The notes under the pieces are model-generated. The model did not search any database. It was not told where the DNA came from and saw only the letters and a program-made list of their open reading frames with translations. 64,000 bases of DNA from Bolinopsis microptera (Eukaryota; Ctenophora; Tentaculata; Lobata; Bolinopsidae). Where the stretch lies: NCBI RefSeq assembly GCF_026151205.1, contig NC_087074.1, forward strand, positions 17,644,712-17,708,711, read 5' to 3'. Both the position numbers and the translations under genes were made by a program. Positions 1 through 64,000 of the stretch are shown here, one piece after another; within the stretch, counting starts at the first letter, position 1, and every line of letters starts with the position of its first letter.

Positions 1-787
1 ATTTGACCTAAGTAGGACCGTAAAGCTGGCGAGGTTCCGTTCTGGGGTAGGTAGAGCATCAAAGTAAAATGTAAAATCAGTGCCACCACAGTTATAATGC
101 GACAGCTGGTTCACCTTTAAGTACCTCCGTGTTTGACAGGTAAAGGTTGTAACCGTGATTTAGACAGACTCGCTCTGACCCATTCTGACTCTGTATAGAT
201 CTGGATTCTGTTTGGGAACCATATTTCTACTGACACGTGACTGTCGACAAACCGATAAACCAATCAGTTTCCAGCGTTGGCCAGTCAAAACCCGCTGTCA
301 CGTGACAAAACAGTTCTACAAGTCTTTGAGTCTGAAAGACACGTGCTAGTCAGGGCGGTAGTGTCGTCACACTCACAGTCACAGTGAAGGGATCTCTATT
401 TAAAATACTCGCGACTATGACATTGTTCCGTCTCATGCCGATAACTAGTTTTAAGGTATTATTCAGCTTGTGCGTCACGAATCGGAATACTTAATGCATT
501 ATGGTCGTCATCATTTCACCATGGTGAGAGTGGATGAAATAGTATTTAAGAGGCATTTTCATTTGTAAACGGACCGAATCCGTAACGCTTAATAAATTCC
601 TGTTAATATTAATATGTACTTGTAGTTGTAGGGTTATAGGTTTTATTTTTAACCTACTTTTATATTTACAATAGTACTAACTACTCCTACTAGTACTAAC
701 GCGGGCGCCGAGTTGCTTCGCAATTCAGCGATGATGATAATTTCATTTCAAATAAATATTGTACGAATATCACTTGTGAATGGTTTA
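1..787. other. AT-rich stretch without a recognised gene
   Basis: I see no open frame with coding character, no splice-bounded exon and no RNA gene here. There are short runs of TAG/CTA-like trinucleotides near 660-700. Confidence 0.5.
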
Positions 788-890
788 TTAACGGGTGATG
801 CTCGTAAAATATTTGTTCCAAATAAATCAGGACCGTCGACGAGTCCAACTCGGCGCGCGTCCTGGTAGTGGTAGGTTATAAACCTACAAA
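788..890. repeat. Direct repeat, copy 1, with a hairpin-forming core
   Basis: This 103-bp block recurs at 1524-1628 in the same orientation with few differences. Its conserved core contains CAGGAC and GTCCTG arms enclosing a CGAG/CTCG stem, followed by the short palindrome GGTTATAAACC. The two copies could be the direct terminal repeats of one non-autonomous element of about 840 bp. I see no coding capacity between them. Confidence 0.7.
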
Positions 891-1523
891 TGGTTTAATT
901 AGGTTTGGGATAATAAGAATTTACCTGGGGACCCCAGGCTATTATGTTTATATTTATAAACATATAAAGATTCGGCGAAATGACAGGCTGAGTGCCGCCC
1001 AGTAAATAAGAATATGATTAAAGAAGCCGGTAGAGATTCGTTCCGCCGCGCCACCCATTTCCATTTTTGCAAGTTTGAAGTTATACTTATAAGCTCGAGC
1101 TTGCTTAATTTAACAAATTATTTTTGATTCTATAAATCGATCCATTAATTTCGCTCTATGCTAGTTGAGTAGTCGTGAGTCTGTACACTGAATGTAGTCG
1201 TCATTCAATTTTCACATTAGTCGCTGAGTCGCTCGCGCTGCTCAGTGCTCAGTGCTCAGTGCTCTCAGTAAACACCAAAAAATTAACAGTGGCAGTTCTC
1301 ACGCAGTTAGACTTAGGGGCATAATAAACCTATTCAACATTTTAGTTGTAATGTGTAATGTCCGTTAATGTAATTCAAAATTTGCAAAATACTTTGACCA
1401 TGAATGATGAAAAAAAACCAGTTTTATTCTTTTGTACATGTACATGGTATACAGTACAGGAAAACTGAGTTGCGGTAAGGTAATAGTAATAGTAATACTA
1501 ATACTAATAGTGAATAGTAATAC
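891..1523. other. Interior between the two direct repeats
   Basis: No open frame of note. It contains a GCTCAGT tandem run near 1236-1265 and a TAG/TAC trinucleotide microsatellite at about 1484-1522, which abuts copy 2. Confidence 0.45.
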
Positions 1524-1628
1524 TTAACGGGTGATACTCGTAAAATATTTGTTCCATATATTATATAGGACCGTCGACGAGTCCAACTCGGCGCGCGTCC
1601 TGGTACTGGTAGGTTATAAACCTACAAA
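1524..1628. repeat. Direct repeat, copy 2, with a hairpin-forming core
   Basis: Second copy of the 788-890 block. The central part, including the CGAG-loop-CTCG stem and the terminal GGTTATAAACC, is nearly identical. The AT-rich section around 1553-1566 differs most. Its end overlaps the 3' end of the retrotransposon relic on the opposite strand. Confidence 0.7.
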
Positions 1629-1978
1629 GTAATAGTAATACTATAAAAAATCCAATCTCGAGACCCACTCAGGATCCCAAAACCACGACTCTCCTTCCGG
1701 TCGCGGTCGTCTGTACCTGCTTTTTCCCTCCCAGCAGGAACAAATTCAATGAACTGTCTTCCATCGATGGCCTTGTTCTTATAAGTGTTCACTCGGCGCT
1801 CACAATGGGAGATAACCTGTTCAGAGATCTGCTTCAGAACCATGTCGTGCCGCCATCTATATCTTCATTGACTAAGAGCTACTTTGCACCCAGCCAAAAT
1901 GTGCTGAATGGTATTCATCCTCTCCTCACATAACTTGCACTTCCCATCCTCATCTTCACTCCACTTGGAGTTGGATTG
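1622..1978 (-). pseudogene. Decayed C-terminus of a LINE-type reverse transcriptase polyprotein
   Basis: On the minus strand the translation shows a Cys-x2-Cys ... His-x4-Cys pattern (CKLCEERMNTIQHILAGC). It continues as RYRWRHDMVLKQI after one in-frame stop. A zinc-binding CxxC-HILxGC motif followed by an RYxWRHDxVL block is the usual end of the reverse-transcriptase polyprotein in several non-LTR retrotransposon groups. The open part then runs about 70 codons to a stop at 1622. The internal stop and the lack of any polymerase domain upstream mark it as a truncated relic. The family cannot be named from so short a piece. Confidence 0.6.
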
Positions 1979-1998
1979 TATCACGTTGCGACCCCCAC

Positions 1999-2068
1999 GG
2001 TCGTTTCACTATCGGTCGTTTCACTATCGTCCTGACGATACGAGGGGAGCCGCGCACTTCGTGCGCGG
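1999..2068. repeat. Short direct repeat followed by a perfect hairpin
   Basis: GGTCGTTTCACTATC occurs twice in tandem (1999-2028). Next comes the perfect inverted repeat CGCGCAC-TTC-GTGCGCG (about 2050-2068), and a further small palindrome (GTCATACAACGTATGAC) near 2072-2088. Function unknown; it may be the end of a mobile element. Confidence 0.45.
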
Positions 2069-2088
2069 TGGGTCATACAACGTATGAC

Positions 2089-2948
2089 AAGAGTTGGAGA
2101 CCATAAAGGGGGTTAAGAGGGTGCCGTACACAGCACTTAGTATGAACCCAATAAGTGAGTCACCATACTTAAAAAGTGTATGCTAGCTCAAATCTGTCTT
2201 CATTACGAAATCTCCACTCGGCACTCACCCCACTTGCTCTGCATCTCCAGAGAACCCACTTGAACCTCCCTCTTTCTTTTAATGTTCTCCTTCATTCTCA
2301 GCATAACCTCCATATGCATATTTTTTTCCCGCTCATCCATCCTCTCCCAAGGTTTTTTCCAGTCACCAAAACCGATGCACGAACAAGAATACAGAATAGT
2401 TTTAAACAAGGAGTAGGATAAGGGTAGTACTGTAGTATAACACGAAGAGTTCTAAACGAAGAGCAAAATGAGGAGCAGTTTACACGAAGAAAAAGCAAAA
2501 AGTTAGTAAGGTAAAACGTACGAAGAATGCATTCAAATCGAACAGATTGTCTTTATATTAAGAAACAATAAAAACATTACAGTTTATAAAAGTAAACAAC
2601 TGAATTGTTGTTTTAAACAGTAACTGAAACTCTATATTCCAATTAGGAAGAAAAAGTAATGACAATGAAATAAAACAGTTTCTCTAATCCAGTAACAAAT
2701 TGGTAGATTCATATATATCAGGAGCAAAATAGATGGGAATTGAAAAATGACCTCGTGTTATGTAGAAAGTTATGATCGGATCCAATGCGAATTTTTTGCG
2801 CATAAGCAAAGATTGAACTTTTATTGTTTATGAGCCGCGCGCCTCATATCATATCACTCCTCGTATCATTACACCCCTACGCCAAGCCATTAAACTAATT
2901 AAATGGGTCTACAGAGATTCGTAACGCGCGAAAGTACAAAGTTCCGAG
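2089..2948. other. Intergenic, no gene seen
   Basis: The short open frames here overlap on both strands and lack splice-bounded exons or recognisable domains. I annotate none of them. Confidence 0.45.
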
Positions 2949-2952
2949 TTAA

Positions 2953-2998
<46 letters not shown>

Positions 2999-4282
2999 CA
3001 CCCTGATTTTTTTGTGAAACTTGGTTTGGCGGACCCCAACCGCCAAACGGTGCCCGCGGGGCAGCCACGCCCATATTTGGTCCAAATCAGGCCCAATTTA
3101 GCCAAATACCCTGAACATACCCAAAACCCAGATTTTAGGTGCTCTACTTGTAGCTAGTGGTCCCCTGAACTCGTATATGAAGTTTCATCAAGATTGGACA
3201 AAAAATGACTGAGTTATGAGCTAAAAACTATATGCCCATATTTGGGCATACCTACTAAATTTGATCGATTTTGGCCCATAAATTGGTCAAATATCAATAT
3301 TTTTGAATGAAACTAACTTTATATTATTATATGAAAGGTAAGCCTAAACTACACAGTCTCTATGATTATCAGCTCAATATCTACCTAACTGTGGATTCTG
3401 TGTTCAAATAATCGCAAAAAATGAACAAAATCGCCCATATCTCAGTTCGCGATATTTTGTATTTGCAAAACTGACTTCGCTCAAAACAATAGAACTCAAT
3501 AAGGTTTCAATATTTTTTCATGAAATTTTCAGAATCAACGTAGAATTGTCTCATGACCTTAAGTTTTGGGACAGAATTTTGAGTTAGGCCTTTTAAAAAA
3601 TTTGGCGGCCAAATTCTGAAAAATGCCCGGCAAATTTTAGAATTTGGCCGCCAAATTCTGTCCCAAAACTTAAGGTCATGAGACAATTCTACGTTGATTC
3701 TGAAAATTTCATGAAAAAATATTGAAACCCTATTGAGTTCTATTGTTTTGAGCGAAGTCAGTTTTGCAAATATCGCGAACTGAGATATGGGCGATTTTGT
3801 TCATTTTTTGCGATTATTTGAACACAGAATCCACAGTTAGGTAGATATTGAGCTGATAATCATAGAGACTGTGTAGTTTAGGCTTACCTTTCATATAAAG
3901 TTAGTTTCATTCAAAAATATTGATATTTGACCAATTTATGGGCCAAAATCGATCAAATTTAGTGGGTATGCCCAAATATGGGCATATAGTTTTTAGCTCA
4001 TAACTCAGTCATTTTTTGTCCAATCTTGATGAAACTTCATATACGAGTTCAGGGGACCACTAGCTACAAGTAGAGCAGACTAAAATCTGGGTTTTGGGCA
4101 TGTTCAGGGTATTTGGCTAAATTGGGCCTGATTTGGACCAAATATGGGCGTGGCTGCCCCGCGGGCACCGTTTGGCGGTTGGGGTCCGGGACCCCCTCAA
4201 AAGTTTGGTCACTGGTCCTAGTTTGTTGGTCAACTGCTATCTCGAAACCAAGTTTCACAAAAAAATCAGGGTGAACCCCCCC
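2953..4282. mobile_element. Fold-back inverted-repeat element A with poly-G end
   Basis: The element begins with 44 consecutive G and GTTCACCCTGATTT. It ends with the reverse complement of that terminus and a C run. Both sides carry TTAA (2949-2952 and 4283-4286), a likely target duplication. The interior is a giant palindrome: about 3000-3570 is repeated inverted at about 3665-4280, around a short centre near 3590-3650. The left arm lacks about 80 bp present in the right arm. There is no transposase frame, so it must be non-autonomous. TTAA targets suggest a piggyBac-like mobiliser, but that is inference only. Confidence 0.75.
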
Positions 4283-4347
4283 TTAATGAGTCTCAATACT
4301 TTTTTTCCGTACTATAATCATGTCATGCACATGAAATGTCTTATATA

Positions 4348-4348
<1 letters not shown>
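4283..4348. repeat. 66-bp spacer, duplicated at 5544-5609
   Basis: This spacer between elements A and B recurs between B and C, apparently unchanged. It shows that spacer plus element was duplicated in tandem as a unit of about 1.26 kb. Confidence 0.8.
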
Positions 4349-4379
<31 letters not shown>

Positions 4380-5543
4380 GGGGGGGTTCACCCTGATTTT
4401 TTTTGTGAAACTTGGTTTCGAGATAGTAGTTGATCAACAAACTAAGACCGGTGACCGAACTTTTGAGGGGGTCCCAGACCCCAACCGCCAAACGGTGCCC
4501 GCGGGGCACACAGCAAACCCTACCAGCTGGGGTATATCTCCAAAAGTAAAATAAATAGAACCTTCCGGTTTTCAACAAAATTTCCGTCTCGTGAATTTAC
4601 AGTTGGCTCCCCAGGAGCCAAATTTGGGACAACGTAGATTCTGAATTAAACCGAAAAGTTTGATTTTGGGCTAAATAAAAGATCACAGCTTTTAAACTTT
4701 GCAAAGAAATGTCGTTGTCCATTGTCATGACTACTAAGCTAAATGCAGCGTGCGAAAAGTAAACTTGACGTGACGCGCGACGACAAACGTGCTGTTGAAA
4801 ATCTATCACCTCTAGCAAGCCCAGCAGGCGGTAAGGTTTTCTGGGCAGCCACGCCCATATTTGAATAGAACTCAATAGGGTTTCAATATTTTTACATGAA
4901 ATTTTCAGAATTAACGTAGAATCGCATTTCGACTTTAAGTTTTGTATTGGAATTTCGACTTAAAGTTTTGTATTGGAATTTTGAGTTAGGCCTTTAAAAA
5001 ATTTGAGCGAAATCAGTTTTGCAAATATTGCAAACTGAGATATGGGCGATTTTGTTCATTTTTTGCAGTTATTTGAACACAGAATCCACAGTTAGTTAGA
5101 TACTGAGCTGATAATCATAGAGAATGTGTAGTATAGGCTTACCTTCCATATAAAGTAAGTTTCATTCAAAAATATTGATATTTGACTAATTTATGGGCCA
5201 AAATCGATCGATCAAATTTAGTGAGTATGCCCAAATATGGGCATATAGTTTTTAGCTCATAACTCAGTCATTTTTTGTCCAATCTTGATGAAACTTCATA
5301 TACGAGTTCAGGGGACCACTAGCTACAAGTAGAGCACCTAAAATCTGGGTTTTGGGCATGTTCAGGGTATTTGGCTAAATTGGGCCTGATTTGGACCAAA
5401 TATGGGCGTGGCTGCCCCGCGGGCACCGTTTGGCGGTTGGGGTCCGGGACCCCCTCAAAAGTTTGGTCACTGGTCCTAGTTTGTTGGTCAACTGCTATCT
5501 CGAAACCAAGTTTCACAAAAAAATCAGGGTGAACCCCCCCCCC
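4349..5543. mobile_element. Inverted-repeat element B with poly-G end
   Basis: Terminal inverted repeats of roughly 130-150 bp start with a G run (4349-4377) then GTTCACCCTGATTT, and end with the complementary C run at 5543. The TIRs include a GC-rich block (GCCCCGCGGGCACCGTTTGG). The unique interior (about 4510-4860) differs from element A, while the right half (about 4864-5543) matches A's right arm. Apparent open frames inside come from the TIRs and the G run and are not genes. Confidence 0.75.
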
Positions 5544-5609
5544 TTAATGAGTCTCAATACTTTTTTTCCGTACTATAATCATGTCATGCACATGAAATGT
5601 CTTATATAA

Positions 5610-6764
5610 GGGGGGGGGGGGGCCGGGGGGGTTCACCCTGATTTTTTTTGTGAAACTTGGTTTCGAGATAGTAGTTGATCAACAAACTAAGACCGGTGAC
5701 CGAACTTTTGAGGGGGTCCCAGACCCCAACCGCCAAACGGTGCCCGCGGGGCACACAGCAAACCCTACCAGCTGGGGTATATCTCCAAAAGTAAAATAAA
5801 TAGAACCTTCCGGTTTTCAACAAAATTTCCGTCTCGTGAATTTACAGTTGGCTCCCCAGGAGCCAAATTTGGGACAACGTAGATTCTGAATTAAACCGAA
5901 AAGTTTGATTTTGGGCTAAATAAAAGATCACAGCTTTTAAACTTTGCAAAGAAATGTCGTTGTCCATTGTCATGACTACTAAGCTAAATGCAGCGTGCGA
6001 AAAGTAAACTTGACGTGACGCGCGACGACAAACGTGCTGTTGAAAATCTATCACCTCTAGCAAGCCCAGCAGGCGGTAAGGTTTTCTGGGCAGCCACGCC
6101 CATATTTGAATAGAACTCAATAGGGTTTCAATATTTTTACATGAAATTTTCAGAATTAACGTAGAATCGCATTTCGACTTTAAGTTTTGTATTGGAATTT
6201 TGAGTTAGGCCTTTAAAAAATTTGAGCGAAATCAGTTTTGCAAATATTGCAAACTGAGATATGGGCGATTTTGTTCATTTTTTGCAGTTATTTGAACACA
6301 GAATCCACAGTTAGTTAGATACTGAGCTGATAATCATAGAGAATGTGTAGTATAGCCTTACCTTCCATATAAAGTGAGTTTCATTGAAAAATATTGATAT
6401 TTGACCAATTTATGGGTCAAAATCGATCAAATTTGGTGCGTATGCCCAAATATGGTCATATAGTTTTTGGCTCATAACTCAGTCATTTTTTGTCCAATCT
6501 TGATGAAAATTCATATACGAGTTCAAGGCACCACTAGCTACAAGTAAAGCACCTCAATTCGGGTTTTTGGGCATGTTCAGGGTATTTAGCTAAATTGGGC
6601 CTAATTTGGACCAAATATGGGCGTGGCTGCCCCGCGGGCACCGTTTGGCGGTTGGGGTCTGGGACCCCCTCAAAAGTTCGGTCACTGGTCCTAGTTTGTT
6701 GGTCAACTGCTATCTCGAAACCAAGTTTCACAAAAAAATCAGGGTGAACCCCCCCCCCCCCCCC
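5610..6764. mobile_element. Inverted-repeat element C, tandem copy of B
   Basis: Starts with a G run at 5610 and follows element B almost base for base through the interior, including the same hairpin around GGCTCCCCAGGAGCC (near 5850). It diverges more in the right arm (about 6340-6764) and ends in a 16-base C run. The left half looks like a very recent tandem duplication of B. The right half is an older copy. Confidence 0.75.
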
Positions 6765-7399
6765 TAATCTGAACCATAAAAGAACTGAACTAGACTGGAT
6801 GATGGAACCGGCACGATATGAGTGACAGCTTGATTGTCGAGAACTTGGTAGATCTGGCATTTTAGCTAGTATTAGTAATAGTATAAGTAGTAGTACATGC
6901 AGTGAGTGACACTTGAGTGATCTCACATTCGCGTTATACATTTTGCTAATACATTTGTATCCATTATATCAAAACTTAAACTAAAAGCACTTTCACGATT
7001 AATCACTTTTAGTTTTATTTTTATATTATTATTAGAGAACGTACCTGAAACTAAATCAAATAGGATTACTTCTTCATATATCCATATACATTTAGAATTT
7101 GTTTCTCGTATCTTATTGACTTATAGGCATGACTTCCTTTTTGCTTTTGACAAAGTACTTTGGATTTAACATGCACGCAGACATGACGAAACATACTGTG
7201 ACACGACAAAGTAATGTAAATTGAGTGCGTCAATCCACAGTCGCTGATATGATGGCATGATGCATCATCATCATGATCAACGTTAAAACTTTAAATGCAT
7301 TTCAAGGTATATTTGATAATTGCTTCTGCAAACCCTAATATCTTTGATCTTTAGAGCAGCTATATACGATGGAAGAAAAGCTGTGAAGTTGTCTGTCTA
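6765..7399. other. Intergenic, probable upstream region of the flavin reductase gene
   Basis: No gene seen. An in-frame stop lies upstream of the ATG at 7400, so the coding start of the next gene is probably not further up. I could not pick a convincing TATA element. Confidence 0.4.
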
Positions 7400-9580
7400 A
7401 TGGATTTGTCGACCTCTAGATCTCCCTCCTTTCTTAAACGCAACGCTTCCGTTCACCCCATGTCTCAGCAAAATCAGGTGCTTTTTCCATATGCCTTGAT
7501 CTATAAAGCTATAAATAGATTAAATAACTGACGCAAAATTACGTGACGATTGGCAAGCTTGTTTTTATTTGTTTTAATTTTATGGTGATCGCCGATAGTG
7601 TACATATAATTACTCATATGATTTGGTTCATGTTTTGTTTAAAACTTCATCTCGATCTTCAATTTTTAGATATATGTACCATGCCATTTGAAAGTATAAA
7701 CTGGAATAAAAAGCAACTTATATCAATTGTAAGTTTGTTAAAAACCGATCGTAGCTAAAAAGTAAAAACGAGACATTGCTGGTGACATAAAATATGGTGA
7801 TGATTATAATTAAACCCTGATGAGTCATCAGTGATTTGATTCATCATCATATTCATATTTAATTTTGCAATGTAAAATGGCAAAACCGTTGTGTCGAACT
7901 TTTTACTTCATTGATGCCTTTTAAAATTAATTTAGCAACATGCCACAAATATTTTTACAAGGATCTAATTTAGTTTTTGTTTGAATTACGGCTTACCCGG
8001 ATCAAATTCAATCCCAATTAAAATACACTATCATTATAAATTTACCATCAATACCAGGCAAACCCGCAAACGTCATAAAATGTTTTTTTTAAAATAATAG
8101 ATTTAAAAAACGAAAATGCCAACTTGCAACTGTTTGAGAGAACTTTCTTTGTCTCCAGGTGGTGACTCACGTTCCTCCGCGTGCAATCGAGATATTCCCA
8201 CTAAAAAGTGTGGACTCTACGTCCTGCGTGGTAAAGAGGAATAATGGGGATGAGTACGACTCTGAACACCTGAACTCTCAGTCACGTGGTGTGGATAAGG
8301 GGAAACCTTGCTGGGCCATCATCAAGGGGTAAGTCTTTTAATTATAATCGTATTATAAATATTCAAATTTCTGCATTTTCACGGTGTCATTAACTTTTAC
8401 GGGTTTTTCATTACCTGCCAAAGCTTGACTATAATCATATTGACACGTGACAGTAATTTAAAGATAATCAAAATAAACTCGTTTTTGTGGATGCCCAACC
8501 ACACCCGCAGTTTTATTAGGGAAAACAGTCTGGGAGCGAGGGTGGCACGCTTCATCAGTAGTGAAGTGGAACTCAACTGGGACTACCACACTGTTCAAGT
8601 CGGTCAGTCTACAATCTTATAATTTGCTTTGACTTTATTTTGTGAGGTGATCTGGTAAACAGTGTAATTACATCTGGTTCGACATCAAAACACTTGTTGT
8701 GGTTCCATTGATAATTTCAGTGATTCCGTTCAGCCACGATAACAATTCAACTTTTCAGATTGCATGCCGTTAGGACTAGAGGAATGGGATGAGGAGTATC
8801 AGGAAGTATGGGCAGATATTCGTAACACCAACCCCACTGCTTACTCTATCACTCTGCCATCTCCAAAAACCAGGGAGAAACGTCTCATCGAGGCAATGGT
8901 TAGTTCCCTTCTGTTTTAGCAGGTTGGTTACGCTAATTTAATACCCTTCCCAACCTTAACAGCTTTATATTTGTATACCTTAGACCTTAACTCAAACATA
9001 TAAATCTAAAATGTAGCGACGGGGAAAATGGAACCTGAACTTAAATTGTATATACCACAGAAGCTGATAGACGAATCACAAGGACTAATCCTAGTGACCG
9101 GAGAGTACAACTTGTCGCTCCCCAACACAGTCAGGACTCTGTTTGAGTCTCTACCTCGCTCTGTCTACCTTGGTAAACCCTGTGCGGTTGTGTGCTACTC
9201 TCCTGGTATTAGTGCGGGAAAGAGGGCTGGAGCACAGGCTAGAGCCTTCCTAGGAGACATTTCCTGTCTCACTATCGGCTCCATTCTCGCTCTACCACAG
9301 GTAAATGCAATCTGAGACATTGTTCCCCAGTTCTATCAACCAGAACAAAATAAACTTAGGAGTCGTTTATATATTGCGTAATCACTTTTTATGACAAAAT
9401 GTTAAACCCTAAACCCTGCAGGTGCATCTGAATATCAACAGTGAGGGTGAATGTGAGAAACAAGAAACATTACAACAATTGAAGGGTCTCCTTCACAACC
9501 TATCTTGGTACACGAGCGCTCTCTCCTCTTATCGGACCCAAAACCCACCCAACCTCTCCTTGTGTAACTCTCTCCCATGA
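7400..9580 (+). CDS. NADPH-dependent FMN reductase-like flavoprotein (6 exons, 292 aa)
   Basis: Exons are 7400-7477, 8159-8328, 8511-8602, 8759-8898, 9061-9300 and 9422-9580. All have GT-AG junctions and phases that close in frame. The ATG at 7400 is the first after an in-frame stop; a second ATG at 7460 is possible. The C-terminal two thirds match the flavodoxin-like FMN reductase fold. It has a GFIRENSLGARVARFI segment like the family's N-terminal phosphate-binding region, then VTGEYNLSLP (about aa 172-181), which corresponds to the family's FVTPEYNxSxP motif. GKPCAVVCYSPG (about aa 198-209) follows. Such enzymes reduce FMN, quinones or similar substrates with NAD(P)H in the cytosol. The first about 80 residues are not part of the typical domain and may be a lineage extension. 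The substrate is unknown. Confidence 0.8.
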
Positions 9581-9600
9581 AAGTACGACCTGTCAGAATA

Positions 9601-9880
9601 ACTTAACACGTGGTGCGACGTCTCAACACGTGGTGCGAATTTTCAACACGTGGTGCGACGTCTCAACACGTGATGCGACGTCTCAACACGTGGTGCGACG
9701 TCTCAACACGTGGTGCGACGTCTCAACACGTGGTGCGACGTCTCAACACGTGGTGCGACGTCTCAACACGTGGTGCGACGTCTCAACACGTGGTGCGACG
9801 TCTCAACACGTGGTGCGACGTCTCAACACGTGGTGCGACGTCTCAACACGTGGTGCGACGTCTCAACACGTGGTCGAACG
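9601..9880. repeat. 20-bp minisatellite, 14 copies, each with CACGTG
   Basis: Fourteen units of TCTCAACACGTGGTGCGACG start 20 bp after the stop codon of the flavin reductase gene. Every unit holds one palindromic CACGTG. Variants are the first three units, one CACGTGATG unit and the last unit (TGGTCGAACG). The 20-bp period is not a codon multiple. The open frames through it are artefacts of repetition. Confidence 0.95.
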
Positions 9881-10447
9881 TCATGACTTTACTGTTGGTA
9901 ACATTTTTCATATTCCTTATTTTATACCCCATGGGATATTTGTTCTTTTGTTCAATCGATTTAAAATGTTATCTTATTAATATTATGTCTTTAGCAATTA
10001 TACACTCGGATTGAATCATTAAATTTAATCATCGAACAAACATTTCAATTAATACAATTAATGATCAAATATTTCTTATTTCAATGAAGCCGAATATCGG
10101 TTATTAAGCTTTAACTTAATAGCAATTAGCAATCAATAACATAATTATAGTCTCAGTACGTCAATGAATTCAATCTGTTTCCAATGACTAGAGTTAAAGG
10201 GCGAAGCTCGTGTTTATAACTTATTTGCATCGTGTTTATACGCTGTTGCCAGTGTTTATAAGCTGTTTCTGTTAGATCGTGTAGTTTTCTCAGCTGTACT
10301 TCTGTCAAATATTCTCACACTGAAAAAAACCGTGTCTCATCGTCTTATCAATCTCCATTCTTCAAACTGAGAATCTCATATCCCTCGATAACTCATCAAC
10401 TCCAAGAGTTCAAGGAAGCTTTCAGTTCTTCAATGCCGTTCTCTTCT
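9881..10447. other. Intergenic space between two converging genes
   Basis: AT-rich, no exon-like frame. It separates the flavin reductase gene (+) from the unrecognised gene on the minus strand and probably holds both 3' ends. Confidence 0.45.
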
Positions 10448-11219
10448 TCATTCCTCATTCAGAATGCCATGGCAACTAGGCGGGGCACCAAGGTCAGGGT
10501 TAGATTTGTTTAGCGCCGCCCAGAGGTCAAGAACCTCCTCCAAAACATCTGACAGATCGTCAGGAGAGTCGGCTGGTGTTGTTACCAAGGTAACGTTGTG
10601 AAGAGGATGAGAGGAGGATACTGGAGGTTGTTTAGAGGAGGGGAGGTCCCAATGCACTCTGAAATAAACTGGGGTTAGTTTAACTAAAAACGATAATTCA
10701 TGATTGATGGCTGATCATCAGTGGCAAACTGATTCTGCCAATTCGAGAAAGTTATTTTACTTTTTAAGTTATATTCGGATTTTACCTGGTGTTTTGGTCA
10801 GCGGGATAAAGGGAACTGATAGCTTGTAACGTCTGTGTCACCAGGTCTGAAGTGTAACTTGACTGTTCTGTCTTCTTCTCCGTAATGGACGTTGGTCCGG
10901 GGCAGGGGTTCGGGGTTTTCAATAGTTTACGTACAGGTTTGTGTAACGCCTTCTGTTGTACTGATCTGAAAATTAGGTTTTAAGGTCAGCATCTTATTTC
11001 ATCAAGCGGCCACAAAATGATATTCCATTATCAAACTTGTGACGTCACGACTAGTGCTAACTCAGTAACTCTCATATTTGAACTACAAACCACTTAATCG
11101 CATTCTTTTGATTGGTCAACACTCAACAGAAAATGATAAAATGATCCCAAAACTTACCTGTGATAGGGCAGGGGCTTGTAGGGACAGTATCTTACTACTA
11201 GGGGCTTGCTTTCCTTCAT
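10448..11219 (-). CDS. Unrecognised small protein (3 coding exons, 150 aa)
   Basis: In reading order the exons are 11219-11158, 10965-10786 and 10658-10448, with clean GT-AG junctions and matching phases. I do not recognise the family. The N-terminus is basic and Tyr/Pro-rich (VVRYCPYKPLPYH). The middle is rich in Ser/Thr. The C-terminal 70 residues include an acidic amphipathic helix candidate (DDLSDVLEEVLDLWAALNKS). No signal peptide or membrane segment is visible, so it is probably cytosolic or nuclear. The ATG sits one base inside an exon with a good acceptor, so the true start could lie in an upstream exon and the protein could be longer. Confidence 0.6.
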
Positions 11220-14200
11220 CCTGAACTAAAGATTATTTTCTTTATAGTGGTGTACTACATTCAAGGCAAAGCCAATCTGAATTCTGACTTTGGGTTAAGT
11301 TTTAATAATATTATTATACAAAATGTGGTTTGCAAAGATTGGTCTAAACATAACCGAGCAAATTAACTAAAATGAAACCGATGGAAATGTAAGCTTAACG
11401 AAAGGAAATCAGAAAAGGAAAAGTAACGCCAAATCATCGGCCTAATTAGTAAAATGTTGCAACAGGGTAGCTCTTGACACGACAAAGCACTGAACAACAC
11501 TTCAACATTGTTGGTAAGAACTAAGCACTGGACAATGAGGCAGATACATTCTTACAGAGCAAGTTATCCACTAATTTACCGACCAGCGCCCTCTTTAGAT
11601 TGACATGAATTCGGGGATCATAAAACAGTCGGCCTGTACTCTACCTGGCACGTGGCAGCAAAATGGCTGGCACATGCCTTATAGGCAGCAAAGTGTGTGG
11701 CGTTTATTGTAAATGGAGTCTGGGTGGCTCGCCAGAGATAGTATCAAATTGTTCGAAAGTCAATCAAAATTTCACGTGTCTTGATAATTCTCCACCATTT
11801 TTGAATCAAACTTTCTATGGTTAAAGACTTAAAGAGCCAAGCAAAAGGTCAGAAAGCCGTTATTTACAGGCAATCACACTTTAGAACAGATCCACAAAGG
11901 ATGAAGGTGGTATAATTGGTATTTACAGGTGTAGCCGGTGGAATCCCTCTATTGTCAAGGTGATAGCGATAATTGAAATGACCCACACGTGCACAGTAGT
12001 TCGACTCCAGCAGGGCAACTTCTTAGCTTCAATCGAGCCGCGATAGTTACTGACCTGCTCTATACTATATAAGTATCCATAGCAACCACGCAATAGATTC
12101 TAGGCGGAAAATTACTTGGAAATCGGCTCCACATGGGCCCAGATAATGGCTCGGGGAATTGTGGTGTTAGAGTAACAATCTGGAAATCTATAGCTTTTTT
12201 CGGTATTGGGAAACCTGAAATGGGGGTTTATATTTCTATTTCTGAATCACAGTGCTCGTCATTATCTGATTAAGAACACTTTGGAAGAAAACGGTACATT
12301 AGGCAACAAAACAAATAAATCTTTTTTGGATTCAGCGAATGACCTGCTGGGCTAGAGAAATATTTAAGATCGAGGATTGGCTAACAAAAAAATCGATTAC
12401 AAATCGTGGGTATTATATTTAAAAACGATAAAATGGGGCATGGTTGGAAAGGTTTACGACTGCTTAGGTCTCGTCATAGTCGGTATATAATCCTATGCTG
12501 TACTCCATTATTTCTGACAACTCTTATATCTCAATAAAAATGCTAGGCCAAAAGTTACCAAAGAAACCAATAATTCCCAAAAAAGGGCCACAGTTAACAA
12601 CCACAAAACACCACCCTCATCTCCACGCTGATCCGGTGACAAGTCTAAGTAACTGACAGTGAACACATAGAAAACCTAGCACCACCACACCACCTAACAG
12701 CCCCGTGTGAAATACATCCTCTACACAGTACACACCCCTCTAGCTAGGTAGCAACTCTAATGGTTCACTTCGGCGCCTTCCTGTCAATTAATTTAAACGC
12801 GTTTAACATGGCAAGGCTAAATTAATGTGAATCTCGTTGAATTTAATAAAGGGGTCCAGGTAGGTGGTGGTAGACTGTTGAGCTGGTGACAGAGGTCGTG
12901 ACACCTGATTCAGGATTGTTCCGGGCTAGTTTCAGGGAGAGAATTAGCAGGAGTGGTACAAAAGCTGCACAGTGCACAAGTTAAGAGGGCCAGGATAAGA
13001 TCACATCTTCCAGCCCCATTGTCTCGAACTATTTAGTAGGTTTATCATGGTGGTTACTTGAGGTTAGGAACTGTTGCACAATCGCGTGGCAGCTGATTCA
13101 CGTGAGATAAACGTATTTAAGAGGGTGGTGCACTGTGCTGTGCAGGTTAATAAAACTTGTGCCCAAAACTTGTTTGAAATCAGGTGTGCAGGGTGATCTA
13201 TTCAAATTTTTTGAAAAGTGGAACAATTGTTGAGGCAGTAAGTGTTGAGGTAATACATTTACTATAAAGAATGGTTATGTGCCACAAAATCAGTCAAAAT
13301 GTGGTTCCGTGTATGGATCTAGAAAGAAGCAAATGGAAACAATTTGAAGAGGACAATTAAAAAAACTGTACTCTTGAAGTTATGAGAGTGGCCCTTGAAT
13401 TTGTACACTAAAATGTGCGGTGGCATGAAGAGTGGCTCAAAATAGCAAAGCGTAGAAACAATCTCTATTAATAATGTCCCAAGCAATATAAGCAGCACAA
13501 TATCTATCAACGAAAGAGCAGTTTATCATCAGGTGATGCTGGACAGTAGAGTTTGTTAGTAAGCAGAGCTAACCACTCCTTTATTATTCTACCTTTTGTC
13601 TTAAAGCTAAAAGAATTGTTAACGTTATAACGTTGGTGGATTCAGTTTCAAAGACACAGATTGACAGATCAGTTCTGTTTGGTATAAATACAGACAAAGC
13701 ATGAAGTAAGAAACCTTAAACCATTTACCTAAACTGTGATTTACTGCTCAATTGTATGCCTTCACTGCTAAAGCCGAGACGACATGCCTCGCAAATGCTC
13801 AGTTTTTGACCAACTGAACTACAAACTGCTATCCAAAGCGTCTAGAAGCTCCAGAATGTCCCCCTGGTAACCGTAATGTAATTAACAACCACAGATAAAA
13901 GATCTCGTATTACAGAATTCAAAGAGATTCGGTAAATGCATAATGATTAATGAATAATGAAATATTTAACACTCGTTGACCAAGATTTATCACCCTCTCC
14001 AGAAATTATTGGATCAGTATTAGCACTTAGCAGGTATTTTACCACAAATGTTATATTGGGAACCAAATCTAACGAAACAGAACTTGCTGAAGATGGCATG
14101 CTCAGGATATCGGCCAAATTTATACAAACATGAATTGCAAGTAGGAAAGTAGCCTACGGAACGAGCAAGTCGCAAGAATCATTGAATTCGATCATCGATG

Positions 14201-17200
14201 ATGAAATCGGGCACACTAAATTTAACTAAACGTCAAGTGTTCAAATCTGCCGAATATTGGTTGAACTAGATGCCAGTAAATTCATTTATGGCCATCATGT
14301 TCTGCCATTGTTCAATAGATTTAATCCGTGTGCTGTAACACTAACAGCACGAAATTGTTAACATTTGGACGATTATTTCACGTCACGGACCAAAGCTAGT
14401 GTGGCGGAATGGTGGAGCTCAGCCGTAATTGATCAATTAAAAACGCTAATTGGGATAAGTGGCGGAAGGGCGAGGTGAGGCTACCCGATCTGACTGGCAG
14501 CCTCGTCCCCTGCACCAATGCGGCCCATTATGTTAATGTAATGCCATTCAGGACTCCTATATTCGGTGGTGCCACTTTGAGCTCAAACTTCAGTGGTACG
14601 AGATCAGCATGAGTTATGCATGACTTACAAATGCTTTGCGAGTGGTACTGGTAGCATTTCCATTGTCACTTTGTCCATTTATATGATTCAATGAAATTTT
14701 CATTACCACCTGGCGCCTTTTAGATAAATTGGGATCCCAAATGTTACCAATTTTGGTTAACCGTTTATTCTGTTAAAGCAAATTGGTTTACCTGAGTTGG
14801 TAATGGCCAAGAAACAATAGTACGTGCGAGAATGGTCAACAAAGAAATATAAACAACAGTTGAGCCAGTACTGTGACTCTTGAGGAATAAGAGTGGGCCA
14901 GAGGGTCTAGCAGGGCCAGATCTGATTTCTTTTCACACCTTGGAGTGGATTCTAATGAAATACTAATCCCACGCGAATCTTGCTAGGGATCCTAATTGGG
15001 TTCCATAATTGGGTCCAGCCGTGCCCGCAGGGTTTTCAGTTCAGGAAACTTAAAACCAGTACCTCAACTTGGTAGTTCAACTTTGGTTTAACTCCCACGC
15101 AATCAGACGAATTTGTCAAAGTGACGTGTATTCCCACACATCGGGACACATTCAACAACACGTTTACAATTATTGTACAGGCTAAACTGGCCCTGGAGGA
15201 CTGGAGGAGTCCAATAGTACAAGATGGTCCCCCAATAATGTGCCATTAAGACCTGAAGGGTGCAACGCTATTAACGATTAAGCAATTTAAAACAAAATGC
15301 AGTAATAACATTCCAAATAAATTAAATAAGATAATTTGGGATAGGTCTGGCGAGTTGATTCGACCACGTGGTCGGCCCAGCTGCCAGATTAACCTCTTCT
15401 AGTCGAATTAAACTGTCAAGAGCAAATTGGTTTTTGGCTAATGAGACAGCTCCATGCAACCTTAGTTTACTAGGTTTTACTAAGAAATATTTTAATAATT
15501 CGTATTATAGCATGATGATGTGGCCCTCACAGACTATCCTGTAACTAATAATATTAAAATGATTAGGCCAGCTGCCGGAGACCTATAATTAGCTCTCATT
15601 CGACTGAAATTAGGAACCATTGTGCCGAACAAATGGGATTTTGACAGAATAATTATGAAATAAGCCTAATTTCTGGAAAGTTTCAAGTAAAAAGTTGGTG
15701 GTGATTGTCATGATTAGGGTCCAATTTGGACTCCAGTTCCATAAATGCGGTGACACTTTCTAATCGGGTAAAACTAAAGCCAAAGGCACCCCGCACCAAA
15801 GCTAAAACATTAAGATATGTTTTGGTTTCACGATCATTTCTGCGATATAACCATCATATAATTAAAACTAAAATAGATCGTAAAAATAATCACTTTCATA
15901 GAAATGTTGGCATTGAACGTCACACTCATCCATGATATTGATACAAGCTGCGACACAGCAAAGTTACAAAGTGCCCTCCATATCAGACTGACAAACCGGA
16001 GCTAAAACGCCATTTAATAAAATGAGGAGGCCAATATGTTAAATTATGAAGATAATTACCCCCATTGTCCTCTATAATTCTAAATAACCACCTCGCGCGG
16101 CGAGATTACAAAGACCTGATTGTTTGGACACACCAGGCACTGCACTCCTAGACAATGAGGCTCCTCTGCCGGCTGCTTATTCAGCATAGCCAGAGCACTT
16201 GTTAAATTAGCGCCCAGTATTCATTAAGAGCGGGGAACCATGCTTTAAAAGCTAAGAATGAGGACACGCACTAGTCAGACTCTGTATAAACATCTGGTAA
16301 TTCTAGACGCTAGAACAGCTGGGAGGAAACCATTGTGCTGAACATGGACTATACCTGGAGGATAGACCCTTGTGAGGAGCATGCACCATCACCATGGTGA
16401 CCATCGAGCTGAGGACAAAAGCCCCGGGTCATCGGAGTAGACATGAAGCAGGTTATGGATACTCATTACTCAACTACTGTAAGTGTACCTACCTAAGTGT
16501 TACTGTTATAATCGGGGGACAGTTACATATTATTTAAGTCTAGACTTAGATCAGTGCAAAGAACGAGCCCTAATCAGTAATCAATGACTGCATGGTGAAC
16601 AAAAAAGGTCGTCTGACCACAAAAAAGGAACAATTACAAATTAGTCGCCACAATTTAAATTTGGCGACCATTTTAGAACTGTTATGTAGCGATAATCAGT
16701 AATAAAAGTGATGTCGAGATGCTGAATATGATTAATTACCTGTTAGCACTTCACCAATTTATCACCAAGTTAGCAAGTAGCTGTTAAGATAAACAATGGC
16801 GAGGAGAGCAGTACTCAGGTAGTGCCATAAGGCACAAGTTTAGTTTTACCCTGCCTTAAACAAACACTGCTACATGTAGGGCACGTAAATAAGGCGTGAG
16901 ATAGCCGGAAGTGTTTACAGTGTAGAGGAAGTAAGGGGCATCCTCTGATGATTGCACGTGCATTCTCTGATAATTTCACGTGCACAGGCGGCTGTAAGAT
17001 CACGTGTGCGGAATTTTTATAACGGATAACCCAACTAGCAATTGTCATCACAAGGCCAGAACTCTATATTGATGCAGGGACAGACCACGGGGCATGACCC
17101 AATTCTTGCTACATATATACAAGTCATATAATCGCTATCAAGGGCATCAAGCCAATAAATCATCTTAGACACAATGCCGATAGAGTTCAAGGCTCTCACA

Positions 17201-17460
17201 TTTGCCTTCAAGTTACAGTGAATGATAGACACCAATCATGAATAATAACAGGACTTAGCGAATGTGAAAGTTAAACATGTTAAATCCTGTATTCATGCTT
17301 TCGGTATTGGCAAATGTCAAAGGGATATTTTGAAACCTTGGCAGCGACACCACGCACCTTATTTACTATTCAGGGCACCCGAGTGCAGGCTGCACTCTGC
17401 AGCATGTTCAGCTTAACCGGTCGATCCTAGATCAGTATGGATCTTAGTCCGTATAACTAT
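11220..17460. other. 6.2 kb without a supported gene
   Basis: Only short open frames without splice context or recognisable domains. Untranslated first exons of the minus-strand gene at 10.4-11.2 kb could lie here, but I cannot identify them. Confidence 0.45.
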
Positions 17461-17722
17461 ACAGGATGAGCCGGCACAGCTGAATTGACAGAGGATGAGC
17501 CGGTACAGCTGAATTGACAGAGGATGAGCCGGTACAGCTGAATTGACAGAGGATGAGCCGGTACAGCTGAACTGACGCAGGATGAGCCGGTTCAGCTGAA
17601 CTGACGCAGGATGAGCCGGTACAGCTGAACTGACGCAGGATGAGCCGGTACAGCTGAACTGACGCATGATCAGCCGGTACAGCAGCTGAACTGACGCAGG
17701 ATGAGCCGGTACAGCTGAATCA
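17461..17722. repeat. 29-bp minisatellite, 9 copies, each with CAGCTG
   Basis: Units of AGGATGAGCCGGTACAGCTG plus nine more bases start at 17463, 17492, 17521, 17550, 17579, 17608, 17637, 17666 and 17698. Each contains the palindrome CAGCTG. The eighth unit carries a 3-bp CAG insertion. The open frame across it on the minus strand arises only from the repetition. Confidence 0.9.
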
Positions 17723-18869
17723 GAATATTGACGCAGGAAAACAGGATTTCCCCGTGTAGCTGGTAGCTGGTGTAGCTGGTAGCTGGTGTAGCTGCCCGGT
17801 GAAGCTGGTAACATATAAAGATCAAGCTATAGACCCTGTAAATACCCAGTAAATACAGAACGCTGAGAGAGCACAAGCTGCTGCTAAGAACTAAGATAGT
17901 GTAACGAAAGCAAGCTTGCTTGCTTGCTGTACATCACCCTGCCAAGAGGGAGAGAGAGAGAGAGAGAGGGGCGAATCACAGAGCAATTAACAGATCCATG
18001 ATAATTGATGCGGGGAGAGCTATTCAGTGAGGTAGATAAAGAGAGAGAGTTGTTAGGTGGCTGCATTGAGCGGGGCCGTTCTGCCTGAGTACACATCGCG
18101 TCGACCCTCTGTCAAAGTAAAAAGTGTCAGCTGTTACTTTGCCTTGTTTTTAGAGGTGACAATTAAGACCCATGCAGATAATGCACCTGAATTTAACGGC
18201 CCCCAAACTATCCATTGCCCAGTTTAAGGCCCCCGCCAATTCCACCAATATGCCATTACGAGCAGTGGCTACGTGAGAACTGGTCTAAATATCGATTATA
18301 GTGCCGGTGAGTAGTCATTACAGCAGCCTACTTGATGTGCTAAGTACAGTCGAGCCATTATACTACTGCACCACCGTGCCCCGCGATATTTCTCGAGACC
18401 TCGCTAAAAGCCATTTCAACACATCTGTTCTTTCGGGTATGGTATAATCTGTTCCATGGAGTGAGGTCTCATTCTTTTTGGGAGATCAGAGTTTTCGAAC
18501 TCAGCTATAAGTGTAATAAGCATCTCAAGAAAAATGTTAACTCCGAAGATAGATCAATTTTAGATTACATTCAGGTTTATTGTTTAACTTTTATATGAGT
18601 CATCGACATTTTTACGAATTAAAATCAGCAATTCCCAATTAAAAGTTTGGTGATTTAAATTTGATAATTCATTAAATGTTTTATTCTATACATAATAACT
18701 TACAAGTCTCCCGAAAAAAAGGTTAAAACAAAACTACTGAAAAAAATATCAGAATCAGATAAAAAGACACTTCAATTCCAAAAAATCGAAGGAAAAAAAC
18801 ATAAAATGATTAAAGTAAATTCGCAATTCAGTGACTCAATCAAGACCTTAAAAAAATTGGTTATTACAA
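17723..18869. other. Intergenic, with a GA microsatellite
   Basis: Contains a (GA)n run at about 17948-17968. No exon-like frame. The distal part (18.6-18.87 kb) is the probable 3' untranslated region of the linker histone gene; a minus-strand AATAAA lies at 18680-18685, 185 bp past the stop. Confidence 0.5.
17757..17800. repeat. Short TAGCTGG-type repeat
   Basis: About four copies of a TAGCTGGTAGCTGGTG-like motif lie immediately beyond the 29-bp minisatellite. They share its AGCTG core. Confidence 0.7.
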
Positions 18870-20518
18870 TCAAAACTCCTTTTCTGATTCCGACTCAGAT
18901 TCGGTATAAACGGGTTTATAGACAGGTTTCTTGGTAGCTTTTCCTTTCCCCTTTGTCTTTACCGGCACTGGCACATCAAGTTCGTCCTCCAATTCAAACT
19001 CATCCACAGTCTTCTTCTGAGGAACTATCTTTGTTTTCTTGGCTGTCTTTTTTAAATTCTTCTTCACTGGCGAAGCCTCGTTCTCTTTGTCAGATTCCCC
19101 GTCATTTAAAATCTGATCATAGACACTCTGTTTGGGTACAGGTGGTCCTGCTGGTGCCTTTACTTTCTTGGTAGCTTTAGGTTTGGCTGGTGGTGGTCCT
19201 GTTTCAGCATCGGGCATTGGTGCGGTTTTCTTCAGAGGAGGTTTGGTGAGGTCTGCTATTTTCTTCGCTGGTTTTTTAGCTTTCTTGACAACTTTACTGA
19301 CGATCTTGGTTTTGGCAGGTCTCCCCTTTGCCTTGGGTTTTGTTTTCTCCGGAGAAGAAGCCTGACTGTCACTCTCAGATTCACTCTCAGATTCTTCTGT
19401 TACCGAGTCAGCTGGTTTAGGAGCTACTTTCTTCTTGGGAGCTGGTTTCTTAGTTGTTTTCTTAGCTGCTGGCTTTTTGGTTTCAACCTCAGCCTCACTA
19501 TCAGTTTCTGTATCAGCGGGTTTGGCAGCGGGTTTCTTCTTAAGGGCTGGTTTCTTGGTAGTTTTCTTAGCTGTCGGCTTTTTAGTCTTAGTTGCAACAA
19601 TTTCGTCACTCAGCTTGAATCTGCCTGAATACGAGGGAGAGGAATTGTATTATAGTGGTATGGTTTATCATAGTAAGAAGACATTAGAGTTACAATTTTA
19701 ATTCTAGATGGTTAACAAATTATGTATGTGAGCAGGAGATTGTTGAAAGAAAATCTTTAAAAGTTTTACCATTAAGTCCATTTCCAGATGTATTGATGAG
19801 CGTTTTCTTATTTAACATTTTTTTAGCAGCCAACTTAATTGAATCTGAAAAATATAAATATAGCTTTAGCTTCAAATTCACAAATGTGTTAAAACCAATA
19901 AAACTTGTAAAATGATTGGCGGTTTTCCTCGGCAAACAGAAACCGCGAAATCGTCAATAAAAAAGATCGCTTACTCTTTGATCGAGATTCGTCAGGAAAA
20001 TCATTTTGTTGCAAGATGAATTTAGTGACAGATTGAATTGTCGACCCTTTGTATCTCTTTTTACCTGCAGCGTGGGAATAAACTGATTACAACATGGTCT
20101 AGGACGTGCCGAAATATAATTTCATTACTTAGCTTAATTTTTAAAAGTTTTAATAGCAACGCATAGTTATTTAGTCTCATAGTCATACTTGTATTTCAAT
20201 TCAATTCGAAATAATGAAAGTAAAATTAAAGAACTTAAAAATATTCGCATATTGTTAGACTTGCAGTAAGAGTCAGTATAAAAGTTAATTATTCAGAAAG
20301 GTCTATCGATCAGTGGCACAGCTGTTACAAATTGTTTTGGGATAATTCAACTGGATTAATTATCAAATTCAATTAATTTAAAGCTTACTTCCGACCAATG
20401 GTTCATTGAGCTGTTTTTCAATTTCTTTCAGTGCAATCACAGCGTCTTCAATCAGTTTTGGAAATGGTTTGGTCGACTTGGTTATCTTCTCTGCCGGCAC
20501 ATCATTGTTGTCCATCAT
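18870..20518 (-). CDS. Linker histone H1 (4 exons, 349 aa)
   Basis: In reading order the exons are 20518-20389, 20064-19975, 19844-19770 and 19624-18870. All introns join in phase 1. Residues about 20-105 form the winged-helix H1/H5 globular domain: FPKLIEDAVIALKEI, then GSTIQSVTKFI, then SIKLAAKKML, and finally the diagnostic LINTSGNGLNGRFKLS (family: LVQTKGTGASGSFKL). The tail (about aa 106-349) is Lys/Ala/Pro-rich with KKP/AKK blocks, as in H1. It also holds unusual acidic Ser-Glu clusters and an internal duplication (PADTETDSEAEVE and PADSVTEESESES). The protein binds linker DNA at the nucleosome dyad and compacts chromatin. Introns and a probable poly(A) site suggest a replacement-type rather than S-phase histone gene. 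Confidence 0.88.
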
Positions 20519-21541
20519 CTATATCTATCTATGAATTGAATATTTATTATGTTTTAGTTTGTAGTTAAAACCTTAAAACGAAACTCGTTCCAGATTTCAT
20601 CTGGATCGACCTAGGCAGGCAGTTAAAACCTTAGGTAACTAACTTAAACTATCATGGGATTTATTAGTTTTACATTAACCCATAATACTTAATAAATATT
20701 TCTGCATTCCACCTTAATCCCTTATTAATATATTCATAGGTTGGGGCAACAGCAGCAGCAGCAGCACAGTTATTGCATCACCTTTCCATGATTATTTTCA
20801 CTTTATCCAACACACGTCACACACAGTACTTTAAAGATACAAATAACTGAATTAAGGCGAGGCTGTTAATGTTATCTTCAACTGACTCATGCAATACTGA
20901 CCAACAAGATATGATGTAATGTTAATTGTGATATCTAAATTTAGAGCAGAGACCTATCCTGAATCTACAAGTACATTGACTTCGGGCGTAACTCTGATGA
21001 AACATGCGACTCAATGCTTTACTCAGAGTTGTGTGTCAGCATGGATAAACTTTGTTTTAACATTGTATTGTCAGCTTTCTTTCTACTCAACTGAAATATT
21101 CGCATTTCAGAGCTCAGTAAACTTGCATAATTATCGAGTTAATTTTCTTTTGTTGTTTTATTTGTCGGCCACTAGTTGCGGCTAGTGCTTTTTAAAAATG
21201 TTTCATTGCTAAAAATCTGTTTGATAAAATTGAAGTTCCGAAAAATCTCCAAATATTCGTCAAAAACGGTTTTAATATCTAACAAAACAACGCAACGAAA
21301 CGGCTACAAGTGCAAGAGTATAAAAAGGTAGGTACAACATAACTTACACATGGTCGTTTAGAGATTATCTCAATTTAGATTAGATAACGCAAAACGCGAT
21401 AGTGTAACAGAATATTTCATAGTCATACAATCAATTTGAACAACAAAAATGATGATCACCTTAATTCCGCGTTATTCCTAATGAGACAAAAACATTTCCC
21501 AGCAGGAAGAAGATTTTATCTCACCGTAATATCTCAATAAA
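20519..21541. promoter_or_regulatory. Shared upstream region of divergent H1 and SLC45-like genes
   Basis: About 1.0 kb separates the two start codons of genes transcribed apart from each other, so both promoters must lie here. I see a short GCA/CAG run near 20750-20767 and no convincing TATA box. The ORF within it (20919-21185) has no domain. Confidence 0.5.
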
Positions 21542-24500
21542 ATGACGTCATCAGTTGATCAGAAAGTCAGTATTCTATCTCTACTCCGTGCCTCAGCTAT
21601 ATTCGGTGCTATAGAGTTCGTGTACAGTGCTGAAACAGCATACTCTACCCCTCTCCTCGAGTCAGCTGGTATTGATGAGAAGTATACTGCCCTCACCTGG
21701 TCTATGAGTCCGGTTATAGGTACTGTTAGTGTTGTCATGGGTACTGTTTGTGTTGTCATGGGTACTGTTAGTGTTGTCATAGGTACTGTTAGTGTTGTCA
21801 TGGGTACTGTTAGTGTTGTCATAGGTACTGTTAGTGTTGTCATAGGTACTGTTAGTGTTGTCATGGGTACTGTTTGTGTTGTCATGGGTACTGTTAGTGT
21901 TGTCATGGGTACTGTTAGTGTTGTCATGGGTACTGTTAGTGTTGTCATAGGTACTGTTAGCGTTGTCATGGGTACTGTTTGTGTTGTCATGGGTACTGTT
22001 TGTGTTGTCATGGGTACTGTTAGTGTTGTCATGGGTACTGTTAGTGTTGTCATAGGTACTGTTAGTGTTGTCATGGGTACTGTTTGTGTTGTCATGGGTA
22101 CTGTTAATGTTGTCATGGGTACTGTTTGTGTTGTCATGGGTACTGTTGCTGCATCTTACTTGGCACAAAACACAGTTATAAAGTTTGTTTTGGACAGACG
22201 TTTACCTGAGACTCTTGTTTTGCAGGGTTCGTGTTGCAGCCGATAGTTGGTATTTTAAGTGACAGATGTATGTGCAGATGGGGGAGGAGGAAACCGTTCA
22301 TCCTCATCCTTGCTCTCATCATCTTCACTGCTTCCTTCATTTTACCTCTAAGCAGGGACATTGGTAAGAAAGCAAGCATAATTTATATATATGATGCTGT
22401 ATTTGAAGTGGTTCAAACTTAAAGGGAATTAAAGGGATTTGACATCTTTCAAGAATTTCATTTCTTAACTTATTCATTTCAGGAACCAATCTAGGTAACA
22501 TTTTCAAGTTTAGCCCCACAGTGATCACAGGAGCAGTTACAGTAATCAGTGTCATCATGTTGGACTTCTGTAACGACTCCATTCACACCCCACTGCGAGC
22601 CTTCCTAGCTGACGCGTACCCTCGTACAGTGGAGGTACAGGAGCTGAGTAACACTCTCTACTCTATTGTGGGAGGGTTCGGGGGCATGTTCGGGTACATT
22701 CTCTGTTCTATTGACACGTCTTTTGTTGAGGAACCCATCTCGAGACTCACAGGTACATATCATATTGTCATCTACACCAATAAAAAGGGTTGAGTCCGCT
22801 CACTCAGATAATACAAAATTTAAGGACAAGTCTGAAGTCATGCAACATTACAATGCATTCTGGTTACTATAAATACATTTGCAGGGTCGAAAGAATACAA
22901 CCAAGAGAAGGCAGTGTTTGGGGTGTGTATCGTGGTTCTAATCCTCGGCACCGTCATTACCCTCACCTCCCGCAAAGAAAGGAACCCTAACTTGGAGGGG
23001 AGCGAAGAGGAACCGCTCATCCAGAAACGTAGGGAGATACTGAAAATTAGTGATGATAACGAACCTGAGATGATCATTAAAGCTCATAGTTTACAAGGTA
23101 ATGGTACATGATAACTCTGAGTTGTTGATGGAAGTTTGTGATTGATGTGATCATGATACTATATTACTCTAAGACTTCGAGTCAACGATTTGTTACCTTA
23201 TAGCATTTGCAAATCGAGATTTCTGTATCTGAGCGAATTTTCTGATTTGCTTACTTCACTGTGGTCTGATTTACCCAACGTTGGCAATTTTTACCTAAAT
23301 CACTTCAACACCACAACCATGACGATATTCCCTCAGAGGGAGACGAAAGTAGGATAAGTTTGAGAACTTTGGTACTGAGTATAGTGAAGATCCCAGGAAA
23401 GATAGCAGTGTTGATGATAATGCAGCTTTTGACGAGTTCTATCATGTTTTGCTACTTCCTGTACTTCACTACATTTGTTGCTAAAGTTGTTTACAACGCG
23501 AGCCCTGGAGATAAACATTTCACTGATGGTAAGGTTGCTTTTCTGTTTGTATGTTAAAAACGGGCTAGTATAGCTTCTTTGAGTTCGAACACTAAATTCG
23601 TTAAAATTTAAAATCCTTTGGTCACTCTAAATTTAATTAAGAGTTTACTTAAGAGTTTAAAACATTCAGCAGAGTTTGAGTATTTGTTGATAGATTTGCA
23701 ATTTAATCAGGTATTTAATCATTATATGGGATGCATAATAATAATAATATCACACTTCTTTTGAAAGGATTCACCCGTACGTTTATAACTAATGGATTAT
23801 ATAACTAGTATTAAATCATTTTAATTCGAAAACTCTAGTGCGGTTTAAAAACTAAATCTGAATCTCACTAAAATTCAAATCATCAAGCGGACCGCGTTAA
23901 AAAAACTTTGAATTGACGATATATATTTTAATCCCCAGGTGTGAGATGGGGTTGTCTGGGGATGACCTTGATGTCTTTAACCTGCATCACCTTCAGTTTC
24001 CTGCTACCCACCTTCATCAAAAGGTTTGGAATTTAATCTTTCGTTTATCTTATCTTTAAACTCACGAATGTGGTTACAGTTCAGTTATAGGGCCTCAACT
24101 TCAAGTTCATAATTGTTCGAAATAATTTATATTGAAATGTGATAAGGTGCTATCTAGTGTTCATGTTTTTACGAACAATTAACTCGATGGGTTTGAAAAA
24201 CATGACTGACCTATGACCTAACAATCTAAATTCCAAAAGTAAAGATCGTATGATTTAACAACCACCATGAGGCTTATAATTAAATTTAAATAACCTATGA
24301 GTCATAACAATAACATGACCTTATCCCCCAACGGTGCACTGGTACTAGCACTACCGTAATAACCGTACTATTCCACAGGACCTCAATCAAAGCGATCTAC
24401 TTCATTAGCCACGTGGCAGCATGTGCCGGGTTCGCTCTAATGCCTTGGTTCGCCAACAAGACCACAGTCATCCTATTCAGCATATTTCCTGGAGTCCTGA

Positions 24501-25235
24501 ACTCTGTCTACCTCGTCCTTCCCTTCATCTTACTTTCGCAGATCCACCAGATTCCTGCTATTAAAGCGGAGAGAGGCTATGCTACTGATGTGGCACTGTT
24601 GGTCAGCTCTACTTTTGCAAGTCAGGTGAGAGAAGTAGAACAATTAAATTTCCGTTCTGCTGTAGAAATAAAAAGAATATCTACTTTTGGATAAGGCTAA
24701 TTATAGATGAAAGTTGTCAGAAAGTTGTTCAACTCTCTCGAAGTTCAAAAGATAATATACTAAAACCATATTCCAGGTACTACTGAACATGTTCCTGGGG
24801 ACGGTGATAGAGATAACGGGTATAAACGTGGTAATGTACACAGCAAGTGTAATAGCGTGTGTGGGAGCCTTTGTCAGTCTCTACCTCCCTGTCATGCCTA
24901 AACCTTCCATTTACAAAACTGTGTCTGCTATCTCAATTGGTAAGTGTGCAAGGCTTTATTTTATTGTTCTAAACTAATACTGCATTTAGAGCATAGTGAT
25001 TCTGATACTAGCTTCTAGCCATTTCCCTAAAACGTATGAGACTATAAAATCTTTGCTTTAATCCTTTATTTGCTCAGTTGGTTCCCTAAAAAGCGGAAGA
25101 GGAAACCTGCTAATGTCCTCCACCACCTTTAACGAAGATTGGGACGACATTGAGGACATGAGATCTGAACCAGTCCGGTCAGAACCTGCCAGATCACCCA
25201 CTAAAGTGCGATTTTCAACAAGATCACTCCTGTAG
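21542..25235 (+). CDS. SLC45-family sugar/proton symporter-like MFS carrier (9 exons, 547 aa)
   Basis: Exons are 21542-21719, 22226-22363, 22483-22752, 22885-23097, 23337-23528, 23939-24023, 24379-24625, 24777-24939 and 25078-25235. Phases agree throughout. The N-terminus (ASAIFGAIEFVYSAETAYST, then LTWSMSPVIG and FVLQPIVGILSDRC) matches the SLC45 start. It is followed by the MFS loop WGRRKPFILI. Exon 3 carries DFCNDSIHTPLRAFLADAYP, the family's intracellular D-x-R-A-x-x-D signature. About 10-12 membrane helices are spread over the exons. A hydrophilic loop follows helix 6 (about aa 215-270), and the tail is cytoplasmic. Members carry sugars with protons at the plasma membrane or on organelles such as melanosomes. 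Intron 1 is mostly a minisatellite that copies the donor site. Confidence 0.87.
21543..21550. promoter_or_regulatory. TGACGTCA palindrome overlapping the SLC45 start codon
   Basis: A full cAMP-response-element type palindrome begins at the second base of the ATG. The motif matches CREB/ATF sites. It may be coincidental, because here it also encodes Met-Thr-Ser. Confidence 0.35.
21720..22146 (+). repeat. 21-bp minisatellite carrying 21 copies of a splice-donor sequence
   Basis: Intron 1 of the SLC45-like gene starts at GT 21720. From there a 21-bp unit (GTACTGTTAGTGTTGTCATG plus G) repeats, placing GGTACTGTT at 21719 and every 21 bp to 22139. Besides the authentic ATAG|GTACTG, five copies also have ATAG before GT and fifteen have ATGG. 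The array fills about 85 percent of the 506-bp intron. Being 7 codons long with no stop, each unit keeps the frame of exon 1 open and would encode GTVSVVM or GTVSVVI. Confidence 0.95.
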
Positions 25236-26050
25236 CGTGAGGTAATAGAATGTAACGTGACGTCAAAGAACGTTATGTGACGTCACCGAACGTGACGTCA
25301 TGATGTGGGCACTAGATAAGAGATTAAACTCGATCAAGATGTGAAACTGATGCAGCAAGGACCTATTAAGATGACACTTGAAAGGATCAGGGAAAGATAA
25401 ATTGACTCTGCAGTGTAGAAAATCAACCTGTTTTTGAATTATGTGAACTCTATTTTTTTTTTTAATTTGACAATTTGGACAACGTCTCAATATTTGTATG
25501 AAATTCTTATTTTGCATTCAAATCACAAGAACATCGTACCATAATTTAAATCGTCGTAAAAGTTAACTTAGAATGAGAATTTACGTCACGGAAAATAGCG
25601 TATCATCTATTAAAAAGATGTCATTTTTATTTCGCATTCAAATTCCACAGAATTTTTAAATGTATTTACAAGAAGCATTACAATCTTGCTAGCCAACAAC
25701 AACTTCATACTTTTTAACTTCCATTGATCCATTATTTGATTTCTAAAAGGGTTTTATACCTTCATATAACTAGTCCTAGAGGTACAAACAATCCTATATA
25801 TAGTCATAACAGTCTTTATCTGATCAGAGGCTTCGATCAAAACCACTGATATTATCACAACATTGAATTGTTTTGTTGGAATCAGAGTTAGAATCACAGT
25901 TTAGTTGAAACATTCTTAACATTGTTCGTTATATTTTTCTGATACTCGGATTCTCAGTGGCCATCACAAGAATTCATAGTCAATACAGTGGAGTAATCAC
26001 ATCAACCCATTGATTTGTAGTACTTGAAATAGATCCAAGATCTTAAATCC
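25236..26050. other. 3' region between the converging SLC45-like and CH-LIM genes
   Basis: No exon. It includes three TGACGTCA palindromes (listed separately) and AT-rich sequence that should contain both polyadenylation sites. Confidence 0.5.
25258..25300. promoter_or_regulatory. Cluster of three TGACGTCA (CRE-type) palindromes
   Basis: Perfect TGACGTCA sites lie at 25258-25265, 25278-25285 and 25293-25300, each preceded by ACG or ATG. They are 23 bp past the SLC45 stop codon. The 8-bp palindrome is the CREB/ATF binding consensus. Three in 43 bp suggests either an enhancer-like element or an imperfect tandem repeat. Confidence 0.5.
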
Positions 26051-29000
26051 TCAGAGTCCAGCATCTTGCATGATGAGATGATGAGGGAGAGAACGGCTAG
26101 AAAGACTTGCACTAGAACGACTTGTACTAGATAAGGACATTATTCCTGCGCCGTCCACAATCCTCTCCATATTGTCCTCATCCGATAGCTCCTCCCCAAG
26201 TTCATTCTCCAAATCCAGGAGTTGGGCCTCTATCTCCAAGTCCAAATCAGGGAAGATCGAATCAGTCATCTCTGATCTTACAGTTGCATCACTCTCGTTC
26301 TGCGAGGAGGGCTCCTGGAGAGCATCCTCCAGCCGCGGACAGGTCCAGGTTTCAGATTTCAGATCAGGATTAATCATGTCCAAAGAGTAACCAGAGGTGC
26401 TGGTGAGCATCTCAACGGGGTAGGGTGGAGTGGGAGGCCGGTCCAGCAGGTCTCTCTCAACTGGCTCAACTGATCTGGTCATTGTCTGGGATTTAGAGAA
26501 TCTTCTCTCGTACCTTCTCTGGGCATCTGTCAATGGTTTTGTTAACCTCGGAGGTTCCACAACAACCGGGCCATCTTCAGGTGTGGTGACACGGGGCTTT
26601 CTTGAAGATATGAAGTTTGATTTTTTGTGATAAGGTTGAGATCGAAGGGAATTCCCCGCAAGGGCCATAACCAAGGGGTCATCAACAGTCCTACTCTCAA
26701 CCATGGGTGTGGCCTTCTTTGGTAAGGTTTGATAACCCCTGGTAGGAGGGGACCTGGTCTCGGTGACGTCATCAAACAACATATCAAAAGTAGGAGATAC
26801 TTTTCTTGGGCCTTCATTAGCCGATTTGCTCCGGGAGTGTGGAACACTTTTTGATCTGGAAGTTTGGCCGTTACTTATTTCATTTGGACTCAGGTTTTTA
26901 CCAGAGTAGTAGCCTCCGTCACTGGACGGTGTTCTGAGAGTGCGATCGTCCGGAGAGAGTCTGGGACAGTCTTTGTGAACTTGAATCGTATGCTCAGATC
27001 TTAACTGTTTGGTTGCAGTATTTCTTTGTTGAGCGAACCTAGAAATCATTGAGTCTTTTGAGCGAGATTGTTTTATGTTGGGAACAATATGAACAGGGCT
27101 CGACCGTACGTTAGTCCTGGCAGGAGGTGCGGACTTTTGTCTTCCATATGAGGATCTTCCGTTAGTCCTCTGAGGAACAGTGTTAGATTCCATGTCAACC
27201 TGCTGCTCACATCTCAGCTGATCAAACAGGTTGGGTCTCTCAAACTCCATCTTCGGAACTGGACTGATCGGGTTTGAACAAGACGATGCAGTACTGCCAG
27301 TGCTCCCCTTTGAAGCAGATCTCTTGAGTGATAAGAACCGTTTAGAGGGTCTAGCCGGACAGGATATCATCATTGTATCAGAAGATTCAGACTCTGTGCT
27401 CTTCATTCGAGTCCTTGCTCTTGTTTGTTTCGATTGTTTGTCCCCACTGGGGAATCCTCTGTTCAACTTCCTCTTCTCAAAGTTCAGAGGTTGCTTCCTC
27501 CTCTGAGAATCAATACTCCTCCGATCAGAAGTAGATCTTGCGAACCTGCAGGGTCTAGTTCCGTCCTCCTCGTCTGAGGAGAAGAGTAGGTCTAAAAAGC
27601 TGCCTGTATCGCTCCAGCTGGTCAAGTCACCCGGACGTTTAGTGTTTGTTCTCTTCCTGCTCTGGTCTATTTTAACAGAGCTTTGTTCCCCAGCAGAGGA
27701 CAGAGACCGCGTCCTTTGCTCCACTTCCGGCTTGTTTCTTCTTTTCGGTTGAAGAGTCCCGTATTTCCTATCGCCGTCCTCTTTATTGATCCCCTCAATC
27801 TTGGTGATGCAGTCCATTACGTTTTGGAGGTTGTGGCTTCGTTCTCTCTCCTCTTTTCTTAGTCTGAGAGCTTCGCGCCTCCGTTCTGATCGCTTCTCAA
27901 ATTCCACCTGGGTAATTTATGGAATTACTGTCACTCAATTCGGATTGATCAAACGAATCAACTCCACTAAATCTAAATTTGAAATCGAATTCATTCTTAA
28001 TCTTCAATGATAATTTGTTGAATAAATATCCCATGATCGATCAGGAGATTATGGGAAAAATAGGACTATCACAGGAATGAGAGAGAATAAGTTCCCCGTA
28101 TGATACTGTTCTGCGAGACTGTTCTAAATTAGGGCGCCGAGAGGATATGTCAGGGCGGGAAGGGTGGTGAGGTGTAAGGGAGTTGATGTTGTGAACAGTG
28201 CAGGGTTGGATTATTTGTAGAATGAGTCTAATTGATCGGAAACTATTGTAACTAGGGGAGGAATGGGAAGTATTCGGATATATTGACTATTGAGTGAATG
28301 ATTAATTTATACTGATAGTTTGGAGACGAGTTGACCACATGAAGATATGTGTAAGAGTGGGAATGTGTGTGGGACTGGGAATGTTTTCTTAGTCAGGATA
28401 TTGGAATAAGAGGTGGAATAATAAAAAGTACCGTACCTTACACAGCCTCCTCAGTTCCTGAACTTCGTATGATTTCCCCCTGACCATGGCCCGCTGCACA
28501 ATGAGAGGAGGAGATGTTGCTCGGAGCTTAAAACAGTGCACCGAGTGGAAGAACATCTTGTCAATCTCTATCGAGGTTGATTTGTGAATGATGGGTTGAG
28601 CGCAACCTTGGCAGATTCTGTTTTTTGACGTGTCCCAATCCTGAGAATTGTATAAATATCAGACGTTAAGCTTATGTAATTCAACAAAACTTGCCCATGA
28701 TAGAAGTTTGATTTTCCAAGGAATAAAAGTACAAAATAACAAAATGGCAATGTATCACCATACTAAAGAAACTAAGAACCGCAAAAACACTAATCGGCCA
28801 CCTATTATTCGTAATTACTCTAATATAATTTTAGTGGTATATCAGTATCACTCACCCTACAAAGTTTGGAGCAGACAGGGCCGGGGAAATGCTCCAGGTC
28901 CAAACAGAGCATGGTGCAGATCCTACAGGTCTTAGGACAGGACCGTCTGTGGACCATACCCTTGTCAGAGGGAGCCAGGACGTAGCCACACTTGTTACAG

Positions 29001-32000
29001 TACTGAACTCCGGGTCCGGACAGGTAGTAACATTCCAGGGAGCAGTAGGGTTTGTCTTCCTCCTGAGAGTGGAGGTTTACGTTACAGTGGGTGCAGATCA
29101 GTGGCGTAACGAAAGGCCCCGCTGACCCCGCTATGCGGGGGGGGGGGGGGGCATCTTAGGGGGGCGCCAAATCATCGTTTGAATGTGGGACATTTTTGAA
29201 AAACTTAACTGAGGTACTCTAGAAACACATTTTTTTAGAGATTTTTACGTAGTATCCTCTGAAATCACCTAATTTGTTTAATTATAGGGAGGGGCACCAA
29301 AAGGGGAGGGGCGCCAACAGGGGGGCGCTTTTTCGGCGGGGGGCGCCAACAGGCAACGTTGCGCCACTGGTACAGATTATTATTGTTTGGGTAATTTTGG
29401 AACATTCTACGGTTTATTGGCAAAGGTAGTGACTTAACACTTCCTGGCATAAGGTTAAACCTCAACCAGTAGAGATAAAACCTTAAATTTATCGGAATTT
29501 CTAGAAATAATTACGGATAACAACTGCGAGGAAAGTTCCCCAAATTTGTTGCAATCGGTGAAACGACATTAGGGGGCCGAAATCAGTTTAAAAACTGGTG
29601 TAATTATGTTGAGAGGAACATCCTAGCAAGACTTTGAAACACCCCGTACCTTGACGAAAAGGGAGAGACAAGGGAGCCCACACTTGGTACATGCAGGCCC
29701 ACACTCCAGATGGTAAGGTCTGTTCTGGTGGTAGGACACCCCGTACATGTCACGACATATCACCCCGTTACAATCCTGACAGAACCTGTAATTGGGGGAT
29801 CTTATCACCACGTGTTATAATATCGGGTAATTTAAATAGATTTTGTGGAAATCTCCAGTGATTTTCGAGCATGTTTGCTTGTATATATGGGATATAGAAT
29901 CTTTGAAAAGCTGGATATATGTGATATCACGTGATTAATAATAGCGTTAAATCACATAAACTAAAAGTCAGCCCTCACCTGAAATGCCCCTCTTCATCCG
30001 GGTCACTGTACCCAAACAACCTCTCCTGGTCCCCTAACGGCCCCCTAAATATAAAGGGAGTCAGAGCTAGAGGTTGTCCTCTGTTCCTACCCCCCTGTCG
30101 GTTGAGATAGAGAGAGGGAATGTTGACCACTTCAGTCTCTTCTGGGTATAAAGCTCGTACAGTGCTTTCTATTGTCACCACGTGTGAGTCACCTGATAAT
30201 TAATAAATAGACTAGTATCGGGCTGATTATTCAACAGGATTAACTGGATTTATTTGAGCAGTAACTCACTGTTAAAAGTTGGTCAGTTCTGCAGAGTTGT
30301 AACATTGTTACCGTTTACACGGAAACACTGTAAATTGTTTGGAGGGATAACAAGCTTATAATATAATAATGCCTTCGGCTCTTCGGGCTCCGCTTGATAA
30401 TTCCCGACAGCTTGCTGGAGGGAATTTGCGGCCCGAAGAACCGGAGGTATTATGTATTATAATATTTTCCGGTTCCGAATTGGAAGGGGTGTAATCCGAT
30501 ACGTGCGCATCATACAATATAGTGTCTAATATATAGAACGCCAGTGTTATTTGTTTTACAACTTGCCGCCAGCCAGTCTGAGGTCTATGCTGATAATACC
30601 TTGGCTTCCCTTGCGGGATATATCGGCAAATTATCAGCTCTCGGTGTCCGAGACTTTTAGTGGATATAATTCCCGGAAGGTATTATAAATCACATACCGT
30701 TTAGTTCGACCTGCTGCCACACAGTACCCTCAGGAATGACAACATGGACTTTCGCTTTGCTGACATTCTTCATTGTAAACTTGACATGTTCAGACTTCTG
30801 GTGGGCAGTCAGTTTGACACGACCCCGTAGCACGTGGGCAAACAGCTGGCGGCTTTCTGGGATACAGTCTAATAGAATGTTAGGATAAAACCAAAGTGGA
30901 GGTGATTAATATAATTCTGGAATATTTGCGATTAGTTGACAGCTATGTTTGCTGAGAAGTGTGAAACTCAGTGACAATATAACCCTACCAGCGATGTTGA
31001 CGGTTTGTAGTCCGAGTAGGAAGGGAGAGTAGATCCCAACACTCTTCGTCCGGAGACTCCGTGTATATGAGCTGGTCACCAGGAGGTTCAGATAACCTGG
31101 GGGGAGAACAGTGTGAATGTTAAGAGAGGTTGTTTTATACAGACCGAATAATATAATGAAATAAGTAATATATTTTAATATAAGTTAATACTATAAGTAA
31201 ATCATGTAATAATATATGATTACGATAGAAAGATCATCATATCTTTGTCAACAGTATCACAGATTTATATCCCATTAATAATCCGATTATTTTGTTGGTC
31301 CCGATAATCAACAAATATAACCAATAATTAGGTTGTAAACTAATGACATTAAGAAACAATTCCAATTAGGTTAATAAAGCTTGCAGTTTGCAAGTGTACC
31401 CCTACAGATTATTGTTACGATATTTTGCCACAAATGGATTTCTTTAAAGATACACATTATGCCTTTCTCTTCTTAATATAATGACCCTAATCTTTCCTAG
31501 CAATACCCCATAAACACCCCAGAAGTTACTGTCTTTGCAACTGATGCATTTTTATAGATTTATAAATTAGATTTCAACAGATTGACACAATATCCCAACA
31601 CGATATCTTAACAGGTAAAACAGTTCAATCTGATTTTCCGGGTCAAAAGAAAATCTTAACTTCCCACATTAATTATTAATCATTTCCATTTATCGTACCA
31701 TTAAAAAATCAGGCCCTTCACACTTTGTTTCTGTCTGGTTCTAATATACCGTTACAATAATGAGTTGTATATTTCGATACAGTTGCTAGCAAAAGTGAAA
31801 ACATACAAGAATCCTTCCTTTGATCAGACAAACTGCAATTCTTCCGGCTTTACAAAATTATTCATCTCAATCAAAACACTTTGTCACAATTTGTCACCCG
31901 TCTCACTGTACCCACCTAAACTAAGTTTACTAAGGTCCTTATGGGGCACCTCGCACCCTGATAGCGTATAGTTCTTTGTAGCTTGCTTCAGAAAGGAGTC

Positions 32001-34372
32001 CCTAGCTGCTACATCTGTCACCTGGGGGAGGAGGCGTGGTTTTAGTATGAGGTCACTGTTTTGGTGTCGCTGTAAAATGTAAAGTATCGATATATACAGT
32101 GAGACGGCACGAGGGTATGTCAAAGCTGTTATTGTTAAATTCTTCAATTTGTCGAAAGTAAAAGCCGGATTACTCCCACAAAAAACTGTTGGATATGATG
32201 AAAATAATCCAAAAGTTTTCCGAAAAGTTCCTGGAGGGGCTCAGTAGACAGGAAATTGATTTTGTGACTTATTTATTGAGTAATCAAGAACACTAAATCC
32301 GGGAAATTGTGCAGAGTAATCGTAACGAACCTCGTATTTCATTGATATTGAGACGTATACACACGCCTTCCGACACGACTCGTGCGACAGTACAATCCTT
32401 GAGTCGGCTCTCACCAACTTCTCGTCAACCTGTAACACAAAGAATTGAGCATTAGTTAAAAACGTAAGGTAGATCAGGAATTAAGATTAAATAGTTAGTG
32501 AAGGCAATCTCCGCATTCCTATTCTTTGTGTTGGTTATACCGACAAGATATGCTACAAAATGCTGCTGTAATGTCTACATACTGCTCTATTCTCTAACTC
32601 TAAGGTTTACATACCTCGATCACGTCGATGCTGGAGTAACTCTCATCCTGAGGCCGGGGTTCAGGTGACAGCACATCAGCAGATGTGATCTGGAGAGCAG
32701 CACCTGATCCTGCTTCCTCTCTACTCCCCTCTTCTTCACCCCCACTACCGTTACTGCTCGGTTCTATAAATCCTGTGTCGTGGTCACTGTGATCTGACTC
32801 CAGCACTGGAGTGTGCCGCTCTTGTCGCAAACTCTCTGGGTTTTAAACTGTTTCAGTATTTACCGGAATCCCAACAATGATGTTAATAAAGGAGTCCATA
32901 TTATGTTTATTGGATCGGTGCTTTAGTGCTCTAAATAAATATGTTTTTAAGCACAATGATTAAGTTAATACTCAGTAAAAAATATTCTCACGGTTTAAAA
33001 ATCTATAATAGGGAAGTAGGTAAGTATCCGAGGGTTATTTTACCGGTATGTTCGCAAACAGATCTGGTCCAATCTGTTATAATATCCTGTTTGGTGAGTG
33101 TGGATTCTCCAGTTATAATATCTTGTTTTGTCAAGGTAGAGGATCTGGTGTCTGACAAGATATTATCGTATTTACTCCGCAGAACTTCTAGTATCCCCAC
33201 CACAACTTCACGCTTTCCCCTGAAGAAGAAACACAGTGAGATCACCCATTTAGAGGATTGTTAAAACCTCATTCGAATCTGTCTGGGGTAATTGTAGAAT
33301 GTGGATGTCATCCTTCTTCGGCTCCATTGATAACACTAAGACTAGTGTTCCAGAACGGGAATTTTAATTTTTGAGTGAATTATTACAACCCCTTAAATAG
33401 GAATTTACAAAACCTTAAGTTAAAGAGTTTCGCTATGTTAGGTATAAAGTAATACCGCCCTTACATAATACTACATATAAACATAATACATAATTATAAT
33501 GACGACACTTGCTAACTAAAGATAAAAAAGCAAAAGCTTTGATCAAACGGCCAGCGATTTTAAAATAATGACTTTGTAATTGTTATTTAATCATACCATC
33601 CTAGTAAGGTTGACAATGTCGTCATCATAACATTATAAAGATTTTCAGAGAAACACAAGAGGCCGATGACATAAGGTCCTATTTTTATTCGCCTCAAAAT
33701 CTGCCACAACAAATTACATAAATTATGATGACGAATGATAAATACAACTTCTGATTTCCTTATAATATTTCGCTTCACATGTTCCATTTAGGACGGTTGT
33801 CGGTCGAGCTGATTCATGAAAAATAACATGATGTTCTTCGTTTGAATTAAATTTTTTAAATTGAAAGATTTTCCTGAAAATATTCCAAAAATGATCACAA
33901 AAACGAACCTAAAGATATCAAGAGGCTTGACATCAAGATGAGTGCCATCAGAAGCTAGACAAGCCAAAACACTCTTAATATTATCCAGAGAGTGAGACAT
34001 GGTAGTGGGGGTGTCAGTAAACTTCCCCAGAGCCTCGGAGACTGCTGCCTCGTTGTCAGTGAGCAGCAGCACTGTCAGCTCCATTAGTACCGTCCCTGGG
34101 GGAGGAGGGGCAGGTCAAAGTCCTGTTCTTTTTGATATTTTTAAGAGAAGCCATTATAAAAGAGGAATTGTCCTGATACTGTACCATTTAGATATGAAAA
34201 GACAACTTCAACAAGTAAAACTTTGAATTTGGGGGAACCAGAAACTGAAAGAACCAGATCACCTTATTCATTAGGATGACTTACCATCGCAGAAGTCTTT
34301 AGCAATGTCATTAACAACCGCTGTTCTCAGTTTCGAGGCAACCCACTGTAGTAAGACAGTGGAGGAGTCCAT
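26051..34372 (-). CDS. CH domain and triple LIM-like zinc finger protein (13 exons, 1273 aa)
   Basis: In reading order the exons are 34372-34285, 34095-33909, 33219-33044, 32835-32615, 32429-32331, 32069-31916, 31096-30989, 30868-30698, 30192-29979, 29785-29650, 29062-28856, 28640-28437 and 27907-26051. Phases close exactly. Aa 1-112 resemble a calponin homology domain: LLQWVASKL, DFCDGTVLMEL, a NIKSVLACLASDG helix, DVKPLDIF and VVVGILEVLRSKY. Aa 150-225 are acidic and Ser-rich. Aa 225-472 look beta-rich and are unassigned. LIM-like fingers follow: CQDC...HLEC/CTKC...CSLEC (about 474-530), CNKC...CPKTC/CRIC...CSKLC (about 537-589) and a half finger CQGC...HSVHC (about 597-623). The last exon (618 aa) starts with a charged helix (EKRSERRREALRLRKEERER) and is otherwise Ser/Arg/Pro-rich and probably disordered. 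This suggests a cytoskeletal scaffold binding actin or microtubules. I do not recognise a named orthologue. Confidence 0.8.
29099..29369. mobile_element. hAT-like MITE in an intron of the CH-LIM gene
   Basis: The 271-bp element has ends CAGTGGCGTAACG and CGTTGCGCCACTG, which are imperfect inverted repeats of the CAGTGGCG type common in hAT transposons. It is flanked by the 8-bp pair GTGCAGAT (29091-29098) and GTACAGAT (29370-29377), one base apart, as expected for an 8-bp hAT target duplication. It has GC-rich G runs and no transposase. It lies in the intron before the exon ending at 29062, only about 37 bp upstream of that exon on the coding strand. Confidence 0.82.
30360..30470. repeat. Fold-back repeat, intronic
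   Basis: ATAATGCCTTCGGCTCTTCG at the left is answered by GCCCGAAGAACCGGAGGTAT at the right, giving an imperfect hairpin of about 110 bp. It sits in the intron between exons 8 and 9 of the CH-LIM gene. A second, related hairpin lies at 30592-30688. Confidence 0.55.
30592..30688. repeat. Second fold-back repeat in the same intron
   Basis: Begins GATAATACCTTGGC and ends CCGGAAGGTATTAT, so its ends pair and resemble those of 30360-30470. It ends 10 bp before the donor side of exon 8. Probably a small non-autonomous element. Confidence 0.5.
31709..31771. repeat. Dispersed 60-bp repeat, copy 1
   Basis: TCAGGCCCTTCACACTTTGT and the next 40 bases recur at 45534-45596 with a few differences. This copy is intronic in the CH-LIM gene. 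Confidence 0.7.
33220..33908. other. Intron 2 of the CH-LIM gene
   Basis: The 689-bp intron contains no additional exon that I can see. It separates two parts of the CH domain; the joined codon gives DIFRGKREV. Confidence 0.6.
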
Positions 34373-34715
34373 ATGACATTATCTTCTTTCTGATAAGAGA
34401 AGTGGTGTGAAGATAATGCAGTGGTGGCGTGAAGATAATGTAGCGAGCATCTTTTTATGGATTGGAATATACAAATAATGTTATTGAAGCTTATGGACCG
34501 AAAATATGCACAATCGTCAGTGGAAAACACGAAGCGTGACAAAGAAAACGTAATTTTAAACCAGCAATAATATAACGTCAGATCAACGTCAGATCAACGA
34601 ATTGAACTGCTACACAGATATAATGATGGATCCCGATGGATCCCGACCAACCAGTCGAGTAAAACTGAATAATTCTAGAATTACATAATTTGCAAGAGTT
34701 AAATAGTTGGGTATC
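34373..34715. promoter_or_regulatory. Bidirectional upstream region of CH-LIM and the 73-aa gene
   Basis: 343 bp separate the two divergent ATGs. A short direct repeat (GTGGTGTGAAGATAATG and GTGGCGTGAAGATAATG) lies around 34400-34441. No TATA box is convincing. Confidence 0.4.
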
Positions 34716-35063
34716 ATGTCTGGCAGATTTGTTGACTTGAGGACAGTTCCACGTGATGCCAGACAAGCCCTCTTTACAATCCCCTATTGTCTGCCAGGCT
34801 GTTTAAGATACGTGAAGAATGTGGGTACACTGGAAGAGTGCCGGCACGGTAATTTTCAAATTATCAACGTTCTCGATAGTATAGATACAAAGGATAGAAA
34901 ACTGAGTTGAACCTTATTATGGGGTTTAAAGCACTGATTTTATCACTGTAGGAAGCTTGAAACTTTTTTTATAGGGAAACAGGATATTCAGACAGGAAAT
35001 CTGGGATTAGAGTTGATAAGGTGGAACCCGGCCTCTGAACAGGATCTCAAAACGGCAATTTAG
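34716..35063 (+). CDS. Possible small two-exon gene, 73 aa, unrecognised
   Basis: Exons 34716-34848 and 34975-35063 join in phase 1 with a GT donor and a strong pyrimidine-rich acceptor (CTTTTTTTATAG). An in-frame TAG lies just upstream of the ATG. The product starts MSGRFVDLRTVPRDARQALF, then has a Cys/Pro segment (PYCLPGCLRYV) and ends with GLELIRWNPASEQDLKTAI. It has no signal peptide and no family that I know. It stands head-to-head with the CH-LIM gene. Size and orientation resemble small mitochondrial or cytosolic accessory proteins, but that is a guess. The model could be chance. Confidence 0.42.
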
Positions 35064-38000
35064 GGATATCAATGAGGTACTTGGAGAGCATGAGATTTCA
35101 CAACATCCAAACAAGGTTTGATTGTTTTGTTCAGAGAAACAGGTCCTGATATGTTATAATGAGATATCACGTGGAACTTTCAGATAGGCCCCTTATTATA
35201 CCGACTGTCACACAGCACACCCAGTCTACAAATGCTTTCATTATTACGATACAACCTAGAGCTGCATTAGCCATTAAACCTTAAATATACTAATATACGA
35301 GGTAAACTTTGTGAATATAACGAAGCAACGCAGCTAACAATGGGTAACTAATGATAATGGATGGTAACACTCGCAATAATCGTAATAAAGGAGTTTCGTC
35401 ATAATCCCTTATTACACTAATAGGATCAGTACATATAAATCATAATTGTAGCTGCATATTGCACAATGCACATGTATGCTGCTGATATGATCATATTCTT
35501 TCCTGTACGAACCTGTTTCTAGAAAACAGAACAAAAACAAGCTGAGGTTCCTGATTAAACTAATATTGACTACATAACATGAATGACAGAACGAGGAGGA
35601 GTGAGACTGGCAGGTGCTCTGTAAGAAGGAGACATGTATAAAAAGAGGGGCTGTACCATGGCAGTACAGTGCACCTCGCCCTCTAAAAACCAGGCCCATC
35701 ACGCCAACCTTCCTCTCGGCCAATCAGCTGCCAGGATATTTCTAATGGTCCAATGGGGGATCAGCTTGTACTTCCTAAACGGTGTTTACTTTCACATTTA
35801 TAGTTCACACGCAAGTGTAGTCTGCAGGAGGGTGAAGTGTGCTTGAAGTTGTCCATGTCATGTCGTAATTGTCATTACATGGCTTGTTGAAATGCCACTC
35901 CCACAATCGTGTGGATGGTGGAACCACGGAAAATGTCTCAACAAGAAAATTTATATTTCGTTCAAACCTACAATTACTGTTACTAACGAAGATGTAATAG
36001 CGGATAACTGAATATTTTTATCATTCAGGATGGTTATTTCTATGACATGCTAATAATTAAATCTATTTTAAGCCATGGGAATTTTGTTACTCTGATATTA
36101 ATCACGAAGGTTTGCGTTATTCAGGGAAAAGCTAAACATATCTATTATATTTTCTAAAGAAAGCCACTGGTAATATTACTTGATTTTGAATATCCCAACA
36201 GGAAGTCAAAAGTCAAAACCCATACCCAAAAACAGTCAACTTTGTAAAATTCCAGCATCAAAAAGGTGAAACTGAACTGCAAGTACAAAGAACTGGAAAG
36301 TTATACGAGCACCGAGTACGGAACAGTAAGTTTCTCAAAAAGTCTGGTCTGATGCCAAATACCAGAAGGCTCCCTGGGGTGGTATCTGCGAGTAGGACAC
36401 TATAATTCCACTCTAATGTGGCAGCAAACGGTGAGTTGACACACAAATAGATCGCGTTAAACGGATACTGTCACATTAGGGACGACTCCTTTAAGTGGCA
36501 GAGGTGAAAATGAAGGGAGGACATAAACTCGACTAATTAGATCTAGTGGTACCAAATGTCAAAAATTAAGCTTAAATTCGTAGACTCTTCAGTCTTCGCA
36601 GGGGGAGCTGTCACGAATGCAGCAAGTCCTGTACTAGATTAAATAGGTAGCAGATGCAACAACTTTATACAATTATACCGCATTATACAGAATGTATCCC
36701 ACAAAATGGCAGAGAGAATTGGATATCACGTCACTCAGAGATACGATTTATTGATTTAGGGAGTAAAATGAAATAGGACGGATTTACTGTGGGTAGATCT
36801 CAGAAGTCACACAATCTCTTGACCTCACTTATCCTAAACTCATTACCAAGGACTGGGTTAATCCCGCATTGAATGATTATTAATACAGATAGGAGGGGAA
36901 ATGTCCCACTTCACGGTGAAGATTAGAAGTTAGGGTTGAAATCAGGAGGAAATCGGCCTGAATAGAACACTTTAGACATGTATAAAGTTCCCACATTAAG
37001 GGACCAATGTTAAATGTTTAAAAATGGGCACGATGTGTCCGTGCGAAAAAAGGACTGTTCATGTTAGTGTCTGTAATCAGGAGCATAAGTTAATACTTTA
37101 AGAGCACAATATATTTACAGCAGCAAAACTGTTGCTCTTGGATTACAGAATTTGGTCAGAGCAGCGTTACATTGTTTATTCAAGTATGGGAAATACCTGA
37201 GATTTGTAAAATACTGCATGCATGACCTAAACTCAAGCGACTTTTATCCAGCTGCTTGGGAAGGGCCAGTTTTTATCTGACACAGAATTACGTGATACAT
37301 TAACATAGTAACGGCATCATTATTTACACGATCCGTCATAAGGTAAAATCCAGATACTTGAAGATCCAGGAACTTACAGAAAATACCTGGCATATTATTA
37401 ATTCCTGTAACTTTTTAAAAGTAATGTTTTAAAGACTCCGTACTTATAAAAGTTTGTTTAGATAACTTAATTAACATTATCACCGCGGTTTGATTAGATT
37501 AAAGAAAATAATTTAACACAACAGGACCTTCGTGGTTTGCACGCGCCTCTTGACGAAACATTTGACATGTAGGACAAGAATTTAAAACGTATAATGCTTT
37601 TGGACACGAAGGGAAACACACAACATAAGGAATTTAAAACGTAATTTAAAGTAGGCAAAGAATTTAAAACGTAATCCAAATCTCATGTCAAATTCTATGT
37701 TACAGGGCCCCTTAGTTCTAAACAAATTAGTTTAAATTGTCATACAAAGCCACATTTGTGGTGTTACGTAGTCTCTCTTCATTTAAACAGTTATGTTATT
37801 AAAGTTAATAACTTTTATAAATAGCAGAAGATGCAGCTAGAAGTTTTCAAGTACACCTCGTACGATTACTCGTCAACCGCAAGAACACGTGCAAACTTCA
37901 GAACAACACGTGCAAATTGCACAACAAAGGATTTTTAGTACTTAACCACACCTACCATCAACAGATAGTAAACATATGTAAATTGCATGAAATCTATAAG

Positions 38001-39769
38001 CTGATACGCATCGTTGCTTTTAAGAGTGACAAATAATCGGACAGCTATAAAGCTATAAGAAGTTCACGAAATTGTGACAAAGCAAAAAGCTGTAAACTAC
38101 TAATTTTGCAACAAATACCTGTAATCAAGAGATGAAATAGGTCCATCATTGCAGGTGACCGCAGAAGCATTCGAATATAAATCAATTACCGACAATTTCC
38201 TTCCAATGTGACTATTTATCAACTATTTAACTTACAACGGAGTGGGACGCCCACTTTTTATCGTTAAACATCGACGAAAATTGTATTTGTGGTAGCAAAG
38301 TCTGCAGATCATTCCCAGATCATTGTTGAATGTGCCAGCTTCGTGCCAGGACCTCGGCTTGCTAATTTGAAACACAAGAACTTTGTAAATCTTAAAAATT
38401 AAACAATTTGAAGGTTGAGCCGTACACTACAGATGAACTAGTACAAATGAATTACTCTAGCTGGGTGGGCAATTCGGATAACACCATTTTACACCGCACG
38501 CATGGGAATGCCAAGTTCAGGAGGTGTATCTACACTAAATGTGTTCACAGAATCTTACGATGCAGAGATTAAACATAAAACGGGAAATGTGCCGCTAGTA
38601 AAAGCGGCGTAGGCATGGGGTCAATAAGTTAATAAGTGATAATATTTTATATTTTAGACTTAAAGGGGATAATACTGCGTTACTTTGGTGACAAACCCCA
38701 TTCAGCTGAAGCAGACAAATTCACCATCACACTCGGGATATGAACTTTGAATCGGCTTAACGTAAAACAATATAATCAAGTTTGTGATTGGTATTTGGTG
38801 ATGAAAATTGACGCGGCAGACAACGTATCAATTTATCAAAGTGCTACAAGAGATGAAGACTGATCGAATGTTGAGAAAAGGGTAGTAGTCATGGGATGGG
38901 AGGTAAAACTCAAATATTTATATTGCATTATTCTCGACTGTCCGGGTTTCAACCTCAAGTCCTCACATACAGTACTCCAACTTCTAGTAAAGTTTCTAAA
39001 CTGTCCCAACTGCTCGGGACATAAGTCTTCAGAGTCACATACATAATCTGGAGGGCTGTAATTAACCACATCAAATGATCAAACGACTTTATTAAACCAC
39101 AACGATTAAACTGCAACAGCATGATCAGTGATTCTGGTACAAAGGTTAAGACTTCAAGTTTAACAATGTTGTGATTTAAGGAGAAATTACATTAAATTAC
39201 ATTAAATTAAGACGGTATGACGGTAGGAATTTAGCTCTCTAACTTATACGGCACATGATGGCAAATCAGAGGCTTGGTTGGTTAGAAATGTCACGCAGTC
39301 ACGCGTAGGACTGAACCAGCATGGCCTCCTTAAAAACTTGTTAATTTTTACACATTTTTCTAGTACATCACTGGGTTCAATGATTACTTTTTAATGGCCA
39401 ATAAAAATTGTCCTGTTTTAGGTTGTGGAAATATTGGACAGAGACAAGCTAATTAAAATATAAACAGTCAAAATAGACTGGATTCGATATCAACTCCAGT
39501 ATGAATAAACAAAGATAGAAATAAACAGTAGCACAATGTGATCTACATGTTGAAAAATATTTAAAATCAGAAAACATTTAAAAACTTCACTGGAAGTTCA
39601 ATGGGTTTAAACACTATAAACACAGCAAGAGAGCGGCAAAGCAACATCACCGCGTCTGCGGTCGGATCATAAAGAAATATAACCGTTAACTACCAAGTAC
39701 AAATCAAGTATAGATTAACGGTTACGATATACTTTCATTAGACCTAGACAAGGTGTCTACAACAGTGGA
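35064..39769. other. 4.7 kb without a supported gene
   Basis: Short random-looking frames only. One minus-strand frame at 38836-39069 has an acceptor-like start but no partner exon or domain. Confidence 0.4.
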
Positions 39770-39857
39770 TCACTCAGTCACAAAAACAATCGTCCAAGTG
39801 TCAAAACACCAGGATAGGGCGTGTGACTCACAGATCAACACGTACTGCTCTAACGCA

Positions 39858-40338
39858 CTAATGACGGCCGAAGTTCCGTCCGCTGAAGTGCGCATACTGG
39901 TAACTGGCAAGCAGAGAGAGATAGCCGTGCTTGCCAAACGCGGAGTAATATAGCAGGCATATCGAGGGAGTATAGTTGTAGATCGATTGAAGTGTGGATA
40001 AAGTGTCCCCGGTAGTATTGTTACAGCCGGCTCTGCTTGCCGAACCAATCCATTCTTGATAGAATGCCAAACCAAAATAGCGGTCAGTTAAATACTGCAT
40101 TAAATTCAAATTTGTTCCGAGTTTTGAGGGCGAGGGACGGTCCATTACTCCTATTTCCGAGCAAGGAGCGAACCCAAACTGCAGGCTAGCTCCCCAGACG
40201 AGTGGTAATGCTCCCCAGATCCACCAGAGAGAGGTATTAGTGATCTGCCTCTTAATTTGGTGGAGTGTGTGGTGCGTGGAACCGATATTAAAGTACAGAC
40301 ACCAGAAGTAGACATTTCGTGTTACCAGCTCGTATCAC
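39858..40338 (-). other. Unexplained long open frame with membrane-like segment
   Basis: On the minus strand one frame stays open from about 40338 to a stop at 39858, about 160 codons, in a locally GC-richer block. A possible acceptor (TACGAG) precedes it and a GT lies at an AGCCGGCT|GTAACA context. It contains a Trp/Leu-rich hydrophobic stretch (SLWWIWGALPLVWGASLQFG) resembling a membrane helix with the Trp and Pro often seen in seven-helix receptors. A Cys and polar region follows. I cannot assign a family. It may be one exon of a membrane protein, a decayed gene, or chance. Confidence 0.35.
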
Positions 40339-40344
40339 CAAGGT

Positions 40345-43300
40345 TTCGCAATTATCGGGGGTAAGGGTAACGATGTGAACACTATTTAGAAAGTTTTGGA
40401 GGGTAAACAAGCTAGTTGGGGCGGCAGTAAAATGAAATGTGCTAAGTTGTTAAAAATATGTTCATATGTAAAATGAATCTCGCATTAAGCCGATTAAAAC
40501 GCCCGGTTTCACAAAGGATTGCAAATCGATCCGAGAATCACTGAGAGTGGTTGGAGACAGGGTGTATCTAGTGAAAATATTTTACGTTTGATTATGTGAT
40601 TCAGACAACCCCTCTTACATATCAAGTGTGATGTAATGGTCTTTCCTAGTTGGCACCCAGCCTAATCACTAATACCTATCTCTCAGGCTACAGAAAAGCC
40701 GACCGACACAAGATGAACCTTCCTGTTTTCAAGGATGACGGTTTTATTTTTAATTGATAAAGATAAAAAGATAAAAAGGTTGAATAAATGAAACAACACA
40801 AAGCTGAAAGCACTTAAAGTTAAGTCACGAATGGCTGGTATGTGACAAAGTAAAAGAAAAGGAAAAGGAGGATAGAAAATAGCACCGCACTGTGTCCATA
40901 TAATGTAGTGAGCTAAAGTCTTTGTAATGTGAGTCTCGAATGAGAGTGAGAGTAAGATTAACAGTTATATGAGATTAAGGTATTAAGGTATAATCCATGT
41001 CTTACTTACAGTACATTTTAATATTCGTTACTTGCTATGTGAAAGATTTAATTTCATTCTCAAGAACTCAAAACGACACCCAGTATCGGTGTAGAACTAT
41101 TTAAAATGTCAAAACTCAAAATTGTGGTTGGAGTTGCTCAGAAACATAAGAAAAACGGAAATCTCACATTTCGCAACAGGACAGCTGTCAGAACTTAAAT
41201 ATAGGAGGCTATAAATATAAACCCTACTAGTATCTCAAGTAACTAGGTAAGGCGGGAACCACGCATATGAAATTAATAATTACTCAAATTAGAAAGGCGA
41301 AGATTTTTACGGCTTTCTATACGATCACGTGATTAGCTAATTTACAAAGATATATTAACAGTAATTATGCAAATTAGCATATACCCGCTGTAGTCATTCT
41401 GGAGCAGTAAAATAATTATGCGATGAGAATCTAAAATATAATAAAATATAGTAATAGTAGGAGCAGAAAAAAATGCTAATTCTGTATATAGTGGGTAGGT
41501 TGTTGAAGTCGACTACGTTCATTTTTCAGAGCTGTCACAGTAAGGGGTGGCAGAGAAAACAACATTTATAGGTTATTTATTTTTAATAAATATTCCTTAC
41601 TTAACGAGTCTTTAGATTAATTAACATAATATTAACATAATAATAACATAATATTAACATAATATTAACAGAGTCAATATATTTTAATGTTGCCATGGGG
41701 TGGCAAGTCCCCATACATCGTAGTCCGATAGTTTCATAATTGCGTCGTAATGTATCATCATGTCATTGAAATCCTCGGGGAAGATAGTTAAAATGCTCGT
41801 TTTTGTTGTTGTTAAAGTAAAAAGGACAATAAAAGTGCTGACAACAATAAAATCGTATATAAAGTAGTTAAAAACGTAAACCAAAGGAAAGGATTTCTGT
41901 ATTGTCACCAGAACAAAAGACTGCAAAACTCGAATTACATGATCGTCATAATATTGTGAAAGTCGAACATTTCGAGCTCAATTAATGTGCGGTAGAAAGT
42001 TTTCAGCCAGAAAACAACTTCAACAGCAGCAAATGACTACTGTGGTCTGTGCTACCATGGGAACAGAAACTGCGGCCGAAACATTGTAATGTAATGTAAA
42101 CATGAACCTTTAAACAGACAAATGTGCAACCAAATGGGCCGCAAGCTGACCGAGAATAAGGGCCGGACATATTTAATCCGGATTCAGTCACACAGACACA
42201 GTAGTGAGAGCTCTCACACAGTGATTGTAAAGAATGCTCTGTGCTATATATAATAAGATAATATAGCTGCTGGATACAAGCTCCTCCAGATACTCACAGC
42301 ACCTCAGTGTGACCCACCTACACTCCAGATTAATGAGAAAATACAATGTACAATGTACAATCAGAGGTAGGAGCACATTCGTCAGACGGGTCTTGGTTCT
42401 GAGCGAGTAATAAACCTCACAATCAAGGGACCTAACCCGGACCTGCACTCTTTGATGACATTGTGGTATGATCGGAATTTACAAACCTGCAAGCTGCTTG
42501 TTTATCAATGTGATGATCTTGTCATTAACAGAAACCTGGAAATCAATCGGTACAAGATACAAATGGTAATGATATTCGGTAATCAGCTTACTGGCAGTGC
42601 CCCAATTTCCTGGACATGATACTATTTGAAATTACACCACCTCGATACAAAGTCATCTCATTACAAAGAATTACAGAAAATAGCTAGTCGAGTATGATAC
42701 CTGATTCTGCTCCAATTACTGTTCTAATACCACAAAACTTCATTTACCGAACCTTTGGCTCCACCCAAGTTCCCTAAATTTGTATGCTTAGTCTAGGAGT
42801 CTATCTTCTCAATAAATAAAACTGTTTCAAAGTCTAGGAGTCCAGCCACTCAAATGTTTATATTTTTCCAGATATATTTTCCAGACTCCATAGGTCTACC
42901 TTCTCACAGTTCACACACAACTCATTATGCTACCTGGCAACCATCATCTAAAGATTCTGCAATCTGTAGGGTCTAACAGTTTTACAAGTCTAATAAATCG
43001 ATCTCAGTACGGTCAAGATCTCAATACTGGGCAAACTTCAAGGGTCAAGAGGGACATCAAAGGAAACACAAAAGAAAGATAAAATACGACAGAAAACATG
43101 AACTGTTGACGTTTAACTATAAAACAAGCAAATCCAGGTACAGACTACAGAGAGAACTAGATTCATCTACATGAAGTTATTATAAGAAGTGCTAAATTCC
43201 ACTCAACTTTGATAATCTAATTCAGGTATTTCCCTAACCTCCATGCGCATGCCTCCAACAAAATAGGTGGCACGTTTATTGAGTGCTCGCAACGTCGGGT

Positions 43301-46300
43301 TCTCTTTCAGCCGTGCAGATCTGAAGATCATGAGATCAAAGAGAACATAATTACCAGTTCATAATCCTGATAGGTTCATTTCTATCTATCACAACTTCAC
43401 CTAGTATAGCAAATCACTGATCGTTTTCATGAGATTACTGATTAGGTCCTGCCGTGCGACAACGGGGATTCTAGTTTATTATATTATTGAAACTAACAAG
43501 AAAAACTGCAAGTTCAAGCGAGGAAAGAACCGCCTGAAAAAGAGGAACATCCCGTTTAGAGGAATCGTTTAATGTCTGCCTTAAGTTCATTTTCAGCTTG
43601 ACAAATTCGTTCGTATTCCGGGTTAAAAAATTATCAGCACAAAGCTCAAATGAATCGAATTATAACCGGAAACGTTGCCAATCACCGGACCTTCCTAATA
43701 ATATCAACTAAATAATCACATCGGGGACATGCAACGGTTCTTGTTAGTAATCAAAATATTACCTCTCTGCTAAATCTGCAGAACAGGACTACCGGCAGCG
43801 TAAACAAAGATTGCCGGCAGGATAAGGGAGGTGCCCCAACATTCACACAAATTAGGACGGAATTAGAAGACCGGGTGGTAGGAATGTGGGCTGAATTTCC
43901 TCCAGATCATTGAGCTACCCATTGTGCTGATATCCGGATATTATGAGAGCTATAACACTGCTGACTCTGACAATGTTTCCAAATTAGATTGGACACCGTC
44001 CGTTGATCAACAACTGGATTATCTGCCTTGTTTTCACGTCGTGGAAATGTAATTTGGGGACGAGAACTGAGCAGGAAACCAGGTGAAGGCTGAAGCGAAT
44101 ACCAGACATTCTTTATAAATCTGACAGTTTGGACAACAACTGTAACCATTTTTAACAGTAGGCTGGCCCCTAATATTTTGACAAATTGAATCAAAATGAA
44201 ACAGGAAACTCAACAACAGAGCAAACTTTAGTATGGTTCTGACTTCTGTAATAACTTTGGGTCACGTTTAAATTGTATGACGTCCGATCATTTGATCAAT
44301 ATAAATAGCAGAACTCTGTAGTAGGATCAAGTAGGATTACATTATCTTTAGCCGTTCTACAGAACGCGGTAATAACCGTTTAACTCCAAAGCAGCAAGTT
44401 TTAAATGTGTATTTGCGTTTTAAATGGGTATTTGCGTTTTAAATGGGTAAATACGTAGCCCACAAATCAAGAATTACGTCTTCAACGTGGATTTTGGCAC
44501 AGTTTGGTAAACAGCCGCATATAATAATAAACCTGAGGTTTGACATATCAAACGATCAACAATTTGAAGAAGGGCGAGACTGACGGCCTGACGCCACCCG
44601 GTAGATTCCCATCGCTTAACCGCATTCGCGTAAACCATATTAAACTTAAACCAAAACAGAGTGTGATGCAGATGATGCTTACAAGATATAATTATAAACT
44701 ATAAACGGTTACAAAGCAAAGTCACCTACGTCCTTATTCAAACGTTAACGAACAGCCAACGAGAGATGAGACTGCTTACTTATATTGGCGATTCATTAAG
44801 GTATGATATCATTGGAGTTTTTCCAGGACGACATTTAGTAGGGAAGGGACTCCTTTCTGTTAATTTCAGTGGATCTATTGTGGGTATATTGTGGATATAA
44901 TGTCAACTTGTGGTTGAGACTACGTCGTGTAGGTGTCACTGAAACCACAATCTCGTGTAGTGGACGGATATCTACCATCTCTCGTTATCTAGATGACAAT
45001 AGCTCGGTCAACTTGACGAATAACCAAATGTCGCTCACTGAATCGAGCATACAAATATAATTATTGCACCTTATAGAATGAGATAACAGAAAAAGTCGGC
45101 AACAACTCCAAGTACTTGGTAGTACTATAATAGGAAAAACTAAAGACCTCCCCAATAAAAAATTAATAAATATAAATCTGATCGGGAACAAACAACAACA
45201 TGACCAAATGCTGCCGGTAACTTTAAATCAGATTGGGAAGTATCAATTAATCTATTAAGGTACTCTATAATTATATTTTCAATTGTAGGACCCTTAATTT
45301 TCTATTGCATGGCTGGTGATTGTAAGTGGTGGGTTCCCTTCCGGGACAGGCACGAAATACTACGATCCAAACACAACTCGTGTTGTTTTTGCAGCAAAAC
45401 AAATCAATTATGACATGGACACTGTAATCAGACCTTTAGCTTTGTTTTGCAGGACTGGCTATAGGACTAAATAGTAAATACCACGGAAAAGAGAAATAGT
45501 GTTAAACAAGGAACTAAAACCGAGGGGTTTCGTTCAGGCCCTTCACACTTTGTTTCTGTCTGGTTCTAATGTACCGTCACAATAGTGACTTGAATATAAA
45601 GCTGAGTAGCTGTCGGGAAAGAGACTGGGGGTTAGACCGCAAATCTTATATTCCTAAAACAAATCCAAATCATCACAAGGTTTTTTGGCAAATCTATCCA
45701 AAAATGAGAAATAAATTTAACCTGTCACTTTGCTTATCTGAAATAGGCATGAAATAAGTCTAAAATATGTGTTTCTATGGGGAAATTTTGAAGCACAAGG
45801 TATGCAGGATGGGACACTTCCTTCGAGTAACTGAGTTCACAAGATTTCCCCCTAGTTTCCGCTTCAAATTGCGGCTGAAATCAACACGAAAGTTTATGTC
45901 AAACGATGCAGAGGTTTTTTTAAAACGGGCATCGAAAAACAAAGAAGATAATTAAACTTGTGAGAAATATGTGATTAAAGTGACGAAGAATGCTGATTCC
46001 TGCCGAGAGAGAATTTGATAGTTGAGGATACTTAAAGATAAGGAATCATAATAAGGTTAGGCACTAGGCAGGTAAACTGCAGTCGTTAACATGAACTAAC
46101 TCTCCAGCTACAATCAGGCGATTGCTTTCTTCAAGTTTTCTCTTTCTCTCGGCTCTCCCTCTAGAATGATTAAGCTTTAGATAGAGGGGTGGCGACTCCT
46201 GCTAAGAGGAAATTCGGCACATCAAGGATAATTGAAGATACTTGATTATTAATAAAGGTGGGCAGATAAAACCAACCGCATGGCTTTTCAGTCGTCAACA

Positions 46301-48882
46301 TGAATTACGACCGGAAAAATTATTCTTTAGCTCGATTCTCCCTACCGAACGTTTATAAGCAAACTTTGAAAAGGGCTCATTACATTTGGGCTCATTTATT
46401 TGGGGTTCGCAGGATGGAATGTTTTTCTTACTGATGTCGACGCTAAAAGACCTCATTTACATGATTCATGCTCAATTTTGTCCCCAATGAATGTTAAAAC
46501 CCATGAAAATGAAACCCTTTGTTCATTTGAGACCACACCCCGGATAATGCAGAATTTTTTGCAGAACCCAGACGCGTTTATTTTTACCATTCTTAATCGG
46601 AACCGGAGATCAGCGATCTCCATATTCAAATGAAACTGGGCAGGAGAAAATTGAAATAACAAGCCAAAAAATGAATAGTTACAAGGAAAACATCATAAAG
46701 AAAGACCTTAGCAATAATTTTACTAGAATCTTGAATGTGTGCGTCGTCCATATACGTGTTCAGAAGTTGAGCGATGGAAATGTAGGCATAGCATATAGAC
46801 ATTCCTTAGAAAATTTAAACCACCACAGTTTTACAACGAAATACCTGTATGTGTTATGAAATGTGCCGAACAGAAAACCCCGATGATTTCACCTCAGGAA
46901 CTCTTCGAAGGGGTTGGATCGAATCAAGTAATGATAAGCTTTCTCGTAAAGCAATAAAAAGTGAGTTACGAATCAGGCAGAGAGGAGCGCATTCGAACAG
47001 AAAATTTGTTGAGAAAAGTAAAAATATTTGCAAGACAGACACCAGTGATTTTGTTATCTAAATTGAATTTGTTACGTGTCCCTAATATATTTACATATTC
47101 TGAATATACCTGTCACCTAAATAATTATACGAAGGGTGTGTGTGTTTGTCAGGGAGAACCCAAATCATGGGTTCCACTAAGTGGGCAACTTCTCAGCTAC
47201 TTCTGGGGCAGAGCTGCTCCTTAACGTTTTATCACCATGACAGCGCTAACTAGCGTTAAAACTTAACTAGCACAGTACATCCTGTTCACCCCTGGAACAG
47301 CACTCCGTAAATCTGAGCCCAATTTTCCCGAGTTAACATTGAGTTTTAAACACAGAAGAGCGTGAGGTGCAACATAACTTTGGTCGCGATTTTTCTGGTT
47401 CTACAGAATAAATGAACAGAGCAGCTCATGACATGCTTTAATACCTCCACAACTCTTGATCTGGGCAGTCTGTATACTGAGCAGGATGTTCCATGTTCCA
47501 CAAAAGTTCACATCGTTTTGCAACACTTCAAGGGCTCACGACGAATCAGTGATTCGGTGTTTAATGTTTCTGTATTTTTAGTACATATTATTATGATTTA
47601 ATGTCTTGATTCAGGTCATGTAACAAGTTTATAAGTTCACAATTTTAAATTTATCGGTGAATGAACAACTTTTTATAACTGCTTTCGTTTTACGACGTTT
47701 GCATCACCTATTCTAAACCTAATATGTAATCCCACACCTATATTTAACTTTTTCCAAATAAACCCGACACATAACGTTATAGTACGTCTAGCCTAGACCA
47801 TTGAACAAGACCTAAATCCTAACCCTAAATAAAATTTTCGGGTTTGTGCTTATACAGGGCTCATCCTTTTACAAAGATATAATTATCAGTCTATTGTCAG
47901 TGATAATTCATTAAAGAATGAGAACGTAGTACTGAGCGATTATATGATAATTATGCCGGTAATTTTGGCTTTGTGACCTCCAACTTTGTCTCCCGAATTA
48001 GCGAAAAATGCATATTTATAAAGTTATAAAGCTCTTGACATTAATTATGTTATGATACTAAAAGCCGACTTTAGTAATGTTATACTCTTGTTGAATATAG
48101 TACTAAAACATAACTGATTGGGTTGCACAATGGACATAAGTTCCAAAGTCAACAATAATGACTGCATTAATTAAAAGATTAAAGATCGCCAATAACCCAA
48201 TTGAGAGTCTTCGTTAAAGTTTCTTGAAGTAAAGTTTAATTAAATTTTTATCAATTTAAATTAAATTTTTTTAATTTATAGTCAGAAATCACAAGATTTA
48301 ATATAATAATACTTATATGCTAATTGATAACACTTACTTTATAACCATTGTATTGAGCAATTTACCTCCGACACAGTGACCAGTACGTGACATCTTAATA
48401 CTGACATACATGCTAAGTGCTCTGTATACCCATCCCTGCAAAGTGTATGTGCTTATATAGCAATATCTTTAACTTATGGCAGGCTTCACGCCGTCAATTT
48501 CAAGTTGAGATGAGCAATTTAATAATGACATCAACTAAACCGTGCCTTGCTGTTGCTTCTGAGGAATTTACGGCCAAATTCATAAACATTAGATTCTTAT
48601 TATCACCTTATAAATTCCAATTTACAGTCTTCCAGAGAACTGCCAAAGATGAACAATTTTGCCGGAGTGTGGTTATAAACGCTGCAAAATGGACGGAGCA
48701 GTAATTCATGGTCGAGCAATGAAAATTGAAATTAATGGGCATGTGCATGGTTGTGTGTTGTATGTTAATCCAATTGGTGCTGTTTGCAGACACAGGCGTG
48801 TGTAATTGTTCTCACTAATTCGTGGATAGAGCGGAATTTGGTGAATTGCAGAGTTGTTTTACTTTTGCTAATAAAACTTGTC
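40345..48882. other. 8.5 kb without a supported gene
   Basis: AT-rich with scattered short frames. It holds a TAACATAATAT-type repeat at about 41620-41670 and the second copy of a dispersed 60-bp repeat at 45534. It may contain untranslated first exons of the spondin-domain gene that follows. Confidence 0.4.
45534..45596. repeat. Dispersed 60-bp repeat, copy 2
   Basis: Matches 31709-31771 in the same orientation, with differences such as ATACCGTTACAATAATGAG versus GTACCGTCACAATAGTGAC. Its origin is unknown; it is probably a fragment of a mobile element. Confidence 0.7.
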
Positions 48883-51800
48883 ATGTTTCTCTTGAATTGC
48901 TGCTTTTTATTTGGATCAACTCTCTTACAGGTTAGACAGCTTGTTCATATATTACTTCAGAATAAGATCCTACAAGTTTTATATCTTAATTTTAATTGCT
49001 GATGAGAGAACTTATAAAAGGTAGCAGTCTGGTTTTAAGGTTCCTTGGTATAGAGTCCTAAATAAAATTCAACCGTATGTAAAACTGTAAAACAAATCAC
49101 AACGTACTAGGTAGACTGTTGCACCCATGACTCAGCGCTTAATTAGGCTAAGACTCGTTAATTTGAATTAGAAGCTCGTAGAAAGTAAAAAGAAAAAACG
49201 ATAAGAGTGCAATTCTACCGGAGTAAGATTTCGTAGAATCTTGAAGGTGATTGGCGCCTGATTCCTGATCTCAGGTGCCGACAAAAACAAAATACTGAAG
49301 TTAACCACAGATAATCTTAAAACTCAGCAATTGATATTAAATTATACTTTTTAAAGTAAGCAATTTAATTATTATATAATTTAGTAATTGGTCATTATCT
49401 TACGTTAGAGTGGAGTGTGGGGGTATGTTGAAGATTACCACGAGAAGGGATGCTCAGCGGAAACAGAGTATTCAGTCTCCACCAGCTTCCCCTGGAACAA
49501 GTTACCAACTGTACTCCCAAAGTTCCATCTCACTGTCACTGACGTTGCTTTCATTATACACAACGACAGGTAATGTTTTAGGCTTGTTTCTCAAGGCCAC
49601 CGCACCTGTAAACAGTTATATTGGAGTCGCGTGAGAAATCTCATTGATTAACGCGCGGTGCTTTTGTTACGAGAGAACATAAAAAGAAGTTGTTAAGTGG
49701 ATTTTAAGTATCTGAATTTTATTTATTTATGATTTATCAAATTATCTGATATGATTTATTTTACGACTTGAAGTGTAAAACATTATCCATTATCTCTGTT
49801 GGCCAGGTTTCGTGTGTACAGATCAGGAAGGAAATCCAGTGCAGGACTAGCGGAGTTTGTTGAGACCGGGAGTTTGGAGCAGCTCAGGAATACTGTTGGC
49901 ACTGACGGTTACATCCTGAAGGTTGAGAAAATTAATGCATTGTTAAAAACTGCATTGAATTATCCTTATCAATCCTGCATCGCTCGCGACAACGGTGGAA
50001 TCACCCCTCATTTGATACTTCGAATTAGGGCTCGTCTTACTTCCACAATTTTTGTTGCCAATATATAATAAGTTCAGAGCTTACAGTAGACTACAATAAT
50101 AATAATAATTTCGATAAATAAAGCGGTCGTTTTGCGACTTAGCATCAAAAAGTAGACGAAGTACGGTTAAGACGAAATCTATAAATGTCAGAAATAATCT
50201 TCCACCATTGAAAAGTTTTAAAAATCCAAATTCTGATGCCAGAAAAAGTTGGCTGGGTACCCAAAAACGTGAGCACAAGAACATTTTCATGAAAAATATT
50301 ACTGTGTTGACGTGATATATAACTTGGATTGGCAACGTTATGTCTCGGAACCTGTGAAGCCACCGCGTGTAACTCACGTTGTCTTCAGGGTATGCGTGAC
50401 TCAAGTAGTTCTGAAACCACTCCAGTCTTTACAACTAACGTGACGGTGACTTTTGCAAGACGTTTTCTGACTGTCGTGGGCAGGGTGGATAAAACGCCTG
50501 ACTGGTTTGTGGCCAGTACTTCCCAGGATCTCTGTAACCAGGAGCCGTATTTTAGTGAGATAACCCAAGAGTGGAAACTTGGAGATTATCAGGATCTTCT
50601 CCTGCTCGATGTTGGTAAGAACTGGGACTTGGGAACCTGCTTTCCGCACTGTACCAATAACCTCAATTAAAATAAGATCTGGATTTTGAGTCATACCCAT
50701 CGATATTGTGAAATGTAGAACCGGTAACTTGTATTTGGAAATAAGTGGTACACATTTTCTACTAATTGATATGGAAGAAAAGTATAAAAAATATTAATCA
50801 CAATTCCCAGGAACGTTTATAACACCAACTCAACGAAATGCGCGACCTCGTCCAATCAAACCGATCAGCTACAACAAGGATATTGGATATACTGTGACAA
50901 AGAACGATGAAGATGTATCTTCTGTCGGAGTTGTGGATGCTAGAAGAAGAGGTGAGCTGTTTATTTTATTTCATTTGAAAAACTTTCATTACAGAATACT
51001 AGTCGTTCGGGGACAAAGTTTTGTTTAGAAATGTCTGCTGTTAAACCCCTGCAGCTCAATAAGATTAAAGAGTGTTGTGCCTCCTGAGGGCAATCAACGG
51101 AATCGATGGTGATCATCACAACAATTCATCATAATATACTCAACTTGATCTATAAATACCCCTCCACACTTAACAGTCAACAGTGCTAACACCACCTCCC
51201 CCAGCGTGTCCTGTATTCGGAACATCAGCCTACTCGGTAGGACAGGAGTGGAGACAGGGACCCTGTACCCACTGCAAGTGTCTGGACACCAACAAGGACG
51301 TGTGCACCAGGGAGGTTTGTCCGCCTCCCTCCTGCGAGTACTTTGTGTTCCAACCTGACGTGTGTTGCCCTGTGTGTCAAGACAGGAGTGATTATTTGAA
51401 GATTGTGGAGAAGACTAGAAACCCAGGTGATCGAGTTATTTTTGCAGAATTTAGTATTTTATACAGATTACAGCTTTTACTGATAAATTGATACCCACAC
51501 CCCAAATAAGATACATATAGTTTCATTGCGTCTTAATATTGCACCTCCTCCCTCCCAGATCCCCCAGTAATATTGCACCTCCTCCCTCCCAGATCCCCCA
51601 GTAATATTGCACCTCCTCCCTCCCAGATCCCCCAGTAATATTGCACCTCCTCCCTCCCAGATCCCCCAGTAATATTGCACCTCCTCCCTCCCAGATCCCC
51701 CAGTAATATTGCACCTCCTCCCTCCCAGATCCCCCAGTAATATTGCACCTCCTCCCTCCCAGATCCCCCAGTAATATTGCACCTCCTCCCTCCCAGATCC

Positions 51801-52815
51801 CCCAGTAATATTGCACCTCCTCCCTCCCAGATCCCCCAGTGATTGTAAAGAAGCCCGGTAACGTAACAGTACCTCTGGGAGGTTCCTTCACACTGGATTG
51901 CACTGCGTGGGGCGACCCTGCACCCCAGATACAACTCCTCCGCAACAGACCTGAAGACTTCGTTCACGTTCATCTGGACCCTGTCCAGGACGTGAAACCT
52001 GGTGAGAGATATTAAGGGTGTTTATTAGAGGGGCAGGGGTGTCTGGGAGTTATCAATTATAAATATACTTTATATTGTGAGTTATATCCTTCATTTCGTA
52101 TGAATTTAGGTTTTAGTAGCTCATCGTTATTGGTTGTATCGTTAGTTATCTCTTTTGATAAAATATTCCAGATAAGAGAATTAGGTGCGAAAATTAGATA
52201 TGAAAACCTGGCAGTCTCAGATTGTCGGTTAATTTTCAATTTGTCTGGACAAAACCATATACCGTCACGGTTCACCAACTGTCTTGGGTAATTGGTATTT
52301 TAAAGGGATACTCAACTTCTTCATCTTTATCGACGCTCTATGAATACTTCGAGTCTGAAAATTGCCCAAAATTTATAACGATGAAAGACGATCGACTATT
52401 AAGATAATTGAAAGTTGACAAGAGTTGCACTTCCAAATATTTCTGTGAAAGTGGAGAAGGGGAATTTACAACCATAGAATTAGATAAGGGCGATATCGGG
52501 CGAATAAATATCACAATTTTATCACATATATTTAAGCTTAAGGTTCAGTTTAGCTCTTTAGACAAACTCGTTCTCAACAATTCAGTATTCATCCCTTAAA
52601 AAGTAAAAATAATTTGTACCATAACTTTTAAATGGAACACAGATTAATATCTCATTTTAACTTGAATAAACAGTAATACCCCCGGTGTTCCAGGTTTAAG
52701 TAGAGCGAGTCTAAAGATAGATGTCATGACAGAAGATAGAGTTGGAAGATACACCTGCTTTGTGAACAGTATCGGAGGGTCTCGCGAAGAACACGCTCAT
52801 GTAATCCTCAAATGA
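48883..52815 (+). CDS. Secreted Spondin_N-VWC-Ig protein (8 exons, 408 aa)
   Basis: Exons are 48883-48930, 49409-49569, 49807-49921, 50389-50614, 50811-50951, 51184-51426, 51831-52001 and 52694-52815; phases close. Exon 1 encodes a signal peptide (MFLLNCCFLFGSTLLQ), though an in-frame ATG further up (48784) is possible. Aa about 27-205 are a Spondin_N domain, with KSSAGLAEFVETG corresponding to the family's AS-GLK-xAE-G and VGRVDKTPDWFVASTSQDLC to its PSPDWIVG-DSL-LC. Exon 6 is a von Willebrand type C domain with CKC and CCPVC motifs. Exons 7-8 form one Ig domain, with FTLDCTAWG and the GRYTCFVN Cys. This is probably an extracellular-matrix or guidance protein related to F-spondin/mindin, but without thrombospondin repeats. 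The acceptor of exon 7 lies at the end of a 9-copy repeat. Confidence 0.82.
51541..51830 (+). repeat. 34-bp minisatellite carrying 9 copies of a splice acceptor
   Basis: The array fills most of the 404-bp intron before exon 7 of the Spondin_N-VWC-Ig gene. Each unit ends in a pyrimidine tract and AG (CACCTCCTCCCTCCCAG). It is followed by ATCCCCCAGT, which is also the start of exon 7. AG ends fall at 51558, 51592, 51626, 51660, 51694, 51728, 51762, 51796 and 51830. The last gives the exon start GAT-CCC-CCA-GTG-ATT-GTA. The 34-bp period shifts the frame. Confidence 0.95.
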
Positions 52816-52894
52816 GAAGTGTCTCTAAATGAGAAGTGTCTCTAAATGAGACGTGTCTCTAAATGAGACGTGTCCCTAAATGAGACATGTTTAC
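52810..52894 (+). repeat. 17-bp repeat, 5 copies, starting at the stop codon
   Basis: AAATGAGAAGTGTCTCT begins at 52810, so its first AAATGA is the last Lys codon and stop of the spondin-domain gene. Copies follow at 52827, 52844, 52861 and 52878, with small changes (GAAGTG to GACGTG to GACATG). The divergence gradient away from the stop suggests growth by local duplication. Confidence 0.9.
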
Positions 52895-53969
52895 AGTCTT
52901 TAATTAAGTAGCTTCAAGGATACTGCTGGAAACGGATTATTATAGATAGAGTCCTCAGATCGGTGACTGGCTCATAAACGAAACTAAAGGGCGATAGTGC
53001 TTTGCAATCATCTGCAGGTTTTGAACACTGATTAATCATGAGGATTGAGGGTTCAAGTTCAACAAAAGACTATTCTGATATTACTGATTCCTTTTTAGGT
53101 TCTTATTTTATGTCCTCCTCCTTATTGAAGTCTATATTGTAATAATAATTTTTCCAATCCTTTACCAAATATGTATATCAGTCTACAATCATGATATGTT
53201 TAATTAATGGTTAAAATTTTCACATGACTTTGACAGTCTGTTTTTTGGATTGATTGATTTTTTTGGATTGATTTTAGCCCCAGGGATTTTGTGAGCCAAC
53301 TTTTGATGTTATATGATCTGAGATTATTTCTTCAGTTTTGATATTTGTGTTATACTATTACTTAAATGTTAAATTCAAATTTTATAAGAGTTCGACTATT
53401 TGTTATGTTTGACTTGATATGACACGGATTAGCAAGACAATTTCAAAGCGTTTTCGATGTACCTTCTAAATATTGTCCGCGTTATATATGAGCGAGCGTG
53501 ATATTAGTTAAACATGGTGTTTGAGTACAATCGAGATGTTTTCAATTTCGTATCCAACACTAATTCTATAGATCTGGATTAGGATACTGGTGGGGAGGTG
53601 AACCATATTTATTTTGGCACGTGCCAGTGATTAACCAATATACGTTTCCAGCATGGCCCAATTAAAACTCAGAACCACTGTCACGTGTTAAATGTTAAAA
53701 CTACTTTGATCGAACGGTCCTTGGATCTCATTCTTACACATTAATTAGCAAAAATTACGTTGCGCTTATTGATAGATATTTCGTGGTACTAAAATATCAT
53801 TGGGCGAAAATAAAACGATTTATATAGGTCAGTTGAAATTCATTGTGCTCGTGTCCCTTGGACGTCCGCTTTGACACACGCTGCAACCTCTTTTCGCGGC
53901 GGCCGGCACGAGAGAGGTATGCAACGTGTAGCAACGTCCGCTGCGACTCAAATACAGGTTTCAAGTTTA
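52895..53969. other. Intergenic, no gene seen
   Basis: AT-rich DNA downstream of the spondin-domain gene. It presumably includes its 3' untranslated region; I found no canonical AATAAA close to the stop. Confidence 0.45.
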
Positions 53970-54150
53970 GGGGTCGTTCACATAATACGTAATACTAATC
54001 ACTCTTTAAACAATTTCTACCCCCACCCCCCCCCCCCCCCCCCCCCCTCCGTAATCAGTTTTATACATAGCTATTGTATCAAAATTACACAAACGTAATC
54101 ATTTGGAAACCCCCTCCCCCGCTGATTACGTAATATATGTGAACGACCCC
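53970..54150. mobile_element. Short MITE with GGGGTCGTTCACAT ends and poly-C core
   Basis: 181 bp, with ends GGGGTCGTTCACATAATACG and CGTAATATATGTGAACGACCCC-type inverted repeats (the right end reads ATGTGAACGACCCC). It has a C run near 54022-54046. TTA flanks both sides (53967-53969 and 54151-54153), a possible target duplication. A longer relative lies at 59369-60407. Confidence 0.78.
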
Positions 54151-54980
54151 TTATAACTTTATAAGAACAATCGGGGGATTTTTTCTCATATTATAAATTT
54201 ATTTTACCGGTTAATGATAAATGTATAAGAATTTTGATGTGAAACGGAATTGAAGTTATTCGCCGACCATCCAGCGCCCAGATAATAGGAACCTAAGAAA
54301 AAAAATGTTTAAACGACTGTAATTTTGTTGGTCCATTGTGCATTTTTTTCATGGTGCATTTTTTACAATTTATTTATGATGATTTACATTTCAAGATTTA
54401 CTATAGTACTATTGATAATGATTTACTATTATATCATATCCTTTATACTTCCTTCACTATCACATCCTACCTTTTTGTTGTATCCCATGTTTTTAGGTTC
54501 GCAGCTTTATCCTTTAGTTTCTTTGAGGAAATATTGACTGTCAAATTGACAATTTAAAGGGCAGCGTTTACTCAAGTTTTTTATATACACAATAGCTTCT
54601 TAATCTTATTTTGCTAAAACACCATATTCTCATATTTACCGTTGTTGGGGGCCATTTAAGGATGGGACCAGTTTCACCATGAATCCAACAAAAAGTAGGT
54701 AAAAATATGTGAAGGACGCACGGTAACCAACATCTAGACAACACCTCGATCATTTCAACAGAAAGCAGGTTGGACTCATGAGGCTGTTCAGACAATCTAC
54801 TAGACTGTAGACACCATCTCTACCATTCCATCACCCACAGTGGACAGAAAGGGTTTACGAGTCGTGTAGATGGCCCAGATACGTCTGCCCCAATGGTGGA
54901 CTAACCCCTAAAACCCGTCTATGGACACCCAACACCCGGCCCCTGACAAGGACTGTAGCAATGTGTGTCGGGTGTTCCTA
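54151..54980. other. Upstream region of the homeobox gene
   Basis: No exon-like frame. It contains several small hydrophobic random frames in T-rich sequence (54325-54557), which I do not accept as coding. Confidence 0.45.
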
Positions 54981-54987
54981 TTCAGAT

Positions 54988-55037
54988 CACGTGGTCACGT
55001 GACCAGACATATCGCATCATCCTCTCCAGCTATATAG
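54988..55037 (+). promoter_or_regulatory. Probable homeobox promoter: paired CACGTG boxes and TATA element
   Basis: Two CACGTG palindromes (54988-54993 and 54996-55001) stand 2 bp apart. A TATATAG lies at 55031-55037, about 92 bp before the ATG at 55129. The spacing fits a TATA-driven promoter with a short leader. CACGTG is the binding site of bHLH factors of the Myc/USF/MITF type. Confidence 0.55.
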
Positions 55038-55128
55038 CAGAGCCCCAACTACTCACTCAATCTACTCAACTCTCTTCCTCCTCAGCTACGCTTTTCTGAG
55101 TAAAACTGTTTGTTTAGTTTTTTATATC

Positions 55129-58100
55129 ATGTATAATTCTTCATGTGATTCGTATATTGCCTCTACTTTAAATCAAAGTTCCTTCGATCACTGGCCCCTT
55201 GCCTACCCTACTCAGGTACCAGAATTACCATCACATTTACTCGTTTTTGTACCGGTCTTACTTTTAGTAGCGAATTCTTACTTGTAACGTTACGTTCTCT
55301 GTGTACCCCTCTCCTCAAGCTAGCAAATGATTTTCAATTTCTCCCTGCAGCAGGAGGTTCCGAACCCCTATATTCCTGTCCCTAATACCTTAGAGGAACT
55401 TAGAGCCCAGCAGAACAAGGTCTGGACTCCTATCCCCAGCGCTGTCCACACTCTTGAATACAAGAAAGGGGGCACGGGGTCATACCGTAACAACCGTCCA
55501 GCTACCAGATCCAGGGCTAACACCGGCCATAAGAAACCAACTCAAGTAAAAAAGCTTAGAAAATCAGAGAATCAAATCGAGGTCTTGAAGAATTATTTCA
55601 AGGCTAACTCAAAGCCTGGAAGGTAATTTAACAATTATGTGTTCTATTCTTATTGACAATGCTATATCTTATTCTTGCTGCATTAAACATCAAAATCTAA
55701 ACCATTTAAAACTGCTGTGTTTAACTTGAGGCAATATTTTTAATTTTCGTTATTACTATTGGCTCTAGATAATTTAATGCTGCAAGACTTCCCAACAACT
55801 ACTTGTTATGATAAGTTTGATACTAAAATGTTTTATACTGTAATCTTACGTTTACAATATAAACTTTAGAAATTGTCCTTTTTAGCCCCATTCTTCTGCT
55901 TATAATATAGTGATTGAATATTGTCTCCAGGGAAAACGTGGCTCAGCTAGCAGCAGCTACAGGACTAAAGTTTTTGGAGGTGAGGAACTGGTTCCGAAAC
56001 GCAAGGCTTAGAAACAAGGAGGGGTCTATGAACCAACAAGGAATGGGAACAAAGAGTGAGGAGGACAGCTGCGGAGAAGTGAGCTCTTCAACCGGGAGCA
56101 ATCTTCCTATTAATAAGAGCCAAGAGATATCTATGGTAAGATCCTCTGAAACTCACACATTTGGCCTTCCCCTTGTTTGCATTTTTGTACATAGGCTGAT
56201 TAAACTTTGTTTTCAGTCTAAAAAGTTGTTGGAACACATCTTACGTATATTACACTACTTCAAAACCCTTCTGACCAATATAACCCTAGCTTTGGGAGAG
56301 ACTGGATAACGAAGAGAGAAAGAACCTTCTCCCCAAGTACCTTACTACTTGGGAAAAAGACAGTCCAGAGAGGACTGAGGTGATAAGAGCTCTGTTGAAG
56401 ACACTCAGTACAACTGAAAGGAATTTTGTTCACGGTGCGGTGAAACCTAGAGGACCTTACAGGTGTGTTATCGGTGTGGTAATGTTCAGTTTTCTGTTGA
56501 GGTTTATTTTATTTTCTGATTGATGGTTTTACATTAAAGTTAATTATATTGAAAAACTGGGGGAAATGAAAATAAGTTACCAACCAATTTGATTATTATC
56601 AACACAATTTATCAGATGTTCAAGCGATAAGAACTTGAGTAAAACAACAATACTGGAACGAGCTAAGAACGCGTGGAAAGAGCTGGAGAGGATGTTTGGA
56701 GCAAATAAACAGAAGAGTCCGGTGGAGGGTTTCCAGGACAACTTGAGTCTCAATCTGGATAGAGACATGCTGGAGGGTCTCAAGTCTCTGTTCCAAGCGC
56801 ACAGGGACTACTTGTTCTACCTGGTCAAGGAGATGGGCATTGACACCAGCGATGAGAAAGGTTTGGAATAAATAAGACTGCTATTACTTTTAGTATCTCT
56901 TGTTCGAAGATCGTGTCTCTACATTATTGCATTAATCTGACGCTCTTTCACAAAAATGATCACAATCAAGCACTTCAGCAATAACAATTTCTAATGTATT
57001 TTCTGAGGTGGTATACAAAATGCATATCAATGTTTATTAGTTTATTGAAACTTTCTAATTTCAGATATGGGCAAACTGAAGACTGCAAACTCTCTACAGA
57101 GATACACTGAAGACGACATGTTTATACCACATCCACAGGTTAGTTACAATAAATTGAAAATATTAATTAAAACAGCCCTATTCCTCAACCTATCAACATT
57201 CGGATGTTGAACATTAGCTCTAACATTTCAGCATTATTTTACACCAACCATATTTCAGTACGGCTCAGTAAGCCCGGGTACTATGGAGATGTTACAACCC
57301 TACACCCAGAATGTCTCGGCCTTAAGTAACAGCTACCCGCCCTCTGTCTACCCCATCATGCCGGCCACCCCCACCCCGATATACCCTACTACTGACTTCA
57401 TGTCCTACCCGTATACCAACAGTCAACACTCATATCCCCAGACCAGCCCTCTACAGGTAACAACTAATTTAAATCATTTCCTGTCCACATATTCTGCAAA
57501 CATTAGGATTAGTATTACATCGTGTTTCTTGTAGTTTATATTTGATAAGTTTAGAAATAACCAAACTAACCCGACCCTAACCCCCCCCCCCCCCCTCAAA
57601 CTAACCTGACTCTACCCCAGCTCGGCGGCTCCACCACCTCAGCCTCAGCCCGCTCAGCCTGGGTACCCACTCTGACTCCCACGGAGGATCGCAGCCCCAT
57701 TCTCACCAAGTCCTACTACCCGGACACTGGACCAGACTACAGTTTTGTCAAGAACCACTTCTCTCCCGAGAAACTGTCAGCTCATCATCAGCAGCCTGAA
57801 AAACCTATTATTAAGGTGAGAATACAAAGTGAAATCTAACTTTGAGAGTGCGCACTGTTGGTACAGGTGAAATTAATAAAATTTTAACATTGTCATGAAT
57901 TATAATTCCTGGACGTGAAATTCTCAGTCGTCTAGCCCGCTGAGAATTCATCTCGATTATCACATGGGAACAACATTATTTATAACTAATTTAGTTGCCC
58001 TAATTAAGTTCATTAGATTGAGATATGCTATAATGGTAGCTATTCACCTGTTCACTGAGTAACTGCTACTGAAGGTTAATTAAGAACGGAAATGACTACA

Positions 58101-58629
58101 GCACCACGGCCGGTGATGAATTTGCTACTTAACTTGTTTATTGACCCAATTATCCTAATTAACTTAATTAACCTATTTAACGTGCCGTTTTTCAGCCTTT
58201 CTCAGAGGTCGGTGGAATGTCATTCAACTACAACACGGCCGGTCCGAACACGGAAATAACTCAGAAGTGCACATTTGTCAAGTACTACGAAGTTACCTAC
58301 AATAACAAAAGTAAGTCTTCAAGTCAGTTTTGAAATATCTCCGGCCTCGGCCTCGCGAAATTTACCAAATTAAGTGCAGTCAATAGAACATGTTTATACT
58401 GTAATTTGAAAGCATTTGCAAACATTTGATATTTTTTCTCCTTCATAACAAACCCAAACATTTTAAAGTTATTTTTGTCTAAAATAAATCTATAACAAAC
58501 TAAAACGATTATTACCCAGCTTGTCCGACGACCGGCACACAAGTGACGGCAGGACCCAAATCTCTCCCACTCCAACCCCTCCAGTCCTTGACAGCTCCTC
58601 CATCCTCCAAGTTTGAACAACTTCTTTGA
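55129..58629 (+). CDS. Divergent homeobox transcription factor (10 exons, 557 aa)
   Basis: Exons are 55129-55215, 55351-55622, 55931-56135, 56290-56462, 56616-56860, 57065-57138, 57259-57456, 57621-57815, 58196-58310 and 58520-58629; phases close. The homeodomain spans about aa 93-152, is 60 residues without a TALE insertion, and keeps L16, F20, W48, F49, N51 and R53. Its recognition helix reads VRNWFRNARLR. N47 and the LAAATGL turn resemble SIX-class domains (LAEATGL...NWFKNRR), whereas A52 is typical of LIM and TALE classes. R50 is unusual. No SIX or LIM domain is present. An intron splits it at R28. Aa about 190-330 are predicted helical (WERLDNEERKNLLPKYL; ILERAKNAWKELERMF). The rest is Pro/Tyr/Ser-rich, as in an activation domain. 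Nuclear DNA-binding regulator of unresolved class. Confidence 0.85.
57580..57595. repeat. Poly-C tract near an acceptor
   Basis: A run of about 15 C lies 25 bp before the acceptor of homeobox exon 8 (57621). It is flanked by two similar 15-bp pieces (CTAACCCGACCCTA and CTAACCTGACTCTA), suggesting local duplication. Confidence 0.7.
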
Positions 58630-58775
58630 ACTTCTAGAAATCTTATATGGACTTCTTTTTGTTTCAGTATGATTATATTGGGCTAAGAAATAACTTTGAA
58701 TGAACTCACTTTATTAAAGTCTTGTTAGTTTTGAGGTAGCCACTAACCAGAATAGTTGCGACTGGAAATTTTGTA

Positions 58776-58781
58776 AATAAA
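58776..58781 (+). terminator. Candidate polyadenylation signal of the homeobox gene
   Basis: AATAAA 147 bp downstream of the stop codon, in AT-rich sequence and on the coding strand. Confidence 0.5.
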
Positions 58782-59134
58782 CATTTGATCGAGAAGCATG
58801 TGATTTGTCAAGCAAAAATACTTATTTATATTGCTGACATAGAATTTTCGATTATCATATCATTGATGTATTTTGTATTTGTTTGATATTTGTATTTGCT
58901 ACATTTTAACAACTCGTTTCACTTAAATACAGTTACCGAGAATTGATGCAATTAACATAGTCTAATTTGGAGGCAATATTTACTGCAGCCCCCTCTTCTC
59001 TTGAAAATGTGAAAGTAGAGGAGCTGATCCTAGTTTTGTAACATGAGTAGGAGGAGGAGTAGGAGGAGGCCCCGGGCGCGTGCTGGAGTATTAACTCTGA
59101 CCGTGCCACAGCTTCTCAACTTCAGATTTCAGGT

Positions 59135-59210
59135 CACGTGCTCGTTGAGAGATGATCACGTGGGCTGATAGTAAGTCACGTGGGCTGATATTAATGACAC
59201 GTGGGCTGGT
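59135..59210. repeat. CACGTG cluster with CACGTGGGCTGAT repeats
   Basis: Four CACGTG palindromes at 59135, 59157, 59177 and 59198, the last three as an imperfect 20-bp tandem unit CACGTGGGCTGATA. It lies 500 bp beyond the homeobox gene, whose promoter also carries paired CACGTG boxes. Confidence 0.7.
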
Positions 59211-59368
59211 CCGGCTAATCTAACTTGGTAGCTATTTCTAGAAAAATGAGAGCTGTGTTATGATCTTTGCACAAATTCCTTCTCTACCTCATCGAGGTTA
59301 CACTCTATCGTAGTGTAAAATTAAAAAATGCCGTAAAACTGCGAACGACACAGGCGTTAATGTTATTT

Positions 59369-60407
59369 GGGGTCGATCACATATTACGTAATCAATATTT
59401 TAGCCAACTCCCCCCTCCGTAATCAACCGTAATCAAGACCCAAACCCCCCCCCCCCCCCCCCCCCTCCTGACAGCAATATTACGTAATCATGGCCTGACC
59501 CCCTCCCCCCCCCCCCCCCCCCCCGTTGACTTTTTTTCTGGAAATCTTTACGTTTCATGCTATCCTGATCATGATGAGCCGAAATCATTGTCACGATATC
59601 CGGCCGAGCACCTTTCAACTACTTACTTTAGCAGCCGGATTTAATTGGGGGAGTGGGGCGGGGGGACGGGGGGGGGGGGGGCGGGGGGGCCAATGGCATA
59701 ATACGGAGAATTTAATGCCATTTTAAAATTTATAAACCCAATTTTTTACAAAATTTCGACCTAGTAAAGAACGAAATAATTTAAATCAAATATTCAATGT
59801 TCATCTAGAATCTAGATATTATTTCGAATACCTGAAAAACAATTTTGACTAAATAAAGTTTCCGAAATTCATAAGTTTTCATGTTTTGACTATCCCGATT
59901 TCGAAGTCCCCACCTCACCATCGATATACGATCTTGGAGACGAGGTTCCCCCTTTGTAATGCTATCTCGGAGGGCAGGCCTCCTCTATGCACTAAGAGTT
60001 CGGAAGCGGGGAGACTGCCATTCAATGTACGTATCGAGAATGCAGAATGACTCGGGCCGAACATTTTTAAAGTTTTCCAATTTTAAAAGTTTTTCAAGTC
60101 AAAAATGTTTTTAAATTTCCTGGAAACTACTTTTCTCCACAGTTCATGTCACCCTGATCATTATTAGCCGAAAATATTTGTCAGGACCTTCTAAACTATT
60201 TACTATAGTCGGATATCCGATCAATTTCTAGATTTTATCACTATCACTATCAGAGTGAAATTGAGTGGAATTTGAATTAAAATACTGTCAAGTTTGTATT
60301 ATTTTAGAGGATAAAAAATAAAATAACCCCCCCCCCCCCGTAATCCCCCGTAATCAATTGGAAACCCCCTCCCCCCTCGGATGATTACGTAATATGTGAA
60401 CGACCCC
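59369..60407. mobile_element. Longer composite element with GGGGTCGATCACAT ends
   Basis: 1039 bp with inverted ends GGGGTCGATCACATATTACG and ATTACGTAATATGTGAACGA-CCCC, clearly related to the 181-bp MITE at 53970. It contains long C runs (about 59446-59465 and 59503-59524), a G-rich run (59659-59690) and a diverged internal duplication. The segment around TATCCTGATCATGATGAGCCG at 59560-59640 resembles 60135-60210. No transposase frame. Confidence 0.7.
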
Positions 60408-61185
60408 TATTTAACAAATTCTATCAAGAACGAGAGTTCAAAGTTCAAAGTTCAAACAGTCGGCTAGATTTTGGATTGTAGGATCTACCATCGGACACTT
60501 GGCTATAGGGTTGGGAAGTGTAGGATACACGCGAACGGTTGATAATAAAGAGAGAAGTGTAGGATACACGCGAACAGTTGATAATGAAGAGAGAAGTGTA
60601 GGATACACTGAGCCGGCTTGGGTAGAGAAGAGTAGGACACAAGCCCCAAGAATTGGCTATAGAGTTGTGAAGTGTAGGATACACTCGAACTTTTGTCTTG
60701 AGTAGAATAGTGTGGGATACGTTCGGACAGTTTGCTTTGATGCGGAGTGTGATGGTGAAGGAGGGGAGGGACTCGAACAATTTACTCATGGTTGTACCTC
60801 TGGCAATCATAAGTCATTTTCTGGGATATCGGTTTATGATAGAGAGGGCTAATGTTACATTTTAAATTTAGCGTCCTTGGGACAAAGGTCGTGAAATGAA
60901 TTTTTGGGACTCAAAGTGATTACATATCTTGTGACTCATGGTCTTGTTAAGATCATAAAGCATGGCAGGCTTGGATAATGACAGCAAATCATCGCATCGT
61001 CAATATTAGTTGGATTGTGGGCCGTGGTCGGCATTATCATAATATATGATTATCATATTGACCACCAACACACAATAATTTACTGTCCATTTGTCACCAT
61101 GGTGATATGGTGTTCACTAAGTGCGATATATTGGTAGGGAAGAATCTCTAACGTGATTATAAGGCTTATAATCCATTTGCATCAT
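60408..61185. other. Spacer with GTGTAGGATACAC repeats
   Basis: Between 60515 and 60600 a 39-bp unit (GAAGTGTAGGATACACGCGA plus 19 bases) is repeated about 2.5 times. The motif GTGTAGGATACAC recurs near 60672, and in degenerate form (GTGTGGGATAC) near 60708. Its ends are inverted repeats. No gene seen. Confidence 0.6.
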
Positions 61186-61640
61186 CCAGCCAGCATATAT
61201 CACAGCGTCCTCCAGCCTGCAGCATATCACAGCGTCCTCCAGCCTGCAGCATATCACAGCGTCCTCCAGCCTGCATATCACAGCGTCCTCCAGCCAGCAT
61301 ATCACAGCGTCCTCCAGCCTGCATATCACAGCGTCCTCCAGCCTGCAGCATATCACAGCGTCCTCCAGCCTGCATATCACAGCGTCCTCCAGCCTGCATA
61401 TCACAGCGTCCTCCAGCCAGCAGCATATCACAGCGTCCTCCAGCCAGCATATCACAGCGTCCTCCAGCCTGCAGCATATCACAGCGTCCTCCAGCCTGCA
61501 GCATATCACAGCGTCCTCCAGCCTGCAGCATATCACAGCGTCCTCCAGCCTGCATATCACAGCGTCCTCCAGCCAGCATATCACAGCGTCCTCCAGCCTG
61601 CAGCATATCACAGCGTCCTCCAGCCAGCATATCACAGCGT
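61186..61640. repeat. 24/27-bp minisatellite, 18 copies
   Basis: Units of ATATCACAGCGTCCTCCAGC plus CTGC or CAGC, with or without an extra GCA, give a mix of 24- and 27-bp repeats. Because all lengths are codon multiples, long frames are open on both strands (for example repeats of YHSVLQPA on +). They have no start context or splice partners, so I treat them as artefacts. Confidence 0.92.
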
Positions 61641-63050
61641 CGACTCTTTCATTGCTGCTTTGCTACTACGCTCCGATATTACTTCCTCTCAAATGATTAT
61701 TAGACAGGAACATTGTTAAGTGTCATCCTCTAAGTCCAATCAGAAAATCGAGGAAATGGTTAACTTTTAACCTCTCCCTGCTTGTCCTTGACGTTTTTAA
61801 TCAAGATTTGCACAATTTGGATGGGCTCCAATTGTGAGATTAATGAGTAGTTGACTTCTCGAATTACGATCAGTCGCTTTGAATTTGAAACTTCCCTCCT
61901 TCTGTCAAATTTTGACATAACGGGGAAATTCTCTTATAAAATTCTCATAGCACGCATATTAATTTCCTTGATAGCTCACTAAACAGAATCCATGGTGATG
62001 TTTTGCTCTGTCACTAGCATTCTTGTAAGTATAAATATTGTACAATATGAGCGTATCACAAAGCTGTCGATAAGGACCACAATTTCAGTAGTTGCTTATA
62101 CTCTCAGGCTTGCCATTGATAAGTCATAACTTTAGTATGACGTATATAATATCCTCGGTCTGTGATTCCCCGTAATGAGTGCTACTATTTGTAACCTGAG
62201 TTTGTAACTTTTAGTTTGTAAATATTGTTTAGTTACTGCAGCTCATCGTAGTTTCTGTTTGGAGTCAGGTAAGCATTGTTCTGTATCTTGTACGAGCCAA
62301 TGCCAGTTCTTGGTGGTATCTATTTGGTCGTTGTTAAAGATCATATGAACTTACTGAACTTGGTTAACATCGCTTTACAGTTGAGACAGGAAAATAGCCT
62401 GTGTAGTTACTAGATAAACTCTTGTCTCGAAGGTGATTAACTTAAGCTACAGAATTGAGCCATTTATATCTTTGTTCTTCGTGAGATTTGCTATGTTTTA
62501 TAAGTTTGATAGGTTTTAAATGTAACATTCTCTGTTATAGGTTAAATAAGATCGTGATCCGTGGAGCTCACATGTTCAAATATGCGTGGAGAAACCAATT
62601 TTACCAGTCACCAGTCACCAGGGTACATGGTTAATTGTAACAATCTCGCACAGGGCGGCACCAGATGTCCCATTTGATTTTGACAGATTATTTATTAATC
62701 ATTCGACATTATACTATGTTTTATATTTCAGTATTACACCTGGTTTTATAACTTTATAACAGCCAAAACATCATCTTGTAGATTTCACGACTGTGCTGCT
62801 AGATCTAAAGTGACGCTTAAAACAAACTCAATGTTTTTAGTAAATTGGTCAATGCTAGCATTGAAAAATAAAATCTCCATCGTACACTGAAAACTATTTA
62901 CGCCACAAACTCTTCATTTGGTGGCGAAACACTTTATTTCTAGCATTTTATTCTGTCATATCCTGAAAATTACATTTACATGTAACATGATATGCAGCAC
63001 CGTAACCATATTAATATTGAACAATCAGAATTGATCCAGTCTAACACTGC
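61641..63050. other. Intergenic, no gene seen
   Basis: AT-rich sequence without exon-like frames or recognisable RNA genes. Confidence 0.4.
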
Positions 63051-63180
63051 CCACCAGCTGTCTAACCTACACTACATTCAGTAATTCAGCTACACTACAC
63101 TACACTACACTACACTCAGCTACACTCAGCTACACTACACTACACCAGCTGTCTAACCTACACTACACTCAGTAATTCAG
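63051..63180. repeat. CTACA-type satellite and short duplication
   Basis: Tandem CTACACTA runs are framed by two copies of CCAGCTGTCTAACCTACACT (about 63054 and 63145), each followed by CAGTAATTCAG. Confidence 0.8.
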
Positions 63181-64000
63181 GCCGCTCTCTTTCTATATCA
63201 CTGAAGTCATACCACATTGTCCTGTTGCAATAGTGCTTTTGTAGATTGATGGATTGTTCTTTGATGCTATCCCACCATGTTTTAGTCTCTATTAGAAAGT
63301 CTATTCAGACTAAACTATTTTCTGAATATTTTCTCCAATGTTTTACAAAACATTATATATTTATGTTTACAACTAGTAAATTATGATTAGTAATTAACGC
63401 AGGAAGTTGTGGAGAAATTACTTCGTTAACTTCGACTTAAAGCTATTAAAGGAGTCCATAATCCTCAATTAATGTAATAAAACTACATTTATTAAAGATA
63501 ATGGACCCCTTGGACGGCTTAGGCCTAATTAACAGGGTATATTCTGCACGACTTCCCGGGGCTTGGCTGCATATGTTTTATTTGCTGCGAACAGAAATAA
63601 ATTAAAACACATCACACACTAAATATTCTTAATCGTTATTAATATCAATATATTTTGTTGCTATAGAAAACATTATGCCCGCTTGTTTCATCTGATCGTT
63701 CACCTTCGATTCCACAGAAACGATTATACGATTCAAATAAGCACAGCACGATCAGGAGACGATCAATATTATTAATTTTCGAAAGGTCCAAACAAATATC
63801 GTGATCGATCAACTGATTAGTCGGCTTTATTTGGAGCTAATACCGTTTAGATATTCATGGATCTGATCTTAATTTCCGAGCATTTGTCTGGTCATTTTTC
63901 CACACCACCGAGTATTAACACGTACACGTGTTTCTCATCTTGTAAAATGACATTATAACGATGTGTAGGTGTGGCTAATTTTGGAAAAAAATACTGAGCC
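63181..64000. other. Intergenic end of window
   Basis: AT-rich, no supported feature. Confidence 0.4.

Follow-up and report, generated by a model that had tools for sequence, protein, structure and literature searches.

The window, a 64,000-nucleotide stretch of the Bolinopsis microptera genome (contig NC_087074.1, forward-strand positions 17,644,712 to 17,708,711), contains a spondin-like gene modelled as seven exons, with the first Ig exon sixth among them (Table 1). Joined in frame, the exons match Spond_N (1.9e-12), VWC (3.3e-06) and Ig_3 (2.7e-11). A Spond_N search of the genome for a paralogue (E ≤ 0.1) returned this locus only. The intron between the VWC exon and the first Ig exon holds a minisatellite that repeats the acceptor of the latter, and measures 132 nt with copy 1 as opposed to 404 nt with copy 9. 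The intron after the first Ig exon is 692 nt long, the longest among the modelled introns without the array, which start from 196 nt. A 17-bp minisatellite at 52810-52890 begins over the stop codon and carries copies of TGA on into the 3′ sequence.

Six arrays in the window have a unit of at least 15 bp and at least four copies (beginning at 9605, 17462, 21719, 51534, 52810 and 61197). Two of the six are at splice sites and one is over the spondin-like stop codon; no exon edge was seen by eye in the 150-base flanks of the other three. The array at 61197-61641 has 17.5 copies of a unit that varies in length (24/27 bp), and no exon edge was seen by eye next to this minisatellite. The window also contains runs of G (44 G at 2953-2996; 38 G, 94% pure, at 4349-4386).

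The other splice-site array repeats a donor, in a gene that we take to be SLC45-like and to which Pfam assigns MFS_2. About 20 donor repeats are in frame with no stop, and GTVSVVM-like residues would be gained per extra copy. When the exon is spliced from its first donor to the exon that follows, a single MFS_2 match spans the junction (7.6e-10).

Table 1. Positions of the splice-site arrays and of the spondin-like gene in the window
Feature	Position	Strand	Remarks
Minisatellite, 21 bp x 20.4	21719..22147	+	begins at donor of SLC45-like (MFS) exon; unit repeats (A or G)G/GTACTG in frame
Upstream exons, spondin-like gene	49418-49569, 49807-49921, 50389-50614, 50811-50951	+	mostly Spondin_N domain; start of first approximate
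VWC exon	51205..51426	+	donor GTGATC at 51427 opens array-holding intron
TTAAT of copy 1	51533..51537	+	full yTnAy match; GTAAT in later copies
Minisatellite, nine perfect copies of 34-bp unit TAATATTGCACCTCCTCCCTCCCAG/ATCCCCCAG	51534..51839	+	TRF, direct comparison
Copy 9: branch-point-like TAAT, C-rich tract, acceptor CAG	51806..51830	+	AG ends 51830; sole copy with main acceptor in Ig frame
Second CAG of copy 9, 9 nt downstream	51837..51839	+	use would mean in-frame loss of three residues (DPP)
First Ig exon, 171 nt	51831..52001	+	enters in phase 1 (G/AT CCC CCA GTG)
Last exon	52694..52815	+	Ig domain second half and stop codon

The 34-bp unit and its reading frames

The units of the 34-bp array are 100% identical, with one shared base added in the TRF call (51534-51840, score 614). 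An earlier note had described a 34-bp unit, repeated nine times, that carries a polypyrimidine-AG and the start of the exon; TRF and direct comparison both confirm this. The array that it placed at 51541-51831 is real, and only those limits were slightly short; the exon that it numbered 7 is the sixth of the present model. Relative to copy 9, the unit consists of 25 intronic bases ending in the acceptor CAG and 9 exonic bases. All nine copies contain a C-rich tract and CAG, and the unit thus carries a splice signal; the last copy adjoins the Ig exon, so that the repeat spans the exon-intron boundary. The main acceptor AGs end at 51558, 51592, 51626, 51660, 51694, 51728, 51762, 51796 and 51830. 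A second CAG lies 9 nt 3′ of each, bringing the array to 18 CAGs with AG spacings of 9 and 25 nt. Nine perfect 34-mers cannot be a product of chance. A 330-bp query holding the array had one match in the 264.65-Mb assembly searched. With regard to the idea of expansion driven by a G-quadruplex, no strict G3 motif was found on the minus strand of the array.

Reading frames were traced from all 18 CAGs, and the Ig domain is read through from just two of them, the main acceptor of copy 9 and the CAG 9 nt after it. Among the nine main acceptors, copy 8 meets CGG-TAA, copy 7 CAG-TGA and copies 1-6 CAG-TAA; copies 1-7 share the same short tail and that of copy 8 is slightly different. The 34-nt step thus shifts the frame as had been claimed, and the stops previously traced one, two and three units upstream recur as the same codons at copies 8, 7 and 6. 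That only the last copy gives full-length protein holds for the main acceptors, and the in-frame choice 9 nt downstream stands as a possibility, as the second CAG also reads through Ig. In the gene model the early stops fall 139-362 nt upstream of the last exon junction. Nonsense-mediated decay usually follows a rule of about 50 nt, and decay of early-copy mRNAs is therefore expected.

Every unit also repeats a branch-point-like TAAT, the second A of which lies 22 nt before the last AG base with no AG between. The usual rule is that the first AG 3′ of the branch point is taken, very close AGs being allowed for, and AGs less than about 12 nt apart are reported to compete (PMC1431707, in excerpt). 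At a distance of 9 nt the second CAG may therefore compete with the first. With its own TAAT and no intervening AG, copy 9 is usable under the ordinary first-AG rule. The unusual branch-point position or mechanism previously invoked for the choice of the ninth AG is therefore unnecessary, with a TAAT about 22 nt before each AG. Distant scanning was rejected as unnecessary on the same ground. Since the whole 3′ splice-site module has been copied, the choice becomes one of competition among nine modules.

Splice-site arrays elsewhere in the genome

A GNL2/NOG2-like exon (L033, L054, L058; C1:1104300-1112400) is preceded by 8 tandem acceptors and followed by about 164 tandem donors, as estimated by length. 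The acceptor module is about 41 bp x 8, and the 38-bp donor unit extends from ~C1:1104930 to ~C1:1111165. With its peptide CCKVAP...MMCK, the exon matches nucleolar GTP-binding protein 2 (4.2e-14). A search of the genome with it gave this one locus and, beyond that, a weak match (42% over 31 residues, E 0.9), this single-copy test covering the GNL2 exon only among the array genes. Started at the last acceptor, the exon matches NOG2 from its second residue; joined at the first donor to the in-frame next exon, it gives a gapless NOG2 alignment across the junction (1.1e-23), from which it follows that splicing at the first donor is required for the conserved protein.

In a SETD2-like gene (L041, L053; C1:16972700-16975300), the intron separating the SET exon from the next exon consists largely of 26-bp acceptor modules, about 68 by length. 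By itself the second exon found no match in the PDB; when it is joined to the SET exon from the exon-proximal acceptor, all 51 residues of the resulting peptide align to SETD2 (7.1e-19). The conserved GNL2, SETD2-like and SLC45-like proteins, as read from the genome, thus appear to correspond to the exon-proximal array copy.

Further arrays were observed at other loci. A small open exon (L055, L050; C10:17037700-17039700) is preceded by a tandem set of three acceptor modules and followed by one of more than 36 donors. A TAF2-like exon (L046, L059; C8:7268100-7270100) is preceded by a 37-bp unit, TTTCAG/GTAAGT, forming a row that resembles recursive splice sites. In L043, presumably an importin-like gene, the exon that precedes the donor array seems to have a 3′ splice-site array as well, with about four units of 38-40 bp at positions 84-240.

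Branch-point-like motifs were sought in nine 3′-type units. In six, TAAT or TAAC lies 14-23 nt before the AG end, and in one CTTAC lies 18 nt before it. The remaining two (L079 and the upstream array of L043) are without a convincing motif, which counts against the main explanation given below.

The genome was searched for motifs and their reversed forms, and the donor motifs AGGTAAG, CAGGTAAGT and AAGGTGAGT and the acceptor motifs YYYYYYYCCAG and TTTTYTNCAG had more x3 matches than their reversals; figures for an x3 pattern count matches and not arrays, and matches inside one array are not independent. CAGGTAAGT x3 had 431 matches (2463 single occurrences) and the reversed motif 0 (1212 single occurrences). 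At least nine arrays are present among the first 100 of the 431 matches listed, and 7/9 abut what reads as a coding exon. When ≥9/2463 is set against 0/1212, with the nine arrays among those first 100 matches, the one-sided Fisher p is 0.027. Genuine donors must make up part of the single CAGGTAAGT occurrences, and arrays at exon edges are therefore partly expected. Three of the seven exon-abutting arrays have Pfam matches: a homeodomain (2.2e-13, over its cut-off), the TAF2-like match (3.1e-06, 26.7 bits vs a cut-off of 27, in the exon beside the array-adjoining one) and a MABP1/WDR62 WD40 match (1e-04, partial and far below the model cut-off). The TAF2-like exon had no PDB match, and its 3′ array was matched by the CAGGTAAGT search because its CAG is followed by GTAAGT. 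L042, L043 and L048, the other three of the six searched, had no Pfam match.

The counts for AAGGTGAGT x3 were 125 vs 28 reversed, with at least 17 arrays among the first 100 of the 125 matches listed. Six of these 17 are at exon edges by reading, and the array start was not reached in one. Two are homology-supported, one exon matching aspartyl protease (5.2e-04, Pfam) and cathepsin D (1.6e-05, PDB) and the other a SEL1 repeat (3.4e-05, Pfam, below cut-off) and sel-1 homolog (9e-13, PDB). L062 is presumably DPH2, a reading for which searches gave no match. CTTTCCAG x3 showed only 71 matches vs 52 reversed; nine arrays occur in all 71, two of them clearly at an exon edge and one more possibly so. 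TTTTYTNCAG x3 gave 7 vs 0 and two arrays in all seven matches, one at an exon edge. For YYYYYYYCCAG x3 the figures were 1993 vs 443, with at least seven arrays among the matches listed; of the five C-rich acceptor arrays fetched, one is at a supported exon edge (SETD2-like) and one is unclear. AGGTAAG x3 yielded 3501 vs 98, and the 100 matches listed all belong to the GNL2 array.

These motif counts suggest preferential birth of arrays at splice sites. The enrichment is suggested and not shown, because within-array matches are non-independent, four of the six match listings cover the first 100 places and control arrays are uncounted. Moreover, exon-edge calls made from open frame and splice sites alone are open to error. 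Thirty protein-kinase loci, a sample not picked for repeats and with exon splice edges unscored, contained few repeats.

In 3/21 exon-edge arrays (units of 21, 27 and 45 bp) the unit length can be divided by three, vs seven expected by chance, and the copies therefore do not look selected for usable extra sequence. The 21 comprise both window arrays, both GNL2 arrays, the SETD2-like and TAF2-like arrays and those at L042, L043, L044, L048, L049, L050, L051, L061, L062, L063, L070, L071, L073, L079 and L082. The L055 3′ array (period 33 or 34), the L043 upstream array and L084 (only a possible case) were left out.

Discussion

The 34-bp array fits the mirage type of repeat, a kind already known from amphioxus. 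The original report of the Adh mirage is said to be that of Canestro in 2002. In excerpts of two papers on lancelet genes (PMC3087553, PMC3902484), tandem repeats across exon-intron boundaries are termed "mirages", and the Adh and globin data suggest normal splicing. The same excerpts place mirages in Adh3, globins BflGb6 and BflGb9, TnC and PGBD5, at either exon end and many with AG/GT signals, and report that the copy number of a globin mirage differed between two haplotypes of one gene (PMC3087553, PMC3902484). The B. microptera array resembles these in spanning an exon-intron boundary with a unit that carries a splice signal. However, copy numbers in B. microptera are higher in places (about 68 and 164 by length), and two exons have arrays at both ends (GNL2, supported by homology, and L055, by open frame only). 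The host is also a ctenophore and not a lancelet.

The human IFI6 (6-16) gene reportedly has a minisatellite with multiple splice donors, described by Turri in 1995 and cited in PMC3618361 and PMC2915984. There too the unit repeats a splice site, but donors are repeated where the 34-bp array repeats acceptors; the SLC45-like donor array is the closer match. Zhuo, in 2007, is said to have described human introns arising from tandem arrays. In those cases paralog repeats are linked to new introns, whereas with use of copy 9 the intron of the spondin-like gene keeps its position. The paired CAGs of each copy are similar to NAGNAG and other close tandem acceptors in that both could serve in frame, but their spacing is 9 nt and not 3, and the main feature is the 34-nt step. 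Human tandem repeats at exon-intron boundaries (ITRs) are reported to change splicing (PMC2812944, in excerpt). Beyond the papers cited, no report of such arrays in non-lancelet invertebrates was found by a search that fell short of most subscription papers.

We think it likely that this is a mirage minisatellite in which the exon-proximal copy 9 is mainly used, the earlier copies being inert, or leaky and decayed, with no special function. A stretch reaching from the branch-point region as far as base nine of the Ig exon would first have undergone tandem duplication, with later expansion to the present nine copies. The unit contains the motifs of a complete 3′ splice-site module, and the exon-adjacent copy should therefore be self-sufficient as an acceptor. 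The spliceosome would mainly take copy 9, most likely by recognition across the exon, and the full Spondin_N-VWC-Ig protein would then be made. Earlier copies would behave as inert intron or as low-level cryptic acceptors, with frameshifted products presumably cleared by decay. The repeat would have no special function of its own, and an unstable copy number is to be expected. We infer the main use of copy 9 from the intact Ig domain, the logic of the three other genes and the lancelet reports; the function of the GNL2-like, SETD2-like and SLC45-like genes in B. microptera is taken here as assumed. Alternative splicing to early copies is a possible candidate, but it is not needed to explain the array, because amphioxus arrays are reported to splice normally and the GNL2, SETD2-like and SLC45-like genes match exon-proximal copies.

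In long introns the sites nearest across the exon are favoured, and in short introns those nearest across the intron; for 3′ splice sites exon definition is reported to reduce the upstream preference, and not to reverse it in all classes (PMC9225289, in excerpt). Use of copy 9 leaves flanking introns of 404 and 692 nt, which we counted for exon-proximal choice under the long-intron trend. Copy 1, with its full yTnAy and 132-nt intron, would be favoured under intron definition, and this counts against copy 9, as does a reported upstream preference that is lowered without reversal in every class. The main acceptor could instead be copy 1, or several early copies could share the role, and the gene would then yield for the most part decayed mRNA or a short Spondin_N-VWC protein, from an allele with partial loss of function, perhaps polymorphic. 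Copy 1 has both the shortest intron and the branch-point motif that fits best, use of the first AG 3′ of the branch point is the usual rule (PMC1431707, in excerpt), and the stops lie far enough upstream (139-362 nt before the last junction) to agree with such an outcome. We nevertheless judge it unlikely, as winning exon-distal copies would deny the GNL2-like and SETD2-like genes their conserved protein, and the frame of the Ig exon is open with good Pfam scores.

It is highly improbable that the array is a selected regulatory device, in which controlled use of acceptors would give soluble Ig-less forms or an output tuned by decay. The shared tail of copies 1-7 would make the outcome independent of exact copy number, as such a device might require, but the perfect identity of the units fits recent homogenisation with no tuning visible, the unit length is so seldom a multiple of three (3/21 exon-edge arrays) and arrays are found at unrelated genes. 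The least probable reading is that the number of nine copies is an assembly error. The perfection of all nine copies would be in keeping with this, yet the span is just 306 bp, and other arrays of the window and genome show internal variants and many different units.

We put forward tentatively, and with some doubt, that minisatellites in this ctenophore genome arise preferentially at splice sites, such that many exons, those of conserved single-copy genes included, are flanked on one side or both by as many as about 160 near-identical splice sites, of which the exon-proximal one is reliably taken. Were this true, exon definition in an early-branching animal would be put to a natural test across the whole genome. 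Where the sites of an array are identical, differences in splice-site strength are largely taken out of play, so that the copy used shows how position decides, and they could reveal how cells pick among identical splice sites. Should exon-proximal copies win at the GNL2-like and SETD2-like genes, exon definition would be supported in B. microptera, and the same outcome would explain how unstable repeats can lie on splice sites without broken genes. The arrays also carry a phenomenon described from lancelets over to a probably distant animal lineage.
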